Shown here piece after piece: positions 1-64,000 of a stretch of 64,000 nt of DNA (its first letter is position 1; the number at the start of each line of letters is the position of its first letter). The position numbers were made by a program, and so were the translations under genes. The DNA is from an uncultured Clostridia bacterium (GTDB lineage: Bacteria > Bacillota > Clostridia > Christensenellales > Borkfalkiaceae). The notes beneath the pieces are model-generated. The model saw only the letters and a list, made by a program, of their open reading frames with translations. It was not told the origin of the DNA and made no database searches. Location: the NCBI GenBank assembly GCA_944368215.1, contig CALVWX010000002.1, forward strand, positions 45,624 through 109,623, read 5' to 3'.

Positions 1-1
1 G

Positions 2-1774
2 CTCAGGGAAATGGGCGATTATGCTTTCGCAGGTTGCAACCTGCTTTCGTCTGCAGAATTCGGCTATGGCGCGCAAGTAGTGGGTAACTACGCATTCGCA
101 AGCGGAGACGGCGAGGTTGAATACACCTACTATCTTACTGACGTCACCATTCCTTCGACAGTAACAAGCATAGGCGACTATGCGTTCGCAGGAAACGCCG
201 CAATTGTGCAAATTGACCTTTCCGGCGTTGAGAGGATAGGTTCGCATGCATTCTACCGCACGCCCGCCCTCACGACGGTAACCGTCGACAGTGATATGTC
301 GTATGTAGGCATAAGCGCCTTCGAGGAGAGCGCAGTAAGGGATATTGACCTTTCTGGCATCGAATACTTCGACGCGCGTTCGTTCTACGGCACGGCCGTG
401 TCCGACGGGGATTTCAACGACGCGATCGAAATCGGCGAATATGCGTTCTATAACTGCAGGCAATTTACCTCGCTTACCTTCACGCAGGTGGAGCAGATTT
501 ACAGCTCTGCATTCTATATTCCTATGCAGGACGAAGAAGGCAATACCGTTAACGGTACAATTTCTTCGATAACCCTCGGCGATAAGCTGATAGGCCTCGG
601 CGGCGGTGCGTTCTATAATTCGGCTATAAGGAGAATAGCGCTTCCCGCATCGCTCGAAATTATCGGCACGCCAGCATTTTCCGGTTGCCTTAACCTCACG
701 GCAATAAGCGTTGCAAGCGGAAACGAAACCTTCTTCACCAATTCGGGCGCACTTTATAAAAATCTGCCCAATGGAACTTATGAACTCGTCTGCGTTCCCA
801 ACGGCATCGTGCTTAACGGCACGGGCGAAAATATGAGGCCTTTCTCAATACTTGAAGGAACAAGCCGCATCGGCGATTGGGCTATGGCTTTCTGCGAAAA
901 TATTCACGCAGTGCGCATCCCTGCTTCCGTACAGTCGATAGGCGCTTACGGTTTCTACCGCATGGGTTACGCCATTCTCAACAACAGCTCGTCCGTCGGC
1001 GCTCTCAGCCGCGAGCTCTTCCCCAAATATATCTTCGAAGGGCTTGAAGCTCCCACGCTCGAAACCAATTATGTCGATGAGGAAGCCGTATCGCTTGTTT
1101 CGCTCTATTATACGTTCACTTACGATATAGGCTATCTTTACAGCGATATGATTATTCCCGCAAACGCTACGGGATTCGATTCAGTCGTATATGAATACTT
1201 CTTCATGAATACAGAGTATTCCGATGAACTCATCGAAGAGAACACTCAGTCGATTATAACATCTATCGAAGCTATAGATATCGACAGTCTGACTGCCGAC
1301 GATGCAAATACAATAAACCGTCTGCAGACGAGCTATCTTATGCTTACTGACGGACAGAAAGCTTTTGTGAGCGATGAGCTTGTAGAAAAACTCAACGCCG
1401 CGGTGGAAAGAGTTGCCGAACTTACCGGCGGAGATAATCCCGGCGATACGCCCGGCGGAGATAATCCCTCAGGCGAAGGCGGCGGCTCCTCGTGTGAAAA
1501 CGCGGGACTCATCGGCGGAATATGCGGCGGCGTCGGCGGGCTTATAGTTGTGGCGGCTGTAATAATCGTATTAATGATAATGCGCCGCAAAAAGGCTGCT
1601 TCGCAGTCGGGCGACGGCATTAAGACCGATTACGGCGCAGACGGAGAAGCGGACAGCCAGTCCGGAGAGGAAGAAGAGTCGTCCGAACAGAAAAATTCTG
1701 TCCGTGATGAAGTGCAGGACGAGGACAACTCTTCGGCTAAAACGACTGACAAGGAGGACCCGGACCGTGAATAA
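2..1774 (+). CDS. BspA-type leucine-rich-repeat surface protein (5' partial)
   Basis: The reading frame is open from base 2, so the N-terminus lies before the window and about 590 residues are visible. The first ~340 residues are BspA-type leucine-rich repeats (LRR_5), seen as recurring blocks such as IGDYAFAGN every 22-25 residues. Residues ~400-475 look helical and resemble the FIVAR-like spacers of Gram-positive surface proteins (block LTDGQKAFVSDE). A Gly/Pro/Asp-rich linker, one membrane helix (~500-525), a basic RRKK stop-transfer and an acidic ~55-residue tail follow. No LPXTG sorting signal is present, so the repeats are probably displayed outside by a C-terminal membrane anchor. It overlaps the next gene by 8 bases, implying co-transcription. 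BspA repeats often bind host or matrix proteins, but the ligand here is unknown. Confidence 0.85.
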   Translation, partial: LREMGDYAFAGCNLLSSAEFGYGAQVVGNYAFASGDGEVEYTYYLTDVTIPSTVTSIGDYAFAGNAAIVQIDLSGVERIGSHAFYRTPALTTVTVDSDMSYVGISAFEESAVRDIDLSGIEYFDARSFYGTAVSDGDFNDAIEIGEYAFYNCRQFTSLTFTQVEQIYSSAFYIPMQDEEGNTVNGTISSITLGDKLIGLGGGAFYNSAIRRIALPASLEIIGTPAFSGCLNLTAISVASGNETFFTNSGALYKNLPNGTYELVCVPNGIVLNGTGENMRPFSILEGTSRIGDWAMAFCENIHAVRIPASVQSIGAYGFYRMGYAILNNSSSVGALSRELFPKYIFEGLEAPTLETNYVDEEAVSLVSLYYTFTYDIGYLYSDMIIPANATGFDSVVYEYFFMNTEYSDELIEENTQSIITSIEAIDIDSLTADDANTINRLQTSYLMLTDGQKAFVSDELVEKLNAAVERVAELTGGDNPGDTPGGDNPSGEGGGSSCENAGLIGGICGGVGGLIVVAAVIIVLMIMRRKKAASQSGDGIKTDYGADGEADSQSGEEEESSEQKNSVRDEVQDEDNSSAKTTDKEDPDRE

Positions 1775-4490
1775 GAAATTATTTCTGATATCGGCTCTTG
1801 CGGCAGGAATATGCCTGTCCGCAGGCGCGCTTGCCGCCTGCGGCGATAACACGGGCGACGTCCCCGGCCCGGACGTTCCCGGCCAGGATGACGGTGTTTA
1901 CACAATCACGTTCCAGACCAACGGCGGTTCCGCCGTTGAGTCTGTCGACGTAAACGCAGGTCAGTCTGTCGACCTCGATTCTTATATCACCTCCAACAGC
2001 GACGACAATTATTACTTCTACGGCTGGTATCTCGATGAAGGCTGCACAAACCGCGCCCCCGCGCAGTTCGTGCCCGATTCCGACGTAACTCTTTATGCGG
2101 CGTGGGGTCATGTTGAAACTTATACCCTCACGTTCGACAGTTGCGGAGGTTCGGCTGTGCCTGCTCAGCAGTATACAAGTTATGAGTATCTCTCGGCGCC
2201 CGCCGCTCCCACAAGGGAAAATTACAGATTTGACGGTTGGTATTGGGACAGTAACTATACCAAGGAATTTATCTTTGAAGGCAACACAATGCCTACTTCC
2301 GATCTCATCGTCTATGCAAAATGGGTAAGACTGTATACCGTCACTTTTAACACGGACAGCAACACAGTCATCGCCCCGGTTACGGGAGAGGAGGGAACGG
2401 AAATCTCAGCGCCCGCCACTCCGGTAAAGGACGGTTACGTATTCGACGGGTGGTTTGCCGACGCCGATTTCTCTACGCCATTTGAATTTTCTGTCATCAC
2501 GGAAGATGCCACGGTCTACGCAAAGTGGCATCAGGCGGGACAGAGCATAAGCGTTACGCTCAATTTCAACAGCCCCGTAAGCGGTGCAACGGCAACTGCT
2601 GAACAACTCATTCTCAATGAGGGTGCTGAAATTGCCGCTTCGGAAGTTGAAGAAGATTTTGCTTCTGCAATACAAACTCAAACCGATGGTAAAGCCGTCT
2701 ATATCTTTGGCGGCTGGTGTCTCGATGAAGAGGGCACTATGCCCTGCAATACCGTGCCCTACAGCGAAAGCGGAAGCGTCAGTCTTTATGCCCACTGGGT
2801 GCGCTCGGCCGCATACTGCATAGTAACGCTCACCGGCGGTCAGAGCGGAACTCTTGTTGTATATGCAAATAAAAACTCTGCGATTTCTTCGGAAATCAGC
2901 AGTTACTACGGCTCTTCTGTAACGCAGTTGACAGCACAGGACGGCACCCTTTTCAATATCAATGACGTTGTGGAAAGGGATATGACCCTTTCACCCGCCG
3001 CAGATCTCAGCGATTTTACGTTTACGCAGAACGCCGGATCTTACGGCTACACGCTCACGTCATACAGCGGCAACGATGCTTCGGTTGAAATTCCTTCATC
3101 ATACAACGGAGCTCCGGTTATTGCAATAGGCGACAATGCGTTCAAAGATAACACCGCAATTACCGCAGTAACCATTCCCGACAACGTAACAACGATTGGA
3201 GCTGATGCGTTCTCCGGTTGTACAGCGCTTACAACAGTCAACGGCGGCAACTATGTCACCCGCGTCGGTCTGTATGCCTTTGCCGGTCTCGATAATGTCG
3301 GCGTGGTAGAAGGCGGAATAAAATACCTCAATTCCGACCGCCGTGTGATATTAAACTACGAAAACGGCTCTGCCATAACAATCCCTTCAACAGTAATAGC
3401 AATAGCGGAGGGGGCTTTTTGGAACGCGAGTGTAACTTCTGTTACGTTCGCTTCGGGTTGCCCCATAAAGGAAATTCCCGCATATGCATTCAGGGACTGT
3501 CTGGCTCTCAGAACGATTATCCTTTCATCTCTCAGTATTTCTTCGATTGGTAATTACGCTTTTGCGGGTTGCTCTTCTCTTAGTGCAGCGAATTTGCCCT
3601 CGACGGTAACTTCGCTCGGCGATTATGCTTTTTGGAATTGCAATACGCTCTCGTCCGTAACTATGAGCGGCGTTACAGAACTGGGCGAATACGTGTTCAG
3701 AGGTTGCAGATTTACCTCGCTCGATTTCACAGGGTTGGCTTTCACGCAGATTCCCGCCGGAGCTTTCTCTGAATGTACTTCTCTCGAGAGTATAATTCTG
3801 CCCCAGCGCATTGCGTCGATAGGAAACGAAGCATTCAAAGGTTGCACGGCTCTGACGACCGTCACTGTTAACTCGCCCGATGACAGCCGTCTTTCGGCAA
3901 TAGGTGACGAAGCCTTCTCCGGCTGTTCTGCCTTGCGTACACTCATAATTTTTGCGCGTACTTACGAAGACGGCGCACTTACAAGCCTCGGTTCCAACGC
4001 TTTACAGGGCTGTGCGCAGGATTTGGTAATCTTCGTTGCGGACGGTTCGCCCGCTTACGACAGAACCAGCCAATATTATGAAGGGACAAGCGACAGAATG
4101 CTCACCTATACTGAAATTTATTCGCAGTCGGCAACATATTCAGATTGTACGATTCTTGCCGCCGATCTTTCTGCGCCCGACCTTGTCATTCCTTCGGACA
4201 ATATTCTCTGCGAACTTGCTAAAAACGAAGTTTCCGCGCAGACGGACGTGCTGGCATTGCTTATAGCAAACGGCGTTTCTGCCACAGATAATGCTTCGGC
4301 GGACGACCAGATTGTTATTTCCGTTGAAGGCGTCACATTAATTACCCCCGAAAATACGGAGGGAGAGGAACTTGCCGCTTCCGACGGTCTCTATGACCTC
4401 AGCGAGCGCGGCAGATACGTTGTCTCTGTTTGCGCAACCGACCGCTTCGGCAATACAAGCTATAAAACGGTAATTCTTTCGGTGGTTTAA
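1767..4490 (+). CDS. Lipoprotein with InlB B-repeats and BspA-type leucine-rich repeats
   Basis: I place the start at GTG 1767: a strong ribosome site (aaggagg, 1751-1757) lies 9 nt upstream and the protein then opens with a lipoprotein signal peptide ending in lipobox LAAC (Cys25). An earlier in-frame ATG (1704) would give a basic extension unlike a signal peptide. The mature protein (~880 residues) starts with about four Listeria-Bacteroides (InlB B, Flg_new) repeats at ~40-345, each ending in a YAAW/YAKW-like block (GWYLDEGC...LYAAWG). BspA-type leucine-rich repeats follow at ~430-765 (IGDNAFKDN, IGADAFSGC), then a beta-rich Ig-like C-terminus. It is predicted to be tethered outside the cell and to act in adhesion or recognition. 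It forms a tandem with the preceding membrane-anchored LRR protein. Confidence 0.87.
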   Translation: MNKKLFLISALAAGICLSAGALAACGDNTGDVPGPDVPGQDDGVYTITFQTNGGSAVESVDVNAGQSVDLDSYITSNSDDNYYFYGWYLDEGCTNRAPAQFVPDSDVTLYAAWGHVETYTLTFDSCGGSAVPAQQYTSYEYLSAPAAPTRENYRFDGWYWDSNYTKEFIFEGNTMPTSDLIVYAKWVRLYTVTFNTDSNTVIAPVTGEEGTEISAPATPVKDGYVFDGWFADADFSTPFEFSVITEDATVYAKWHQAGQSISVTLNFNSPVSGATATAEQLILNEGAEIAASEVEEDFASAIQTQTDGKAVYIFGGWCLDEEGTMPCNTVPYSESGSVSLYAHWVRSAAYCIVTLTGGQSGTLVVYANKNSAISSEISSYYGSSVTQLTAQDGTLFNINDVVERDMTLSPAADLSDFTFTQNAGSYGYTLTSYSGNDASVEIPSSYNGAPVIAIGDNAFKDNTAITAVTIPDNVTTIGADAFSGCTALTTVNGGNYVTRVGLYAFAGLDNVGVVEGGIKYLNSDRRVILNYENGSAITIPSTVIAIAEGAFWNASVTSVTFASGCPIKEIPAYAFRDCLALRTIILSSLSISSIGNYAFAGCSSLSAANLPSTVTSLGDYAFWNCNTLSSVTMSGVTELGEYVFRGCRFTSLDFTGLAFTQIPAGAFSECTSLESIILPQRIASIGNEAFKGCTALTTVTVNSPDDSRLSAIGDEAFSGCSALRTLIIFARTYEDGALTSLGSNALQGCAQDLVIFVADGSPAYDRTSQYYEGTSDRMLTYTEIYSQSATYSDCTILAADLSAPDLVIPSDNILCELAKNEVSAQTDVLALLIANGVSATDNASADDQIVISVEGVTLITPENTEGEELAASDGLYDLSERGRYVVSVCATDRFGNTSYKTVILSVV

Positions 4491-4503
4491 GCAAATATCA
4501 TTG

Positions 4504-4536
4504 CCCGCCGTCAAATATTTCACTTTTGACGGCGGG
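4504..4536 (+). terminator. Strong hairpin after the LRR lipoprotein gene
   Basis: Perfect 12-bp inverted repeat (cccgccgtcaaa / tttgacggcggg) with a 9-nt loop, starting 13 nt after the stop codon. The T-tract that should follow is weak, so this may be a 3'-end-stabilising hairpin rather than an efficient intrinsic terminator. A promoter follows at once. Confidence 0.6.
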
Positions 4537-4544
4537 ACTATTGC

Positions 4545-4573
4545 TTGACTTGAATTCTACTATCTATTATAAT
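4545..4573 (+). promoter_or_regulatory. Sigma-A type promoter for the surface-lipoprotein/opp operon
   Basis: TTGACT (4545-4550), a 17-nt spacer and TATAAT (4568-4573). Transcription would start near 4580 and could run through the lipoprotein gene at 4646 into the opp genes, because no terminator is visible before 13446. Confidence 0.75.
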
Positions 4574-4645
4574 AGTGAATATACTTTATCACACTAAAAT
4601 ACTTAGTGCGGCCGTATGCCGCCCCATTTACAGGAGGCTTTCGCC

Positions 4646-5959
4646 TTGAAAAGTACTAACGTACAAAAACGCAACATTCTTCTAATAATTTTTGCGCTTC
4701 TCGCGGTCGTATTTATTGCGTGCGCGCTCTCTTCGTGCGCGTCGACAGACGATGAGCAGCGCATTATCGAAGACGGCTACGTTCACCTCGTGACATACGA
4801 AGCCAACGGAGGCGACTTCAACCCCGATGCCCCCGGCATACAGGATTCAATGCAGGTCCGCGTCAGAGATAATTCGCTCACCGTTACCCCCGGATACAGA
4901 CCCGCGGGCGCGGGCGACCTTGATATTATCCGTACGCCTGTAAGGGACGGATACACGCTCACCGGATGGGTCATCGTTGAACTCGACGAAGAAGGCAACG
5001 TCATTAGTTCGGAGGACTGGTCGTTTACATCTGACCGCGTCACAGGCGACATAACATTGCGCGCCATGTGGCTGAAGGATACGACGCTCTACCTCAATGC
5101 AATTCTGGACGACGGAACGGAGGTCAATTTCCGCGAATACTCCGTCGAACAGGGCGCTTCGTTCATTTCTTCGCTTTACAGCATGCAGAGTGACGGCACA
5201 TATTCGCTTACGCCCGATAATATTGCCATCGTAGGCAACCTCACCGCAAACGGCAGGCAGTATACGGCTTTAAGTTTCTACTGGCTTGATGAAAGCAATA
5301 ACCGCGTGCCTCTCACTGTTGAGAACGCAGTATTTGCTCAGGATGCAGAAGAAATGACCGTTTATGCCGAGGTAATCGAAGGCAGATATACCATGGTTAC
5401 GCAGGAACTGGTCGACGAAGGTTCTCTCAACCTCAGATCAGACAGCTACTGGTACCTGCTCGAAGATATCGACTTTGGCCAGAGCTATTCATCGGGCGGC
5501 AGAAATTATACGAGCGCGCTCTCAACTTTCTCGGGTTCAATAATTGGCAACGGAAATACTATTTCGGGAATATGGGTAAGAAGTCAGGTTTCCACCCGCG
5601 CTGACGATATATTGTATTCGATATTCGGCGAAATGAGCGGCAGAATAGAGGACGTAACGTTCAGCAATGTAGAGCTTACGGTATTTGCGCCATATTCTTC
5701 GAATGCGAACCGAAATTCGGGATTAAGCATAGCCCTGCTTGCAAGTTCCTTCGGCGAAAACGGCGTCTTCGACGGCGTCACGCTTGATAACTGCAAGATA
5801 AGCATAGTCAACTCGGTCGTCGGTGAAAACGGAGAAACAACTGTATTCACCTATTCGGTTGCAGAAAATAAGCAGTGGACGGGTACGCCTGTGCTTGAGC
5901 AGAATGTAACCGGCGGTGACGGCATTGCCGTGGAAGTCAAATCCGATATAGATATGTAA
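4646..5959 (+). CDS. InlB B-repeat / GLUG-like surface lipoprotein
   Basis: The likely start is TTG 4646, nine bases after aggagg (4632-4637); the ATG at 4616 has no ribosome site. The 437-residue product has a basic N-region, a hydrophobic core and lipobox LSSC (Cys31). Residues ~48-125 form one Listeria-Bacteroides (InlB B) repeat (TYEANGG ... GYTLTGW ... LRAMW). Residues ~265-360 carry the pattern DIDFG..FSGSIIGNGNTISGI..IFGEMSGRIEDVTFSN, typical of GLUG-type beta-helix segments in Clostridia surface proteins. It lies 62 nt upstream of oppA without a terminator, so it may be co-expressed with the peptide transporter. Its function is unknown; adhesion or substrate capture at the surface is an inference. 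Confidence 0.8.
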   Translation: MKSTNVQKRNILLIIFALLAVVFIACALSSCASTDDEQRIIEDGYVHLVTYEANGGDFNPDAPGIQDSMQVRVRDNSLTVTPGYRPAGAGDLDIIRTPVRDGYTLTGWVIVELDEEGNVISSEDWSFTSDRVTGDITLRAMWLKDTTLYLNAILDDGTEVNFREYSVEQGASFISSLYSMQSDGTYSLTPDNIAIVGNLTANGRQYTALSFYWLDESNNRVPLTVENAVFAQDAEEMTVYAEVIEGRYTMVTQELVDEGSLNLRSDSYWYLLEDIDFGQSYSSGGRNYTSALSTFSGSIIGNGNTISGIWVRSQVSTRADDILYSIFGEMSGRIEDVTFSNVELTVFAPYSSNANRNSGLSIALLASSFGENGVFDGVTLDNCKISIVNSVVGENGETTVFTYSVAENKQWTGTPVLEQNVTGGDGIAVEVKSDIDM

Positions 5960-6021
5960 TCAAGCCTTACGGCGCTATAAATACACAAAATGAGTTTTGC
6001 ACAAAAACAGGAGGATACTCA

Positions 6022-8679
6022 ATGAAATCAAAATGGCTTAAGCTTGCCTGTCTCGGCCTCGTTGCGGCAATGGTTCTCCCCTTTGCGTCGGCATGCGGCG
6101 GCGAAGACCTCAACAACGAAGATCGCGCGCTCAAGCTCAGCTCGGGCGAGTTCGACGGGGTTTTCAATCCCTTCTTCGCAACCTCAGCTTACGACAGCAC
6201 AATCGTCGGACAAACGCAGATTTCCCTGCTCGGTTCAGACGATAACGGCGAAAACGTAACCTATGGCCCCGACGAGCCCGTTGTCGCGCTCGACTATCAG
6301 GAAATCATGAGAACTGCCAACGGCAGCATAACCACAAACGGTTCCGCTGCAGCTGAAACGGTATATCAGATAGTCCTTAAGAACGGCATCAAGTTCTCTG
6401 ACGGCGTAGAACTTACCGCGCACGACGTGCTTTTCAACCTGTATATGTATCTTGATCCCAACTATACCGGTTCCAATACGCTCTATTCAACCGATATTCA
6501 GGGACTTCAGGCATATATGGCTCAGGATCCCAATGCCGATGAAGATGCTCTTAATTCGCTCAATCAGACCTTCACGACTCTTGGCGAAAGACGTTCAACG
6601 GCCATAGAAAGATATGTGAGCACCAATTTCTCGGATACTCAGAAGCAGGATGCGATAGATGCTTACAACGAAGATCGCCTGAGATTGTTTGAATCATACG
6701 ACGAAGACAACGGCACTGATCTCGCGTCCTCTTACGAAAACTATACCGAAAGCGATATCGCCGAAGATATTGCGGCCATCCGTGAACAGTTCAGGACAGA
6801 TCTCACGTCTACTTACAATGCTATAGATATGACCTCGTACGAAAGTGAATATGCCCTCGATTCTTCAAAAATATGGCAGGGCTTCTTCCTTGAAACGGGC
6901 GTAATCGAGCGTAAGTATACAACTGTAGCCGGTGTTCCTGTATATGAAAAGGACAGTGACGGCAAGTTTGTCATCAACTGGGAGCAGGCGGGTATATCCT
7001 CGACAGATGATTTTACTCAGGAAGAGGCTATTGAAAGAGCGTATCAGACGTTTGCTTCCAATGACAGTCAGATAGCCAGCATACTTACCGACTGGTCCAC
7101 AGGTACGACTATGCGTTCGACCTTTGCCGCTGAAGACAGGGAAATGTACTTCAACGCCATCCGCGAAGAAGAGGGCGGTCTTGCAGTCCGTTCGATTTCC
7201 GGTATCGAAGTGCTTGACGCTTCAGAATTTGAAGGCGGCAGCTATGCCGAGGGCGAATATGAAATGCTGCAGATTACCATAAACGGCATCGACCCCAAGG
7301 CAAAATGGAACTTTGCAATCACGGTAGCTCCCATGCACTATTATTCCACGCCCGAACTTACCGCGGCTGCCATGGCCGACGATGATTATTCTGAAAATTT
7401 CGGCGTAGAATATTCTTCCAACACGTTCATGAACTACGTAAGGTCGCGCAACAGCGTTCCCGTAGGTGCGGGCGTATATCAGGCGTCTACGATAAACGAC
7501 GATATATTTGTTTGGGAAACTGATGAAAGCGGCAATCAGACGCAAGCCTCGCAGAACAGCCTCAACACCGTCTCTTCCGGCTTCAGGAGCAACGGCATTG
7601 TATACCTCATCCGCAATGACAATTTTGTAACGACCGGCGGCAATGAAGAAGAGGTGTACAACGCAAGGATAAAGCACCTTCAGTATCAGGTTATTTCCAC
7701 AACCAACATGATGGCTTCGCTCGTCAATGAAACTGTGGATATCGCCGATCCTTCCGCGAAACAGGAAAACGTATCCGAAGTAGACAGTACCGAACACCTC
7801 ACCAGCATTCAGGTTCAGACCAACGGTTACGGCTACATCGGTATCAATGCTAAATTTGTTCCTAACCTTTATGTCCGCCGCGCCCTCATGAGCGTTATGG
7901 ATGTAACTCTCGTTCAGGAATATTACCCCAACGAGCTTTCCTTCCCCATTTATCGTTCGTTCTCCACGACGAGCTGGGTATATAACGCATTCCCTTCGGC
8001 GGGCCTCGAACATTGGGATCCCGAAAGCAGATATCCTTACGATTCGACCGGCTTAAAAGCAGCAGAGCTCTTAAGACAGGGCGGATGCAGGCAGCTTAGT
8101 GACGGCAGCTGGGTTGATGATGAAAATAATCCTCTCGAATTTACTTTCACTATCGCCGGCGATTCCACCGACCACCCTGCAAACCTCACCTTCCTCAACG
8201 CTATATCGGTACTCGATAAAATCGGCATAGAAGCAACCCTCGTAACCGATGCCCGCGCTCTTTATAAGCTCGCCAGCGGCGGTCTCGCAATATGGGCTGC
8301 TGCATGGACTTCTACCGTAGACCCCGATATGTATCAGGTTTACCACAAAAACAGCCGTGCAACATCCGTCCTCAACTGGGGGTATGATTACCTCGTCACC
8401 GAAGGCAACGCAACCACAGATGAGATGAATATTATAAACGATTTGAGCGACTTAATCGACGAAGGCCGTGAATATCTCGATCAGGCATCCCGTGCCGGCA
8501 TATATCGCGAAGCTGCAGACATGGTAATGGAGCTCGCCGTTGAACTTCCCCTCTACCAGAGGTGCGACATGTACGTTTATAACAACCAGGTTATCGACGC
8601 TGCTTCGCTCTTCCAGGAGCCTTCGCCTTACATGAGCCCCATTTCGGAGATATGGAAGGTAAGTTATTTAGGCAATTAA
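6022..8679 (+). CDS. oppA: Oligopeptide ABC transporter substrate-binding lipoprotein (OppA-like)
   Basis: Extracellular peptide-binding lipoprotein of the SBP_bac_5 family, delivering peptides to the OppBCDF complex encoded directly downstream. A signal peptide ends in lipobox ASAC (Cys25) and an aggagg ribosome site precedes the ATG. Family landmarks are the N-terminal YQIVLKNGIKFSDGVELTAHDV block (shown in part: LKNGIKFSDGVELTA) and the later VRRALMSVMDV and AAWTSTVDPDMYQVY regions. At 885 residues it is far longer than the usual ~540-600. The extra length comes largely from a Gln/Asp/Glu-rich, probably helical insertion at ~160-300 (including TTLGERRSTAIERY), which splits the first lobe. 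The insertion may reshape the binding cleft or contact the neighbouring surface proteins. Substrate is inferred as oligopeptides; a nickel or sugar ligand is less likely. Confidence 0.9.
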   Translation: MKSKWLKLACLGLVAAMVLPFASACGGEDLNNEDRALKLSSGEFDGVFNPFFATSAYDSTIVGQTQISLLGSDDNGENVTYGPDEPVVALDYQEIMRTANGSITTNGSAAAETVYQIVLKNGIKFSDGVELTAHDVLFNLYMYLDPNYTGSNTLYSTDIQGLQAYMAQDPNADEDALNSLNQTFTTLGERRSTAIERYVSTNFSDTQKQDAIDAYNEDRLRLFESYDEDNGTDLASSYENYTESDIAEDIAAIREQFRTDLTSTYNAIDMTSYESEYALDSSKIWQGFFLETGVIERKYTTVAGVPVYEKDSDGKFVINWEQAGISSTDDFTQEEAIERAYQTFASNDSQIASILTDWSTGTTMRSTFAAEDREMYFNAIREEEGGLAVRSISGIEVLDASEFEGGSYAEGEYEMLQITINGIDPKAKWNFAITVAPMHYYSTPELTAAAMADDDYSENFGVEYSSNTFMNYVRSRNSVPVGAGVYQASTINDDIFVWETDESGNQTQASQNSLNTVSSGFRSNGIVYLIRNDNFVTTGGNEEEVYNARIKHLQYQVISTTNMMASLVNETVDIADPSAKQENVSEVDSTEHLTSIQVQTNGYGYIGINAKFVPNLYVRRALMSVMDVTLVQEYYPNELSFPIYRSFSTTSWVYNAFPSAGLEHWDPESRYPYDSTGLKAAELLRQGGCRQLSDGSWVDDENNPLEFTFTIAGDSTDHPANLTFLNAISVLDKIGIEATLVTDARALYKLASGGLAIWAAAWTSTVDPDMYQVYHKNSRATSVLNWGYDYLVTEGNATTDEMNIINDLSDLIDEGREYLDQASRAGIYREAADMVMELAVELPLYQRCDMYVYNNQVIDAASLFQEPSPYMSPISEIWKVSYLGN

Positions 8680-8714
8680 TTTATATAATTTAATTGTAAA
8701 TCAACGGAGTTACA

Positions 8715-9716
8715 ATGGTTAAATACATTATAAAAAGATTGCTTCTCTGCATTCTCATACTGTTCGGGGTGTCGATAATCCTGTATGCGCTGTTAAGGTG
8801 CATGCCGGGCGACTACGTAACCAATAAATTTACGTCAAACCCGAACGTTGAGAATTCGGCAGAAAAGCTCGAGCAGATGCGTGCAATATACGGTCTCGAT
8901 ACCGATATTTTCACGGGATATATTAGGTGGCTTTTCGGTAATCCCGAACAGGGCACAAAGGGAGCGATATTGTTCGACTTCGGCCAGTCCTTCGTCTATG
9001 AACAGCCCGTAACTCAGGTTATATCCGATCATATGTGGATATCCTTCCTTCTTACGCTCATAAGCCTTATAATTTATTATCCTCTGGCTGTTTTCCTCGG
9101 TACGCGCGCGGCCGTGAAGCAGTACGGTGCATTCGACTATGCAACTACGGTGCTCACGATGATCGGTATATCATTCCCGACGTTCTTCTTCTCGGCTATA
9201 GTCGTCAAGATTTTCGTCTATGACCTCGGCTGGTTCGAAACCGGTCTTCAGTCGGCGGGACTTATCAACCCCAGCGGATGGGAACTGTTCTGGAATCAGG
9301 CATGGCACCTCGTTTTGCCTATGTTTGTAGTCGTCGTGCTCAGCATAGGTTCGATAATGCGTTATACCCGCACCAATATGCTCGAAGTGCTCAGCGCCGA
9401 TTACATCCGCACCGCCCGCGCAAAGGGACTTTCGGAAACGTCAGTTGTCTATAAGCATGCGTTCAAAAACACCATGATTCCCATGGTAACAGTGCTTGCC
9501 GGTCTTTTGCCCGGCTTGTTCGGCGGCTCGATGATACTCGAAGACTTCTTTGATATCCCTGGCATCGGTCAGATTGCATACAATGCCATGAACGCCGGCG
9601 ACATTCCTTTCGTCATGGGTTATAACATGTTCCTTGCATTGCTTACGGTAATAGGCATGCTGTTAACCGATATAATGTACGTCGTGGTTGACCCTCGCGT
9701 TAAAATTACAAGTTAG
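8715..9716 (+). CDS. oppB: Oligopeptide ABC transporter permease OppB
   Basis: Inner-membrane permease of the binding-protein-dependent family, 333 residues with about six membrane helices. The N-terminus (VKYIIKRLLLCILILFGVS) is the typical OppB/DppB first helix. The cytoplasmic EAA-type coupling loop is at ~235-262 (RTARAKGLSETSVVYKHAFK), where the ATPases dock. The C-terminus VVDPRVKITS also matches the family end. Start ATG 8715 has an acggag ribosome site. It ends with TAG, one of only two genes in this window that normally terminate at amber, which matters for interpreting tex. It lies 35 nt after oppA and 10 nt before oppC, in one operon. Confidence 0.93.
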   Translation: MVKYIIKRLLLCILILFGVSIILYALLRCMPGDYVTNKFTSNPNVENSAEKLEQMRAIYGLDTDIFTGYIRWLFGNPEQGTKGAILFDFGQSFVYEQPVTQVISDHMWISFLLTLISLIIYYPLAVFLGTRAAVKQYGAFDYATTVLTMIGISFPTFFFSAIVVKIFVYDLGWFETGLQSAGLINPSGWELFWNQAWHLVLPMFVVVVLSIGSIMRYTRTNMLEVLSADYIRTARAKGLSETSVVYKHAFKNTMIPMVTVLAGLLPGLFGGSMILEDFFDIPGIGQIAYNAMNAGDIPFVMGYNMFLALLTVIGMLLTDIMYVVVDPRVKITS

Positions 9717-9726
9717 GAGAAGGCAG

Positions 9727-10851
9727 ATGGAAGAAATTAACAAGGAAGGCATAATCGAAGAAGCTTATAAGCTTGAAACCGATGAAGCCCTCGAAGAAAC
9801 GTTAGAAACGCCGCCTTCGCCTCAGCCCGGGGAACACGGAGAAGAGGAAGAAATGTCCATCGCGGACAACGTCCGCGCGCTCAGCCCCACAAGGCTGGTA
9901 TTGAAGCGCTTCTTCCGTTCAAAGCTTTCGGTCATCGGTTTGGCCATGATAATATTCCTGTTTGTGTTCTGCTGGATAGGTCCGCTCTTTTCTCCCTATG
10001 AAGAAAACGAGATGGCTGCAGGCACCGGTGAATACGTCAGCGTAACAACGTTGGTTGTACAACCCGTCGGCGACGAAGATTTTGAACCTTACACCGTATA
10101 TATCGTCAGAAGAACTGAAGCTCAGCTCAGCAGAAACGCGCCCCCTTCGGCCGACCACTGGCTCGGAACGGACAGCGAGGGCAGAGATATCCTCACCCGT
10201 ATAATGTATGGCGGCAGGGTTTCGCTTACGCTCAGCTTGATAGTCGTCTTCCTTGAAGCGATAATCGGCATTATTTTGGGCGGACTTGCAGGCTACTTCG
10301 GGAAATGGGTAGATACGCTCATAATGCGTATAATCGATATTTTCAACTGTATCCCTACGTTGCCGCTGCTGCTTATCATAGGCTCGGTGCTCGACGGTGC
10401 GGGCGTCAACCCCAATGTCAGAATATACTTTATGATGGTATTCCTGACGTTGCTGGGCTGGACGGGCGTCGCTCGAATAGTCCGCGGACAGATTCTGTCG
10501 CTGCGTGAACAGGAATTCATGGTTTCTGCTACCGCAAGGGGGCTTTCGACAACGCGCAAAATTTTCCGTCACCTCGTGCCCAACGTCATACCTCAGCTCA
10601 TTGTATCCATGACGCTCGGCCTCGGTTCGGTAATACTTATGGAAGCGTCGCTCTCGTACATGGGTCTCGGCGTTCCACTGACCAGCGCATCGTGGGGCGG
10701 TATGATTAACGCCGTAAAAGATCCGCTCGTTCTTACAAACTACATCAACCTCTGGGTACCCCCCGGAATATGCATCGTTCTCGCGGTGCTCGGTTTCAAC
10801 TTTATCGGCGACGGTCTTCGCGATGCGTTCGACCCTAAAGCAAAAAGGTAA
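9727..10851 (+). CDS. oppC: Oligopeptide ABC transporter permease OppC
   Basis: Second permease of the Opp complex (374 residues from ATG 9727, preceded by aggaga). It begins with an unusual ~55-residue Glu/Pro-rich cytoplasmic extension, then the OppC N-terminal pattern RFFRSKLSVIGLAMIIFLF. A periplasm-side segment contains the conserved HWLGTDSEGRDILTRIMYGG block, and the EAA coupling loop is at ~265-295 (ATARGLSTTRKIFRHLVPN). The C-terminal FIGDGLRDAFDPKAKR is typical of the family. The acidic N-terminal tail also occurs in the partner ATPase OppF, so the tails may be lineage-specific regulatory or assembly elements. Confidence 0.93.
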   Translation: MEEINKEGIIEEAYKLETDEALEETLETPPSPQPGEHGEEEEMSIADNVRALSPTRLVLKRFFRSKLSVIGLAMIIFLFVFCWIGPLFSPYEENEMAAGTGEYVSVTTLVVQPVGDEDFEPYTVYIVRRTEAQLSRNAPPSADHWLGTDSEGRDILTRIMYGGRVSLTLSLIVVFLEAIIGIILGGLAGYFGKWVDTLIMRIIDIFNCIPTLPLLLIIGSVLDGAGVNPNVRIYFMMVFLTLLGWTGVARIVRGQILSLREQEFMVSATARGLSTTRKIFRHLVPNVIPQLIVSMTLGLGSVILMEASLSYMGLGVPLTSASWGGMINAVKDPLVLTNYINLWVPPGICIVLAVLGFNFIGDGLRDAFDPKAKR

Positions 10852-10860
10852 GAGTATAAA

Positions 10861-12075
10861 ATGTTATTCAAAAAACGCACAACAACTCAATCCGAAAGCT
10901 CTGAAGGCGGCGAAGTTAAAAAATCGGCGCCCAAGGGCAATCCGCACTATCTTTCGGCAAAGGAATCGCGCGAAATCGCAAAGAGCAACGCCCGCACGAT
11001 TCGTGAGTTAGAAAAGAAGAAGAGGGTCAAGCATGTGGATGAAAGCATGTATACATGCCGGATGCACGACGAAAACAACATTGTTGAATTCGATGACCTT
11101 CACACATATTTCTTTACCGACGCAGGCGTTTCCAAGGCTGTCGACGGCGTTACGTTTTCCATCCCGAAGGGTGCAACGGTGGGCGTCGTCGGCGAATCCG
11201 GTTGCGGCAAATCTGTAACCAGCCTTTCGCTCATGCAGCTTGTTCAGTCCCCCCAGGGGCAGATAGTCAGCGGCGAAATACGCTTCAATATGGGTGACAA
11301 AGCTTACGATATCGCCAAGATGCCGGTCAGCGAAATGCGCAAAATCCGCGGCAAACAGATTGCCATGATTTTCCAGGAACCAATGACCAGCCTCAATCCT
11401 GTATTCCGCATCGGTTATCAGATCGATGAAATGGTGCTTCTGCACACGGGTTGCACTAAAGAAGAGGCAAAGGAGCGTAGCATAGAAATGCTGAAGCTCG
11501 TCGGTATAGCCGCTCCCGAGCGCGTTTACCGTTGTTACCCGCACGAACTTTCGGGCGGCATGCGTCAGCGCGTGATGATAGCAATCGCGCTGTCGTGCAA
11601 TCCCAGACTAATCATAGCGGACGAACCTACAACCGCTCTCGACGTTACCATTCAGGCCCAGATTCTTGACCTTTTAAGGGAAATAAAGGACAAAATCGAC
11701 GGTTCCGTCATGCTGATAACGCACGATCTCGGCGTAATTGCAGAAATGGCAGACTATGTCGTCGTCATGTATGCGGGACGAGTCATTGAAACGGGAACGA
11801 CCGAGGAAATTTTCCGCAACCCTCTGCATCCTTATACAATAGGTCTGCAGAAGAGCAAGCCCGTCGTCGGACGTAAAATCGACAGACTGTACAATATCCC
11901 CGGACAGGTTCCCAACCCCATCGATATGCCTGACTTCTGCTACTTCAAGGACAGATGCGACAGATGTATAGATAAATGCAACGGCGAGTATCCCCACTTT
12001 ATCCATGTTTCGCCCACGCACCGCGTGTCGTGCTATCTTTATGAAGGCATGGAAGGCAAAGGAGGTTCCAAATGA
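10861..12075 (+). CDS. oppD: Oligopeptide ABC transporter ATP-binding protein OppD
   Basis: ATPase subunit powering peptide import, 404 residues. After a Lys/Ser-rich ~60-residue extension it has Walker A GESGCGKS (~119), the ABC signature LSGGMRQR, Walker B LIIADEPTTALD and H-loop LITHDL. The C-terminal oligo_HPY domain carries clustered cysteines (CYFKDRCDRCIDKC ... SCYLY), a pattern linked in OppD/DppD proteins to an iron-sulfur cluster. It ends in ATGA overlapping the start of oppF by 4 nt, indicating translational coupling. Confidence 0.95.
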   Translation: MLFKKRTTTQSESSEGGEVKKSAPKGNPHYLSAKESREIAKSNARTIRELEKKKRVKHVDESMYTCRMHDENNIVEFDDLHTYFFTDAGVSKAVDGVTFSIPKGATVGVVGESGCGKSVTSLSLMQLVQSPQGQIVSGEIRFNMGDKAYDIAKMPVSEMRKIRGKQIAMIFQEPMTSLNPVFRIGYQIDEMVLLHTGCTKEEAKERSIEMLKLVGIAAPERVYRCYPHELSGGMRQRVMIAIALSCNPRLIIADEPTTALDVTIQAQILDLLREIKDKIDGSVMLITHDLGVIAEMADYVVVMYAGRVIETGTTEEIFRNPLHPYTIGLQKSKPVVGRKIDRLYNIPGQVPNPIDMPDFCYFKDRCDRCIDKCNGEYPHFIHVSPTHRVSCYLYEGMEGKGGSK

Positions 12076-13169
12076 GCGAAAATCTCTTAGAAAACCCCGA
12101 AAATACCTCTGTTCCCGAAGAAGCTGTGCTCGACGCCGTTCAGCAGGAGGAAGAGAAAGCGGAGGAACAGGCAGTCATACCTGAAGAACCTCTCGACCCC
12201 GACGCTCTTCTCGAAGTGCGTCACCTCAAGAAGTATTTCCCCGCCAAAAAAGATTTCTTCGGCAGACCGATTTCATTTGTAAAGGCTGTCGACGACGTCA
12301 GCTTTAAAATAGAAAAGGGTACGACGCTCGGCATAGTCGGCGAATCGGGTTGCGGCAAAACAACGCTCGGCCGTACAATTCTGCGCCTTCAGCCCGCTAC
12401 GGACGGTCAGATTTATTTCGACGGCAAAGATATCAATAAGCTTAAAACCGCAGAAATGAACGCGCTCCGTCCACAGATGCAGATAATCTTTCAGGACCCT
12501 TATTCCAGCCTTTCGCCCCGAATGCCCGTCGGTGAAATTATCGGCGAGGCTGTGGCACAGCATAAGCTCGTGCCTAAGTCAGAGCTAAAGGAATATGTCC
12601 TCGAAGTAATGAAGAGCTGCGGCCTTCCCTATCATTATTACGAGCGCTACCCGCATGAATTTTCGGGCGGCCAGCGTCAGCGTATATGTATAGCTACGGC
12701 TCTCGCTCTCAAGCCCCGTTTCGTCGTCTGCGACGAACCCGTATCCGCGCTCGACGTTTCCATTCAGGCGCAGATAATCAACCTGCTTAAAGATATGCAG
12801 GAGAAGATGGGGCTTACTTATATATTTATCTCGCACGACCTTTCGGTCGTCGAGCATATCTCCGACAGAGTAGGCGTAATGTACCTCGGAAGTCTGGTTG
12901 AATACGGCAACACGGACGATATATTTACCAATCCCATGCATCCGTACACCGAAGCATTGTTTTCGGCAGTGCCCATACCCGACCCTGACAGGCATTCCAA
13001 GCGCATTATTTTAAGCGGGGATATTCCCAGCCCTATAAATGCACCTTCCGGTTGCAAATTCCATACGCGTTGCAATCACTGTATGGAAATCTGCAAGGAA
13101 GTTGCGCCTAAATTCAGGGATTACGGCAACGGACACATGGTGGCATGCCATCTCTATCCCCAGGAATAA
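12072..13169 (+). CDS. oppF: Oligopeptide ABC transporter ATP-binding protein OppF
   Basis: Second ATPase of the Opp importer, 365 residues, starting at the ATGA overlap with oppD; aggagg lies just upstream inside oppD. An acidic ~40-residue tail precedes the ABC domain: Walker A GESGCGKT, signature FSGGQRQR, Walker [13 protein letters not shown] and H-loop FISHDL. The C-terminal oligo_HPY domain again has four spaced cysteines ([14 protein letters not shown] and AC near the end). The heterodimer OppD-OppF is typical of Bacillota peptide importers. Confidence 0.95.
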
Positions 13170-13182
13170 ATCAGGAGCCCGC

Positions 13183-13446
13183 GTGAAAAGTAAAGAAAAG
13201 AAGCAAAAACCCGTCTTTGTAGACGACGGCAGAACTATTGCCGATATGGACTGCGAAGTTATAACGGGTTATAAATCAAAAGAAGCGCGTAAAAATCACG
13301 AAGAAATCCGCTCTTTAAACCTTACTAAGAAGGAGAGAAAGGCGATATATATCGGCGTGTTCAAATATTTCATGCCGTATTTTTTGTGTTTTTTGTTCGT
13401 ATTCGTGTCCCTTCTTTTAATTATGTATTTCGGCATGCGCGGCTGA
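13183..13446 (+). CDS. Small C-terminal-anchored membrane protein, end of opp operon
   Basis: The start is GTG 13183, preceded by a caggag ribosome site and only 13 nt after oppF; the same frame is open further upstream inside oppF but has no start signals. The 87-residue product is Lys/Glu-rich and soluble for about 55 residues, then ends in one hydrophobic helix (YFMPYFLCFLFVFVSLLLIM) and a short GMRG tail. It is a tail-anchored arrangement with the charged part in the cytosol. I recognise no family. The position at the end of a transporter operon suggests an accessory or regulatory subunit. Confidence 0.65.
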   Translation: MKSKEKKQKPVFVDDGRTIADMDCEVITGYKSKEARKNHEEIRSLNLTKKERKAIYIGVFKYFMPYFLCFLFVFVSLLLIMYFGMRG

Positions 13447-13607
13447 ATCAAATTTAACGATAAGCTCAAATTTAGTTTATCATAAAAAATTGCGATAATA
13501 CCATAGTGTCAATTTTCTTTTAGTTTTTGCTCGCTTATGGTAGAATATTGTAGATAAAAATTTTATCCTCTGATTTTGTCGTGAAATTTTTCAAGGCAAA
13601 ACAGAAA

Positions 13608-13629
13608 GCTTCGGTCATAAGACCGGAGC
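13608..13629 (+). promoter_or_regulatory. Stem-loop in the leader of the thioredoxin-like lipoprotein gene
   Basis: Nine-base-pair stem (gcttcggtc / gaccggagc, one G-T pair) with loop ataa, about 32 nt before the ATG at 13661 and without a T-tract. A possible promoter lies upstream (TAGAAT near 13542, weak -35). The rest of the 214-nt gap 13447-13660 shows nothing else recognisable. Confidence 0.45.
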
Positions 13630-13660
13630 GCCGAATATTAAAATTTTACCGGAGGATTTC

Positions 13661-16399
13661 ATGAAGAAGTTTATAAGCACAATTTTAGCTGTGCTCATGG
13701 CTTGCGTCCTCGTGTTTGCCGCCGCATGCGGCGACGACAATAACCCTTCCGATGGTGCTGCGGCTTATACCATAACCGTAACAACTCAGGGCGGGCAACC
13801 TGTTCAGGACGTAAGAATTTACATGATGCTCGGCGATACGACGCAGGACGTCGACTTTACCGATGAAAACGGGCAGATTGTTTTCAACCTTGACCCTGCA
13901 GAGTATACCGTCGACATTGACGAAGATACTCTCAGTCCCGGTTTCACTCCTGAAAGGAGTTCTTATATCACCCATTCCTATTCCGAGGAAGTCAATATCG
14001 TACTTGAAAGCAGCGTCATCGATGCTGAGGCGCCTGCAGGTACGGTATATTCCGAAGGCGACGTAATGTATAATTTCAGTTATACCGAAGTAGAAACGGG
14101 TGAAACCAAAACGCTCCTTGACGCGTTCGAAGGAAAGGAAATGGTCATGCTCAACTTCTTCTACACGACCTGCAGTCCTTGCCTTACCGAAACTCCTCTG
14201 CTTCAGGAAGCCTATGCGCAGTATAGCGACTCTGTATCCATAATCTCCATAAGCGATTATGCCCGCGATACAGCAGATCTCGTCAGAGGTTTCAAGTCGG
14301 GTCACAACCTTACTTTTGATGTTGTGTTTGACCTGTCTGACGATTGTGTGACAAAAAATTTCGAATTCCCCGGCTATCCCACCAACATTATAATCGACCG
14401 CTACGGCGTCGTCTGCATGGTTGAATCGGGCGGCATTACCGACGTAAACGTCTTCCTTGAATGGTTCGAACATTACACCGGCGACGATTACGTTCAGGAT
14501 ATCGGCAACGATTACGAACTTGAGATACCCGATCCGTCTATCTTCCCCGAAACGGGCGCCGTATTGGATGCAGTAAAATCTTCCGACGGCAGTCTTTCGG
14601 CCGACGGCAGAAGCTTCTCTGTACGCTGGGACGATACTAGCGTATACACCTGGCCTTGGATTTTAAGCGAAGGCGGCGGTATTCAGTCGGCAAACACCAA
14701 CAAGAGGGGCTCGTTCTCGCTGGTATACTTCGACTTTACGATAGAAAAAGACGGCATCCTCGCATTCGACTACAAAACGAGTTCTGAATTGGATTCCGAT
14801 ATCTTCTATATCTTCCTCGACGGCGAAATTATTTATTCGTTCTCGGGTTCAACCCAGCAGGATTTCGAAACATTATACGTATATGCCGGTGACGGATTCG
14901 AACATGAACTGGCTCTGTCGTATGTAAAGGACAGCGGCAGCGACGTGGGCGAAGATACCATTTATGTAAAGAATATGCGCGTCACCAATGAGCAGGAGCT
15001 CACTGAAAATGGTGCAACGCTCAACGTGCTCCGTCAGGCGGCTACAAACCTTGATGATTCCGATCCTTCAAATCCCCATTATACAGAATATGTAGACGCT
15101 GTTCTGGGTTCAGACGGTTATTATCACGTCGGTTCGGCAGACGGCCCCATGCTCTTTGTTGAAATGAGGGATGACACTCTTTGGAATTACGGACTTTTCA
15201 CTCTCGCTTACAGCGCCGCAAACGATTCAAGTCTCACGCCCAGCGATCCCGAATACGTTCTTGTAGGCGACAACGGCGAAAATTATAGTTTGATCCGCAA
15301 GTATGCGTTCTATGAATCATGTCTGTTGGATATTGACATGACTCCGGTAACGCAGGAACTTCACGACTTGCTCGTGGATATCGTAGCATCTCTCGGCGAT
15401 TCTGCTGTCGATGACGAGAATGAATGGCTCGAGCTTTGCCGTTACTATGACCAGTATGGTGTTCCTGAAGAAATTGTTTCGGGCGATCCTTTGCTCGGTC
15501 TTTCGCTTGAACACAGTGTAGAATTCAGCGGCACAGGCGTAGAAAGCTATGAAGTAGAAGCTATTCCCAAGACGCCTCGCGGTATGTTCTTCTCATTCAC
15601 GCCCGAAGAAAACGGTTCTTACATTATTCTTACGGGAAATGCATTAACTTCAACAGGCAGCAATGAGATCGGCACAATAATCTGGATGTTTGACTACACT
15701 CCCGGCGATGACGTCCTTGATCCTGTCACAACAACTGAAAATCAGGACGGCATGCTGGTAACATCATCTCTCGATGCCGGCGTAACCTATTATTTCGGTG
15801 CCGCACTCGATGACCCTAATTCAATCGGAACGTTTGTCCTCAGTATTGTAAAGAACGATGCCGATTATGTCGTAAGACCCGCCGCCTCGAACTTCTACAC
15901 TGGTACGGGCAGCGAAGATGTAACTCTTCCCACATATATCAACGCAGTTCTTGAAGATGATGGCTACTATCATGCATACAGCAGAACAAACGGCAGTGAA
16001 TACAGTCTTGTGCTTATCAATGTATTGAATGCAACGTCGTTCAGCTCATACTCGCTTGAAGAGCTTATCAACGGCGGAGAGTACGAGTATACCGACAGCG
16101 AAGGCAATACGCAGACGGCTACGCTCAGCCCTACGTTCGACTGGTCGGCCACCGGATATTATGCTACACATCATAATGCTGAATATCTGGCATGTGTTCC
16201 CGAAGAGTATCGTCAGGACTGGACGGAATATCTGCAGAAGTATATTGATCAGGCTAAGGCAGAAACGAATGAATTCAGCGGTTATGTAGCAGCAAATGAA
16301 GAACTCGTCGAATTCCTTAAGATTCTGACTGCTCTCGAAGGTGCGCTCACCGATAACGCATGGATGCAGCTTGCATACTATGTAGAATACTTCAATTAA
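13661..16399 (+). CDS. Large lipoprotein with thioredoxin-like (TlpA/redoxin) CxxC domain
   Basis: A 912-residue lipoprotein (lipobox AAAC, Cys23; ribosome site cggagg before ATG 13661). The mature part begins with a Cna-B/carboxypeptidase-regulatory-like beta domain (~35-110: VTTQGGQPVQDVRIYMM ... EYTVDI). A TlpA/redoxin-type thioredoxin fold follows at ~125-270, with active-site pair FFYTTCSPC (~164-172) and cis-Pro region GYPTNIIIDRYG. Next is a jelly-roll-like region (~305-440: GILAFDYKTSSELDSDIFYIFLDG) and two further beta-rich repeats. It should sit outside the membrane and exchange disulfides or reduce peroxides or thiols there. The nearby membrane polyferredoxin-thioredoxin fusion (complement of 17033-18736) is a plausible electron donor, which is my inference. 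Confidence 0.8.
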   Translation: MKKFISTILAVLMACVLVFAAACGDDNNPSDGAAAYTITVTTQGGQPVQDVRIYMMLGDTTQDVDFTDENGQIVFNLDPAEYTVDIDEDTLSPGFTPERSSYITHSYSEEVNIVLESSVIDAEAPAGTVYSEGDVMYNFSYTEVETGETKTLLDAFEGKEMVMLNFFYTTCSPCLTETPLLQEAYAQYSDSVSIISISDYARDTADLVRGFKSGHNLTFDVVFDLSDDCVTKNFEFPGYPTNIIIDRYGVVCMVESGGITDVNVFLEWFEHYTGDDYVQDIGNDYELEIPDPSIFPETGAVLDAVKSSDGSLSADGRSFSVRWDDTSVYTWPWILSEGGGIQSANTNKRGSFSLVYFDFTIEKDGILAFDYKTSSELDSDIFYIFLDGEIIYSFSGSTQQDFETLYVYAGDGFEHELALSYVKDSGSDVGEDTIYVKNMRVTNEQELTENGATLNVLRQAATNLDDSDPSNPHYTEYVDAVLGSDGYYHVGSADGPMLFVEMRDDTLWNYGLFTLAYSAANDSSLTPSDPEYVLVGDNGENYSLIRKYAFYESCLLDIDMTPVTQELHDLLVDIVASLGDSAVDDENEWLELCRYYDQYGVPEEIVSGDPLLGLSLEHSVEFSGTGVESYEVEAIPKTPRGMFFSFTPEENGSYIILTGNALTSTGSNEIGTIIWMFDYTPGDDVLDPVTTTENQDGMLVTSSLDAGVTYYFGAALDDPNSIGTFVLSIVKNDADYVVRPAASNFYTGTGSEDVTLPTYINAVLEDDGYYHAYSRTNGSEYSLVLINVLNATSFSSYSLEELINGGEYEYTDSEGNTQTATLSPTFDWSATGYYATHHNAEYLACVPEEYRQDWTEYLQKYIDQAKAETNEFSGYVAANEELVEFLKILTALEGALTDNAWMQLAYYVEYFN

Positions 16400-16425
16400 T
16401 GTAGCGCAATCTATCAAAATAATTG

Positions 16426-16453
16426 TTTTGCGGCGGAATTATCCGCCGCAAAA
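16426..16453 (+). terminator. Hairpin between two lipoprotein genes
   Basis: Perfect 12-bp stem ttttgcggcgga / tccgccgcaaaa with loop atta, 26 nt after the preceding stop codon. No T-tract follows on the + strand, so it may only partly end transcription or may protect the upstream message. Confidence 0.5.
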
Positions 16454-16493
16454 AGATTATATTTAAAATAAAAATAAGGAGAATATAAATATC

Positions 16494-16886
16494 ATGACAA
16501 AGAAAATAAGAGCGGCATTTTTGCTCTGCTTAACTCTTTGCATTGCGGCATTTGCCATTGTCTTTGCCGCATGCGCCGATAACGGCGAAGAATCTCTTCC
16601 CGCAGGCACGTATCAGGTTACCGTACAGTATGAAGACGGTACAGCTGCAACAGATTTGGACGTTCAGCTCTGCAGGATTGACGAAAACGGCAATGAAGGC
16701 CTTTGCCTTACGCCTGTTGCTGTAGACGAAAACGGCGTTGCAACGGTAGTCGATAATGGTTATGTTGATGGCCAGCAATACCACATTAAGGTTGCCGACA
16801 ACACCGTTCCCGACGGCTATGTATGTGAACCTGCCACTACGGTAAGCGGTCAAAGCTATTACACAATAGTACTCAAGGCTGCATAA
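16494..16886 (+). CDS. Small Cna-B-like lipoprotein
   Basis: A 130-residue protein with a lipoprotein signal peptide (lipobox FAAC, Cys26) and an aaggag ribosome site. The mature ~100 residues form one beta-domain like the first domain of the lipoprotein upstream (YQVTVQYEDGTAATDLDVQL ... QYHIKVADNTVPDGY), of the Cna-B/SpaA type. It may be a stand-alone partner or paralogue of the larger thioredoxin-like lipoprotein. A strong terminator follows immediately, closing this transcription unit. Function unknown. Confidence 0.72.
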   Translation: MTKKIRAAFLLCLTLCIAAFAIVFAACADNGEESLPAGTYQVTVQYEDGTAATDLDVQLCRIDENGNEGLCLTPVAVDENGVATVVDNGYVDGQQYHIKVADNTVPDGYVCEPATTVSGQSYYTIVLKAA

Positions 16887-16903
16887 CAGCTGATATAAAA
16901 AGA

Positions 16904-16930
16904 GACCTCCCGCACAGGAGGTCCTTTTTT
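16904..16930 (+). terminator. Intrinsic terminator after the Cna-B-like lipoprotein
   Basis: Stem gacctcc / ggaggtc with a 6-nt loop (cgcaca), followed by ctttttt. Classic Rho-independent form. Confidence 0.85.
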
Positions 16931-16975
16931 ATACAAAAAATTTCAGTTATGACTGAATGACATAGATTATATAAA

Positions 16976-17009
16976 GGCGGTCGCGTTTCAGTGCGGCCGC
17001 CCTTATTTT
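16976..17009 (-). terminator. Hairpin terminator downstream of the polyferredoxin operon
   Basis: Stem ggcggtcgc / gcggccgcc (one G-T pair) with an 8-nt loop, T/A-rich on both flanks, located between convergent genes. It could act in both directions. Confidence 0.6.
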
Positions 17010-17032
17010 GGACTTTTAAATTGTTCAGAGAA

Positions 17033-18736
17033 TTATTCTGCCTGCTCAGCAGGTTGCTCTATTACGGAAACTATTGCCGTTTCAAGTTCGTCGTAAGTTA
17101 TTTCACCTATTCTCTTGAACTGAATTACGCCGTCTCCGTCGAGTATAAGCGTCATTGGATAGGAGCCGTTGCCGCCGAGCGTCTGGTATACCGTTCGTGA
17201 ATCGGAAGCCTGAACAGAATCCTGCATAAAGGTTATGTTCCATTGGTCCCAGCCCGCGTCGTGAAGATATTCGTTAATGTCTACGCCTCTTTCGGTATAG
17301 TCAGAATGAATGGCTATAACAGCGATTTCGTCTGAATACTTATCTGCAATTTCTGCAAAGTAGGGGAGTTCTTCAACGCAGGGGCCGCACCATGTGCCCC
17401 AGAAGTTTATAACCGTTATGGTTCCGCGCGTATCCGCAAGGCTGTAAGTCGTTCCTTCCGTGCCGTCGTAAACTGACAAGGTAAATTCGGGGCAGGTGTC
17501 GCCTACGTTGTTGCCTTCGGTCACGCGCTCGGTTGCGCTCGCATCGAAGAAGTTGTAGTAAACTATAGCGCCTATCAGCGTTGCCGCGGCTATTACGCAT
17601 ACTGCAATTTTAAGAATTTTCTGTCCCTTGGGGCCTATGTAAGGCCTTCTGGGCACCTTGCGCATGGGCGCAGACTCTTCAGTATGTTCATCGGCGTGGG
17701 AAGGCTGTGCAACAGCTGCGGCCGTTTGGGAAAGAACCACATTTTCGCCTTCGCCCGCAGTTGCCGTTGCCGCGGCGGGCTGCAAAAACGAAGTTAAGGG
17801 AACTTTTACCGATAAATCGCTTTCAACGTCGTTGGGCTTTACAAATATCGAAGAGCCCTTCCAAACGATTGCCTTTGTGGGGCAGACGGAAATACATTCG
17901 CCGCAGTTTATGCATTCATGATCGCCTACGTGCTTGATATCCATTTTGCAGTGGGCAACGCACAGACCGCAGTCGACGCACTTATTTTTTTCAACTTTGA
18001 CGCCCAGCAGGGCTATTTTATTGAAGAATCCGTATATCGCGCCGAGCGGGCACACAAAGCGGCAGAAGGGGCGGTACATGAATACGCTGGCAAGCAGTAT
18101 TACTACAAGCACGGCAAACTTCCATGTAAACAGGCCGCCGAGCATTCCGAACATGTCTGCATTGACGGGGTTGATTAAAAGGAGTATCGCGCCGCCCAGC
18201 GTTCCAGAAGGGCATATGTATTTGCAGAACCCCGGCACGGGCGTATTCTGCAACATGAATGCGAGGGGGATGGCCACTACCAATGCAATCAACAGCACAT
18301 ATTTAAAGTAAGAAAGTATGCGCGTTATCCGGTTTTTCTTCAGCTTGGGGGTTTTAATCTTATAAAGCAGATCCTGCAAAAGTCCCGTGGGACACAAAAA
18401 GCCGCATATAGTTCTGCCGAGCATCAGACCGAATAATGCAAGTATGCCGAGCACATAGACGGGAGTCTTTGTTCCGGAGCCCGCCAATGCGTTCTGCAAC
18501 GCGCCGAGCGGACACGCACCCACGGTTGAGGGACAGGAGTAACAGTTCAGACCCGGTACGCACACATTTTTTGTGCCGCCCGTGTATATCATGCCGTTGA
18601 ACAGGCCTTTTATATTCGCGTTTGTCAGCAGGGCGGCATAGAGCTGAATAATCCTCCGCCTTGTCGGAACATGGTTTTTACACCAAAGGCCTATTTTTTT
18701 AAAAAAAGAGCCGGTTTTTGTTAAAAAATTCTTCAT
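17033..18736 (-). CDS. Membrane polyferredoxin (NapH/CcdA-like role) fused to TlpA-type thioredoxin
   Basis: A 567-residue fusion. Residues ~20-260 form a NapH/NosR-type membrane domain with several helices and paired cysteine motifs (CVPGLNCYSCPS, CGFLCPTG, CKYICPSG, CRFVCPLG). Residues ~262-320 are a double [4Fe-4S] ferredoxin (CVDCGLCVAHCKMD and CINCGECISVCPT). A ~60-residue linker and a further membrane helix (~385-405) lead to a TlpA/ResA-like thioredoxin (~425-560) with active site WGTWCGPC. This architecture would take cytosolic electrons through Fe-S centres and deliver them to an extracytoplasmic dithiol. It is translated immediately after its partner (stop TGA, 1 nt, then ATG). Likely function: reductant supply to surface thioredoxin-fold proteins, an alternative to DsbD/CcdA. 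Confidence 0.85.
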   Translation of the reverse strand: MKNFLTKTGSFFKKIGLWCKNHVPTRRRIIQLYAALLTNANIKGLFNGMIYTGGTKNVCVPGLNCYSCPSTVGACPLGALQNALAGSGTKTPVYVLGILALFGLMLGRTICGFLCPTGLLQDLLYKIKTPKLKKNRITRILSYFKYVLLIALVVAIPLAFMLQNTPVPGFCKYICPSGTLGGAILLLINPVNADMFGMLGGLFTWKFAVLVVILLASVFMYRPFCRFVCPLGAIYGFFNKIALLGVKVEKNKCVDCGLCVAHCKMDIKHVGDHECINCGECISVCPTKAIVWKGSSIFVKPNDVESDLSVKVPLTSFLQPAAATATAGEGENVVLSQTAAAVAQPSHADEHTEESAPMRKVPRRPYIGPKGQKILKIAVCVIAAATLIGAIVYYNFFDASATERVTEGNNVGDTCPEFTLSVYDGTEGTTYSLADTRGTITVINFWGTWCGPCVEELPYFAEIADKYSDEIAVIAIHSDYTERGVDINEYLHDAGWDQWNITFMQDSVQASDSRTVYQTLGGNGSYPMTLILDGDGVIQFKRIGEITYDELETAIVSVIEQPAEQAE

Positions 18737-18737
18737 A

Positions 18738-19538
18738 TCAGCCGAGTCCTATACATTCGGTACATATATTTATCGCCTTGCCGAGCACGTCTGCCATTCC
18801 GCCGTTGAGAATGCCGAGCACGATGAATACGACGGCAATTACAAAAACGGCTATGCGTATAATCAGTAAAGTGAGAGGGGATTGAAGCGCAACTGCTATT
18901 TTACCCTGTGCGGCGGGCTGAGTCTGTGCCTTACCGCCTACAGAAAGCATTTTTCTTGCCTGCGGAAGTATCTTTTTTGCCGAAACAGCGTCGAATATCG
19001 CCGCGCCGCAGCTTGCGGCAAAGGCAATTATCACGCAGGGCAGCACGCTTCTCACAAGCGAAAGTATAGCTTCGTTGGGGTCAGCGGGATAAGCGGGGAG
19101 ATTGAACAAAAAGTACGCTCCGACGCCCGCGCATATCAGGCAGACCGCCAGACAGCTTATCCAGACTATGCGCCTTATTTTGCCCTCTTTTTTTACGGCC
19201 GCTGCCGCTTCGGCAAATCCTTCGGCCTCGCTTTCTTTGACGGAGAGATTTACGAATCTTTCGACCGAAGCTCTGTCGTCGGGCAGTCGCTTAAGTTTTT
19301 TCTTTTCTGCGGGATAACCTGTCCAGATAATTCCGCCCGCAACTACTGCGGCTACCCATATCCAGAAGGGAGCGGCTATCGCGGTGCAGCGTTCAATTAC
19401 AAGTTCGCGGCTGTAATCGAGCCCGCTGTAGTATATGTCCGCCGCCTGCGAAATGAACAGTATTCCGACGACAAACGTGAATACGCCAAGAAATATGCCG
19501 TACCAGAAGTGCAGCCGTCGTATGGCTGTATGTGTCAT
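18738..19538 (-). CDS. Membrane protein with CD1871A-like CTEC C-terminus, polyferredoxin partner
   Basis: The start is the ATG at 19538, because ggagg lies 8 nt before it; an ATG 30 nt earlier lacks a site. The 266-residue product has about five membrane helices and a charged cytoplasmic region (~65-120). It ends in a segment strongly like the small CD1871A family of CXXC-motif proteins (IVLGILNGGMADVLGKAINI, then CTECIGLG), which in other Clostridia is often encoded as a free peptide next to the same kind of polyferredoxin. The two cysteines probably form the redox-active site. It is co-transcribed with the downstream polyferredoxin-thioredoxin gene and preceded by a consensus promoter. Confidence 0.75.
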   Translation of the reverse strand: MTHTAIRRLHFWYGIFLGVFTFVVGILFISQAADIYYSGLDYSRELVIERCTAIAAPFWIWVAAVVAGGIIWTGYPAEKKKLKRLPDDRASVERFVNLSVKESEAEGFAEAAAAVKKEGKIRRIVWISCLAVCLICAGVGAYFLFNLPAYPADPNEAILSLVRSVLPCVIIAFAASCGAAIFDAVSAKKILPQARKMLSVGGKAQTQPAAQGKIAVALQSPLTLLIIRIAVFVIAVVFIVLGILNGGMADVLGKAINICTECIGLG

Positions 19539-19578
19539 ATAACATGCCTCCGATGTGCATTTATGCATTTATAGATAA

Positions 19579-19607
19579 ATTATACGCACCGCCGCGCTTG
19601 CTGTCAA
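19579..19607 (-). promoter_or_regulatory. Promoter of the polyferredoxin operon
   Basis: On the minus strand TTGACA (19607-19602), 17-nt spacer, TATAAT (19584-19579): a perfect consensus promoter about 40 nt upstream of the ATG at 19538. Confidence 0.85.
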
Positions 19608-19654
19608 GCTATTGTCGGCACAACGTGCGCGCGTGCGCGACAATATATAAAATA

Positions 19655-19675
19655 TACGCGCATGATACGCGCATG
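19655..19675. repeat. Tandem direct repeat upstream of the cysteine desulfidase promoter
   Basis: Two copies of tacgcgcatg (19655-19664 and 19666-19675) with an 11-bp period, about one helical turn, ending 16 bp before the -35 box of the downstream gene. This is the layout of an activator site. The region lies between divergent promoters. Confidence 0.6.
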
Positions 19676-19691
19676 CATTGGTCGGTTTTGC

Positions 19692-19720
19692 TTGACATAA
19701 CGCCCCGCGCGGCGTATGCT
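19692..19720 (+). promoter_or_regulatory. Promoter for cysteine desulfidase, predicts a leaderless mRNA
   Basis: TTGACA (19692-19697), 17-nt spacer, TATGCT (19715-19720); only 6 nt separate it from the ATG at 19727 and no Shine-Dalgarno sequence exists. Confidence 0.75.
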
Positions 19721-19726
19721 GAATGT

Positions 19727-21007
19727 ATGAATGAAAAAATTTACCAAGGATGCATTGCCGTCTTAAGGGACGAACTCGTTCCCGCAATGGGCTGCACAGA
19801 ACCTGTGGCCGTGGCCTATGCCGCCGCACTCGCGCGTTCCACTCTGGGCTCAGTGCCCGAAAAGGTTGTTGTCGACGTCAGCGGCAATATACTTAAAAAC
19901 GTTAAAAGCGTCATCGTTCCGAACACAAACGGAATGCGCGGCATACCCGCCGCCGTCGCCGCGGGAATAGTGGCGGGCGACCCCGGGTTAAAACTCGAAG
20001 TGGTTTCGCGCCTGACCGATGAAGACCGCAAAAAAATCTCCGCATATCTTGCCCGCAACTGCATAACCGTCGGACAGTCGGACAGCGGTTGCGTGTTTGA
20101 TATAGCAATTACAGCAATGTCGGATAAAGACAGCGCATTTGTGCGCATTTCGGGCAGTCATACAAACATCGTGCGCATAGAAAAGTGCGGCGAAGTTCTC
20201 TTTGATAAGCATGCCGAAAGTGAAGATTCCGGCAATCTTTCTAAATTCAAGGGCGATTTGACAGTAAGCGACATTGTGCAGTTTGCAGATTGTGTAGATC
20301 TTGCGGAGATTGAAGACCTCATCGACCGTCAGATAAGCTACAACAGCGCGATAGCAGAGGAAGGGTTAAAAAACGACTACGGCGCGCGCGTAGGGAAAAT
20401 CCTGCTCGATGCATTCGGTACGGACGTGCACAACTTGGCCAAGGCGACGGCCGCCGCAGGGTCGGATGCCCGCATGAACGGTTGCGAACTGCCCGTCGTT
20501 ATAGTTTCCGGCAGCGGGAACCAGGGCATGGCCGCTTCACTGCCCGTTATAGTCTATGCAAAGCACCTCGGCAGTCCGCGTGAAAAACTTCTTCGTGCGC
20601 TCATAGTTTCCGACCTTGTAACAATTCATCTTAAGGCTGGAATAGGCTGCCTTTCGGCGTACTGCGGCGCAGTCAGCGCAGGTTGCGGTGCAGGGGCGGG
20701 AATATGTTACCTGCGCGGCGGCGGTTTCGACCAGATTGCTCATACGATTGTTAATGGCCTTGCCATCGAATCGGGTGTCATATGCGACGGCGCAAAATCA
20801 AGTTGCGCGGCAAAGGTAGCGTCTGCCGTAGAAGCGGGGCTCGTCGGCATGGAGATGAACGCCCGCGGCAGCGAATTTTTGGGCGGCGACGGCATATTGG
20901 AAAAGGGAGTGGAGAATACTATCAGAAATGTGGGCGAACTCGCGCGCAACGGCATGCGCGAAACCGATGAAGAGATAATCCGCATGATGATTAAGAACAT
21001 CAGATAA
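19727..21007 (+). CDS. L-cysteine desulfidase / UPF0597 (YhaM-like) protein
   Basis: A 426-residue member of the serine-dehydratase-alpha-like, UPF0597/YhaM family. Members that have been studied use a [4Fe-4S] cluster to convert L-cysteine to pyruvate, ammonia and sulfide. Landmarks are MGCTEPVAVAYAAA near the N-terminus, the GSGNQGMAASLPV block, and the cysteine-rich region GIGCLSAYCGAVSAGCGAG that should hold the cluster ligands. The length matches the family. I chose ATG 19727 because the protein then begins at the family's usual N-terminus and the promoter ends 6 nt before it. It diverges from the polyferredoxin-thioredoxin operon, suggesting a link to sulfur or thiol metabolism. Serine or another beta-substituted amino acid is an alternative substrate. 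Confidence 0.85.
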   Translation: MNEKIYQGCIAVLRDELVPAMGCTEPVAVAYAAALARSTLGSVPEKVVVDVSGNILKNVKSVIVPNTNGMRGIPAAVAAGIVAGDPGLKLEVVSRLTDEDRKKISAYLARNCITVGQSDSGCVFDIAITAMSDKDSAFVRISGSHTNIVRIEKCGEVLFDKHAESEDSGNLSKFKGDLTVSDIVQFADCVDLAEIEDLIDRQISYNSAIAEEGLKNDYGARVGKILLDAFGTDVHNLAKATAAAGSDARMNGCELPVVIVSGSGNQGMAASLPVIVYAKHLGSPREKLLRALIVSDLVTIHLKAGIGCLSAYCGAVSAGCGAGAGICYLRGGGFDQIAHTIVNGLAIESGVICDGAKSSCAAKVASAVEAGLVGMEMNARGSEFLGGDGILEKGVENTIRNVGELARNGMRETDEEIIRMMIKNIR

Positions 21008-21074
21008 TTAAGTAAAACTGATATTTACATTAAGCATAACTCATGGCTGATTGCTCAAGCGCAGCTCCAAACGA

Positions 21075-21104
21075 TTGACAAATAACCTGCAGTTTTTGTA
21101 TAAT
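21075..21104 (+). promoter_or_regulatory. Promoter of the 971-residue lipoprotein gene
   Basis: TTGACA (21075-21080), 18-nt spacer, TATAAT (21099-21104), followed about 50 nt later by a tttggagg ribosome site and ATG 21169. Confidence 0.75.
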
Positions 21105-21168
21105 AATGCAGTAAAATTTATATTTGCACTCATTTTGTTATGTTTATCTTTTTGGAGGATATAAATCG

Positions 21169-24084
21169 ATGAAAAAATTTGCTTTGCTTGCAGGCGGGTT
21201 GCTCGCGCTCGGCCTTGGCGTTTTCTGTGCCTGCGGCGATGACGGCGAAACCGGAAATCCTAACAATCCGCCCGACGGAGGCGACCCTTCAACGCCCGTT
21301 CAGATAGGTGCGCTCGACGACACCTTATGGGTAGACGCAGGCGGCACTCTCGACCTTGCAAACTCTACTCTCGACGGAGTCTCTTCGTTCAGCATAACGG
21401 GTGTAACCGGCACTAATGCCGATCAGGTCATTTCCTGCACGGCAGACGATGTGTCTTACACGCTTTCCCTCAACGATGACGGTGCTCTCGAGATGCGCGC
21501 GGAGGATAATTCCTTGTATCGTATTTTTCTCGCCGATGCTTCGGCTTTTGCCGGCGCATGGTACAATACGGATGATGCTTCGACCTATTACGTCATCTCT
21601 TCAACTGTCGATGATGAAGGATATTTCAGCTGGAAAAACTATTCAGTTTCGTCCATAAATACAGCAGACCCTTACGAAGCCGTTACCATATTCGAAATAT
21701 ATGAAAGCGGCAGCGCTGGCCTCACATTCTACATTCCCGAATATGAAATATCTTATTATTATTACGGCTCGGGGTCTTCTTCCGTCGTATACATGAACGA
21801 CGGTTCTGCTCTCGGAAGCAATCAGGTCGTCCCCTATACCGGAGTATTTGCCGATACGTATATGAATAACGACGGCGAACAGATTGCCATCGACTTCAAT
21901 GCCAACACGATGACGTTCAACGGCAATGCAGTCAACGACATGCAGACAGGCATTACAATCTACGGCGCGGGAATCAGCTTCAGCTATGATCAGGTAGCTT
22001 ATGCGCTCGTTTATATGAATGACAGCGTCTATCTCGCCAGCGTGAACGGCCTTGTTTCATATGCTCCTTACGATGCCGATTGGCTTACGGGCGGCGGCAA
22101 CGACGGCGGCTGGACTCACGGCAGCACGGTAGCAAGCGCATCATTCGCCAATGATGAAAATATCACTTTTGACGGCGTTCAATGTGCAATGACAAAGGCT
22201 GTCGAGAACGGCAATCTTGTTTATAGTTTCACTGCCGGTTCTACTTCCTACGCAATAACTCCGGTATATGGCTCTGACGATGTTTTTTGGCTCGAAACTG
22301 ATGATCCGGTGCAATATGGCTACTGGTTCCGCAATTCGGCAATGGAATCTTTCGTTCAGACGTACACTTCCAATTCTGAAGATCTTGTCGTACACGATGA
22401 TTACACCATTGACCTTACGATAAACACCGTCGGCAACGACAATAATTTAATTCAGACTCCTTACCATCCCAGCGCTACATTCAGCTATATTGCTGAAAAC
22501 GGCGCGATTGCGTTAACATTCAGTCATCCTGTCGTGGGGCTCGACCTCAACCTTATACTTGCAAACACCAATGGCATCTATTGGGCAATAGCCGGCGTTT
22601 CCGGAAGCTATGGGTATTATTCGGCATATCTAACCGCAAATTACGAAGCAACGGCTATAGAGCAGGTAACGCAGTCTTTCGATGCTGAGGAAAACGATTA
22701 TTTCACGACAGGCGGCACAAATCCCGATACTATCGCATTTGATTTTGATACGGGTCTTGCAACAATGGTGATGGACAGCACGCAGAGACAGTATTACTTC
22801 TCGTGGGGTTATTACTTTATAGGCGATAACACGACGGAGCCTCAGCTCTACCTCGAAGTAAATACCACTCCTGAAAACATTGACGCCACCCACGTATCGT
22901 ATACAAGATACCTTCTTGTACCTTCGGCTGAAGGACTTACGCTTACGCCCTCGACTTATACAATAGACAATACGGCGGGGACGGTTGAAACAGAGGAAGG
23001 AGCTGATGTGTTCTATCTCGCTGAAAGCACTTTCAACGCGCTTTGCGATACAAGGTTCGTCTATGTCGGCCAGTATGTAACTTCGCACTTCTCTATTAAT
23101 ACAGACGGTTCGCTCAGCGTAGAGACATACAATTTATCCGACGGCAGCACTACCTTATTCACCGCGTCTCCTTATGATTACACTCTCGGCATGTCTTATG
23201 TCGGCGGCAGGGAGGTAATTACTCTCGTGGCAGAAAACAGCGCCGGCGAGTCTCTCACCATTGTAATAACAGACAGGCTTTATGCAACAATCAATGATTC
23301 TCTCGTATACTGCATCGAGGATTTAGCCGAAGTGGCTGGCACTTATGTAGACGGGGATGGCAACAGCGTGCTCAGCATCAGTACTTCCGGCGTCATCTCT
23401 GTTGCCGACGGCAGTACAGTTACCGTAACGTCCATTGAAACGACTGAAGGGGCGTTTATCGTGAATTATACCAATCATGCTTTGCAGTATACTGCTGTAT
23501 TTAACGGCTCAACAGTTACTGTAACAGGTTCTGGCAGCAGCAACACATACAATAAAGTAAGCTATAATCCTGAAAGGTTTGTCGGCACATATTCTGTGAG
23601 CGGCGTCGAAATAAGTGTCTCTGCTTATGTTGCCGGAATAAATGAGAATATTTCACTCGTTACGAGAATCAACGGCATTTTGTGCTCGTCAAGCCAGACA
23701 TATACCGAGGGCAATCAGGTACTCACTTTCAGGGCGACTGATCCTCAGACTCTCAGGCTGATCATCTGCACCATGACGCTTAGCGAATCCGGGCTCTCAA
23801 TACAGCTCAATACTGCTACGGATCCTATGACTGCGGCAGCATCGTCATGGTCATACGCTGATTTTGCCTTCGATGATGAGAAAGACCTCGGCGAAACGGG
23901 TACGCTTACCTGCGTTGAAAAGGAGAATGCTCCTCTGTTCATTCTCAACGGAGCGCTTTGCGATTCTTATACCGTCTCGGTTTCGGCGGAAGGAGTAAAA
24001 ACTCTCGACCTTGCTTTCGGTACTACGACCGTGCGCATAACCGTAGGGAGTGACGGTATTCCCGTAGCAAGCGTTGTAGCTTAA
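21169..24084 (+). CDS. Large beta-rich lipoprotein of unknown function
   Basis: The start is ATG 21169, ten bases after ggagg; the frame is open further upstream but without start signals. The 971-residue product has a signal peptide with lipobox FCAC (Cys22). The mature protein has a Pro/Asp/Gly-rich tether followed by many degenerate beta-strand modules that open with blocks such as FAGAWYNTDD, FADTYMNNDG and FVGTYSVSGVE, spaced ~100-150 residues apart. This resembles repeated small beta-barrel or lipocalin-like surface domains, but I cannot name a family. It is monocistronic: own promoter in front, terminator behind. Rich in Thr, Ser, Asp and Tyr, as expected for an exported protein. Confidence 0.75.
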   Translation: MKKFALLAGGLLALGLGVFCACGDDGETGNPNNPPDGGDPSTPVQIGALDDTLWVDAGGTLDLANSTLDGVSSFSITGVTGTNADQVISCTADDVSYTLSLNDDGALEMRAEDNSLYRIFLADASAFAGAWYNTDDASTYYVISSTVDDEGYFSWKNYSVSSINTADPYEAVTIFEIYESGSAGLTFYIPEYEISYYYYGSGSSSVVYMNDGSALGSNQVVPYTGVFADTYMNNDGEQIAIDFNANTMTFNGNAVNDMQTGITIYGAGISFSYDQVAYALVYMNDSVYLASVNGLVSYAPYDADWLTGGGNDGGWTHGSTVASASFANDENITFDGVQCAMTKAVENGNLVYSFTAGSTSYAITPVYGSDDVFWLETDDPVQYGYWFRNSAMESFVQTYTSNSEDLVVHDDYTIDLTINTVGNDNNLIQTPYHPSATFSYIAENGAIALTFSHPVVGLDLNLILANTNGIYWAIAGVSGSYGYYSAYLTANYEATAIEQVTQSFDAEENDYFTTGGTNPDTIAFDFDTGLATMVMDSTQRQYYFSWGYYFIGDNTTEPQLYLEVNTTPENIDATHVSYTRYLLVPSAEGLTLTPSTYTIDNTAGTVETEEGADVFYLAESTFNALCDTRFVYVGQYVTSHFSINTDGSLSVETYNLSDGSTTLFTASPYDYTLGMSYVGGREVITLVAENSAGESLTIVITDRLYATINDSLVYCIEDLAEVAGTYVDGDGNSVLSISTSGVISVADGSTVTVTSIETTEGAFIVNYTNHALQYTAVFNGSTVTVTGSGSSNTYNKVSYNPERFVGTYSVSGVEISVSAYVAGINENISLVTRINGILCSSSQTYTEGNQVLTFRATDPQTLRLIICTMTLSESGLSIQLNTATDPMTAAASSWSYADFAFDDEKDLGETGTLTCVEKENAPLFILNGALCDSYTVSVSAEGVKTLDLAFGTTTVRITVGSDGIPVASVVA

Positions 24085-24095
24085 ATTTAAAGCAT

Positions 24096-24134
24096 AAAGC
24101 GTCATCTTCTGCGTAAAGCATAAGATGACGCTTT
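24096..24134 (+). terminator. Terminator after the 971-residue lipoprotein gene
   Basis: Perfect 13-bp stem aaagcgtcatctt / aagatgacgcttt with a 13-nt loop, then aattat. It starts 12 nt after the stop codon. Confidence 0.7.
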
Positions 24135-24147
24135 AATTATCTGAGAA

Positions 24148-24180
24148 TAAAAAAACACAGAGCAAAAACTCTGTGTTTTT
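24148..24180 (-). terminator. Terminator of the tRNA-Pro gene
   Basis: Stem aaaaacacagag / ctctgtgttttt. Read on the minus strand the hairpin follows the tRNA CCA end directly and ends in a run of T residues; it may also work for the + strand. Confidence 0.8.
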
Positions 24181-24182
24181 TG

Positions 24183-24259
24183 TGGTTGAGGTGACGGGAC
24201 TTGAACCCACGACCTTCTGGTCCCTAACCAGACGCGCTACCAAACTGCGCTACACCTCA
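24183..24259 (-). tRNA. tRNA-Pro, anticodon AGG, CCA end encoded
   Basis: Read on the minus strand the 77 nt fold as a full cloverleaf: acceptor TGAGGTG / CACCTCA, D-stem GCGC / GCGC, anticodon stem TCTGG / CCAGA with loop TTAGGGA, T-loop TTCAAGT with two G-U pairs in the T-stem, discriminator A and genomic CCA. Positions 34-36 are AGG, so it reads Pro codons, with G37 as usual for tRNA-Pro. A34 is unusual in bacteria, where TGG, GGG or CGG is normal; it would need deamination to inosine by TadA to read CCC. Confidence 0.93.
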
Positions 24260-24366
24260 TCAGCAAGCCTATTTATTATACTTGAAAAATTACAAAAAGC
24301 AAACTATTTTCGGGTCATTTCACAAAAAAATTTTAAGAAATTTTATTTAATGTTTCAAAAAAATAA

Positions 24367-24395
24367 TTTACAAAGTATATAGCGTATTATATAAT
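24367..24395 (+). promoter_or_regulatory. Promoter for mntP, predicts a leaderless mRNA
   Basis: TTTACA (24367-24372), 17-nt spacer, TATAAT (24390-24395), then 6 nt to the ATG at 24402; no ribosome site. Confidence 0.78.
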
Positions 24396-24401
24396 AATTT
24401 T

Positions 24402-25022
24402 ATGTGGACGTGGGAATTAGTAGTGCAGGTGTTTTTAATAGGCATATCTCTCGCTATGGACGCCTTTGCCGTCTCTATTTGCGACGGAATGTGTTACAGC
24501 GACATAAACAAAAAGAAGGGAGGGGTTATCGCCCTCACCTTCGGTGTGTTTCAGATGGCCATGCCGTTAATCGGTTTCTTTGTTGCATTCGGCTTGTCGC
24601 AGGTAATTCAAACCGAATATATCGACCTTGTCGACCATTGGGTGGCGTTCGCGCTGCTCATTTTTATCGGCGGCAAAATGATAATCGAATCGGTTTTGGA
24701 GCTGCGCCGCCCCGAAGAGCAGCTGGCGCCTAAAAAGTTCAGTCTTGCCGAAGTGCTTGTGCAGGGCGTCGCAACCAGCATAGACGCCCTTGCTGTCGGC
24801 ATTAGTTTTATAGCAATGTATGAAGACGGCATAACGGAAGTAACTGTCTGGGGGTATACGGGAATAATCGGAGCGACCACAGCAATTATAGTTGCAATCG
24901 GCGTTTTTATCGGTACGCGCGTCGGCAAGCTTTTCGGCCGCAAAACGGGCGTGGCCCAAATAATAGGCGGCCTCATTCTTGTCGCAATAGGACTTAAAAT
25001 ATTAATTGAAGGACTCATTTAA
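24402..25022 (+). CDS. mntP: Manganese efflux pump MntP
   Basis: A 206-residue membrane protein of the MntP (DUF204) family, exporting Mn2+ from the cytoplasm. It has six predicted helices in two homologous halves, each with the conserved acidic pattern: SLAMDAFAVSICDG in the first half and ATSIDALAVGISF in the second. The Asp residues are the metal-coordinating ones known for the family. Length and ends match. The promoter ends 6 nt before the ATG and no Shine-Dalgarno is visible, so translation is probably leaderless. Its last 21 bases overlap the convergent murG gene. I see no yybP-ykoY riboswitch, which often controls this gene elsewhere. Confidence 0.92.
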   Translation: MWTWELVVQVFLIGISLAMDAFAVSICDGMCYSDINKKKGGVIALTFGVFQMAMPLIGFFVAFGLSQVIQTEYIDLVDHWVAFALLIFIGGKMIIESVLELRRPEEQLAPKKFSLAEVLVQGVATSIDALAVGISFIAMYEDGITEVTVWGYTGIIGATTAIIVAIGVFIGTRVGKLFGRKTGVAQIIGGLILVAIGLKILIEGLI

Positions 25023-26051
25023 TGCGCATTTTATTTCCTGAATTATGCGTTCGTTGCCGCGCTTGAAGATATTTTCTTTAAGTGCGGTTTTTAATTTTTT
25101 ATCGGCAATCAGCTCGTCGATGCCTTGTTTCAGCGTTGTCGGCGTCATGTCGCCTTCCCGGAGTATTCTGCAGAGGCCGCGCTCGTAAAAGTACAGTGCG
25201 TTATCAACCTGATCTCCGCGGCTTGCGCCGTTTTCGAGGGGAATAAACAGCGTGGGAATACGCAGCGCAATAAGTTCGTTTGCGGCGTTTGCCCCGCAGC
25301 GCGATACGGCGTAATCAGCACAGGCATAAACCTGCCCCATATCATCGGCGAATTCTAATTGCTTATAGCCGTACATGCTTGAGTAAACAGCATTTCCCTT
25401 GCCGCAAATATGCAGTACGTTGTAATTTTTGCATAAATCGGTTAGGCAGCGTCGCAGACAATCGTTTATTGCCTTTGAACCGCTTCCGCCGCCGAAAACA
25501 AGAATGGTAGGGCGGAGGTCGCAACCGAACGCTCTTTTTGCCATTATTCTGTCGCGGCCGAAAAGTTCACGCCTTATCGGCGTGCCCGTATATACGCCGT
25601 TTTTAATGCGGACGGCGGTAATGGGGAAGGCAGTCAAAACGCGTCTGCATTTTTTAGCTATCATTTTGTTTGCGAGGCCTAAACTTATGTCTGATTCGTG
25701 CGTAAGGACGGGTATACCGAGTTTTGCCGCGGCAACGGCCGGCGGATATGATACGTAACCGCCCTTGCAGAATAAAAGGTCGGGCTTGCTTTCTTTAAGA
25801 ATATCCTCGCACTCTTTCACGCTTTTACGAATTTTAGCCGGGATACTCAGGTTGCAGATTATTTCTCCGCGCACAAGTTTTACGCCGTCGAAGGGGTAGA
25901 ACGTTATCCCTTTGTTGCGGCATACGTCCTTTTCTATGCCGTCGGTGCCTATATAGCAGAGCGAAAATTCACCTTTAAGCTGTTCGCATAATGCAATGTT
26001 GGGTATTACATGACCGGCGCTTCCGCCGCCGCAGAACATAATCTTTTTCAT
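25002..26051 (-). CDS. murG: UDP-GlcNAc:lipid I N-acetylglucosaminyltransferase MurG
   Basis: GT28-family enzyme that adds GlcNAc to lipid I to make lipid II on the inner face of the membrane. The 349-residue product starts MKKIMFCGGGSAGHV, with the Gly-rich loop of MurG at the very N-terminus; an upstream in-frame ATG (26102) would add 17 non-homologous residues. Further landmarks are the THESDISLGLANK region (H and E of the acceptor site), VFGGGSGSKAIND, and SRCGANAANELIALRIPTLF for UDP-GlcNAc binding. It stands alone, away from any dcw cluster. A TATAAT lies 6 nt before the ATG, so the mRNA is predicted leaderless. Confidence 0.93.
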   Translation of the reverse strand: MKKIMFCGGGSAGHVIPNIALCEQLKGEFSLCYIGTDGIEKDVCRNKGITFYPFDGVKLVRGEIICNLSIPAKIRKSVKECEDILKESKPDLLFCKGGYVSYPPAVAAAKLGIPVLTHESDISLGLANKMIAKKCRRVLTAFPITAVRIKNGVYTGTPIRRELFGRDRIMAKRAFGCDLRPTILVFGGGSGSKAINDCLRRCLTDLCKNYNVLHICGKGNAVYSSMYGYKQLEFADDMGQVYACADYAVSRCGANAANELIALRIPTLFIPLENGASRGDQVDNALYFYERGLCRILREGDMTPTTLKQGIDELIADKKLKTALKENIFKRGNERIIQEIKCALNESFN

Positions 26052-26057
26052 AACAAT

Positions 26058-26087
26058 ATTATATTTAATTTGGCTTCCGTTTATGAA
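26058..26087 (-). promoter_or_regulatory. Promoter for murG, predicts a leaderless mRNA
   Basis: Minus-strand TATAAT (26063-26058) with a weak -35 (TTCATA, 18-nt spacer). Six nucleotides separate the -10 box from the ATG. The -35 overlaps the end of the upstream terminator. Confidence 0.65.
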
Positions 26088-26116
26088 AAAAGAGCGCGGC
26101 ATGGATTGCCGCGCTC
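26085..26116 (-). terminator. Terminator of the tetR-like gene
   Basis: Minus-strand stem gagcgcggc / gccgcgctc with a 7-nt loop followed by six T residues. Confidence 0.88.
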
Positions 26117-26135
26117 CCGCTTATATATAAAAAAT

Positions 26136-26705
26136 TTATCTTATGAAATCAATCACCCTTTCGGTGAGCTGTGATATAAAGCAGCAGAATTCTTCGAGCG
26201 ACCCGTTGCTCTGCTCGTTATTGGCCCAAAAAATGTATGTGTCAATTATTCCCGAAACCATATACGTAATAGCAACTGACGCTTTTTTTATATTAGTATG
26301 GAAAGATTTTTTAAGCATTGCTTCCAACGCTTTTGCCGTGAGCGTTTTTTTGATGTTGGAAATTATGTAACCCGAAGAAGGGGAATGCAGCATAAAATTT
26401 TTGAATGCCGGATTTTCGTCGAGTACTCCGGTCAGAGTCATCAACATTTTGTTTGTGCTTTCGAATATGTTGTCCGTGTCGAACTGGGACAGACTGTCGT
26501 TGATGGTTTCAGATACGTCGTTTTCGATGTCGTCCAGAACTTCTTTGGTGTCTGCGTAATGAAGATAAAACGTAGAACGGTTGATGACTGCTTTTTCGGC
26601 GAGGTCTGATACAGATATTTTGCTGATATCTTTTTCAAGCGCAAGTTCCATAAACGCCGTCGTTATCGCCTTTCGGGTTTTGATTACTCTTTTATCTGTG
26701 CTCAT
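26136..26705 (-). CDS. TetR/AcrR-family transcriptional regulator
   Basis: A 189-residue repressor-type protein. The N-terminal helix-turn-helix (~8-55) is clear: TRKAITTAFMELALEKDIS, then ISVSDLAEKAVINRSTFYLHY with the usual recognition helix. The C-terminal ~130 residues are a TetR_C ligand-sensing domain, of the dihydroxyacetone-regulator-like type often annotated TetR_C_7/8, without a recognisable ligand pattern. Start ATG 26705 has a gaggt site. It is divergent from the small membrane-protein gene at 26808, with the two -35 boxes only 8 bp apart, so it probably controls itself and that neighbour. Confidence 0.87.
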   Translation of the reverse strand: MSTDKRVIKTRKAITTAFMELALEKDISKISVSDLAEKAVINRSTFYLHYADTKEVLDDIENDVSETINDSLSQFDTDNIFESTNKMLMTLTGVLDENPAFKNFMLHSPSSGYIISNIKKTLTAKALEAMLKKSFHTNIKKASVAITYMVSGIIDTYIFWANNEQSNGSLEEFCCFISQLTERVIDFIR

Positions 26706-26735
26706 AATTTTACCTCAAGTGCATTTAATATGTTC

Positions 26736-26764
26736 ATTATACAACATTATGACTAAAAAATCAA
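26736..26764 (-). promoter_or_regulatory. Promoter of the tetR-like gene
   Basis: Minus-strand TTGATT (26764-26759), 17-nt spacer, TATAAT (26741-26736), about 30 nt upstream of the ATG. Confidence 0.75.
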
Positions 26765-26772
26765 ATTAATTG

Positions 26773-26801
26773 TTGACAATAAAATAAAAAACTGATAAAA
26801 T
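26773..26801 (+). promoter_or_regulatory. Divergent promoter for the 117-residue membrane protein
   Basis: TTGACA (26773-26778), 17-nt spacer, TAAAAT (26796-26801), then 6 nt to ATG 26808. A small palindrome attgt-tg-acaat (26769-26780) overlaps the -35 and could be the TetR operator. Confidence 0.75.
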
Positions 26802-26807
26802 AATAGC

Positions 26808-27161
26808 ATGCAACCGATATATATCGTTATGATATGTGCCGCCGCCTTGTTTACAATATTGCTTATTGCGTATATTCTTCAGGCGGATTACGCAAAAAAA
26901 ATTAATATGCAGAAGGAAGAGTCGCTCGAAAAAACATATTCCGATAAAAATCTGGCAAAAATGGAGTATGATGTCGCCATGTACGACGAGGAGACGCGAA
27001 AACTTCTCAACCCGCAATCCGATTCGCAGGTCACCATGGACGAGGTGATTGAAAAGGACGACGGCAAAGACGAAGATAAGCCTTTCGCTGAAGAAATTTT
27101 GTTTGGTAAAGTCGACGATGAGGGGATGGAGGAAATAACCGGCAACTTCAAAGGCGATTAA
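26808..27161 (+). CDS. Single-pass membrane protein of unknown function
   Basis: A 117-residue protein with one N-terminal membrane helix (IVMICAAALFTILLIAYIL, ~5-25) and a highly charged, probably cytoplasmic tail rich in Lys, Glu and Asp (KKINMQKEESLEKTY; DEVIEKDDGKDEDKPF). I recognise no family. No ribosome site precedes the ATG, and the promoter ends 6 nt before it, so the message is predicted leaderless. It is divergent from and adjacent to a TetR regulator, which may control it. No terminator is visible in the 295-nt gap that follows, which holds only the marR promoter and operator. Confidence 0.65.
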   Translation: MQPIYIVMICAAALFTILLIAYILQADYAKKINMQKEESLEKTYSDKNLAKMEYDVAMYDEETRKLLNPQSDSQVTMDEVIEKDDGKDEDKPFAEEILFGKVDDEGMEEITGNFKGD

Positions 27162-27359
27162 AATCTTAATCTGTGTTTTCGACTTTGATTTGTGCAAAGC
27201 CTGTTTAAATATGGCGTAAATTTTTTGCGTGACCGCGCATAAACTAAATAGTGCTCCGCACTTTCGCCGTCGGGCGTTTGACCGAAATTTCAGCCGTTTT
27301 AACAATTTTTGTTAATTTGTGTTTTCACATTTTTTTCAAATATATTGCGTTTTATTTTG

Positions 27360-27388
27360 TTGACAATTTCATTTTAATTACATATAAT
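27360..27388 (+). promoter_or_regulatory. Perfect consensus promoter of the marR-ABC exporter operon
   Basis: TTGACA (27360-27365), 17-nt spacer, TATAAT (27383-27388); start of transcription expected near 27395, inside the palindrome that follows. Confidence 0.88.
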
Positions 27389-27389
27389 T

Positions 27390-27422
27390 TATTTCGATTT
27401 CTAACAGTTAGAAATCGAAATA
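27390..27422. promoter_or_regulatory. 33-bp palindromic operator at the marR transcription start
   Basis: Perfect inverted repeat with 16-bp arms around one central base; the half site reads tatttcgatttctaac when taken from the right end. It begins 1 bp after the -10 box. This size and position fit a MarR dimer (or two dimers) blocking RNA polymerase, so the MarR-type regulator encoded directly downstream probably binds here and autoregulates the operon. The pairing of protein and site is an inference. Confidence 0.8.
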
Positions 27423-27456
27423 TTTTTTTGCGGCTATGGCCGAATGAGGCAGAGTT

Positions 27457-27885
27457 TTGGAACCTTTAAGGTTATTCGGGGCAATATGCAGCGTACACCG
27501 CGCTCTCGTACGCAGCAATGACGTAAATCTTGCGGAATACGGCATATCATCCGTGCAATTACATACGTTGATATTTATTCATCTTAAAGAAATGCGCGGC
27601 GAGAACGTGTGTCAGCGCGATGTGGAGCGGGAGACGGGTCTTCGCCCTTCTTCGGTTTCCGCGATGATTGGCAATCTCGAGCGTTCTGATTTTATTACGC
27701 GCATGCCGGCCGAGGAGGACGCACGCACAAAATATCTTGCGCTCACTAAGCTCGGCCGCGAGCTCTGTAATAAAAATAAGCAACTTATGGATAAGTGCGA
27801 CGAACAGATACGCAATGCGCTCACCGATGAGGAACAGCGCACGCTTAAAAATCTGCTCGTCAAAGTTCTTGACAGTCTGAAATAA
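27457..27885 (+). CDS. MarR-family transcriptional regulator of the ABC exporter operon
   Basis: A 142-residue winged-helix regulator. The start appears to be TTG 27457 with a gagg site 7 nt upstream; no in-frame ATG lies nearby. Helix-turn-helix and wing are visible: CQRDVERETGLRPSSVSAMI, then GNLERSDFITRMPAEEDART with the MarR Asp-x-Arg wing signature. A C-terminal dimerisation helix follows. It precedes two ABC exporter half-transporters by 34 nt in a single operon and sits behind a 33-bp palindrome overlapping the start of transcription. MarR proteins beside such exporters commonly respond to drugs or toxic metabolites. Confidence 0.9.
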   Translation: MEPLRLFGAICSVHRALVRSNDVNLAEYGISSVQLHTLIFIHLKEMRGENVCQRDVERETGLRPSSVSAMIGNLERSDFITRMPAEEDARTKYLALTKLGRELCNKNKQLMDKCDEQIRNALTDEEQRTLKNLLVKVLDSLK

Positions 27886-27919
27886 TTAAATCGGCAATAA
27901 TTTTTAATCGGAGATATAT

Positions 27920-29683
27920 ATGATCAAAAAACTGCTGAAATGTGTAAGGGAGTACAAAAAGGACTCAATCATCGTTCCCGTCCTTATGGCTGTGGAAGCG
28001 ATAATGGAAATTGTTATTCCCTTCCTGATGACCTTCATCGTAGGCGAGCTGCAGGCGGTTGCCGAAGACACTACCGGCACCAGAGAAGTTGATCTCAATG
28101 TCATTATCGTATCGGCTGTGCTCATGATAGCCTGTGCTGTCATAGCCCTCATCGCCGGTTCGGTAGGCGCAAAACTTGCAGCCAAGGCGTCATGCGGCTT
28201 TGCTCATAACCTCAGGGAGGACATGTACAATAATTTGCAGACCTTCTCGTTTGCAAATATCGACAATTACTCCACGGCAAGCCTCATCACGCGTATCACG
28301 ACCGATGTAACCAACGTGCAGAACGCATATCAGATGGCAATCCGTATGCTCGTGCGCGCCCCCATATTGTTTATAGCGTCCATAATCATGACGCTCATAA
28401 TCGAACCCATCATGGCGCTCATCTTTGGCTGCGCGGCTCTCGTTCTCGGCATTGTCGTTGCGTTCTGTATGGTTAAAGTCGTTCCTTATTTCAGAACTAT
28501 GTTCAGAAAATACGACTCCCTCAACGCCGTTCTTCAGGAAAACCTTACGTCGATAAGAGTGGTAAAGTCTTACGTAAGAGAAGGCGAAGAGATAACCAAG
28601 ATGAAGAAGGCTACGGGCGACGTATATACATACTCGGTCAAAGCCGAAAGGATACTGACTATCATGATGCCCAGCGTCATGCTCGTTATGTTCATAGTCA
28701 ATATCATTATCCTCACCATGGGCTCCAACATGTATGTTGGCAACATTGCCGGCGGCATACAGCCCAGCGAATTGCAGACGCTCATACAGTATTCCGCGCA
28801 GATTCTTTCGGGCGTAATGATGGTGGCCATGTGCCTCAACTTTATAGCTCTTTCGAGGGGCTCTGCCGAGCGTATCGTGCAGGTTCTCGATGAAAGAACT
28901 ACTCTTCCCAAGGCAAAAGAGCAGATAAGCGAAGTAAAGGATGGTTCCATCGATTTTGACGATGTCGATTTCTGCTATTCGCAGAAGGCCGACGTAGCCG
29001 TGCTCAAGGACATAAACATTCATATCAAATCGGGCGAAACCATCGGCATTATAGGCGCTACCGGTTCGGGCAAGAGCTCGCTTGTTTCGCTCATCCCCAG
29101 ACTTTACGACCCATCGAAGGGTATGGTAAAGGTTGGCGGTGTGGACGTCCGCAAATATAACCTCGATGCGCTCCGCAACACCGTCGCCATGGTTCTGCAA
29201 AAGAACGTGCTGTTTTCCGGCACTATTGCCGAAAATCTCCGCTGGGGCGACGAAACGGCTACTGACGAGCAGATTCGCGAAGCAGCCGTTCAGGCCTGCG
29301 CCGACGAATTCATTCAGAATCTTCCCGGCAAGTATGACTACGACTTGGGTCAGGGCGGCGTAAATGTGTCGGGCGGACAGAAGCAAAGGCTTTGCATAGC
29401 CCGCGCGCTGTTAAAGCATCCCAAGGTTATAATCTTCGACGACTCAACTTCGGCCGTCGATACCAAGACGGACGCGATAATCCGCGACAATCTTCGCAAA
29501 TACGCGCCCGAAACCACAAAGATAATAATTGCCCAGAGGATAACTTCCGTTCAGGATGCAGACAGAATAATCGTCCTCGACGAAGGCAAGATCAACGGCA
29601 TCGGCACGCATGAAGAACTTCTCAACAACAACGAAATTTATAAGGAAGTTTATCAATCCCAGATAAAAGGGGGTGAGGAATAA
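27920..29683 (+). CDS. ABC exporter half-transporter (ATP-binding/permease), subunit 1
   Basis: A 587-residue type-IV ABC exporter with six membrane helices (~1-315) and a C-terminal ATPase: Walker A GATGSGKS, Q-loop, signature VSGGQKQR, Walker B VIIFDDSTSAVD and the switch region IIAQRITSV. Two substitutions stand out: the Walker B catalytic Glu is Asp (FDDS), and the switch residue is Gln rather than His (AQR). Both mark this as the degenerate-site subunit of a heterodimeric exporter of the BmrC/TM287 type, paired with the next gene. It overlaps that gene by one base (TAATG). Probable role: MarR-controlled efflux of drugs or lipids. Confidence 0.9.
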   Translation: MIKKLLKCVREYKKDSIIVPVLMAVEAIMEIVIPFLMTFIVGELQAVAEDTTGTREVDLNVIIVSAVLMIACAVIALIAGSVGAKLAAKASCGFAHNLREDMYNNLQTFSFANIDNYSTASLITRITTDVTNVQNAYQMAIRMLVRAPILFIASIIMTLIIEPIMALIFGCAALVLGIVVAFCMVKVVPYFRTMFRKYDSLNAVLQENLTSIRVVKSYVREGEEITKMKKATGDVYTYSVKAERILTIMMPSVMLVMFIVNIIILTMGSNMYVGNIAGGIQPSELQTLIQYSAQILSGVMMVAMCLNFIALSRGSAERIVQVLDERTTLPKAKEQISEVKDGSIDFDDVDFCYSQKADVAVLKDINIHIKSGETIGIIGATGSGKSSLVSLIPRLYDPSKGMVKVGGVDVRKYNLDALRNTVAMVLQKNVLFSGTIAENLRWGDETATDEQIREAAVQACADEFIQNLPGKYDYDLGQGGVNVSGGQKQRLCIARALLKHPKVIIFDDSTSAVDTKTDAIIRDNLRKYAPETTKIIIAQRITSVQDADRIIVLDEGKINGIGTHEELLNNNEIYKEVYQSQIKGGEE

Positions 29684-31617
29684 TGTCCGCAATAAATAAG
29701 ACCAAAGATTACGGCGGCGACCTCATAAAGACCAAGAGGGGCGCTAAAACTCCCATGAAGACGCTCGGCAGATTGCTCAGATATGCTTTCCTTCGCAATA
29801 AAATTGCCACCGTATTCGTTATCGTATTTGTTTGTTTGGCGTCCGTCGCCAACGTTACGGCGGCTTCCCGCGTTTCGGTAATCATCACCGAACTTATTGC
29901 AAACCAGCAGAACGCCAACATGTCGGTTGTTTACAATAACATAATTTTCATGGGCGTTATTTACGCTGTTGGCGCTATATCGTCATTCGCTTACAATATA
30001 ATAATGATGTACATCGCTCAGGGCACGCTTAAAAAGATGCGTGACGACATGTTTGCAACCATGCAGACTTTGCCACTGCAGTATTTCGATACGCACACAC
30101 ACGGCGACCTGATGAGTCTTTACACAAACGACGTCGATACGATGCGCCAGCTCCTCACGCAGACCATCCCCCAGCTCATCTCGTCCATACTTACGCTCAT
30201 AGCCGTGCTTTCATTCATGATAATGTACAGCGTGACGCTTCTTCTCGTAGTATGTGTTGTGCTTGCAGGCATTGTAATTGCAACCAAAATAATCGGCGGC
30301 AGATCGGCCAAGTACTATCTGACCAACCAAAAGGCATTGGGTGCGCTCAACGGTTATGTGGAGGAGATGACGGAAGGCCAGAAAGTTATAAAAGTGTTCT
30401 GTCACGAGCAGAAGGCGCGCGAAGGCTTTAAGGAAGTCAACGATCAGCTCAATGAGGCTGGCAGTAAAGCAAATGCCTATGCCTTCCTCATGGGGCCCGT
30501 AAACAACAATCTCGGCTATCTGCAATATGTGCTCGTAGCCTTGGTCGGCGTGCTTATAATGGTGTTCAGCGGTGAGACCGGACTGATTTCCATTTACTGC
30601 AGCATACAGAATGCCGAACAGGCAAACAGGCTTGCTCTCATGGCAGGTATGCTCGTTTCATTCCTGATGTATACAAGGCAGTTCAACATGCCCGTTCAGC
30701 AGGTTTCGCAGCAGTTCAGCGCCATAATCATGGCCCTTGCCGGCGCGGAGCGCATATTTGAAATGATAGACACCGTTCCCGAGGACAAGGGCGGGGAAAT
30801 TACCCTTACCCGCGGCGAAAACGGCGAAGGCCCCTGGACGTGGAAGAAGCCCAACGGAGACGGTACATTCGAATACATTCCCGTAAGAGGCGATATCCGC
30901 TTTAACGATGTCTGCTTCGGATATACTCCCGAAAAAATGATATTAAAGCATATATCTCTCTACGCAAAACCCGCGCAGAAGATAGCTTTCGTCGGCTCGA
31001 CGGGCGCAGGCAAGACGACAATTACAAATCTCATCAACCGATTCTATGATATCCAGTCGGGCACTATAACTTATGACGGTATAAATATAAGGGATATTAA
31101 AAAGTCCGATCTCCGCCGTTCTCTCGGCGTAGTGCTTCAGGATACGCACCTGTTTACCGGAACGGTTATGGATAATATCCGTTACGGAAGACTCGATGCG
31201 ACCGATGAAGAATGCGTGCAGGCGGCAAAACTCGCCAACGCCGACTCTTTCATCACCCACCTTCCCGAAGGTTATCAGACGATGATAAGGGGAGACGGCG
31301 CAAACCTTTCTCAGGGCCAGAGGCAGCTTTTGGCAATCGCGCGCTGCATGGTTACGGAATGCCCCGTGCTCATCCTCGACGAAGCAACTTCGTCTATCGA
31401 TACCCGTACCGAAAAGCTCATTGAGCAGGGCATGGATAAACTTATGGAAGGCAGAACTGTCTTTGTTATAGCGCACAGGTTGTCCACTGTACGAAACAGC
31501 CATGCGATAATGGTTCTTGAACACGGCGAAATCATCGAACGCGGCAACCATGAACAGCTCATTGCCCAGAAGGGTAAGTATTATCAACTCTATACAGGCG
31601 CATTCGAGCTCGAATAA
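29683..31617 (+). CDS. ABC exporter half-transporter (ATP-binding/permease), subunit 2
   Basis: A 644-residue partner of the preceding protein. Six membrane helices lie at ~30-340. The ATPase has Walker A GSTGAGKT, signature LSQGQRQL, Walker B VLILDEATSSID with the catalytic Glu intact, and switch His in VIAHRLSTV. Its signature LSQGQ differs from canonical LSGGQ, as in the consensus-site partner of heterodimeric exporters such as BmrD. It is longer than its partner because of an N-terminal extension and an insertion before the ATPase (GENGEGPWTWKKPNGDGT, ~378-395). The start overlaps the upstream stop codon by one base, ensuring equal synthesis. Confidence 0.9.
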   Translation: MSAINKTKDYGGDLIKTKRGAKTPMKTLGRLLRYAFLRNKIATVFVIVFVCLASVANVTAASRVSVIITELIANQQNANMSVVYNNIIFMGVIYAVGAISSFAYNIIMMYIAQGTLKKMRDDMFATMQTLPLQYFDTHTHGDLMSLYTNDVDTMRQLLTQTIPQLISSILTLIAVLSFMIMYSVTLLLVVCVVLAGIVIATKIIGGRSAKYYLTNQKALGALNGYVEEMTEGQKVIKVFCHEQKAREGFKEVNDQLNEAGSKANAYAFLMGPVNNNLGYLQYVLVALVGVLIMVFSGETGLISIYCSIQNAEQANRLALMAGMLVSFLMYTRQFNMPVQQVSQQFSAIIMALAGAERIFEMIDTVPEDKGGEITLTRGENGEGPWTWKKPNGDGTFEYIPVRGDIRFNDVCFGYTPEKMILKHISLYAKPAQKIAFVGSTGAGKTTITNLINRFYDIQSGTITYDGINIRDIKKSDLRRSLGVVLQDTHLFTGTVMDNIRYGRLDATDEECVQAAKLANADSFITHLPEGYQTMIRGDGANLSQGQRQLLAIARCMVTECPVLILDEATSSIDTRTEKLIEQGMDKLMEGRTVFVIAHRLSTVRNSHAIMVLEHGEIIERGNHEQLIAQKGKYYQLYTGAFELE

Positions 31618-31633
31618 TCAAAACGAAATGTGT

Positions 31634-31674
31634 GGCGCCCGGCGGCAGAAATTTCTGCCGCCGGGCGCCTTTCT
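31634..31674 (+). terminator. Very strong terminator closing the exporter operon
   Basis: A 36-bp perfectly self-complementary sequence (31634-31669; left arm ggcgcccggcggcagaa) followed by tttctt. Confidence 0.85.
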
Positions 31675-31703
31675 TATATTGGAAAAAATCATTAAAAATA
31701 ATA

Positions 31704-31732
31704 TTGCAAAAATTATTGCGGTATGCTACAAT
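31704..31732 (+). promoter_or_regulatory. Promoter of uvrC
   Basis: TTGCAA (31704-31709), 17-nt spacer, TACAAT (31727-31732). Start of transcription falls at about 31738, exactly on an ATG-GTG-TAA mini reading frame that precedes the uvrC ATG by one base. Confidence 0.7.
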
Positions 31733-31747
31733 ATAACATGGTGTAAT

Positions 31748-33553
31748 ATGGACGTAATAAAGGAAAAACTTAAACTTTTGCCGGACAATCCGGGCGTATA
31801 TATAATGCTCGATAAGTACGGCAACATCATTTACGTCGGCAAAGCGCGCGTGCTCAAAAACCGCGTGCGGCAGTACTTTCACAATACGCCCAAGCCACAG
31901 AAAGTCATGCAGATGGTGGCAAACATAGCCGATTTTAATTACGTAATCACCAACACCGAAATAGACGCTCTCGCCCTTGAAAACAACCTCATAAAAAAGT
32001 ATAAACCCAAATACAATATACTTTTAAAGGACGACAAAACATATCCCTATATCAAGGCCGACATGCGCGAAGATTTTCCTTCATTCTATGTCACGCGCAA
32101 GATAAAAAAGGACGGGTGCAAGTATTTCGGTCCCTTTATGGGCGGAATAAATTATCGCGATATTCTGGAAGTCGTGCAGCTTCTCTTCGGAGTAAGGCTG
32201 TGCCGCACGTCCATAACATCCAAGCCGAAGCGCGAATGTCTCAATTACCATATAGGCAGGTGCGCCGCGCCGTGCGCCCACAAAATCTCCAAGGAAGATT
32301 ATGCCGAGCGCGTAAAAAAGGCGCTGTCGTTTTTGGATGGCAATTATAAGGACGGACAGGTCATTTTAGAGCAGAAGATGCGCGCCGCCGCCGATGCCGA
32401 GGCGTTTGAGCTCGCCATGGATTATAAGAATAAAATATCCATGCTCTCCAAGCTCGAAGCAAAGAGGATTACTTCGATAAACAAGGCCATCGACGCCGAT
32501 ATCATTGCCTATGCAACAAATAATCTCTATTCGGCTGTAAACGTCCTCGTTACGCGCAAGGGCATAATGCAGGGCGCAAGTTCATTCGCTCTCGACGAAG
32601 CGCACATGACCGACGCGGAAGCGCTTACTTCGTTCATAACCCAGTACTATACGGTGCACGAGCCGCCTTCCGAGCTCATTGTTCCCGATTATTGCGAAAA
32701 AGAGCTTGTAAGTTCGTTCTTTAAGGAGAAACTGGGCAAGGCCGTAGAAATTACTGCGGCAAAGCAGGGCGTAAAGGCCGAACTTTTAAAGATGGCTGAA
32801 CGAAACGCGCACGATTACCTTGAAAAATCGGTAGATCAAATAAAGCACAGGGACGACATGACTGTCAACGCCTGCAAAAGACTGCAGGAACAGCTCGGAA
32901 TTGAGCGATACCCCCGCAGGATGGAATGTTACGATATTTCTAACGTTTCGGGTGTGGATAAAGTCGGCTCTATGGTCGTATTCATAGACGGCGAGGCCGA
33001 CCGCAGTCAGTACCGCCGCTTTAAAATCAAGACGGTGGAGGGCGCAAACGATTTTGCCTCTTTGCAGGAAGTTTTGCTGCGCAGACTTTCAAAACTCGGC
33101 ACGGAGGAGGAATCCCGCTTCCCCAAGCCCGACCTCATCGTCATTGACGGCGGCAAGGGCCAGCTCTCCGCCGTTGCGGATATATTTGCGCAAAAGGGCG
33201 TTAAAGATATCGAGCTCATTTCTATAGCCAAGCAGGAAGAGGAAATTTTTACCCTCAACTCGCCCGAGGGCATCATCATACCCCGCCGCGACTATTCACT
33301 CAGAATGGTTCAGCGAATAAGGGACGAAGCTCACCGCTTTGCGATAACATATTTCCGCAATCTTCATTCAAAAAATATTTTAAAAAGCGAACTCGAAAAA
33401 ATAGAGGGCGTGGGCAAACAGCGGCGCATTGCGCTTATGGAACGCTATTCAACCATAGATAAAATCATGGACGCCGACGCCGAAGATATAGCAAAGACGC
33501 CCGGCATAAGTTTAAAGGTTGCGCGAGCAATCAAGGATTATTTTTCAAACTGA
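31748..33553 (+). CDS. uvrC: Excinuclease ABC subunit C
   Basis: Nucleotide-excision repair nuclease that makes both incisions next to lesions marked by UvrAB. From ATG 31748 the 601-residue product has a GIY-YIG nuclease at ~12-90 (NPGVYIMLDKYGNIIYVGKA), a cysteine-containing central region (CLNYHIGRCAAPC), a UVR domain at ~200-235, an RNase-H-like nuclease at ~375-540 (CYDISNVSG; IDGGKGQLSA) and a helix-hairpin-helix at the C-terminus. The frame is open further upstream into the terminator, but ATG 31748 matches the family. No Shine-Dalgarno precedes it; the leader is predicted to be only ~10 nt. The stop TGA is one base from the next ATG, so the Cof-type phosphatase is coupled. Confidence 0.95.
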   Translation: MDVIKEKLKLLPDNPGVYIMLDKYGNIIYVGKARVLKNRVRQYFHNTPKPQKVMQMVANIADFNYVITNTEIDALALENNLIKKYKPKYNILLKDDKTYPYIKADMREDFPSFYVTRKIKKDGCKYFGPFMGGINYRDILEVVQLLFGVRLCRTSITSKPKRECLNYHIGRCAAPCAHKISKEDYAERVKKALSFLDGNYKDGQVILEQKMRAAADAEAFELAMDYKNKISMLSKLEAKRITSINKAIDADIIAYATNNLYSAVNVLVTRKGIMQGASSFALDEAHMTDAEALTSFITQYYTVHEPPSELIVPDYCEKELVSSFFKEKLGKAVEITAAKQGVKAELLKMAERNAHDYLEKSVDQIKHRDDMTVNACKRLQEQLGIERYPRRMECYDISNVSGVDKVGSMVVFIDGEADRSQYRRFKIKTVEGANDFASLQEVLLRRLSKLGTEEESRFPKPDLIVIDGGKGQLSAVADIFAQKGVKDIELISIAKQEEEIFTLNSPEGIIIPRRDYSLRMVQRIRDEAHRFAITYFRNLHSKNILKSELEKIEGVGKQRRIALMERYSTIDKIMDADAEDIAKTPGISLKVARAIKDYFSN

Positions 33554-33554
33554 T

Positions 33555-34385
33555 ATGACAAAACTCAACGCAAAACTCATAGTTTCAGATTTTGACGGCA
33601 CGTTAATTACATCCGATCAGCAGATACTTCCCGCTGTGCGTGAGTCAATAACTCAATATGTGGCCGACGGCGGCATTTTTGCCGTATGCACGGGCAGAAT
33701 TCTTCCGTCTATACTCCCGCGTGTGCGCTCGCTCGGCTTAAACGGCCTTGTCGCGGCGTGCCAAGGTACGGTTATTGCAGATATAGTCAGCGGAAAAATG
33801 CTCCGTTGCGGCGGGCTCACTCCCGAACAGACTGCGGAAATATGCGCTGCGATAGAGGGCGTGAAGCAGTCGGTAAACATATACAGCGGCGATTACTTTT
33901 ATTCCGATATCCCTTCGGATAACCAATATCTTAAAATTTACGAAAATGTAATAGGCGTAAAGTCAACCCATGTCGACATTCCTCTGTCACGGTTCGTGCT
34001 CGAAAAAAATATCGGCTGCCAGAAGATTGCAAGCCTGTGCCTCGCCTCGGACAGACAAAAGCTGTATGAATATTTATCTGAAAAACTTGCCGGCAAGTAC
34101 GACGTAACGTGCAGTGCGGACGTTCTTGTAGAAGTCGCACCACTCGGCGACACCAAAGGCGCGGCGGTAGAGTATCTTGCAAATTATTACGGCATATCCC
34201 TTGCGGATACCGTAGCTATAGGCGATAACCTCAACGATCTTTCTATGATAGAAGTTGCAGGTCACGGCGTGGCCGTCGGCAATGCCGTGGACGAGCTCAA
34301 AGCGCACTCAAAATTTGTCACCGTAACAAATAATGAAGGCGCCGTTGCGCAGGTAATAAAACAATTCGGTTATTGCCATGACTGA
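33555..34385 (+). CDS. Cof-type HAD-superfamily phosphatase
   Basis: A 276-residue HAD hydrolase of the Cof (IIB) subfamily, likely dephosphorylating sugar phosphates, nucleotides or flavins in the cytosol. Motif I is DFDGTL near residue 12 (nucleophile Asp and acid/base Asp), motif II is CTGR at ~48, and motifs III-IV are GDNLNDLSMIEVAGHGVAVGN. The Cof-type cap lies between. Start ATG 33555 follows uvrC by one base (TGATATG arrangement). The end overlaps the U32 gene by 8 bases. The specific substrate cannot be read from the sequence. Confidence 0.9.
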   Translation: MTKLNAKLIVSDFDGTLITSDQQILPAVRESITQYVADGGIFAVCTGRILPSILPRVRSLGLNGLVAACQGTVIADIVSGKMLRCGGLTPEQTAEICAAIEGVKQSVNIYSGDYFYSDIPSDNQYLKIYENVIGVKSTHVDIPLSRFVLEKNIGCQKIASLCLASDRQKLYEYLSEKLAGKYDVTCSADVLVEVAPLGDTKGAAVEYLANYYGISLADTVAIGDNLNDLSMIEVAGHGVAVGNAVDELKAHSKFVTVTNNEGAVAQVIKQFGYCHD

Positions 34386-36561
34386 AATTCTCGCTCCCGC
34401 AGGCGATTTGGCCTCGGCTTACGCCGCCATAAACAACGGCGCCGATGCCGTTTACCTCGGACTTAAAAGTTTTTCTGCCCGCGCGTCTGCGGATAACTTT
34501 GATGAAGAGCAGCTTTCATCGCTCTGCGCATACGCTCGCGCTCTCGGCGTAAGGGTGCACGTGGCGCTCAATACGCTCGTAAAGCAGAGCGAAGTCGAAG
34601 GTTTTGTCCGTTCGGCCGTCGCCGCGCACAATGCCGGAGCCGACGCGCTCATTATACAGGATATTTATCTCGGCGCATATCTCAAGTCGGTTTATCCGCA
34701 AATGTGCCTTCATCTATCCACGCAGGCGGGTGTAAACAATGTCTACGGCGCGCTTATGGCAAAGAGGTACGGTTTCGACCGCGTGATTTTAGCGCGGGAG
34801 ACACCCTTTGAAGAGATTGAGAAGATAACAAAAATCATTCAGACCGAAGTTTTCGTTCAGGGTGCGCTGTGTACATGCTTTTCGGGACAGTGCTATCTGT
34901 CCTCGTTTGCGGGCGGAAACAGCGGAAACAGGGGCAGATGCAAACAGCCCTGCCGCAAGCTCTATTCTATCGACCGCGAAGGTTTCACCGACCGTTCATA
35001 TGCAATCTCGCTTTCTGACCTTTCAGTCGGCGAGGATATCTTAAAGCTTAAGGATGCAGGAGTTTATTCGTTCAAAATAGAAGGCAGAATGAGGCGCCCC
35101 GAATATGTGGCGGCGGCAGTTTCGTACTACCGCGGCATTCTCGACGGTCAGCCTTCTGCAGGTTCTCTTTCAGATCTCAAGCGCACCTACAACAGGGGTA
35201 ACTATACAAAAGGCCTGGCTTTCGGGCAGGATAAAACATTTATCTCTTCCGCCGTGCAGGGTCACATAGGCGAATATTGCGGCACGATAAAGGTTGTAAA
35301 CGGAAAGTTTGTCTGCCTCGGCCGACAGAAGTGTTCGGCCGGCGACGCATTCAAAATTCTGCGCGCAGGAAGGGAGATAGGCGGCGCAACTTATGCGGGC
35401 GAAGCAAAGGAAGGTTTTTATCTTTCTTCTGGTACGCGCCTGATGAACGGTGATAAAGTCTTTATAACTACTGACTCTGCGTTAAACGCCCGTCTCCTTG
35501 GAGCTAAAAAGCGTTTAAGAAAGATAACGGTATCCGTAACCGTAAAAAGCGGCCATGCGCTCGCGGCTTCGGTTGACGGCACGGAATATGCGGGCACATT
35601 TATTGCCCAGCCTGCGCTAAACCGCGGGGTGACAAAAGAGGATATAGCAAGATGCTTCAACAAGGTGGATGCCTACCCGTTTGAAGTGGTGTATGGCGAT
35701 ATCGACATTGCCGACAACGCCTTTGTGCCCGCATCGGCTCTCAACGCCTTCAGGCGCGAAGTCTATGCGCGATGTTTTGCGGATATATCTTCGGCGCCTC
35801 ATGCAAAAATAGAAAAAATACTGCCATTGCCCGATATAAAGGCCGTTGGCACAAATAATATGACGGCCGTCATCGGCTGCAATCTTAACGGCGTAAAAGC
35901 CGACGTGGGTATCTTCAAACCGTGCGATTATCTGTCCGTGGATATTTCCGGTATAGAGCATTTTTCAGGTGAAAAATATCTGTATATTCCGCCTTTTATG
36001 AACGGCCGTGCGCTTGAAAATATAAAGGGCGTGCTCGGCGCCTTCGACGGCGTTTATTGCGACGGTTACTGGGCGGAAGAATTCTGCCGCGAACAGGGCA
36101 AAAAGCTGTTTGCCGGGTGCGGATTCAATATCGCCAATGCGCTGTCTCTTTCACGAGTTAAAGCGCAGTACGTTGCGTTGTCAAAAGAGCTTACCATACC
36201 CGAAGCTCACCGCATAGCGGGTGAAAATACCTTTTATCTTACCGCGGGCGATATCAAGGTAATGGATCTGATATATTGCCCCTTCGGCAAGACTTGCAGG
36301 ACTTGCGATAAAAGGGAGCTGTACACGCTGACGGACGAAAACGGCCGTGCGTTTCCAATGCGCAGATACCAATCAAACGGCTGTGCATTCGAATTTTTCA
36401 ACTGCGCAAACCTCGTTGCGCCGCAGTCATTTACCGGCGCGCTCGTCGATTGCACCTTGTCCGCGCCTTCGGCGGTCGTCCCCGCTGCGCGCGACGGCGC
36501 AAAGCTCAAAAATTATTTAAAAAAATACACCTCGGGACACAGCAAAAATCCCGTGCTTTAA
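34378..36561 (+). CDS. U32-family protein (RlhA-like, DUF3656 C-terminus)
   Basis: A 727-residue U32 protein. The N-terminal part has EILAPAGDLASAYAAINNGADAVYLGLKSFSAR and the family signature around 155-195, with cysteines in CTCFSGQCYLSS and CKQPCRKLY that are typical Fe-S ligands (motifs given in part). The long C-terminal half matches the DUF3656 extension. Best-known relatives of this length are RlhA (YdcP), which hydroxylates C2501 of 23S rRNA; other U32 proteins modify tRNA or act as collagenase-like peptidases. rRNA modification is therefore the better guess than proteolysis. It overlaps the HAD gene and is 3 nt from mutS2. Confidence 0.87.
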   Translation: MTEILAPAGDLASAYAAINNGADAVYLGLKSFSARASADNFDEEQLSSLCAYARALGVRVHVALNTLVKQSEVEGFVRSAVAAHNAGADALIIQDIYLGAYLKSVYPQMCLHLSTQAGVNNVYGALMAKRYGFDRVILARETPFEEIEKITKIIQTEVFVQGALCTCFSGQCYLSSFAGGNSGNRGRCKQPCRKLYSIDREGFTDRSYAISLSDLSVGEDILKLKDAGVYSFKIEGRMRRPEYVAAAVSYYRGILDGQPSAGSLSDLKRTYNRGNYTKGLAFGQDKTFISSAVQGHIGEYCGTIKVVNGKFVCLGRQKCSAGDAFKILRAGREIGGATYAGEAKEGFYLSSGTRLMNGDKVFITTDSALNARLLGAKKRLRKITVSVTVKSGHALAASVDGTEYAGTFIAQPALNRGVTKEDIARCFNKVDAYPFEVVYGDIDIADNAFVPASALNAFRREVYARCFADISSAPHAKIEKILPLPDIKAVGTNNMTAVIGCNLNGVKADVGIFKPCDYLSVDISGIEHFSGEKYLYIPPFMNGRALENIKGVLGAFDGVYCDGYWAEEFCREQGKKLFAGCGFNIANALSLSRVKAQYVALSKELTIPEAHRIAGENTFYLTAGDIKVMDLIYCPFGKTCRTCDKRELYTLTDENGRAFPMRRYQSNGCAFEFFNCANLVAPQSFTGALVDCTLSAPSAVVPAARDGAKLKNYLKKYTSGHSKNPVL

Positions 36562-36564
36562 ATT

Positions 36565-38937
36565 ATGGATTCAAAGAGTTTAAACCGCCTTGAACTAAAT
36601 AAAGTTTTGTCCGCCTGTGCCGAATACGCCTGTCTTGAGGATACAAAGGCTTTGTTCGGCGCGTTCGTGCCGTCGACGGATCTTGCCGAGGTCAGGGAAC
36701 AGCTCGAACGCACGGGCGAATGCTTAAAGCTTCTGTTCCGCTATGGCCTCGGCAGCATAGAATATTTCCCCGACGTAACAGAACTTCTCACCCGCGCGTC
36801 CAAGCATTCGGTGCTCTCATGCGCCGAGCTCAGGGAGGTCAACAGCCTGTTGCGCTCGGCGAGGCTCGCATATACTTCCATAAACGGCGTCGCCGACGAA
36901 GAAATAATCAAAATTAAGGCGGACAGCGCGCGCATTTATTACGATAAAAATTTAGAAGACGACATAACCGACAAAATAATTTCTGACGACGATGTGTCCG
37001 ATCACGCCAGCGATGCGCTCTACTCCATAAGGAGTAAAATTAAAAGCTTAAACGAACGCATACGCGCCAAGCTTTCAGAATATGTTTCTGGAGACACTGC
37101 AAGATATTTGCAGGACGGCATAGTCACCATGCGCGGCGACAGGTATGTAATCCCCGTCAAAGCCGAATACCGTTCGCGCGTAAAGGGCCTTGTGCACGAC
37201 CGCTCGCAGTCGGGCGCGACATTCTTCATCGAACCCGAGTATGTGCTCGAGCTGAACAACGAGCTTGTGGCCCTTCAGATTGACGAAAAGGAAGAAGTCG
37301 AGCGCATATTAAAGGCTCTGTCCGTACGCGTCGGAGCAATGGCTGAACAGCTTGCCGTAGATATGGACGTGCTCGCCGAAATAGAAAGTTATTATGCGCG
37401 CGCCCAGTATTCATACGCCAACAAATGCGTGCTGCCGCAGGTAAACAAGCGCGGATATATAAATATAATAAAGGGCAGACATCCCTTAATTGACCCTGAA
37501 AAGGTCGTTCCCGTCTCGCTCGAGCTGGGCGGAAGTTATAACTTTCTTCTCATCAGCGGAGCCAATACGGGCGGCAAAACCGTTACGCTTAAAATGTGCG
37601 GCTTATTCTGCCTTATGGCGGCATGCGGCATATTTGTGCCCGCGGCCGAAGGTACGGCGGTTTGCGCATTTGACGATATCTTCTGTGACGTCGGCGACAG
37701 TCAGAGCATAGAAGAGAGCCTTTCAACCTTCTCCAGCCACATAACCACTGTAATTGATATGTGCAGGAGGGCGACTTCGGGTTCGCTGGTATTGATCGAC
37801 GAACTGGGCGGCGGAACCAACCCCGACGAAGGTCAGGCGCTGGCCAAAGCCGTAGTGGAGCACCTTTTAAAGGTGGGTTGCAAGGGCATCGTAACTACGC
37901 ACTTTACGGCGCTCAAAGAATTTGCATATACCGTGGACGGCATAGAAAATGCTTCCATGGAGTTCGACGCTTCAACCTTGAAACCTCTGTATTCCATAAA
38001 AATCGGTTTGCCGGGAGCCAGCAACGCCTTGGCAATATGCCGCAGGCTGGGCATGGATGAGGATATTTTAAACAGTGCCGTTTCCTATCTTTCGGAGGGC
38101 GGCAGAACATTTGAAAATATCGTGCGCCGCGCCGAGGAGAGCAGGGTAGAGGCGCAGAAAAAACTCGATGAAACCAATGCCCTTCAGGTGCAGCTTAAGG
38201 ATAAGCTTGCCGAAGTAAACCGCAGAATAGACGAACTCAACAAACAGCGCGAAAAACTTACGGCTAACGCCCGCGCCGAGAGCAGGAGAATCATAAACGA
38301 GCGGACTGCCGCCGCCGAGGAACTGCTCGACGAGATGGAAGAACTCTTTAAAAAGGAAGAGCTCAGCCAGACTGACCTCATAAAGGCGCGTACGCTCAAA
38401 AATAAGCTGAAAAACGCCGCTTACGGCGAAGAAGAGAGCGAGCGGAGCATAACCGACTACAAGCCGGCTACGGCAGATAATTTAAAGGCCGGCGACAGCA
38501 TATATTTTTCAAAGCTGCAATCGGTCGGGCAGGTTCTGTCCGTCAATCCCTCAAAAGGCGAAGCCGAAATTCAGTGCGGCAACATAAAAACGCGTTGCAA
38601 AATTTCGGAGTTGCAGAAAACAGGCAGCGCGCCAGCCGCAACAAAAACAAAGGAAATCCGGGTAAAAAAGAGCGGAGCATTCTCTCCTTCAAAGCCCTTG
38701 CTTGAAATTAATCTTTTAGGCGTGACCGTGCCTGAAGCGCTGTATGAAGTAGATAACTTTATCGACAGAGCCGTAATGGACAACCTTGAGGAAATAAAAG
38801 TCATTCACGGCGTGGGTACGGGAAAACTGCGCGAGGCCATAGCCCGCCATTTAAAGGGCCATAAAAACGTAAAAAGTTTCCGCCTCGGCAAGTACGGAGA
38901 AGGCGAAACGGGCGTTACCATAATCACTCTGAAATAA
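36565..38937 (+). CDS. mutS2: MutS2 family ATPase/endonuclease
   Basis: A 790-residue MutS2 protein. Landmarks: MutS core with Walker A GANTGGKTVTLK (~333), signature QSIEESLSTFSSH, Walker B VLIDELGGGTNP, a long coiled coil (~515-625) and a C-terminal Smr nuclease domain (~710-790) with EINLLG and VIHGVGTGKLREAI. MutS2 lacks the mismatch-recognition domain of MutS1 and acts on branched DNA, suppressing recombination; in Bacillus it also rescues collided ribosomes through its Smr domain. Close spacing (3 nt) to the U32 gene suggests one operon starting at uvrC. Confidence 0.95.
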   Translation: MDSKSLNRLELNKVLSACAEYACLEDTKALFGAFVPSTDLAEVREQLERTGECLKLLFRYGLGSIEYFPDVTELLTRASKHSVLSCAELREVNSLLRSARLAYTSINGVADEEIIKIKADSARIYYDKNLEDDITDKIISDDDVSDHASDALYSIRSKIKSLNERIRAKLSEYVSGDTARYLQDGIVTMRGDRYVIPVKAEYRSRVKGLVHDRSQSGATFFIEPEYVLELNNELVALQIDEKEEVERILKALSVRVGAMAEQLAVDMDVLAEIESYYARAQYSYANKCVLPQVNKRGYINIIKGRHPLIDPEKVVPVSLELGGSYNFLLISGANTGGKTVTLKMCGLFCLMAACGIFVPAAEGTAVCAFDDIFCDVGDSQSIEESLSTFSSHITTVIDMCRRATSGSLVLIDELGGGTNPDEGQALAKAVVEHLLKVGCKGIVTTHFTALKEFAYTVDGIENASMEFDASTLKPLYSIKIGLPGASNALAICRRLGMDEDILNSAVSYLSEGGRTFENIVRRAEESRVEAQKKLDETNALQVQLKDKLAEVNRRIDELNKQREKLTANARAESRRIINERTAAAEELLDEMEELFKKEELSQTDLIKARTLKNKLKNAAYGEEESERSITDYKPATADNLKAGDSIYFSKLQSVGQVLSVNPSKGEAEIQCGNIKTRCKISELQKTGSAPAATKTKEIRVKKSGAFSPSKPLLEINLLGVTVPEALYEVDNFIDRAVMDNLEEIKVIHGVGTGKLREAIARHLKGHKNVKSFRLGKYGEGETGVTIITLK

Positions 38938-38955
38938 TAAGCAAAATTTGAGTGT

Positions 38956-38994
38956 CCCCTAAATAAAATATTAATAGTTATTCTGATTTAGGGG
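38956..38994 (+). promoter_or_regulatory. Inverted repeat that could hide the ribosome site of the NodB-fold gene
   Basis: Arms cccctaaat (38956-38964) and atttagggg (38986-38994) are perfectly complementary over 9 bp with a 21-nt loop. The right arm contains the only purine-rich ribosome-site candidate (aggggt) before TTG 39005. Pairing would block translation of the downstream gene; alternatively it is a weak terminator of mutS2. Confidence 0.5.
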
Positions 38995-39004
38995 TAAACT
39001 TATT

Positions 39005-39709
39005 TTGAAAAACAAATTAACAGCCATTGTCGTAAACGTCATTTTGTGCGCTATAATCGTAGCCACTTGTGTCGTCGGATTTGCCGGCGGCGGGGCGGTG
39101 GAGGTTTCCGGCGAGCACGACGAACCTTACTATTCTGCGGGTGAGAGCGCCGCAGGCGTATCGCTGATGTTCAACGTATATCAGAACACCGCTAATGTAT
39201 ACAAAATTCTGGATATACTCGACGTATACGGTGCAAAGGCTACATTTTTTCTCGGCGGCAGCTGGGCGGACGACAACGTCGACTGTACGCGCGAAATTGC
39301 AAAGCGCGGGCACGAAATAGGTTCGCACGGGTATTTTCATAAGGATCATTCCAAAATGAATTACCGCCAGAACATAGATGAAATTTCTCCGAGCTTAAAG
39401 CTTTTAAATGCTATATTGAATTTTGAAATATCGCTGTTTGCGCCCCCTTCTGGTGCTTTTAACGACAGCACGCTTTCTGCCTGCTCGGCGCTCGGGTTAA
39501 AGACTATTATGTGGTCGCGTGACACGATAGACTGGCGCGACAGCGACGTCGATTTGATTTACGGACGCGCCACAAAAAATATATCTTCGGGAGAGTTCGT
39601 GTTAATGCACCCCATGGACGTAACCGTCTCCGCGCTCCCCGACATTCTATCTTACATAACAAAAAACGGCCTGACTCTGGTCACCGTTTCGCAAAACTTA
39701 GGAGAATAA
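39005..39709 (+). CDS. NodB-fold (polysaccharide deacetylase-like) exported protein
   Basis: A 234-residue protein starting at TTG 39005, with an N-terminal signal anchor (~8-28) and a NodB domain at ~50-230. Motif 2 is clear (GHEIGSHGYFHKDH, His-x3-His), as are the later APPSG and VLMHP motifs. Motif 1 is degenerate: where catalytic deacetylases have TFDDG it reads LMFNVYQ, so the catalytic-base and metal-binding Asp pair is missing. It may be an inactive, binding-only relative or a variant of the sporulation-type PdaB/YlxY group. Acts outside the membrane on peptidoglycan or glycans, by inference. It overlaps the M16 peptidase start by one base. Confidence 0.82.
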   Translation: MKNKLTAIVVNVILCAIIVATCVVGFAGGGAVEVSGEHDEPYYSAGESAAGVSLMFNVYQNTANVYKILDILDVYGAKATFFLGGSWADDNVDCTREIAKRGHEIGSHGYFHKDHSKMNYRQNIDEISPSLKLLNAILNFEISLFAPPSGAFNDSTLSACSALGLKTIMWSRDTIDWRDSDVDLIYGRATKNISSGEFVLMHPMDVTVSALPDILSYITKNGLTLVTVSQNLGE

Positions 39710-40941
39710 TGGTACATTACAAGCAGTTAGACAACGGAATAAGACTTATCGTAAAACAGATGAGCGGACTTTTGTCTGTTACAATGGGCATAATCGTCGG
39801 CACGGGCGCGTGCGTAGAAACGGACGAAGAGGACGGCATTTCACACTTCATCGAACACATGATGTTCAAGGGTACAAAAACGCGCACGGCTTTCAATATA
39901 TCAGACGAAATGGACGCCATCGGCGCGCAGGTTAACGCATTTACGGGCAAGGACATCACTTGCTATTATGCAAAATCTACTTCAGACCATGCCGCCGAAG
40001 CGTTTGAAATACTTTCGGATATTTTCCTCAACTCAACCTTTCCCGCCGAGGAAATCAAGAGGGAAAAGGGGGTAATCATCGAGGAAATTTCCATGAATGA
40101 GGACACCCCCGACGATTTATGCTTAGACCTCCTTTCCAAGGCGTTTTTCGGCGAAAGCAATTACGGAAGAAACATTTTAGGCCCCAAAAAGAATGTCAGG
40201 GCATTCAAAAAGTCGGATATCTTCGCCTATATGGGCGAACGCTACACGGCCGAGAATATAGTCATTTCAATGGCGGGGAATATTTCCATCGACGAAGCGC
40301 AGGGGCTGGTAGAAAAGTATTTTTCGTCCGTTCCCCGCGGCAACGGCGCACAGCGCGTTGTAGACGTTCGCCTGCAGAGCAAAAATCTTTCAAAAAAGAA
40401 GGATATCGAGCAGGTTCATATCGGCATCGCATACCCTTCCATGAAGAGGTACGAACCGCTCGCCGACGCCACAATGATTGTCAATGCCGTGCTCGGCGGA
40501 AGCATGTCGTCGAGGCTTTTTCAGGAAGTAAGGGAAAAGAGGGGGCTGGCTTACACGGTCTACTCATACCTTACCTCATATAAGGATACCGGTTCGCTCG
40601 TCGTCTATGCGGGCGTAAATGCCGATAACTACCTTCAGTCGGTCGAAGCAATCGAAGCCTGCATAAAGGATATAAGAAATAAAAATATCACCGAATACGA
40701 ATTCAGGCGCGGCAAGGAACAGCTTCTCTCCTCGCAGATTTTCGCGCAGGAGAGTACCAGCTCGCAGATGCTTTTATACGGTAAGGAACTCATTTACAGC
40801 GGAAATATTTACAACTTTGAAGAGCGGGTTAAAAAGATAAATGCCGTTACGTATGAAGACGTAATGCAGGCAATCGAGTACAATTTCGATGAAAAGTATA
40901 AAGCTACCGCTTTGGTCGGCAAGGTGGACAGGCATCTGTGA
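39709..40941 (+). CDS. M16-family zinc metallopeptidase (processing-peptidase-like)
   Basis: A 410-residue M16B-type peptidase of the YmxG/processing-peptidase group. The inverted zinc motif HFIEH is at ~45-49 (ISHFIEHMMFKGT), with a downstream Glu in EEISMNED, and the C-terminal half carries the substrate-binding pattern GSMSSRLFQEVREKRGLAY. Because both motifs are intact, it should be active as a homodimer or single-chain enzyme, degrading or trimming peptides in the cytosol. It starts within the stop of the NodB-fold gene (TAATG) and its own TGA overlaps the next GTG. Confidence 0.93.
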   Translation: MVHYKQLDNGIRLIVKQMSGLLSVTMGIIVGTGACVETDEEDGISHFIEHMMFKGTKTRTAFNISDEMDAIGAQVNAFTGKDITCYYAKSTSDHAAEAFEILSDIFLNSTFPAEEIKREKGVIIEEISMNEDTPDDLCLDLLSKAFFGESNYGRNILGPKKNVRAFKKSDIFAYMGERYTAENIVISMAGNISIDEAQGLVEKYFSSVPRGNGAQRVVDVRLQSKNLSKKKDIEQVHIGIAYPSMKRYEPLADATMIVNAVLGGSMSSRLFQEVREKRGLAYTVYSYLTSYKDTGSLVVYAGVNADNYLQSVEAIEACIKDIRNKNITEYEFRRGKEQLLSSQIFAQESTSSQMLLYGKELIYSGNIYNFEERVKKINAVTYEDVMQAIEYNFDEKYKATALVGKVDRHL

Positions 40942-41417
40942 GCGGGAAAATAGCCGGCTTCGAGCCGTTTTATAATGCGGACAGCCGCCTTTTGATTCTG
41001 GGCAGTTTTCCTTCTGTCAAAAGCAGGCAGCAGAATTTTTATTACGGCAATCCTCAGAACGCGTTCTGGAGAATACTGTCGTCCTTTTTCGGTCAGCCCA
41101 TTCCGGGCGATGTCGAAGAAAAGAAGGAATTCCTTACTTTAAATAAAATTGCTCTTTGGGATATAGTAACTTCCTGCCGCATAGTCGGCAGTGCCGACAG
41201 TACCATAACCGATTATGAAGTTGCAGATTTAAGCAGAGTACTTAATTTCAGCAACATAAAAAAAATAATTTTAAACGGCGGCACGGCGTATAAGATATTT
41301 CTTAAAAGTTATAAAGATATCGCCCTGCCGTACATAAAACTTCCGTCTACCAGCCCGGCCAACGCGAGGCCTAAAGACGGGGAGTGGATAAATGAATTAC
41401 GAAGAACTTTTAACTGA
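40938..41417 (+). CDS. DNA-deoxyinosine glycosylase (family 6 UDG-like)
   Basis: A 159-residue member of the uracil-DNA-glycosylase superfamily, closest in pattern to hypoxanthine-DNA glycosylases: LILGSFPSVKSRQQNFYYG at the N-terminus (motif 1), NPQNAFWRIL, LNKIALWDIV, and the C-terminal loop LPSTSPANARP (motif 2). It would excise deaminated adenine (hypoxanthine) from DNA. The start is GTG 40938 inside a GTGA overlap with the M16 gene. It overlaps the AlkD-like gene by 26 bases, making a two-gene base-excision-repair unit. Confidence 0.87.
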   Translation: MSGKIAGFEPFYNADSRLLILGSFPSVKSRQQNFYYGNPQNAFWRILSSFFGQPIPGDVEEKKEFLTLNKIALWDIVTSCRIVGSADSTITDYEVADLSRVLNFSNIKKIILNGGTAYKIFLKSYKDIALPYIKLPSTSPANARPKDGEWINELRRTFN

Positions 41418-42060
41418 ACTTAAAAAGTTTTCCGATGAAAACTACCGCAATTTTCATAAAAAACTGTTAAAGAACGATAATGCCAACGTTATCGGTGTCA
41501 GGGTTCCCGTTTTAAGAAAAATTGCAAAATCCTTCAAGGGGTACGAGGACGAGCTTATGTCCTTTCCCGACGAATTTTATGAAGTGACGTTTATAAAGCT
41601 CACCGCCGTTGCGGCGCTGCCTTATGAACAGTTTATCCCCCGTTTGGATAAATGCGTGCATCTTATGGATAACTGGGCCGTATGCGATTGTTTTTCTCCC
41701 AAGTGCGTTTCAACGCACCGTGAAAAGTTTATTCCGTATATAGAAAAATATATTTCGGAAGAAAGGGAATTTTCGCAGCGTTTTGCGCTTACTACGCTTT
41801 TGTCGTTTTATGTGTCGGAGGAATACCTCGATTACATATTTGACTGCTGCGTGCGCGCCGATACTTCAAAGTATTATGTTCATATGGCTGTCGCGTGGCT
41901 GATAGCCGAAGTGCTTGCAAAGTTTTATGAAAGGGGAGTGGAATTTCTTAATAAGGAATTCCTTACCGTCAAGACGCACAATAAGGCCATACAAAAAGCA
42001 AAGGAAAGTTACAGACTGACGTCTGAACAAAAAATAAACCTCAATAACTTAAAGAGATAG
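41392..42060 (+). CDS. AlkD-like DNA alkylation repair protein
   Basis: A 222-residue all-helical HEAT-repeat protein of the DNA_alkylation family. Landmarks include VIGVRVPVLRKIAK near residue 35 and LMDNWAVCDCFSPK near 100, which carries the Trp/Asp region important in AlkD glycosylases for alkylated purines (3- and 7-methyl). It ends in TAG directly followed by TAA, a tandem stop; TAG is otherwise almost unused in this window. The overlap with the deoxyinosine glycosylase supports joint expression for base damage repair. Confidence 0.9.
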   Translation: MNYEELLTELKKFSDENYRNFHKKLLKNDNANVIGVRVPVLRKIAKSFKGYEDELMSFPDEFYEVTFIKLTAVAALPYEQFIPRLDKCVHLMDNWAVCDCFSPKCVSTHREKFIPYIEKYISEEREFSQRFALTTLLSFYVSEEYLDYIFDCCVRADTSKYYVHMAVAWLIAEVLAKFYERGVEFLNKEFLTVKTHNKAIQKAKESYRLTSEQKINLNNLKR

Positions 42061-42064
42061 TAAA

Positions 42065-43666
42065 ATGGAAATTTTAGAACAACTCACAACCGAATTCAAC
42101 CTCCGCCCCGACCATGCCAAAAACATTGTCGACCTTCTCGACGAAGGCAACACAATCCCCTTCATCGCGCGCTACCGCAAGGAGATGACGGGAGCTATCG
42201 ACGATCAGGTTTTAAGGAAATTTTCCGACAGGTACGAATACCTTTTAAACCTTAAAAAGCGCAAGGAAGAGGTTGCGAAAGTCATCACCGAACAGGAAAA
42301 GATGACCGACGAGATTCAGGCCGCAATCGAAGCCTGCGCAACTCTGACCGAGATTGAGGACGTATACCGTCCCTTTAAGCAGAAGAAAAAGACGAGGGCA
42401 TCTGTTGCGATTGAAAAGGGCCTTAAACCCCTTGCCGAGTTTATTCTCGCGCAGGATGGCGATCCTTACGCCGAGGCGGAAAAATACATAAATCACGAAC
42501 AGGGCGTAAATGACGCGGCCGCCGCTGTTGCGGGCGCGCGCGATATCATCGCCGAAATTATTTCGGATAACGCCGAATTACGCAAAAAGTTGCGTGCACT
42601 CTTCGAAAATCACGGGGAAATTCAGGTAAAGATGATTGCGGACGACGAAAAGGGCACCTACGCCATGTATGCAGATTATGCCGAGCTCGTCCCCGAAATA
42701 AAAAATCACCGCGTCCTCGCCATAAACAGGGGTGAAAAAGAGGGGCATTTAAAGGTAAAGCTCTATTTCAATCCCGATATGGCAAAGCGCGTATGCGCGG
42801 CAAAATATATTCATTCAAAGGGCGCGTGCGCGGATATAATAACCGAAGCCGCGGACGACGGTTATGACCGTCTTATTGAGCCCTCGATTGAACGCGAAGT
42901 TCGCGCTATCTTAACCGACAGGGCGTCGGAGCAGGCCATAAAGATGTTCGAAGTGAATCTTCGTCCCCTTTTGCTTCAGCCTCCCGTTAAGGGCAAGGTT
43001 ACTATGGGTCTCGACCCCGGTTACCGCACGGGTTGCAAGGTCGCCGTCGTCGACGCTACGGGAAAAGTGCTGGCAACCTCTGTAATTTATCCCGTGCCTC
43101 CCCACAATAAAATTGAGGAGAGCAAGAAGATAGTCAAAGATTTAATTGCAAAGTGCGGCGTAAACGTAATTGCCATAGGCAACGGCACGGCCAGTAAGGA
43201 GACGGAAATTTTCGTCGCCGAGCTTTTAAAGGAAATCGACGCCGACGTAAGCTATGCCGTCGTCAACGAGGCGGGCGCCAGCGTTTATTCGGCCAGCCCT
43301 CTCGCAGTGGAGGAATTCCCCGATTACGACCTTACTCTCCGCTCCGCAATCTCCATTGCACGCAGACTTCAGGACCCTCTTGCCGAACTCATTAAAATTG
43401 ACCCCAAGTCCATAGGTGTAGGCCAGTATCAGCACGATATGGATAAAAAGAGGCTGGACAGCGTTTTGGGCGGCGTTTTGGAAGACTGCGTAAACTCTGT
43501 CGGCGTAGACCTAAACACGGCCAGCGTTTCGCTTTTAAGGTTTGTTGCGGGCCTCAATTCGGGCATCGCAAAAAATATCGTCGCTTACCGAGAAGAAAAC
43601 GGCGCGTTCAGCGAAAGAAAGCAGCTTTTGAAAGTTTCAAAGCTCGGAGCAAAGGCGTATGAATAG
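42065..43666 (+). pseudogene. tex: Tex transcription accessory protein, N-terminal part up to an in-frame amber codon
   Basis: These 533 residues are the Tex N-terminal, YqgF-like RNase-H-fold (MGLDPGYRTGCKVAV) and helix-hairpin-helix regions of a nucleic-acid-binding, transcription- and toxin-related protein. The frame stops at TAG 43664-43666 inside the conserved block KLGAKAYE-stop-CAGFLRVPGG, where Tex proteins normally have FEQCAGFLR. A single C-to-T change of CAG (Gln) explains it. The remaining Tex sequence continues in the same frame to 44227, so the full gene is 42065-44227. Either the gene is freshly broken, or the base is an assembly or strain variant, or the amber codon is read through. 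Confidence 0.85.
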
Positions 43667-44227
43667 TGTGCGGGCTTCCTGCGCGTCCCCGGCGGCAAAA
43701 ACATACTCGATAACACCGCCGTTCATCCGGAAAGCTATTCAAAAGCGGAAAAATTGTTATCCCTCTTCGGCTATACAACAGACGATGTAAAGAACAACAA
43801 CCTTTCCGACCTTCCCGCAAAAGTAAAGGAATTCGGTGAAGATAAGGCTGCCCAGTACTGCGAACTCGATAAAGCCACCATGAACGATATCATCTCCGAA
43901 CTCATCAAACCCGGCCGCGACGTGCGCGACAGCCTGCCCGCACCCAAGCTCCGCCGCGACATCATGGGTATCGAGGACCTCGCCGTCGGCATGGAGGTGG
44001 AAGGCACCGTCCGCAACGTAATCGACTTCGGCGCGTTTATAGATATCGGCGTCCATCAGGATGGCCTCGTTCACGTCTCCGAAATAAGCGACAAATACAT
44101 CAGGCACCCTTCCGACGTGTTAAAGGTCGGCCAGCGCGTTAAAGCCGTCATAATAAACCTTGACGTTAAGAAACAGCGCATCGGGCTTTCTATAAAGCAG
44201 GTCAAAAAGCAGGCTAGCCAAAATTGA
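43667..44227 (+). pseudogene. tex: Tex C-terminal part (HhH and S1 domain) after the amber codon
   Basis: In frame with the preceding part and without further interruption, 186 residues: CAGFLRVPGG, then NTAVHPESY, an all-helical segment, and an S1 RNA-binding domain at the end (GMEVEGTVRNVIDFGAFIDI, then LSIKQVKKQA). Intact codons and domain order show it was under selection until recently. Separate translation would need a weak internal start (TTG 43754), which lacks a ribosome site, so an independent S1 protein is unlikely. Confidence 0.85.
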
Positions 44228-44240
44228 TAAAATTAGTAAT

Positions 44241-44299
44241 TTAACGGCAAATCGATAGCCGCCCCAAGGCGAGAATTACGATAATATAATTGCGTTAAA
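44241..44299. repeat. Dispersed hairpin repeat, copy A
   Basis: A 59-nt element bounded by inverted ends (ttaacggcaa ... ttgcgttaa). The first ~42 nt match a second copy at 48230-48271: both share taacggcaaatcg, agccgcc, caaggcgaga. A partial match (taacggcaaat) is at 50581-50591. Confidence 0.65.
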
Positions 44300-44302
44300 C
44301 TC

Positions 44303-44331
44303 TTGACAGCCGTCATACTTTATTGTAAAAT
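44303..44331 (+). promoter_or_regulatory. Promoter of acpP
   Basis: TTGACA (44303-44308), 17-nt spacer, TAAAAT (44326-44331), then a leader of ~22 nt with aaggag before ATG 44361. Confidence 0.85.
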
Positions 44332-44360
44332 TTTAGTATAAACATAAGGAGAGCAAAAAT

Positions 44361-44582
44361 ATGTTTGAAGAAATAGCAAAAATGCTCGCAGAGCAGCTTG
44401 ATATCCCCGTTTCCAAAATCACCCTTCAGAGCAACATTATAGACGACCTCGGCGCCGATAGTCTCGATATCGTCGAAATGCTCATGACGCTTGAAGATAC
44501 TACGGGCAAGACTATCCCCGATGAAAAAGTTACCGAAATCAAAACGGTCGGCGACCTGGTGGATGTGCTCAACAGCTTATAA
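44361..44582 (+). CDS. acpP: Acyl carrier protein
   Basis: A 73-residue acyl carrier protein carrying growing fatty acids on a phosphopantetheine arm. The attachment serine is in GADSLDIVEML (Ser ~36), flanked by the usual acidic helix. Length and pattern match AcpP. It has its own consensus promoter, an aaggag ribosome site and a terminator directly behind, so it is monocistronic here, away from the fab genes. A specialised carrier cannot be excluded, but no NRPS or PKS gene is nearby. Confidence 0.93.
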   Translation: MFEEIAKMLAEQLDIPVSKITLQSNIIDDLGADSLDIVEMLMTLEDTTGKTIPDEKVTEIKTVGDLVDVLNSL

Positions 44583-44600
44583 TTTTATTGAATAATACAG

Positions 44601-44626
44601 CCCGCGCGGCACGCGCGGGCTTTTTT
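44601..44626 (+). terminator. Terminator of acpP
   Basis: Stem cccgcgcg / cgcgcggg with loop gca, followed by cttttttcc. The next gene starts 4 nt after the T-run. Confidence 0.88.
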
Positions 44627-44629
44627 CCT

Positions 44630-45532
44630 ATGACACTGCAACAGCTTAAATATATTATATGTGTGGCGGAGGAGGGAAAAATCAACCTCGCCGCCAAAAA
44701 ACTTTATATATCCCAGCCGTCGCTCACTCAGTCCGTGCGCGAGTTGGAAGAAGATCTGGGCATAACCATTTTTACGCGCACAAACCGCGGGGTTTCGCTC
44801 ACCCCCGAGGGGGAAGAATTTTTGTCGTACGCCCGTCAGGTCGCCGATCAGGTTGAACTCCTTGAGGAAAAATACAAAGGCGGCAAAAAGCGGTTGCGCA
44901 CGTTCTGCGTTTCGTGCCAGCACTATTCGTTCGCCGTCGATGCGTTTATCACGCTCATAAAGGAGACGGGTGCGGACGAATACGACTTCCGCCTGCGCGA
45001 AACGCGCACCTTTGAAATTATCGAGGACGTCGCCTCGCTCAAAAGTCAGGTCGGCGTGCTTTATATGAACGATTTCAATTCCTCTGTTCTGAATAAGGTG
45101 TTAAAGGAAAATCATTTAAAATTTACGCGCCTTATCACGGCTCTGCCGCACATATTCATAAGCGCCGCGCATCCGCTTGCAGGTAAGGAACGGGTTACTT
45201 TAGAAGATCTTGAACCATATCCGTGCCTTACCTTCGAACAGGGCGAGCACAATTCCTTTTACTTTTCGGAAGAAATTCAGCCCACGCACTATTCGCCTAA
45301 AAATATCAGGGTGCGCGACAGGGCTACTCTTTTCAACTGTCTCGTGGGGCTCAACGGCTACACTATTTCAAGCGGTATAATAAACGGAGAACTCAACTGG
45401 GAAAATATCGTTGCAATTCCGTTAAAAGTTGACGATTGCATGGAAATAGGTTACGTCATGCATGACGGTGCAGTTTTGTCGCCGCTTGCAGAAAGGTACA
45501 TTCAACTTTTAAAGAAACTCACAGGCAATTAA
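44630..45532 (+). CDS. LysR-family transcriptional regulator
   Basis: A 300-residue LysR regulator. The winged helix-turn-helix is at ~1-62 (QQLKYIICVAEEGKINLAAK; ISQPSLTQSVRELEEDLGI) and a substrate-binding domain with two lobes at ~90-295. I place the start at ATG 44630, where the family normally begins; the ORF upstream runs back through the acpP terminator. No ribosome site precedes the ATG and the terminator T-run ends 4 nt before it, so expression may rely on read-through or an unusual short leader. The inducer and target genes are not evident; neighbours are acpP and leuS. Confidence 0.87.
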   Translation: MTLQQLKYIICVAEEGKINLAAKKLYISQPSLTQSVRELEEDLGITIFTRTNRGVSLTPEGEEFLSYARQVADQVELLEEKYKGGKKRLRTFCVSCQHYSFAVDAFITLIKETGADEYDFRLRETRTFEIIEDVASLKSQVGVLYMNDFNSSVLNKVLKENHLKFTRLITALPHIFISAAHPLAGKERVTLEDLEPYPCLTFEQGEHNSFYFSEEIQPTHYSPKNIRVRDRATLFNCLVGLNGYTISSGIINGELNWENIVAIPLKVDDCMEIGYVMHDGAVLSPLAERYIQLLKKLTGN

Positions 45533-45560
45533 AAAATCCGCGCATCGCGCGGATTTTTTT
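45531..45560. terminator. Bidirectional terminator between the lysR-like gene and leuS
   Basis: Stem aaaaaatccgcgc / gcgcggatttttt with loop atc. A- and T-runs on both sides fit termination in both directions for the convergent genes. Confidence 0.88.
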
Positions 45561-45567
45561 AAGTCGT

Positions 45568-47976
45568 TTATACGATTATGTTTATCAGGCGCTTGGGCAC
45601 CACGATAAACTTTTTAATGTGCTTGCCTTCTATTAAAGGAGCAACTTCAGGGTGTGCTTTGACCTTTGCCTCGATTTGGTCTGAAGGCATGTCGGCGGGC
45701 AGCGAAATCTTTGTCTTGATTTTGCTGTTGACCTGAACGGCGTATTCAAATGCGTCTTCTCCGCACTTGCTTTCGTCATATTCGGGCCATTTTTCGTATG
45801 CCATCGTGCCGTTGTGGCCTAAAGCGGTATTCCATATCTCTTCGGTAAGGAAGGGAATGACGGGGTTTAAAAGCCTGCACAATCCTTCGGCGTATGCGCG
45901 TGGGAATGGTTTGCCTTCGCCGATTTCCTTATATACGGCGTTGACAAAAATCATCATCTGTGAAATGGCGGTGTTTACCTTAAGTGCCATGTAATCTTCG
46001 CCGACCTTTTTGACGGTCTGATTATATATCTTGTCGAGCGAGGGATTGGCTTCGTCTCTGATTGCTCCGCTTTCAAAGTAAAGCCTGTGAATTCTGTCTA
46101 TAAATTTCTTAACGCCCTCTATGTTGGCGGTGTTCCAGGGCTTTGTGTCGGCTACGGGGCCCATGAACATTTCGTACATTCTTAAAACGTCTGCGCCGTA
46201 ATCGCGCACGATGTCGTTGGGGTTTATGACGTTGCCCTTGGATTTTGACATTTTTTCGCCGTCTTCGCCCAGAATCATGCCTTGGTGGAAGAGCTTTTTG
46301 AATGGCTCTTTATAAGGAACATAACCTTTGTCGTAGAGGAAGTTGTTCCAGAAGCGCGAATATAAAAGGTGTCCCACAAGGTGTTCCTTGCCGCCGCAGT
46401 AAAAGTCTACGGGCATCCAGTGCTTTAAAAGCTCATAGTCGGCAAATTTTTCGTCGTTGCGGGGGTCGCAGTAGCGGAGGAAATACCAGCTCGACCCTGC
46501 CGAACCGGGCATTGTCGTCGTCTCTCTCTTGCCCTTTTTGCCCTTGTAAACTATGTTGACCCAGTCCTTGGCGTTTTCAAGGGGCGCCTTGCCGTCGTGA
46601 GCTTTATAATCGTCCATCTCGGGCAGGACGAGAGGGAGCTCGTCGTCGTTGAGAAAGGCTACTTCGCCGTCTTCAAGGTGAACTACGGGCAGCGGCTCGC
46701 CCCAGTATCTCTGTCGCGCGAAAATCCACTCGCGCAACTTGTACGTGACGGCCTTTTTGCCGCAGTTGTGCTCGGTCAGCCACTCGGCCATTTTGTCAAT
46801 GGCGTCCTGCTTGTTCAGGCCGTTCAAAAATCCCGAATTGATGTGTACGCCGTCCTGTGTCCATGCCTCTTTTTGTATATCGCCGCCTTCAAGCACCTGA
46901 ATGACGGGCAGATTGAACTTTTTGGCGAACTCGTAGTCGCGCGTGTCGTGCGCGGGCACGGCCATTATCGCGCCCGTGCCGTAGGAGGTGAGCACGTAAT
47001 CGGATATCCATATGGGAACTTTATTGCCGTTTACGGGATTGACGGCATATGCGCCCGTAAACGCGCCCGTCTTGTCTTTGTTGAGTTCCGTGCGCTCAAG
47101 GTCAGACTTGCTCGCGCAGACCTTTTTGTAGGCATCTATTTCTGCCTTTCTGTCGGGCGTGGTTATCTTGTCGACTAGATTATGCTCGGGCGCGAGAACG
47201 CAGTATGTCGCGCCGAAGAGCGTGTCGCAGCGCGTTGTGAAAACGGTGAACTGCTCGTCTGTGCCGTCTACTTTGAATATGACGTTGGCGCCCACCGATT
47301 TGCCGATCCAGTTGCGCTGGGCGACTTTGGAAGGTTCCGGCCAGTCAAGTTCGTCAAGCCCTTCCAGAAGCCTTTCGGCATACTTGTTGATGTCGATGAC
47401 CCATTGCTTCATGTTCCTGCGCACAACGGGATAGCCGCCGCGTTCGCTCTTGCCGTCAATTATTTCATCGTTTGCGAGCACGGTGCCCAGCTCTTCGCAC
47501 CAGTTTACGGGCGTTTCTACATATCTTGCAAGTCCTGCTTCCGCCAGCTGTTTGAAAATCCATTGCGTCCATTTGTAGTAGGAGGGGTCGCAGGTCGAAA
47601 TGGTCTGTGTCCAGTCGTAGGACAGCCCGAGCATTTTTAGCTGGGACGTAAACGTCTCGATATTCTGCTGAGTGAATGCTCCGGGGTGGTGACCGGTATT
47701 TATTGCGTATTGTTCGGCAGGCAGACCGAAGCTGTCGAATCCGATGGGGTGCAGAACGTTATAGCCCTGCATGCGCTTCATGCGCGCGATTATATCCGTA
47801 GCCGTGTAACCTTCGGGGTGGCCTACGTGAAGTCCCGCGCCGGAAGGGTAGGGGAACATATCCAAAACGTAATATTTGGGCTTGGAAAAATCGTGCAGAT
47901 CGGTGTGGAAGGTGCCGTTCTTTTCCCAGTATTCAGCCCATTTTTTTTCTACTGCATTAAAATCGGTATATGCCAT
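45568..47976 (-). CDS. leuS: Leucyl-tRNA synthetase
   Basis: An 802-residue class I synthetase charging tRNA-Leu. The HIGH motif is HVGH ([10 protein letters not shown], ~50), the KMSKS motif is [11 protein letters not shown] (~575), and the CP1 editing domain is present ([24 protein letters not shown]), so misacylated norvalyl or isoleucyl products can be cleared. The anticodon-binding domain fills the last ~150 residues and is slightly shorter than in Bacillus. Start ATG 47976 has an aggaag site. No leucine T-box is visible in the short upstream leader, although thrS nearby has one. Confidence 0.96.
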
Positions 47977-48029
47977 AATTTTCTTCCTAATAAAAATTTC
48001 CTTTTAATTATACATTACGCGGCCGCCGG

Positions 48030-48045
48030 TTGGCAAATATTTTTA
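48030..48045. repeat. 16-bp direct repeat, left copy
   Basis: ttggcaaatattttta occurs here and again at 48276-48291, framing a 230-nt structured segment in the 613-nt leuS-thrS gap. Confidence 0.7.
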
Positions 48046-48098
48046 GCCGATAGTTAGATAAGTAATTGCGGTATTAATCGATTTTATATAATAATGTC

Positions 48099-48270
48099 TT
48101 GACCCGAAACCGCGATTTCGGGTCAAAGGCCCCAATTTGCGCATACCTGCGCCTCAGCGGAGTGGATGGGCGCAATTATATAACTGTAGGACTTTTAAGA
48201 TTGCGCCCAAAGAGGCAGAGCCTCTCAGATAACGGCAAATCGCAGCCGCCTCAAGGCGAGATTTGCGTTA
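48099..48270 (+). ncRNA. Candidate structured RNA between leuS and thrS
   Basis: A TATAAT (48087-48092, poor -35) predicts a start near 48099, exactly where an 11-bp hairpin begins (ttgacccgaaa / tttcgggtcaa). Downstream, gggcgcaat (48168-48176) can pair either with ttgcgc upstream (48137-48142) or with attgcgccc downstream (48200-48208), giving two exclusive folds. A gaggc-aga-gcctc hairpin (48212-48224) and repeat copy B (48230-48271) follow. There is no open reading frame with a start signal. No known RNA family is recognised. Confidence 0.4.
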
Positions 48271-48271
48271 A
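48230..48271. repeat. Dispersed hairpin repeat, copy B
   Basis: Same element as at 44241: taacggcaaatc ... gatttgcgtta forms an imperfect hairpin with an inner gccgcc-tcaa-ggcg stem. Confidence 0.65.
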
Positions 48272-48275
48272 TATA

Positions 48276-48291
48276 TTGGCAAATATTTTTA
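48276..48291. repeat. 16-bp direct repeat, right copy
   Basis: Identical to 48030-48045. Ends 21 bp before the thrS promoter. Confidence 0.7.
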
Positions 48292-48312
48292 AAGTAAATA
48301 GTCGCCAAATAA

Positions 48313-48341
48313 TTGACAAATTGCCTTAAAAGTAATAACAT
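48313..48341 (+). promoter_or_regulatory. Promoter of the thrS T-box transcript
   Basis: TTGACA (48313-48318), 17-nt spacer, TAACAT (48336-48341); start expected near 48348. Confidence 0.8.
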
Positions 48342-48354
48342 ACAGGTATAAATA

Positions 48355-48569
48355 TTTTATCCGCGGGGACAAGTACCCGCCGCACGGTTTTACAGAGAGC
48401 GCGCCCTCCGGCTGCAAGGCGCGTAAAGCGTGGGCGCAAGGGGAAACCACCCTGTTTTTATGCGGATATATGAAAGAGCGGTCTTTGCGACAATTAAGGT
48501 GGAACCGCGCAAATAAGAAATTTGCGTCCTTAAACTGATTATTATTAGTTTAAGGGCTTTTTTTATTGT
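48355..48569 (+). promoter_or_regulatory. Threonine T-box riboswitch upstream of thrS
   Basis: Stem I carries the AGAGAGCG bulge region and a GGCTGCAAGG loop; the specifier candidate is ACC (48446-48448, in gggaaaccaccc), which pairs with anticodon GGU. The T-box core AAGGTGGAACCGCG is at 48496-48509. A terminator follows: ccttaaact (48528-48536) / agtttaagg (48547-48555) plus a T-run. Uncharged tRNA-Thr should pair with the T-box bulge and allow read-through into thrS. Confidence 0.93.
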
Positions 48570-48589
48570 CTTATATCGGAGATTTTTTT

Positions 48590-50497
48590 ATGAAAGTATT
48601 TTTAAAGAACGGCGACGAACTCTCTGTGCAGGACGGCGCTACATGCGCCGCGGTTGCTTCGGTAATTTCAGAAGGCCTTGCCCGCAATGCCGTTACGGCA
48701 AAGGTTAACGGCGTTTTGTGCGACCTTTCGCACGACATCAAAGACGGCGACACGGTGGAAATTGTAACCCTCAAGGACAAAGAAGGCCTTGAAGTTTACC
48801 GCCACACCTGCGCACATGTTTTGGCGCAGGCCGTTAAAACCATATTTCCCACGTGCAAGCTTGCCATCGGCCCCGTCATCGACAACGGTTTTTATTACGA
48901 CTTCGATTTCAACACGCCCATAACTCAGGACGATTTTGCCAAAATTGAGGCCGAAATGACAAAAATAATCAAGGCAAACACGCCTATAACCCGCTTCGAG
49001 CTTCCCCGCGAAGAGGCTGTAAAGCTCATGTCGGACTATAAGGAAAAGTATAAGGTTGAGCTTATAAACGATCTGCCCGAAGACAGCGTTATTTCCTTCT
49101 ACAAGCAGGGCTCGTTTACCGATCTCTGCCGCGGCCCTCATCTTCCGTCTACGGGCAAAATAAAGGCCTTCAAGCTTGTGTCCATCGCGGGCGCTTACTG
49201 GCGCGGCAACGAAAAGAACAAAATGCTGACGCGCATCTACGGCGTGGCTTTTGCCAAAAAGGATGAAATGCAGGCTTACTTCGATATGCTTGAGGAAGCT
49301 AAAAAACGCGATCATATAAAGCTCGGCAAGGAACTCAAGCTTTTCGCCCTCCTGAACGAAGGTAAAGGATTTCCTTTCTTCCTTCCCAACGGCATGGTGC
49401 TCAAGAATACCCTCGTCGATTACTGGCGCGAACTTCACCGCAGGGAAGGATATGTCGAAATTCAGACGCCCATCATCCTTACGCGCACCCTTTGGGAAAA
49501 TTCCGGCCACTGGGAGCACTACAAGGACAATATGTATACAACCAAAATCGACGGCGAGGATTGCGCTGTAAAGCCCATGAACTGCCCCGGCGGCATGCTC
49601 GTTTACAAGCTCGAACCGCATAGCTATAAGGATCTGCCCATCAGAATGGGCGAAATGGGTCTCGTTCACCGCCATGAAAAGAGCGGCCAGCTTCACGGTC
49701 TTTTCCGCGTTCGCTGCTTCACTCAGGACGATGCGCATATCTTCATGCTGCCCGAGCAGATAACCGACGAAATAAAGGGCGTTGTAAGGCTGACCGATAA
49801 AATCTACAAGCAATTCGGCTTCAAGTACAAAGTAGAGCTCTCCACCCGTCCCGAAGACAGCATGGGCACGGAAGAGGAGTGGAACGCCGCAACCGACGCG
49901 CTCCGCGCCGCTCTGGACGAACTCGGACTTGAATATGAAATCAACGAAGGCGACGGCGCGTTCTACGGCCCTAAGATTGACTTCCATCTTCAGGACAGCA
50001 TAGGCAGAACGTGGCAGTGCGGCACTATTCAGCTCGACTTCCAGATGCCCCAGCGCTTTGAGCTCGAATACGTCGGCGAGGACGGCGCAAAACACCGCCC
50101 CATAATGATTCACCGCGCAATTTTCGGCTCTATCGAAAGATTTATCGGCATTCTCATCGAGCATTTTGCAGGCAAATTCCCCGTATGGCTGGCTCCCGTT
50201 CAGGTAAAAGTTCTTGCTATTACCGACAGAACCAAGGAATATGCCGAGGGCGTATGCAACATGCTTAAAGAGCGCGGTGTGCGCGCGGAGCTTGATGTCC
50301 GCAACGAAAAAATCGGTTATAAAATACGCGAAGCAAAGCTTGAAAAAGTTCCCTATATCCTCGTCGTCGGCGATAAGGAAGCAGAGGAAGGCACTGTAAA
50401 CGTCAACAAGCGCGACGTGGAGGAAAAGACTTCTATGACCAAAGATGCGTTTGCCGAACTCGTTTTAAATGATATCAAAGAAAAAATTACTTTCTGA
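48590..50497 (+). CDS. thrS: Threonyl-tRNA synthetase
   Basis: A 635-residue class II synthetase. An N-terminal TGS domain (~1-62) is followed by the editing domain with HTCAHVLAQAVK and CRGPHLPSTG, the catalytic core with MNCPGGMLVYK and the RCFTQDDAHIF motif, and a C-terminal anticodon-binding domain (~535-635). The start is ATG 48590 (cggag site 8 nt upstream); an earlier TTG lies in the riboswitch terminator loop region. It is controlled by the threonine T-box directly upstream. The zinc ligands Cys and two His of the core appear intact (NCPGGM; RHEKSGQLHG; RAIFGSIERF region). Confidence 0.97.
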   Translation: MKVFLKNGDELSVQDGATCAAVASVISEGLARNAVTAKVNGVLCDLSHDIKDGDTVEIVTLKDKEGLEVYRHTCAHVLAQAVKTIFPTCKLAIGPVIDNGFYYDFDFNTPITQDDFAKIEAEMTKIIKANTPITRFELPREEAVKLMSDYKEKYKVELINDLPEDSVISFYKQGSFTDLCRGPHLPSTGKIKAFKLVSIAGAYWRGNEKNKMLTRIYGVAFAKKDEMQAYFDMLEEAKKRDHIKLGKELKLFALLNEGKGFPFFLPNGMVLKNTLVDYWRELHRREGYVEIQTPIILTRTLWENSGHWEHYKDNMYTTKIDGEDCAVKPMNCPGGMLVYKLEPHSYKDLPIRMGEMGLVHRHEKSGQLHGLFRVRCFTQDDAHIFMLPEQITDEIKGVVRLTDKIYKQFGFKYKVELSTRPEDSMGTEEEWNAATDALRAALDELGLEYEINEGDGAFYGPKIDFHLQDSIGRTWQCGTIQLDFQMPQRFELEYVGEDGAKHRPIMIHRAIFGSIERFIGILIEHFAGKFPVWLAPVQVKVLAITDRTKEYAEGVCNMLKERGVRAELDVRNEKIGYKIREAKLEKVPYILVVGDKEAEEGTVNVNKRDVEEKTSMTKDAFAELVLNDIKEKITF

Positions 50498-50507
50498 TTA
50501 AATATAG

Positions 50508-50536
50508 TTGACAAAAAAAATTTAAAGCAGTATTAT
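50508..50536 (+). promoter_or_regulatory. Promoter of infC-rpmI-rplT
   Basis: TTGACA (50508-50513), 17-nt spacer, TATTAT (50531-50536); start near 50543. Confidence 0.85.
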
Positions 50537-50542
50537 ATTTAA

Positions 50543-50670
50543 GTAAGCAAAGGCTATCCCTTTCGCCGTACCCGTAGGCGTAACGGCAAATAATGTTAAA
50601 ATGTTGCTTTATGCAATAGTCATGGCATTAGTTCGGGATAGGCTTGCGCTTATCCCGATTATTTTTTATC
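50543..50670 (+). promoter_or_regulatory. L20-type autoregulatory leader with antiterminator
   Basis: The leader before infC ends in an intrinsic terminator: tcgggata (50633-50640) / tatcccga (50651-50658) followed by ttattttttat. The upstream segment ctatccc (50554-50560) is complementary to gggatag (50635-50641) and can form an antiterminator. This is the arrangement of Bacillota L20 leaders, where free L20 favours termination of its own operon. Confidence 0.8.
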
Positions 50671-50674
50671 TGAT

Positions 50675-51202
50675 ATGAGGAATATGGAAAGAAAAGATTT
50701 TTATCAAGTAAACCAGGCAATAAGGGACAGGGAAGTAAGACTCATCGACTCCGAAGGCAACATGGTGGGCGTTATGTCCGCAAATCAGGCTCTCCGTCTC
50801 GCCGAGGATGCCGACCTCGACCTTGTAAAAATTTCCCCCAACGCCGTTCCGCCAGTATGCAAGATTATGGACTATTCCAAATTCAAATACGAGCAGGCAA
50901 AAAAGGATAAGGAAAACCGCAAAAATCAGACGGTAGTCGAACTCAAGGAGATAAGGCTTTCCATGACCATCGACGTCGGTGATATCGCGGTCAAGACCAA
51001 ACAATGCCTCAAGTTCCTCGAACAGGGCAATAAAGTAAAGGTTTCCATCCGCATGAAGGGGCGCGAGAATGCGCGTTCTTATCAGGGCGTAAAGGTTATG
51101 GAAGACTTTTTTGCCGGGCTTAACGGCAAAGCAGTACAGGATAAAAAACCCACGGCCGAGGGCAGGTTTATAACCATGATGCTCTCGCCTGCAAAAAATT
51201 AA
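50675..51202 (+). CDS. infC: Translation initiation factor IF-3
   Basis: A ~175-residue IF-3. The N-terminal domain has YQVNQAIRDREVRLIDSEG and the linker DYSKFKYEQAKKDKE; the C-terminal domain has VELKEIRLSMTIDVGD and KVKVSIRMKGRE. It binds the 30S subunit and checks start codons. The start is uncertain: ATG 50675 fits the frame, but the gagga site lies just after it, so ATG 50684 is possible. First gene of the infC-rpmI-rplT operon, regulated by the leader upstream. IF-3 matters here because leaderless mRNAs, predicted nearby, are sensitive to it. Confidence 0.95.
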   Translation: MRNMERKDFYQVNQAIRDREVRLIDSEGNMVGVMSANQALRLAEDADLDLVKISPNAVPPVCKIMDYSKFKYEQAKKDKENRKNQTVVELKEIRLSMTIDVGDIAVKTKQCLKFLEQGNKVKVSIRMKGRENARSYQGVKVMEDFFAGLNGKAVQDKKPTAEGRFITMMLSPAKN

Positions 51203-51267
51203 CATTATCAATTTAAGCGGCAAAACCGCTTATTCAAATTCGTAAAATTTTCAGGAGGAATAAATAT

Positions 51268-51468
51268 ATGCCCAAGCAGAAGTCGCACAGCGGTTCCAAA
51301 AAGCGTTTCTGGCTGACTGCGTCCGGTAAGGTCCAGAGGCCTCACGGCGGCAAGAACCACAAAGCTGAAACAAAAAACAGAAAGAGAAAGAGAAATTTGC
51401 GTCAGAACACTCTCGTTTCTTCGACGCAGGAATCTACCGTCAAGAGTATGATTCCCTACAAGGCATAA
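51268..51468 (+). CDS. rpmI: 50S ribosomal protein L35
   Basis: A 66-residue, strongly basic protein starting MPKQKSHSGSKKRF, with the L35 pattern GKVQRPHGGKNHKAETK. A caggagg site lies 8 nt upstream. Second gene of the operon, 15 nt before rplT. Confidence 0.95.
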   Translation: MPKQKSHSGSKKRFWLTASGKVQRPHGGKNHKAETKNRKRKRNLRQNTLVSSTQESTVKSMIPYKA

Positions 51469-51483
51469 AGGAGGAGAAAGAGA

Positions 51484-51834
51484 ATGCGTATCAAAAGGTC
51501 AGTTAACGCTCTTAAAAAGCGCAGAAAGATAATGCGCCTTGCAAAAGGCTACTTCGGCAACAAGTCCAAGTCTTACAGAATTGCAAGGGAAGCTGTAATG
51601 AAGTCCCTCAATTACGCCTTCATCGGCAGAAAGCTCAGAAAGCGCGACATGCGTTCGCTCTGGATAGCTCGTATCAACGCCGCTGCAAGGGTAAACGGAC
51701 TTTCTTATTCCAAGTTCATGCACGGCCTCAAGGCTGCCGGCATCAACCTCAACCGTAAGGTTCTGGCAGATCTCGCAGTCAACGACGCCGCTGCATTTGC
51801 AGCCCTTGCCGAAAAAGCAAAGGCAGCTGTTTAA
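51484..51834 (+). CDS. rplT: 50S ribosomal protein L20
   Basis: A 116-residue basic protein needed early in 50S assembly: [52 protein letters not shown]. In Bacillota L20 represses its own operon by binding the leader, and a matching leader is present upstream of infC. Preceded by an aaggagg site. Confidence 0.97.
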
Positions 51835-51848
51835 TCGCAAATTCTTAC

Positions 51849-51884
51849 AGGGTAGTTGACGTTTTGGCAGCTACCCTTTAAAAC
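51849..51884 (+). promoter_or_regulatory. Hairpin and possible promoter between rplT and the TrmH-type gene
   Basis: agggtag / ctaccct (51850-51877) forms a 7-bp hairpin without a good T-run. The same bases contain TTGACG (51856-51861), 17-nt spacer and TAAAAC (51879-51884), a weak promoter ending 4 nt before ATG 51889. Confidence 0.45.
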
Positions 51885-51888
51885 GTAT

Positions 51889-52626
51889 ATGGTTATTACT
51901 TCGCGCTCCAATCCCCTCGTCAAAAAAATTGTCTCGCTTGCAGATAAAAAGTTTCGGCGGCAGTATGGCGAATACCTTGTAGAGGGTGTAAAGCCCGTCC
52001 GCGAATGCATGGCGGCAGGCGTCAGTATCGTCAATGTTCTGTGTACTCCCCGTCACGAAGGCGAGTTTGAAAACGCCGTCGTCGTGTCCGAGGATGTGTT
52101 CAAAAGCCTTTCGGCCGAAAAAACGCCGCAGGGCGTCATTGCTTCGGTAAAGCTTCCGTCTTTGCCTCTGCGTCAGCCAGCCGGACCCTGCCTGCTTTTG
52201 GATAGATTGCAGGACCCGGGAAACGTAGGCACGATTATCCGAACGGCAAATGCGGCGGGGTTTGTTGATATTTATCTCGTCGACTGTGCGGACCCTTTTT
52301 CGCCGAAAGCCGTCCGCGCCAGCATGAGCGGTATATTTTTTGTAAACGCTATGTGTTGTTCGGCGGAAGAAGCGCTCTCTGCGCTCTCCGGGACGCCGAT
52401 TATAACCGCGGATATGGACGGGGAGAATATATTTTCCTTCACTCCGCCGGGCACATATTGTCTTTGCATAGGCAACGAGGGCGGCGGGGTCAGCCACGAA
52501 ATTAAGGGTGCAAGTTCATATACGGTCAGTATACCCATGCGCGAAACATGTGAAAGTTTAAATGCCGCGATATCGGCGGCCATAGCCATGTATGCGCTTA
52601 AAAATAATGTAAAAGAGGTGCAATAA
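51889..52626 (+). CDS. TrmH/SpoU-family RNA 2'-O-methyltransferase
   Basis: A 245-residue SPOUT methyltransferase. The N-terminal substrate-binding domain (~1-95: YGEYLVEGVKPVRECMAAG) is followed by the knotted domain with motif 1 QDPGNVGTIIRTA, motif 2 CIGNEGGGVS and motif 3 IPMRETCESLNAAISAAIAM. It resembles RlmB and YsgA, which methylate 23S rRNA, rather than tRNA TrmH. Start ATG 51889 has no ribosome site. It ends directly before yebC (stop TAA then ATG), so both are co-transcribed. Confidence 0.9.
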   Translation: MVITSRSNPLVKKIVSLADKKFRRQYGEYLVEGVKPVRECMAAGVSIVNVLCTPRHEGEFENAVVVSEDVFKSLSAEKTPQGVIASVKLPSLPLRQPAGPCLLLDRLQDPGNVGTIIRTANAAGFVDIYLVDCADPFSPKAVRASMSGIFFVNAMCCSAEEALSALSGTPIITADMDGENIFSFTPPGTYCLCIGNEGGGVSHEIKGASSYTVSIPMRETCESLNAAISAAIAMYALKNNVKEVQ

Positions 52627-53367
52627 ATGTCAGGACATTCAAAATGGCACAACATAGCAGCTAAAAAGAGCAAAACAGACGCCGCGCGCGGCGCAGTTTT
52701 CACCAAGATAGGCAGGGAGCTGGCGGTTGCGGCCAAGGGCAACCCCAATCCCGAAACTAACTCCAAACTTGCCGACGTAATCGCAAAGGCCAAGGCGGCA
52801 AACATGCCCAACGACAACATTAAGCGCTCTATTGCAAGAGCTGCAGGCGAACTTTCGGGCAAGGACTACAAGGAACTTACCTACGAAGGATACGGCGTTG
52901 CGGGTTCTGCGGTAATCATAAAAACTCTTACCGATAATGTAAATCGCACGTCAGGCGATATATCGTCCACCATGTCCAAGTGCGGTGGCCAGATGGGCAA
53001 GCCCGGCTGCGTGAGCTATCAGTTCGATAACAAGGGTGTTATCGTAATTGAGAAAACCGTGGCTCTGGACGAGGACACTATGATGGAATACTGCCTCGAA
53101 GCCGAGGCTGAGGACTTTGTTTCCGAGGACGACGTATACGAAGTTTATACCACCCCCGAAGCTTTTTCGTCCGTTCGCAAGTATTTTGAGGACAAGGGCG
53201 TAACCTTCCTCGAAGCTGAAGTTAAAATGGTTCCCCAGAACACAATCACTCTCCCTGCGGACAAGGAGGCAACCTTCATCAAGATGATTGACAAGCTCGA
53301 AGAGCTCGACGACGTTCAGAATGTTTACCACAACGTCGAACTTCCCGAAGAAGACGAGGAAGAATGA
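52627..53367 (+). CDS. yebC: YebC/PmpR-family protein
   Basis: A 246-residue YebC-type protein: MSGHSKWHNIAAKKSKTDA at the N-terminus, then AKAKAANMPNDNIKRSIARA, YEGYGVAG and TLTDNVNRT. The family was annotated as transcriptional regulators; recent work links YebC proteins to relief of ribosome stalling on proline stretches. The gene begins immediately after the methyltransferase stop, with aggtg as ribosome site. The C-terminus is very acidic (PEEDEEE). Confidence 0.93.
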   Translation: MSGHSKWHNIAAKKSKTDAARGAVFTKIGRELAVAAKGNPNPETNSKLADVIAKAKAANMPNDNIKRSIARAAGELSGKDYKELTYEGYGVAGSAVIIKTLTDNVNRTSGDISSTMSKCGGQMGKPGCVSYQFDNKGVIVIEKTVALDEDTMMEYCLEAEAEDFVSEDDVYEVYTTPEAFSSVRKYFEDKGVTFLEAEVKMVPQNTITLPADKEATFIKMIDKLEELDDVQNVYHNVELPEEDEEE

Positions 53368-53390
53368 TTTTTCCGAATAGGTAACATAAA

Positions 53391-53426
53391 GCCGCGGCGC
53401 GTTAAAAACGCGCCGCGGCAATTTTT
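53391..53426 (+). terminator. Terminator of the yebC unit
   Basis: Stem gccgcggcgcgtt / aacgcgccgcggc, 3-nt loop, followed by aatttttt. Confidence 0.9.
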
Positions 53427-53577
53427 TAGCGGTTGACCTGTTATGCATTATTAGAAATAAAATCTTTTCTAAAATTGAATAACACTGCGCACCTTTGCGC
53501 AAAGTATTATTACAAGCGGCAACGCTTTGAAAATAGTTTGTTCGTCAAGGCGTTGTTGCGGTTTGGCGGATAAACGC

Positions 53578-53631
53578 GGGGATTATTCCAAAAACGGAAT
53601 AATCCCCTATGTTGTATAAGGGGAATTTTTT
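53578..53631 (+). promoter_or_regulatory. Candidate attenuator with two exclusive hairpins
   Basis: Hairpin 1 is a perfect 12-bp stem ggggattattcc (53578-53589) / ggaataatcccc (53596-53607). Hairpin 2 uses the same cccc (53604-53607) with aagggg (53618-53623) and is followed by six T residues (53626-53631). The two folds cannot coexist, as in antiterminator/terminator pairs. It lies 25 nt before ATG 53657. The rest of 53427-53577 shows no further features. Confidence 0.5.
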
Positions 53632-53656
53632 GCGCGGAAAAGAAATAGAATAGTGT

Positions 53657-54562
53657 ATGTTTACAAAAAGGCAAGCAGTTCTTTTGGGAATAATGGCAAT
53701 AATACTCGTCGTTGCCGTGGTGCTGTCGTGTTTTTCACGCAGGAGTGATGTCAAAAGCGACGAAATGCGCGTTCTCACTCTATGGCAGATAGATTCGTTT
53801 GAAGGGGGTAAGGGCTCGCGCGCGCAATATCTTCAGGACATGGCCGACAGGTATTTTGAAGATAAACGTGCGTATGTAAGGGTGACGGCGCTATCGGCGG
53901 ATGCTGCGCGGTCTAATATTAACTCAGGTCTGGTTCCTGACATGATATCTTACGGTGCGGGCTTTTACGGCATAGAAAGTTTGGTGAATACGAGTGATTT
54001 TATATCAATGTGCTGGTGCAGAGGGGCATATCTGCTGATTTCTGTCGACGAAAATGCTGATTTTTCGGATGTCAGTGCGGAAAATACAGTGATAAACATC
54101 GGCAAAAATAATTTATCGCGCGCCTGCGCTCTATTCGAAGGGCTTTCCGGTGCACAGTCGGAAGCCTCCACATCGGCTTATGTAAGCCTGATAAACGGCA
54201 AATATAAATATCTTCTCGGCACCCAGCGCGATATCTGCCGCATGCAGACGCGCGGCACAAGTTTTTCCGTCAAGGTGTTAACTTCCTTCAACGACCTTTA
54301 TCAGAATATATCGATTCTTTGCGGTGGCGAAGACTATTTCTATTGCAGAGATTTTATAGCATACCTTATGGCAAATTCGGCGGAGGTGGAAAGCCTTTCG
54401 ATGGTTTCAGACGGAACGGCGAGCAGCGGAATATTCGGCGAAATTGAACGCGCTGAATTTGAGTATGAGTTGAAAAGCTTTGTAAGCCAAGATTATCATA
54501 ACTCTTTACTCGACGCCATTCAAAAGGATGATTTAAATTATTTGAAAAATCTGTTAAAGTGA
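53657..54562 (+). CDS. Lipoprotein resembling an extracellular solute-binding protein
   Basis: A 301-residue protein with an N-terminal hydrophobic segment ending in a plausible lipobox VLSC (Cys25). The mature part starts like family-1 solute-binding proteins (VLTLWQIDSFEGGKGSRAQY, then YFEDKRAYVRVTAL and SGLVPDMISYGAGFYG), suggesting a ligand-binding fold about 100 residues shorter than usual. No transport genes accompany it; it lies 19 nt before murB and may be co-transcribed. No Shine-Dalgarno is visible, and a TAGAAT lies 5 nt before the ATG. It could be a sensor or a cell-wall-associated protein; function is unproven. Confidence 0.72.
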   Translation: MFTKRQAVLLGIMAIILVVAVVLSCFSRRSDVKSDEMRVLTLWQIDSFEGGKGSRAQYLQDMADRYFEDKRAYVRVTALSADAARSNINSGLVPDMISYGAGFYGIESLVNTSDFISMCWCRGAYLLISVDENADFSDVSAENTVINIGKNNLSRACALFEGLSGAQSEASTSAYVSLINGKYKYLLGTQRDICRMQTRGTSFSVKVLTSFNDLYQNISILCGGEDYFYCRDFIAYLMANSAEVESLSMVSDGTASSGIFGEIERAEFEYELKSFVSQDYHNSLLDAIQKDDLNYLKNLLK

Positions 54563-54581
54563 TTGAAAAAGAGCGCAGAAA

Positions 54582-55517
54582 ATGTTATCATATAATAGTG
54601 GAATAAAGGCAATCAAATTCGACAGTGAAAAGATACTTGAGCGCGTTGTTCAAGACAAAGAATTCTCTTTTGCAAAATATACTACATACGGCCTCGGGGG
54701 AGGGGCGCGCGCGGCGTTTTTTCCTAAAAATATGATTGAAGCACGCGCTGTATATGATTACGCAAAGAAGAGCGGGGAGCCGTGGGTAATACTTGCGAAC
54801 GGCTCAAATATACTCGCCTCCGACAAGTACTTCGATGGATTTGTCATCTGTACAAAGTATCTTCAAGGGATTGTTCGCATAGATAAAAATACAATTTTCT
54901 GTCTCTCAGGAACTACGGTTTCGCAGGTGCTGAACTACTGCATTTCGCACGGTTTGGGCTGCCTTGAATACCTTGCGGGAATCCCTGCAAGCATCGGCGG
55001 CATAGCTTGCATGAACGGTGGAGCGGGAGGAAGATACATAAATTCCAATGTACTGTCTGTAAAGCTTTATGACGGAATGGATTGCAATTTATCCAATCAA
55101 AACTGCAAATACACATATAAACATAGTACTATGCGTGATATAAATAGTTTAATTTTAGGTGTATTTCTGTCTGCTTTGACTGATTTTCCGATAAATGTGC
55201 GTAAACGCATAATGGAATATTCGTTAATGCGCGTCCGTCTGCCTAAGGGCAGAAGTTGCGGTTGCGTTTTTAAAAATCCCGATATTCCGCTTAAAGGGGG
55301 CATGGTGTCCGCGGGCAGGATTATTCAGGATTGCGGGCTTGCAGGATACGGCTCTCCAAGGGCTTATGTTTCGCCCGAACATTGCAATTTTATTATAAAT
55401 AACGGCTCTTCTGCCAATGAAATTTATAATCTCATTCAAAACGTAAAAAGCATTGTATTGGAAAAATGCGGCGTTGAGCTTGATGAAGAGGTTGTTTACA
55501 TAGGCGATTTCAGTTGA
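54582..55517 (+). CDS. murB: UDP-N-acetylenolpyruvoylglucosamine reductase MurB
   Basis: A 311-residue FAD enzyme that reduces UDP-GlcNAc-enolpyruvate to UDP-MurNAc in the cytosol. FAD-binding patterns are TTYGLGGGARA, WVILANGSNIL and EYLAGIPASIGGIACMNGG; the C-terminal substrate domain has GRSCGCVFKNP and SPEHCNFIINN. The proton donor serine of the usual GS(V/F)FKNP block is cysteine here (CGCVFKNP), a replacement that chemistry allows. Start ATG 54582 is the only suitable codon; a ribosome site is weak. Confidence 0.93.
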   Translation: MLSYNSGIKAIKFDSEKILERVVQDKEFSFAKYTTYGLGGGARAAFFPKNMIEARAVYDYAKKSGEPWVILANGSNILASDKYFDGFVICTKYLQGIVRIDKNTIFCLSGTTVSQVLNYCISHGLGCLEYLAGIPASIGGIACMNGGAGGRYINSNVLSVKLYDGMDCNLSNQNCKYTYKHSTMRDINSLILGVFLSALTDFPINVRKRIMEYSLMRVRLPKGRSCGCVFKNPDIPLKGGMVSAGRIIQDCGLAGYGSPRAYVSPEHCNFIINNGSSANEIYNLIQNVKSIVLEKCGVELDEEVVYIGDFS

Positions 55518-55633
55518 TTTGCATTGTGTCATTTAATCGTAGTTAAGTAAGGTTTTATTGCTGGCTTATCGCCTGTTGTTTTACGTATTTTTAAATTTAC
55601 AATCTACTATGTCATACATAATCGGAGAAAATA

Positions 55634-56410
55634 ATGATTCTGACTGCAGATTATCATACTCATACGCCGTATTCTCACGGCAAAAATACCGTCCTCGAAA
55701 ATGCCCTTGCGGCAAAAGACAAGGGCTTGAAGGAAGTTGCAATTACCGACCATGGCTTCAACCATTTGTTGTTCGGGCTGAAGCGCAAGCGCCTGCCCGA
55801 CCTCCGTGCCGAAATTGAAGAGGCTAAAAAACTCACCGGCATCAATGTTCTTATGGGAATGGAGAGCAATTTAATTTCCCTCGACGGCAAAACCGATATG
55901 AAGGAGAGCGAACTTCCCGCCTTTGATATATATCTTTGCGGCATTCACGAGGTGTTGCGTTATTCGTCTATATCCGATGCTTACAACATTATGTTTGTAA
56001 ATTACGTTGCATATAAAAGGGGTAAGCGTCCGTCTGATAAAATCGTCAAAAATACTACGCGCGCATATGTCAATGCCGTAAAAAATAATCCGATAGATAT
56101 TCTTACGCATATTAATTACAAGTGTTGCTGCGATCTTAAAGAAGTTGCCAAAGTCTGCGCCGATTACGGAACCTATATCGAAATTAATACCAAAAAGCGC
56201 CACGTTTCGGGCGAGGAACTCAATATGATGGCTGCAACAGGGGTGCGTTTCATTATCGATTCCGACGCGCATTCGGCCGACAGAGTTGGTGATACCGCGA
56301 TAGCCGAACAGTTACTCGCCGAGGCCGATATCCCTTTGGAGCAAATTGATAATATTGACGGCCGCCTGCCCTCGTTCAGGCTTGCCGAGTATAAAAAATT
56401 ACATGGCTAA
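55634..56410 (+). CDS. PHP-domain phosphoesterase
   Basis: A 258-residue PHP protein with the expected metal-binding motifs: DYHTHTPYSHG at the N-terminus, AITDHGF at ~38, a central Glu/His (GMESN; GIHEVL), the HINYK region and the C-terminal IDSDAH. Relatives include histidinol-phosphatase-like and nucleotide-cleaving phosphoesterases. In many Bacillota this gene sits between murB and rapZ-yvcK-whiA; here rapZ and yvcK are absent and whiA follows directly with an 8-base overlap. Preceded by cggag. The 116-nt gap before it holds nothing else recognisable. Confidence 0.9.
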   Translation: MILTADYHTHTPYSHGKNTVLENALAAKDKGLKEVAITDHGFNHLLFGLKRKRLPDLRAEIEEAKKLTGINVLMGMESNLISLDGKTDMKESELPAFDIYLCGIHEVLRYSSISDAYNIMFVNYVAYKRGKRPSDKIVKNTTRAYVNAVKNNPIDILTHINYKCCCDLKEVAKVCADYGTYIEINTKKRHVSGEELNMMAATGVRFIIDSDAHSADRVGDTAIAEQLLAEADIPLEQIDNIDGRLPSFRLAEYKKLHG

Positions 56411-57353
56411 TTTTACTGAAGAAATCAAAAATGAAATAATGGATAACGGCATAGAACGGGAGTGTTGCGTGCTCGCGTTCCTTTCGGCGTGCATCCGTAC
56501 CAGCGGAAGCATTATTTCTAAAAACGGCAATTTCGGTTTTGAAATCGTAACAGAAAACGAGAGAACGGCCGAGTTTTTGAGCGATATGCTCGATAACCGC
56601 TTGGGTATATCCCTTTCAAGAGCGGGCGTTGAGTTTGATAAATTCACTGGCAGGGACAAGCTTACCATCGCCTGCGTAGACAATAAGACGACTGAGCTTT
56701 TAAAGCAGCTTAAAATAATCAGATGCAGTTCCGACGGCTATTCCCTGACTTTCGGCATAGACGATGAACTCGTTCGGAAAGAGTGTTGCGTTGCGTCCTA
56801 TCTTAAAGGGGCATTCCTCGGCGGCGGGAGCTGTACGATTCCCGACGAGAACAGTTACAGCCGCACGGGCTACCACTTCGAGGTCGTCTTTTCCAATAAA
56901 ATCACGGCCGGCGACTTTTGCGACCTTTTGTGCTCGCTCGACGTTCTGGCAAAGCTCGTCGCGCGCAAAGAGAGCGCGGTAGTTTACGTCAAGAGCAAGG
57001 AAGTTATCTCCGACCTGCTCAATGCGATGAGCGTCGAAAATTGTCTGCAAAAGCTCAACCGCCTCGTAGAACTTAAGGATAAAACAAACAACGTCAACCG
57101 CGCCAGCAACTGCTCTGCATCAAATATTGACAAGACGGTTACCGCTTCCGTCAATCAGATAAGCGCGATAGAGACCATCCGCCAGACTATTGGGCTAAAA
57201 AACCTTACGCCCATACTTTTCGAAGTGGCCGAAGCGCGCCTTGCCGACCCCAACGCGTCCATGCAGGAGCTTGCCGACAGGCTGGAAATAACCAAAAGCT
57301 GTATAAATCACCGCATGAGAAAGATTATACAGATAGCTAATCAGCTTTTATAA
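56403..57353 (+). CDS. whiA: DNA-binding protein WhiA
   Basis: A 316-residue WhiA protein: two LAGLIDADG-like repeats without nuclease residues (LAFLSACIRTSGSI; ASYLKGAFLGGGSC) and a C-terminal helix-turn-helix (MQELADRLEITKSCINHRM). In Bacillus WhiA influences chromosome segregation and cell division; in Streptomyces it controls sporulation genes. The start ATG 56403 overlaps the PHP gene by 8 bases; an earlier ATG in the same frame (56346) lies inside that gene and is not needed. It is followed 15 nt later by dnaE. Confidence 0.95.
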   Translation: MANFTEEIKNEIMDNGIERECCVLAFLSACIRTSGSIISKNGNFGFEIVTENERTAEFLSDMLDNRLGISLSRAGVEFDKFTGRDKLTIACVDNKTTELLKQLKIIRCSSDGYSLTFGIDDELVRKECCVASYLKGAFLGGGSCTIPDENSYSRTGYHFEVVFSNKITAGDFCDLLCSLDVLAKLVARKESAVVYVKSKEVISDLLNAMSVENCLQKLNRLVELKDKTNNVNRASNCSASNIDKTVTASVNQISAIETIRQTIGLKNLTPILFEVAEARLADPNASMQELADRLEITKSCINHRMRKIIQIANQLL

Positions 57354-57368
57354 AATTCAAGGAAGAAC

Positions 57369-60300
57369 ATGACAGATTTTGTACATTTACACGTGCACAC
57401 CGAATATTCCCTTCTGGACGGTGCATGCAAAATTGACAACCTGATAAGTTATTGTAAAAAGAACGGAGTGGACACCGTCTGCATTACCGACCACGGCAAT
57501 ATGTACGGTACCCTGCATTTTGCCGAAAAAGCTGCTATTGCGGGCATAAAATATATAATCGGCTGCGAGTTTTACGTCACGCGCGACATGCACGATAAAT
57601 CGCAGAATATCTCCGAGCATCTCATTCTGCTCGCCAAAAACAAGGCGGGCTATAAAAACCTCGTCCAGCTCGATTCCATGGCCTTTGTGGACGGATTCTA
57701 TTACAAACCCAAAATAGACTATAATGTCCTCAGTGAGCATTCCGAAGGGGTAATATGCCTTTCCGCCTGCCTTGCCGGCGGCATTCCCCGCCGACTTTTA
57801 GACGGCGACGAGGAAGGGGCTGAAAAACTCGCGCTGCAGCTCAAGGAAATTTTCGGCGAAGATTTTTATATCGAAATTCAGGACCACGGCATTCCCGAAG
57901 AAAAACGCGTTCTGCCCATGCTCGTTGCTTTGGCAAAAAAAATAGGCGTAGAAATTGTTGCGACCAACGATGTGCACTACATAACCAAGGCCGAAGCCGA
58001 GATGCAGGATGTTCTCATGTGCATTCAGATGAAAAAGACGCTCGACGACCCCAAGCGCATGAAGTTCGATACGCAGGAGTTTTATTTTAAATCGGGCGAT
58101 GAAATGGCTGAGCTCTTTTCGGCCTATCCCGAAGCCATTGCCAATACGCGCGTAATTGCAGACAAAGTCACCGAGCCTGCCTTCAATCTCGATAAAAAGG
58201 GTTATCCCATCCGCGATACGTCGCTCATACCCGGGTATACCCCGCCCGACGGCTCAACTCCGCCCGAATATCTGAGGAAACTTACTGCCGAAGGCCTCAA
58301 ACGCCGCTACGGCGAGGTGACGAAGAGGGAACTCGACCGCGCCGAATATGAACTGGGCGTCATAATAGGCATGGGCTTTGCCGAATATTATCTGATAGTT
58401 TGGGACTTCATCAACTGGTCAAAAGACCACGGCATTCCCGTAGGTCCTGGGCGCGGCTCTGGCGTCAGTTCTATAGTCGCTTACGCTATAGGCATAACCG
58501 ACGTTGAGCCTTTGCAGTACGACTTGCTTTTCGAACGTTTCCTTAACCCCGACCGCGTATCCATGCCCGACTTCGATATCGACTTCTGCACCGACAGGCG
58601 CAGCGAAACTATCGAGTACGTCCGTCAGAAGTACCATCCCGAAAACGTCTGCCAGATAGTGACTTTCGGCACCATGGCGGCAAAAAACTCCATAAAGGAT
58701 GTCGGCAGGGTTATGCGCGTGCCCTATTCGGAAACGGACAGGCTGACCAAAATAATGGACGGCAAAACGTCTATAGGCGACCTTTTAGGCCGCAGAATCG
58801 AAGGCGCGCGTGCGGCGTATGAGGCCGAAACCGACCCCGATAAGAAGGCGGAAGCCGAGGGCAAATTCAACGACCTCAAGGCTGCGCGCAACGGCGAATT
58901 CTGCGAAATTTATGAAACCGACGATACGCTCCGCCGCGTAATCGACATGGCCATGCAGATAGAAGGCATGCCCCGCCAGACGGGTATGCACGCCGCGGGC
59001 GTCGTCATCTGCCGCAAAAAAATAGCCGACAACGTTCCTTTATCGCGCAACGGCGAAGATATAACCACACAGTTCGTCGCTAAGGAAATCGAAGCGCTCG
59101 GCATGCTGAAGATGGACTTTCTTGCACTCGTCACTCTCACCGATATCAAAAAGTGCAAGGATTATATACTTGAAAATCACGGACTCGAGGTCGATTTTAA
59201 TAAAATAGGCTATAAAGACGAGGGTGCGTATTCGCTCATATCCGAAGGCGACACTGACGGCGTGTTCCAGCTCGAAGCCGGCGGCATGAAGAAGTTCATG
59301 CGCCAGCTTAAGCCCGACTGTCTCGAAGACCTGATAGCGGGCGTTTCGCTCTACCGCCCCGGACCTATGCGCTTTATCGACAGTTTCTGCAACCGCAAGC
59401 ACGGCCTCGAGCCCATAACTTACGACTGTCCCGAAGAGGAGAAGATACTAAAGGTCACTTACGGCATACCGGTCTATCAGGAACAGGTCATGCAGATTTT
59501 TCAGTATCTCGCGGGATTCTCGCTCGGCGAAGCAGACCTCGTCCGCCGCGCCATGGGCAAGAAGGATAAAAAGACGCTTATGGCGCAGAAGGAGAAATTC
59601 ATCAACGGCGGCATAAGCGATACCAACGGCAGCACCATAGTCGGTTGCGTCAAAAACGGCATATCTGCCGAAGTTGCCTCCAAAATTTTCGCCGACATGG
59701 AAGGGTTTGCGTCCTACGCATTCAACAAATCGCATGCGGCGGCCTACGCAACGCTCGCATACCAGACGGCGTGGCTCAAAAAGTATTACTGCAAAGAATT
59801 TATCTGCGCTCTGTTGAATAACCGCCTCAACAAGATTGAGGAAATTACAAAATACGTTCTCTATCTCAAGGATAAGGGAATAAAGGTCCTTCCGCCCGAT
59901 ATAAACAAGTCTAAAACGGTATTCTCCGTTCAGGACGGCGGCGTGCGCTTCGGCCTTTCGGCCCTCAAGGGTACGGGGCAGAGCGCTATCGACGACGTAA
60001 TCGCCGAGCGCGGAAAGAACGGCCCGTTCAAAGACTTCTCCGATTTCGTGCTGCGTTGTGCGCCCTTTGTCAACAAGCGCATAATTGAAGGTCTTATTCT
60101 CGCGGGCGCATTCGACGGTATGGGCATTGCCCGCTCGAGGCTTTTCGCCGTGTATGATGATGTTTATTCGCGTGCAACGGGCATAAACAAGCAAAAGAGC
60201 GGCGCTCAGATGTCGCTCTTCGGCGAGTTTATAGAGGAAGAGAAGCTTACGGTAGAATATCCCGATATTCCTGAATATGACGTCATGGAAAAGCTCGCCA

Positions 60301-60971
60301 AAGAAAAACAGGTGCTCGGTGTGTACGTAAGCGGGCATCCTTTCGATAAATACAAGGCGGCTTTCAGAGATAAAAATTTCAACTGCTCCATGCTCGAATA
60401 CGTTGAAGACGAGGACGGCAACCGCACCTATCCGCAGGTCGAACAGGGCATGCAGGTTGAAATGGGCGGCATAATATCGGCTTACCGCCGCACGACGACC
60501 AAGCGCACGGGCGCGATAATGGCTTTTGTCACCGTTGAAGACGTCTACGGCTCGGTTGAATGCGTCGCTTTTCCCGCCATATTCGAAAGGGTAAAAGCTG
60601 CTATAGCCAACGATAAAATTGTCATTATTAAAGGCAAACTCGACCTTGACGGCGGCAAGGAACCTTCGGTAATTCTCGACGACCTGCAGGAATTTGACGC
60701 CGAAGCATATGAAGGCAGGACCGGCGGAGCGAAAAAGGCGGCTCCGGCTTCCCGCAAACAGCCCGTTCTGTGGCTAAACGCCACAGCTCTCTCCGACGCT
60801 GATTTTGATGATTTCGTGTCAATGCTTTCAAATTACGAGGGACAGACAGTGTGCGCTATAGTCAGGGACGGCAAAAAATACAGGCTCCCCACAGGAGTAA
60901 ACTATTGCCGCGGACTGCTTGCCGAACTTTCTACTTTCATTTACGAAAAAGATATTAAATATGTTGAATAA
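57369..60971 (+). CDS. dnaE: DNA polymerase III subunit alpha, DnaE type
   Basis: A 1,200-residue C-family replicative polymerase. The PHP domain (~1-200) keeps the metal motifs (HLHVHTEYSLLDG, ITDHGNMYG). The palm has the catalytic pair in MPDFDIDFC (~395-403) and fingers ~430-800 (SISYRP-like block SLYRPGPMRFID; FASYAFNKSHAAAYA). A tandem helix-hairpin-helix precedes an OB-fold (~990-1100: MGGIISAYRRTTTKRTG). The length fits the DnaE1/DnaE3 groups. Ribosome site aaggaag lies 8 nt upstream. Confidence 0.97.
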   Translation: MTDFVHLHVHTEYSLLDGACKIDNLISYCKKNGVDTVCITDHGNMYGTLHFAEKAAIAGIKYIIGCEFYVTRDMHDKSQNISEHLILLAKNKAGYKNLVQLDSMAFVDGFYYKPKIDYNVLSEHSEGVICLSACLAGGIPRRLLDGDEEGAEKLALQLKEIFGEDFYIEIQDHGIPEEKRVLPMLVALAKKIGVEIVATNDVHYITKAEAEMQDVLMCIQMKKTLDDPKRMKFDTQEFYFKSGDEMAELFSAYPEAIANTRVIADKVTEPAFNLDKKGYPIRDTSLIPGYTPPDGSTPPEYLRKLTAEGLKRRYGEVTKRELDRAEYELGVIIGMGFAEYYLIVWDFINWSKDHGIPVGPGRGSGVSSIVAYAIGITDVEPLQYDLLFERFLNPDRVSMPDFDIDFCTDRRSETIEYVRQKYHPENVCQIVTFGTMAAKNSIKDVGRVMRVPYSETDRLTKIMDGKTSIGDLLGRRIEGARAAYEAETDPDKKAEAEGKFNDLKAARNGEFCEIYETDDTLRRVIDMAMQIEGMPRQTGMHAAGVVICRKKIADNVPLSRNGEDITTQFVAKEIEALGMLKMDFLALVTLTDIKKCKDYILENHGLEVDFNKIGYKDEGAYSLISEGDTDGVFQLEAGGMKKFMRQLKPDCLEDLIAGVSLYRPGPMRFIDSFCNRKHGLEPITYDCPEEEKILKVTYGIPVYQEQVMQIFQYLAGFSLGEADLVRRAMGKKDKKTLMAQKEKFINGGISDTNGSTIVGCVKNGISAEVASKIFADMEGFASYAFNKSHAAAYATLAYQTAWLKKYYCKEFICALLNNRLNKIEEITKYVLYLKDKGIKVLPPDINKSKTVFSVQDGGVRFGLSALKGTGQSAIDDVIAERGKNGPFKDFSDFVLRCAPFVNKRIIEGLILAGAFDGMGIARSRLFAVYDDVYSRATGINKQKSGAQMSLFGEFIEEEKLTVEYPDIPEYDVMEKLAKEKQVLGVYVSGHPFDKYKAAFRDKNFNCSMLEYVEDEDGNRTYPQVEQGMQVEMGGIISAYRRTTTKRTGAIMAFVTVEDVYGSVECVAFPAIFERVKAAIANDKIVIIKGKLDLDGGKEPSVILDDLQEFDAEAYEGRTGGAKKAAPASRKQPVLWLNATALSDADFDDFVSMLSNYEGQTVCAIVRDGKKYRLPTGVNYCRGLLAELSTFIYEKDIKYVE

Positions 60972-60988
60972 AAATATTTGAAAAAGGG

Positions 60989-61017
60989 TTGTAAATATTC
61001 TTCTTATCTGTTATAAT
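60989..61017 (+). promoter_or_regulatory. Promoter of pfkA
   Basis: TTGTAA (60989-60994), 17-nt spacer, TATAAT (61012-61017), giving a leader of ~80 nt before ATG 61106 with a cggagga ribosome site. Confidence 0.78.
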
Positions 61018-61105
61018 ATAAAATGGAAATGATGAAAAGGCGTTGCGGCAAAGGGGGCAAGCGGGTAAAATCCGTGCGCAGCGCGATTTTTCGGAGGAAT
61101 GAATT

Positions 61106-62068
61106 ATGAAAAGGATAGGCTTGCTTACGAGTGGCGGAGATGCTCCCGGCATGAACGCCTGCATCAGGGCTGTTGTGCGTACTGCTCTCTATTACGGTAT
61201 GGAAGTCTACGGAATCGAGCGCGGCTATCAGGGCCTCATCGACGACGAAATGGTTTCCATGGAAATGCGCTCCGTTTCCGACATCGTTCAGAGGGGCGGC
61301 ACCAAGCTCCGCACCGCAAGGTGCCTCGAGATGCTTACCAAAGAGGGGCAGAAGAAAGCGGTAAGAACGCTTGAAGCGCGTGGCATAGAGGGGCTTGTCG
61401 TCATCGGCGGCGACGGCTCGTTCAGGGGCGCAAAGTGCCTTTCCGAAGAATATGGAATCCCCACAATAGGCATACCCGGCACTATCGACAACGACCTTGA
61501 ATATACCGATTATACCCTCGGATTCGATACAGCGGTCAATACCTGCATAGACGTTATCAACAAACTGCGCGACACCATGACCTCGCACGAAAGAATTTCC
61601 GTTGTCGAAGTTATGGGAAGGCGTTGCGGCGACATTGCTCTGTATGCGGGAATAGCTTCCGGCGCCGAAATAATAGTAGTGCCCGAAGTCGTTTTCGACC
61701 TCGACGATATCGTCATGCGCATAAACCGCTCGCGTGCAAACGGCAAACATTCCAATATCGTCGTTGTTGCCGAGGGTGTGTGCACGGCAGAAGAGTTTGC
61801 AAAACAACTTCAGTCTGTTACAACCTATTCTGTAAGGCCTACCACGATAGGCCATATCCAGCGCGGCGGTTCGCCTTCGATGGCAGACAGAATGCTCGCT
61901 GCCCAGTTCGGCAATAAAGCCGTAAGACTTCTGAACGAGGGCATCGGCAATCGCGTAGTCGGTATTCATAAGAATGAAATTATCGATATGGATATAATAG
62001 AAGCGGTGAGCATGAAGAAGAAGTTCAATTACGAACTCTACGAAACGCTTCAGATGATTTCTATGTAA
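61106..62068 (+). CDS. pfkA: ATP-dependent 6-phosphofructokinase
   Basis: A 320-residue glycolytic kinase converting fructose-6-phosphate to fructose-1,6-bisphosphate. ATP site: GLLTSGGDAPGMNA and GGDGSFRGA, with Gly rather than Lys after GGDG, which is the ATP rather than pyrophosphate type. Catalytic Asp in GTIDNDL, substrate residues in MGRRCG. A terminator separates it from the PfkB-family kinase downstream. Confidence 0.97.
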   Translation: MKRIGLLTSGGDAPGMNACIRAVVRTALYYGMEVYGIERGYQGLIDDEMVSMEMRSVSDIVQRGGTKLRTARCLEMLTKEGQKKAVRTLEARGIEGLVVIGGDGSFRGAKCLSEEYGIPTIGIPGTIDNDLEYTDYTLGFDTAVNTCIDVINKLRDTMTSHERISVVEVMGRRCGDIALYAGIASGAEIIVVPEVVFDLDDIVMRINRSRANGKHSNIVVVAEGVCTAEEFAKQLQSVTTYSVRPTTIGHIQRGGSPSMADRMLAAQFGNKAVRLLNEGIGNRVVGIHKNEIIDMDIIEAVSMKKKFNYELYETLQMISM

Positions 62069-62078
62069 TTTACTTACG

Positions 62079-62105
62079 AAGCCGCTTTGTTTTAAGCGGC
62101 TTTAT
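62079..62105 (+). terminator. Terminator of pfkA
   Basis: Stem aagccgctt / aagcggctt with a 6-nt loop and a short T-run (tttat). Confidence 0.75.
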
Positions 62106-62150
62106 CTATGCCCGAAAAATTAATATATAGTCAAAGGGGAAAATATTTTA

Positions 62151-63074
62151 ATGATTTTAACGGTAAGCTTAAGTCCTTGCATCGATGTCAATATCGAGGT
62201 TGATTCGCTCTCGGTTGGCATGTCTCATAAAATCATAAGCAAACGAATCTTCTACACGGGTAAAAGCATAAACGTCTCTATCGGTCTTGCGCGTCTCGGC
62301 GTTCAGACTTTTGTTACGGGATTTATGTATGAAGATAACGGCAGACTTTTCGAGCAGGAACTGCACCGCGAGGGCATAAATTATAAATTTGTCTGGAGTC
62401 AGGGCAGAGTGCGCGAAAATTACAAATTCGTCGACCATAAATCAATGCTTACAGAATTTGACGACGTTTCTCCCGAAATAACTCCGACGAAACAGGATGA
62501 CCTGATAAAACTTATATCTGAATTTGCTCCCGGCTGCGAGGCAGTGTTCGTCGCCGGCGGACTTGCAAAGGGTATGACGGCCGACTTTTATAAGCGCATA
62601 CTTTCCGCCGTTCCGCAGGGTGTCAAAAAAATTGTCGACAGCGAGGGCGACAGGCTGCGCTATGCGCTTGAATGCGGAGTCGACCTCGTAAAGCCAAATA
62701 TAGAGGAGTTGCAGCGTACTCTCGGCATCCGCGTAAAAAACAGGGCTGCCGCCGTTGACGGCGCCAAGCAGCTCGTCGCAATGGGTGCGAAGAACGTGCT
62801 TTTGTCGCTCGGAAAGGAAGGGGCGATTATAACTGACGGAAAGAAGAGTTATTACTGCAAGTCAAATAACGTTGCAATGAATTCCACTGTCGGTGCAGGC
62901 GACGCCATGGTTGCCGCGGCAATGACGGCGCTCGTGCGCGGAGCGGATAATGTTGAAGTGTTGAAGTGCGGCGTGGCGGCAGGCACGGCGGCGGTTATCA
63001 CGCCCGACACCATTTCATTCCGCAGAGAGAAGTATGACGAAATATTTTCTTCACTTTTTGTCAAAGAAATTTAA
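62151..63074 (+). CDS. PfkB-family sugar kinase (1-phosphofructokinase / tagatose-6-phosphate kinase type)
   Basis: A 307-residue ribokinase-fold enzyme of the FruK/LacC group. The N-terminus LSPCIDVNIEVDSL corresponds to NPA-D in FruK; the substrate loop is TGKSINVSIGLARLG; the ATP-binding end has SLGKEGAIITD and the catalytic TVGAGDAMVAA with Asp as base. Candidate substrates are fructose-1-phosphate or tagatose-6-phosphate. No PTS or sugar-transport gene accompanies it, so the substrate is open. It stands alone between two terminators or promoters. Ribosome site aaagggg is weak. Confidence 0.87.
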   Translation: MILTVSLSPCIDVNIEVDSLSVGMSHKIISKRIFYTGKSINVSIGLARLGVQTFVTGFMYEDNGRLFEQELHREGINYKFVWSQGRVRENYKFVDHKSMLTEFDDVSPEITPTKQDDLIKLISEFAPGCEAVFVAGGLAKGMTADFYKRILSAVPQGVKKIVDSEGDRLRYALECGVDLVKPNIEELQRTLGIRVKNRAAAVDGAKQLVAMGAKNVLLSLGKEGAIITDGKKSYYCKSNNVAMNSTVGAGDAMVAAAMTALVRGADNVEVLKCGVAAGTAAVITPDTISFRREKYDEIFSSLFVKEI

Positions 63075-63083
63075 TCATACCCC

Positions 63084-63112
63084 TTGATTTTTGTGTCAAT
63101 TTTGTATATAAT
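63084..63112 (+). promoter_or_regulatory. Promoter of the Cys-rich protein gene
   Basis: TTGATT (63084-63089), 17-nt spacer, TATAAT (63107-63112); start near 63119, then aaggagg and ATG 63141. Confidence 0.82.
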
Positions 63113-63140
63113 CATAATTAGAAACAAGGAGGAAGCAATT

Positions 63141-63575
63141 ATGTGGAATGAAAACGCGCCTTTGGAACTTTTAAAAGAACTCCCCGCTGTACTCAACGAG
63201 GCTAATCTCGCACGCCTTCAGCAGGTAATCGACTACGACAAATTTATCAACAGCTCGGAATGCGGCTATGACCTCTGCGGTCAGTATGCACCTTTCTGCG
63301 AAGGTTGCGACAAAACCGTTCAGTATCCCTGCGCCGTTTCGTATGTAAAGATGAAGCAGGCTGAAGGAATGGACATTAAAATTCAAAGCGAAGTAGAGGA
63401 AGTGCTTTCCGATGCGGCCGAAGAGTCCTGCGAATGCAGCGAACAGCCTTGCGAAGCACAGGAAGAGATTCCCTCGGCTGAAGCAGCGGAAGAAGCTCCC
63501 GTCGAAGAGGCTCCCGAAGAAGAAAAACCTGCTAAAAAACTCATCCGCATTGCAATCGCAAGGCGCAGAGTTTAA
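63141..63575 (+). CDS. Cys-rich putative metal- or Fe-S-binding protein with acidic tail
   Basis: The start is ATG 63141, nine bases after a perfect aaggagg; the earlier in-frame codons overlap the promoter. The 144-residue product has a compact N-terminal region (~1-80) with cysteines in CGYDLCGQYAPFCEGC and a further Cys ten residues on, which could bind Zn2+ or an Fe-S cluster. A long Glu/Pro/Ala-rich tail follows (with CECSEQPCEAQEE) and ends in a basic RIAIARRRV. I do not recognise a named family. It is monocistronic, behind a good promoter and in front of a terminator. Confidence 0.75.
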   Translation: MWNENAPLELLKELPAVLNEANLARLQQVIDYDKFINSSECGYDLCGQYAPFCEGCDKTVQYPCAVSYVKMKQAEGMDIKIQSEVEEVLSDAAEESCECSEQPCEAQEEIPSAEAAEEAPVEEAPEEEKPAKKLIRIAIARRRV

Positions 63576-63593
63576 TTTATTTTTAAGAACTCG

Positions 63594-63643
63594 TCACCGC
63601 CGTGGAAGTGCACTTTTTTGCGCTTTATGGCGGTGATTTTTTT
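63594..63643 (+). terminator. Terminator of the Cys-rich protein gene
   Basis: Stem tcaccgcc / ggcggtga (63594-63601 and 63629-63636) with an inner gtgca/tgcgc-rich loop, followed by seven T residues. Confidence 0.82.
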
Positions 63644-63756
63644 GTTCTTTCCATGAATTTTCAGCATCGTTTCGGCACTTCGCCCGACAAAGAAATTGTT
63701 ATGACCGATAATGATATTTTTGCGTTTATTTTTTTATATTTTATGTTTAAAATGGA

Positions 63757-63785
63757 TTGACAATCGGGCCTAATTAAAATATAAT
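63757..63785 (+). promoter_or_regulatory. Perfect consensus promoter in front of tRNA-like elements
   Basis: TTGACA (63757-63762), exactly 17 nt, TATAAT (63780-63785). Transcription would begin near 63792, 15 nt before the first tRNA-like element. The preceding bases 63644-63756 hold no recognised feature. Confidence 0.85.
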
Positions 63786-63806
63786 ATTCAAGTAATGTGT
63801 TTGAAC

Positions 63807-63900
63807 GCTGTTATGGCTCAGCAGGTAGAGCACGTCCTTGGTAAGGAATATCGGGGCGAAAAGCGGGGTGAGCCGAAACCCTTCAAAATTCGGCAAAAAC
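63807..63900 (+). ncRNA. tRNA-Thr(GGU)-like element lacking a T-arm, copy 1
   Basis: The 5' half matches tRNA-Thr: D-arm GGCTC-AGCAGGTA-GAGC and anticodon loop TTGGTAA (anticodon GGT). The lower anticodon stem is poor (CGTCC against GGAAT) and no GGTTCGAATCC-type T-arm, 3' acceptor strand or CCA follows. Instead there is a structured 3' part: GGGT (63866-63869) can pair with ACCC (63878-63881), while GCCGAA (63872-63877) pairs with TTCGGC (63889-63894), together an H-type pseudoknot. 87 of 93 compared bases match copy 2. Confidence 0.6.
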
Positions 63901-63907
63901 TTCATTC

Positions 63908-64000
63908 GCTGATATGGCTCAGTAGGTAGAGCACGTCCTTGGTAAGGAATATCGGTGCGAAAAGCGGGGCAAGCCGAAACCCCTCAAAATTCGGCAAAAA
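63908..64000 (+). ncRNA. tRNA-Thr(GGU)-like element lacking a T-arm, copy 2 (reaches window end)
   Basis: Repeats copy 1 with a 101-nt period and a 7-nt spacer (ttcattc). D-arm, anticodon loop TTGGTAA and the pseudoknot partners are kept: GGGG (63966-63969) with CCCC (63980-63983) and GCCGAA (63973-63978) with TTCGGC (63990-63995). Here the 5' GCTGATA could pair with TATCGGT just after the anticodon arm, but copy 1 does not support that pairing. Further copies, or a complete tRNA-Thr, may follow beyond base 64000. Confidence 0.58.

Follow-up and report, generated by a model that had tools for sequence, protein, structure and literature searches.

Half tRNA-Thr(GGU) genes as probable scars of serial, tRNA-dependent integration in Clostridia

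The tRNA-Thr(GGU) Locus

The window analyzed here is a stretch of 64,000 nucleotides from an uncultured Clostridia bacterium (assembly GCA_944368215.1, contig CALVWX010000002.1; G000:C2:45624-109623, where G, C, and L numbers are our handles for genomes, contigs, and loci). Its end coincides with the end of contig C2 (109,623 bases); thus, the tRNA-Thr array located there is truncated, and how the array ends was hidden from the first-pass annotation. A Cys-rich gene, in which a Pfam scan found no match, is followed by a promoter and two tRNA-Thr-like units (Table 1). Each unit consists of the 5' half of a tRNA-Thr(GGU), which stops precisely where the anticodon loop does (TTGGTAA; last base at 63844 in unit 1 and at 63945 in unit 2), and a tail of ~60 nt, the departure from tRNA-Thr occurring just after the loop. 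Between the two units, the tails are nearly identical and the 5' halves are different. In the closest members of the tail A family, GCTGATATGGCTCAGTAGG...TATCAGCTCCA comes after the tail.

The structural description in the first-pass annotation agrees with our results. The TTGACA-17-TATAAT promoter matches at 12 of 12 positions, the units repeat with a period of 101, ARAGORN finds no tRNA in either of them, and both tails can be read as two crossing stems, GGGG(T)/(A)CCC(C) and GCCGAA/TTCGGC. An Rfam search of unit 2 remained below threshold (22.6 bits versus a cut-off of 29). Elsewhere in the window, a match to the T-box leader RF00230 (48357-48534, plus strand; E 1.3e-11; its 64.2 bits fall short of the gathering score, 93) is consistent with the thrS T-box named in that annotation.

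Table 1. Features at the downstream end of the window, in window coordinates
Feature	Position	Strand	Evidence or remark
Host flank gene, 144 aa, Cys-rich	63141..63575	+	Homologue adjoins single tRNA-Thr(GGU) in congeners (L009, L016, L018, and others)
Putative promoter of the original host tRNA-Thr gene, TTGACA-17-TATAAT	63757..63785	+	12/12; in congener G001 a homologous promoter precedes a single intact tRNA-Thr(GGU)
Unit 1: presumed host tRNA-Thr(GGU) 5' half up to the anticodon-loop crossover, putative outer attL	63807..63844	+	3' half at G000:C3:52223-52267
Putative crossover core TTGGTAAGGA, common to attB and attL	63838..63847	+	Identical core at both putative attR sites on C3
Tail 1, of the tail A family; probably the attP arm of the element that integrated first	63845..63907	+	Linkage to following tRNA; phasing; arm motif
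Two crossing stems GGGGT/ACCCT and GCCGAA/TTCGGC, tail A family	63865..63894	+	Read from sequence; family comparison
AAACTTCATTC, resembling the arm motif, immediately 5' of the next tRNA start	63897..63907	+	Variant of motif AAAACTTAATA, by eye
Unit 2: presumed 5' half of the first element's own tRNA-Thr, putative inner attL	63908..63945	+	Apparently broken by a second integration; 3' half at G000:C3:46549-46593
Tail 2 (tail A family), cut by contig end	63946..64000	+	Intact tRNA-Thr of the second element predicted next

Displaced 3' Halves and the Empty Site

Contig C3 of the same genome carries two orphan tRNA-Thr 3' halves on one strand, with cores at 46549 and 52223, 5,674 bp apart. The first orphan ends with TATCAGC and pairs at 7/7 positions with unit 2 (GCTGATA), and the second ends with TAACAGC and pairs at 7/7 positions with unit 1 (GCTGTTA); when swapped between the units, each orphan forms 6/7 acceptor pairs, a difference of one acceptor position per half. 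No orphan half was called a tRNA by ARAGORN. We designate the ~5.6 kb between the orphans (C3:46594-52222) as E1, which would have been split by a second, ICE-like element, E2, ending at C3:46548. One integrase gene with a PF00589 domain (C3:46875-48296, minus strand) is positioned just behind the first orphan on the opposite strand, and another (C3:44870-46321, plus strand), also with PF00589, just before it, and the E1 and E2 integrases share 46% identity. Genes for a MobL relaxase and a T4SS coupling protein (C3:8515-11999), along with a VirB4-like gene recognized by eye, lie to the left of the integrases. As C3 begins with gal-type genes (by eye), the galactokinase-like one of which is matched in 27 of 61 genomes of the genus, the left end of E2 is uncertain. 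A DnaB_2 gene (C3:52420-54126) is located beyond the second orphan.

An empty site was observed in two congeneric loci (L009 and L016), which contain a DnaB_2 gene, a single intact tRNA-Thr, and a homologue of the window-end gene. Since these two homologues flank one tRNA-Thr, the sides of the empty site correspond to the window end and C3:52268. The orientation of the tRNA relative to the window-end gene varies between congeners. The order in G000 would accordingly read: host 5' half, tail, E1 5' half, tail, an assembly gap in which the E2 tRNA is expected, E2, E1 3' half, E1 body, and host 3' half; the C2-C3 junction is unassembled, and neither an intact E2 tRNA nor an E2 left end is found in G000. 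In a conventional island, the split gene is restored by sequence of the element, whereas here a tail follows the host 5' half and the host 3' half is orphaned. The interpretation in the first-pass annotation is partly supported: of its three options, that of an integration-site relic is the right one.

Open reading frames containing 'AGFEPATSSLP' run antisense through orphan tRNA 3' halves (L341:6451-6813 and 12143-12382, on G000:C3), and such frames may be markers of displaced tRNA ends.

Arrays in the Order and Beyond

A search of 396 genomes of the order, plus fetched loci, revealed many arrays, in other families too, consisting of one to three or more units with an intact tRNA-Thr(GGU) immediately after them. 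As a rule, this gene closes the array unless the contig ends earlier, L123 (an intact copy and then a broken one) being an exception, and units farther upstream are often decayed. In G000, the position after the last half-unit, occupied by an intact tRNA-Thr(GGU) in relatives, is the assembly gap. A half-unit and an intact gene after it were counted by hand in at least 52 of the 396 genomes; the true number may be higher, since fetching concentrated on genomes having two or more pattern hits. In several genomes (e.g., G242, G175, and G340) all tRNA-Thr(GGU) pattern matches are within the array. Recurrence of this design, with an intact tRNA-Thr at its end, in many genomes of the order puts the pattern far beyond chance. 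The grouping of G000 and its kin into one order follows kinship labels, and Christensenellales is the probable name of this order.

A second scan, covering one genome per GTDB species with a pattern imposing a period of 98-103, yielded at least 118 stretches, which a crude sort divided into 90 with a half-unit as first copy (including a few repeats or other tRNAs, e.g., L215 and L294), 19 tandem intact genes, and 9 other repeats. The 80 matches listed are mostly from uncultured Clostridia (Gallimonas, Ornithoclostridium, Caccovivens, and 'Christensenella sp.') and also include Anaerocaecibacter muris; NCBI places Ornithoclostridium in Christensenellales, and Gallimonas and A. muris elsewhere within Clostridia. 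One stretch outside Clostridia, in a Patescibacteria MAG by title (L265, 2913-3026), is a half-unit by the crude rule only.

In phage and plasmid collections, the matches listed (20 of 611 and 20 of 90) covered less than half of the query, in the 5' half, and the annotated ones among them are tRNA-Thr. Viral sequences scanned with the exact window junction gave nothing; the period pattern found one phage-like contig, L310 (IMGVR_UViG_3300029268_002483), with tail-type proteins, an integrase, and a cytosine methyltransferase recognized by eye, and the integrase end of this contig adjoins a half-unit and an intact tRNA-Thr. L310, phage-like in gene content by eye, appears to carry the same module in a phage, and MobL relaxases occur in both E2 and L175, with the T4SS coupling protein in E2.

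Several variants were also observed. Four loci (L118, L121, L122, and L123) contain tandem tRNA-Thr(GGU) genes with periods of ~145-164, in which a different 5' acceptor strand (CGGTTGAGGGCTCAG...) has taken the place of the usual one in the later copy, possibly the trace of an element with another crossover point. L154 and L180 (G357) have a unit of 131 bp, the tail of which contains GGAGGAGGTTAGATTATGGATATCGG, resembling a ribosome-binding site and start codon, between the half-unit and the intact tRNA. L184 (G252:C2, minus strand, near 1819 and 10834-10934) has two tRNA-Thr loci at a distance of 9.1 kb, the 3' halves of which are identical; the 5' half of the second is mismatched to its 3' half, which suggests anticodon-loop recombination between the loci. 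L036 (G019:C52) and L037 (G020:C44) were rejected as further cases. In G019, one copy of tRNA-Thr(CGU) has its T loop interrupted by a palindromic repeat, CGCGCGAGCGNAGCGANGCTTTGCCGAGGG...CGGCAAAATCCGG, and a similar repeat is found free downstream of the tRNA in G020.

Integrases Associated with the Arrays

A profile HMM grown from the integrase of L175, which other integrase families would escape, detected an integrase within 4.5 kb of 14/21 arrays versus 1/26 single tRNA-Thr genes, with the counted hits on the strand opposite to the tRNA; the sole match beside a single gene (L341) is at the displaced 3' half of E1 itself, which had wrongly been taken for a single gene. The corresponding rates were 15/30 versus 1/27 at 3 kb and 14/60 versus 2/82 at 1.3 kb. 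No L175-type integrase was matched in 10 of the 30 arrays with at least 3 kb downstream, three of which (L177, L188, and L208) have tail A. All three integrases scanned contain PF00589, and two contain a SAM-like domain. Mean identity was 71% between integrases whose arrays share a tail cluster (35 pairs) versus 36% otherwise (343 pairs), and 0/2000 label shuffles reached this association (28 integrases, some of them near-identical).

The integrase of E1 is closest (85%) to that of L205, an element with another tail, and near-identical tails in the window go with integrases of 46% identity, so that either tandem duplication of one unit or a reshuffling of integrases and tails is conceivable. 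The former would mean a single integration, followed by duplication of the 101-bp unit through recombination between near-identical 5' halves; it would account for the similarity of the two tails, and identical neighbouring tails were also found in L155. We nevertheless regard it as improbable, as the 5' halves differ, each of the two distinct displaced 3' halves on C3 matches one of them, and two different integrases are present, all of which argues for two separate integrations.

The Tails as Probable Attachment Arms

Core-to-core distances in 30 of 31 tail clusters fall at 68-72, 77-81, 90-92, 99-103, 110-112, and 120-123. The phase length was R=0.76 at 10.5 bp, with one of the 31 clusters (period 131) left out and the clusters partly non-independent, and 0/5000 sets jittered by up to 6 bp reached this value; the loci came from searches with no or wide period limits (gap pattern 30-60), those from the 98-103-period pattern being excluded. 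The motif AAAACTTAATA, picked by eye from the same tails, occurs in 33/47 tail clusters versus a shuffled mean of 6.9 and ends 29-31, 38-43, 51-53, 61-62, or 74 bp from the core in 30/33; its best period is nearer 11 than 10.5 (R 0.63 versus 0.59), and it often coincides with the tail end. In addition, tail self-similarity peaks at lag 10 (z=5.4 versus base shuffles). For the motif and pseudoknot analyses, L223, L248, L294, and L300 (low-complexity repeats or another tRNA) were dropped from 51 clusters; L248 and L294 were kept in the self-similarity analysis.

Integrase arm sites, unlike RNA, are expected to be spaced by whole turns of B-DNA. By analogy with known integrases, the spacing of the tails therefore points to an integrase arm region, and the tail is probably an attP arm with arm-type integrase binding. 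That arm length is phased to helical turns seems to us a likely reading of these distances.

Pseudoknots were searched for with our own program (stacking energies, base-shuffle control) in the 29 of 47 clusters with 50-70-nt tails. The mean z was -0.28, i.e., no general signal over shuffles, and p was 0.01 or less in 4/29 clusters, including tails A and C, in both of which the signal is strong. The first stem of tail A is kept through different sequences (GGGG/CCCC, AGGT/ACCT, and ACAG/CTGT); as MAFFT mis-registers this stem between tail A subfamilies, these alternatives were read by eye. With a family-specific signal, the tail as an RNA part in general was rejected, and the pseudoknot of tail A may belong to the arm of one particular integrase or be a structured leader.

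The first-pass annotation had raised the option that the units are tRNA mimics, for example decoys for ThrRS or the thrS T-box. Such functional RNAs would be kept for their D arm, anticodon arm, and pseudoknot, and an anticodon nuclease would be another possible target. The promoter before the units, the well-kept D arm and anticodon loop, the first stem of tail A, the four clusters with low p, and the T-box match in the window are all compatible with this option. We consider it very improbable, however, since the anticodon stem is broken in many units of relatives (e.g., GCC-TTGGTAA-GAT), upstream units decay, conservation stops at a point of recombination instead of at the border of a structural domain, the pseudoknot is no general feature, and the missing 3' halves are found elsewhere in the genome. 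The intact anticodon half, for which that annotation offered no explanation, would be the untouched host half left of the crossover, and recent.

Linkage of the Tail to the Following tRNA

Across the order, a tail and the intact tRNA that follows it form one block, which is found behind differing upstream 5' halves. The downstream 5' half was more uniform than the upstream one in 8/10 tail clusters with at least four records, and the opposite was observed in 2/10; the 195 distinct records compared include a few spurious repeats, and the four loci dropped from the motif analysis were kept among them. Full acceptor pairing, with G-U allowed, was found for 98/100 intact tRNAs with their own 5' half versus 52/100 with that of the preceding unit. 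As the tail travels with the following tRNA, and the tRNA pairs with its own half, the crossover is placed in the anticodon loop, with the host to the left and the newcomer to the right. From attL and attR of L175, E2, and E1, the core measures 8-13 bp (TTGGTAAG...).

Eight candidate orphan 3' halves were found in relatives, comprising four real tRNA-Thr 3' halves (L175, L101, L274, and L132) and four apparent chance matches. In L175 (G242), the displaced half lies 13.2 kb downstream of the intact tRNA, with a tyrosine integrase and a MobL relaxase between them; the distance is 1.2 kb in L101 and 1.5 kb in L274, and in L132 (G282) the orphan is on a separate contig from its array. For all four, pairing with the first unit is better than that with the intact tRNA. 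The third unit of L175 nearly equals the first (acceptor 7/7 in both; three versus four Watson-Crick pairs in the anticodon stem), so that this locus demonstrates displacement and separates the units weakly.

These data also bear on tandem duplication and decay of a tRNA-Thr array, a process requiring no mobile elements. Tandem intact tRNA-Thr genes do exist in L118, L121, L122, and elsewhere (e.g., Thalassospira), and the "decayed array" of the first-pass annotation describes only some older, upstream units. As an account of the arrays it is hardly credible, as the units share a sharp breakpoint at TTGGTAA, the tails are linked to the following tRNA, and the matching 3' halves are displaced by kilobases and lie beside integrase genes in G000 and L175. 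Circular 101-bp elements and integron- or CRISPR-like growth, suggested by a seemingly constant unit length, were dropped in view of the kilobase elements, integrases, and attR sites.

Promoter Signals

Among 90 single genes, 66% have a promoter-like score of at least 9/12 upstream (shuffled 19%); among 162 first units, some of which are not truly first, the share is 41% (shuffled 23%). Inside arrays, such scores occurred in 4% of 112 stretches before an intact tRNA (shuffled 12%). Given this low frequency, the element tRNA appears to have no promoter of its own and to be transcribed from that of the host, and promoter capture is, judging from these sequence signals, quite likely.

Probable Serial Integration into the tRNA-Thr(GGU) Gene

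Both kinds of broken half, with their matching counterparts, together with the integrases, the empty site of the congeners, the linkage between tail and tRNA, and the few promoter signals in tails, lead us to conclude, with a probability of roughly 0.9, that the units are scars (attL) of serial, tRNA-dependent integration into the host tRNA-Thr(GGU) gene. In G000, elements would have entered the anticodon loop site-specifically at least twice, one nested in the other. A tyrosine integrase would recombine the core in the loop and split the host gene, leaving the promoter and 5' half at the left and moving the 3' half to the far end of the element. The element would leave the split gene unrestored and bring a complete tRNA-Thr(GGU), with no promoter signal, behind an attP arm of ~60 bp, and upon integration this tRNA would be transcribed from the host tRNA promoter. 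As the new tRNA would again be a perfect target, the next element could insert there, and the array would grow at its downstream end.

A broader joint reading, which we favour with some reserve, is that a lineage-wide module is used by phages, ICEs, and IMEs in Christensenellales-type Clostridia. The element would destroy the host's only tRNA-Thr(GGU) and supply a replacement without a promoter, which would remain silent as long as the element is circular and be expressed only once the host promoter is captured, so that cell survival would be coupled to element retention and the target renewed each time. The tRNA gene would thus become the property of successive elements, the upstream half-tRNAs an ordered record of past insertions, and the arm length would be held to whole helical turns.

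If so, an odd pair of half-tRNAs becomes a readable record of serial mobile-element insertion, and the module would act as a simple addiction device, in which loss of the element other than by precise excision costs the cell its tRNA-Thr(GGU). The phased tail lengths offer a test of integrase arm geometry, from sequence alone, over dozens of natural variants. In addition, the module may account for contig breaks at this locus in MAGs and for the half tRNAs and orphan tRNA tails there.

Comparison with Known Systems

Lambda- and Tn916-type tyrosine integrases have an N-terminal arm-binding domain. The present system resembles this type in its PF00589 domain and in a near-core motif as a possible arm site, and differs in its target, the anticodon loop of tRNA-Thr, and in an arm that doubles as the leader of the element's tRNA.

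The following comparisons refer to the accessible parts of the cited papers. Fragments of tRNA genes left by integration have been described (PMC9897764). In the genomic islands collected by Islander, a fragment on the island restores the split gene and one fragment is left, the 3' one in 3760 cases and the 5' one in 159 (PMC4383910). Our elements share with the anticodon-centred islands among them a crossover in the anticodon loop, a displaced tDNA fragment, a tyrosine integrase, and tandem occurrence; unlike in those islands, both halves stay broken here and a third, complete gene is supplied (PMC4383910).

The closest known system is the tRNA-dependent lysogeny of mycobacteriophages, described for the actinobacteriophages Fionnbharth, LeBron, and Gaia (PMC10865867). 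As in these phages, a tyrosine integrase is used, attB is inside a tRNA gene, the tRNA is not restored, and the element carries a complete tRNA of the same isotype; the core is 8-17 bp in the phages and 8-13 bp here (PMC10865867). In the examples given in that paper, the phage tRNA is apart from the attachment junction, whereas here it is directly behind the attP arm, and the Fionnbharth tRNA has its own, tested promoter, whereas here no promoter signal is seen and that of the host is apparently used (PMC10865867). Our set further differs from the actinobacteriophages in including ICE- and IME-like elements, in repeated stacking at one tRNA, and in its Clostridia hosts. How far tRNA-dependent lysogeny extends outside actinobacteriophages was left open by the authors, who cite the prophage Lj965 of Lactobacillus johnsonii, in which the junction tRNA is unrestored and a cognate tRNA is encoded (PMC10865867); the likeness to our elements lies in these two features, and Lj965 is a single prophage.

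In Sinorhizobium meliloti prophages, substitution of a host tRNA gene by a phage-borne one was inferred by the authors (PMC11476347) and likened to tRNA-dependent lysogeny (PMC11476347, PMC12429752); in phiLM21-like prophages host tRNAs are reported to be rebuilt, and that report refers back to the replacement case (PMC12429752). Replacement of tRNA genes outside actinobacteriophages is therefore already in print. The Sinorhizobium prophages concern different tRNAs and hosts, and the layout, promoter use, and stacking described here were not found in the accessible parts of these two papers (PMC11476347, PMC12429752). No literature on the Clostridia module was found among the matches listed, in a search made largely without subscription journals.

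Genetic tests of tRNA-dependent integration exist for actinobacteriophages, and for Lj965 and some Sinorhizobium prophages it has been inferred (PMC10865867, PMC11476347). On our reading, it would also occur in Clostridia, in elements that have conjugation genes, and with a replacement tRNA that depends on the host promoter. What would be new here is the promoter capture, the serial stacking, and the use by phage-, ICE-, and IME-like elements in Clostridia, which together would represent a new variant of tRNA-dependent integration.
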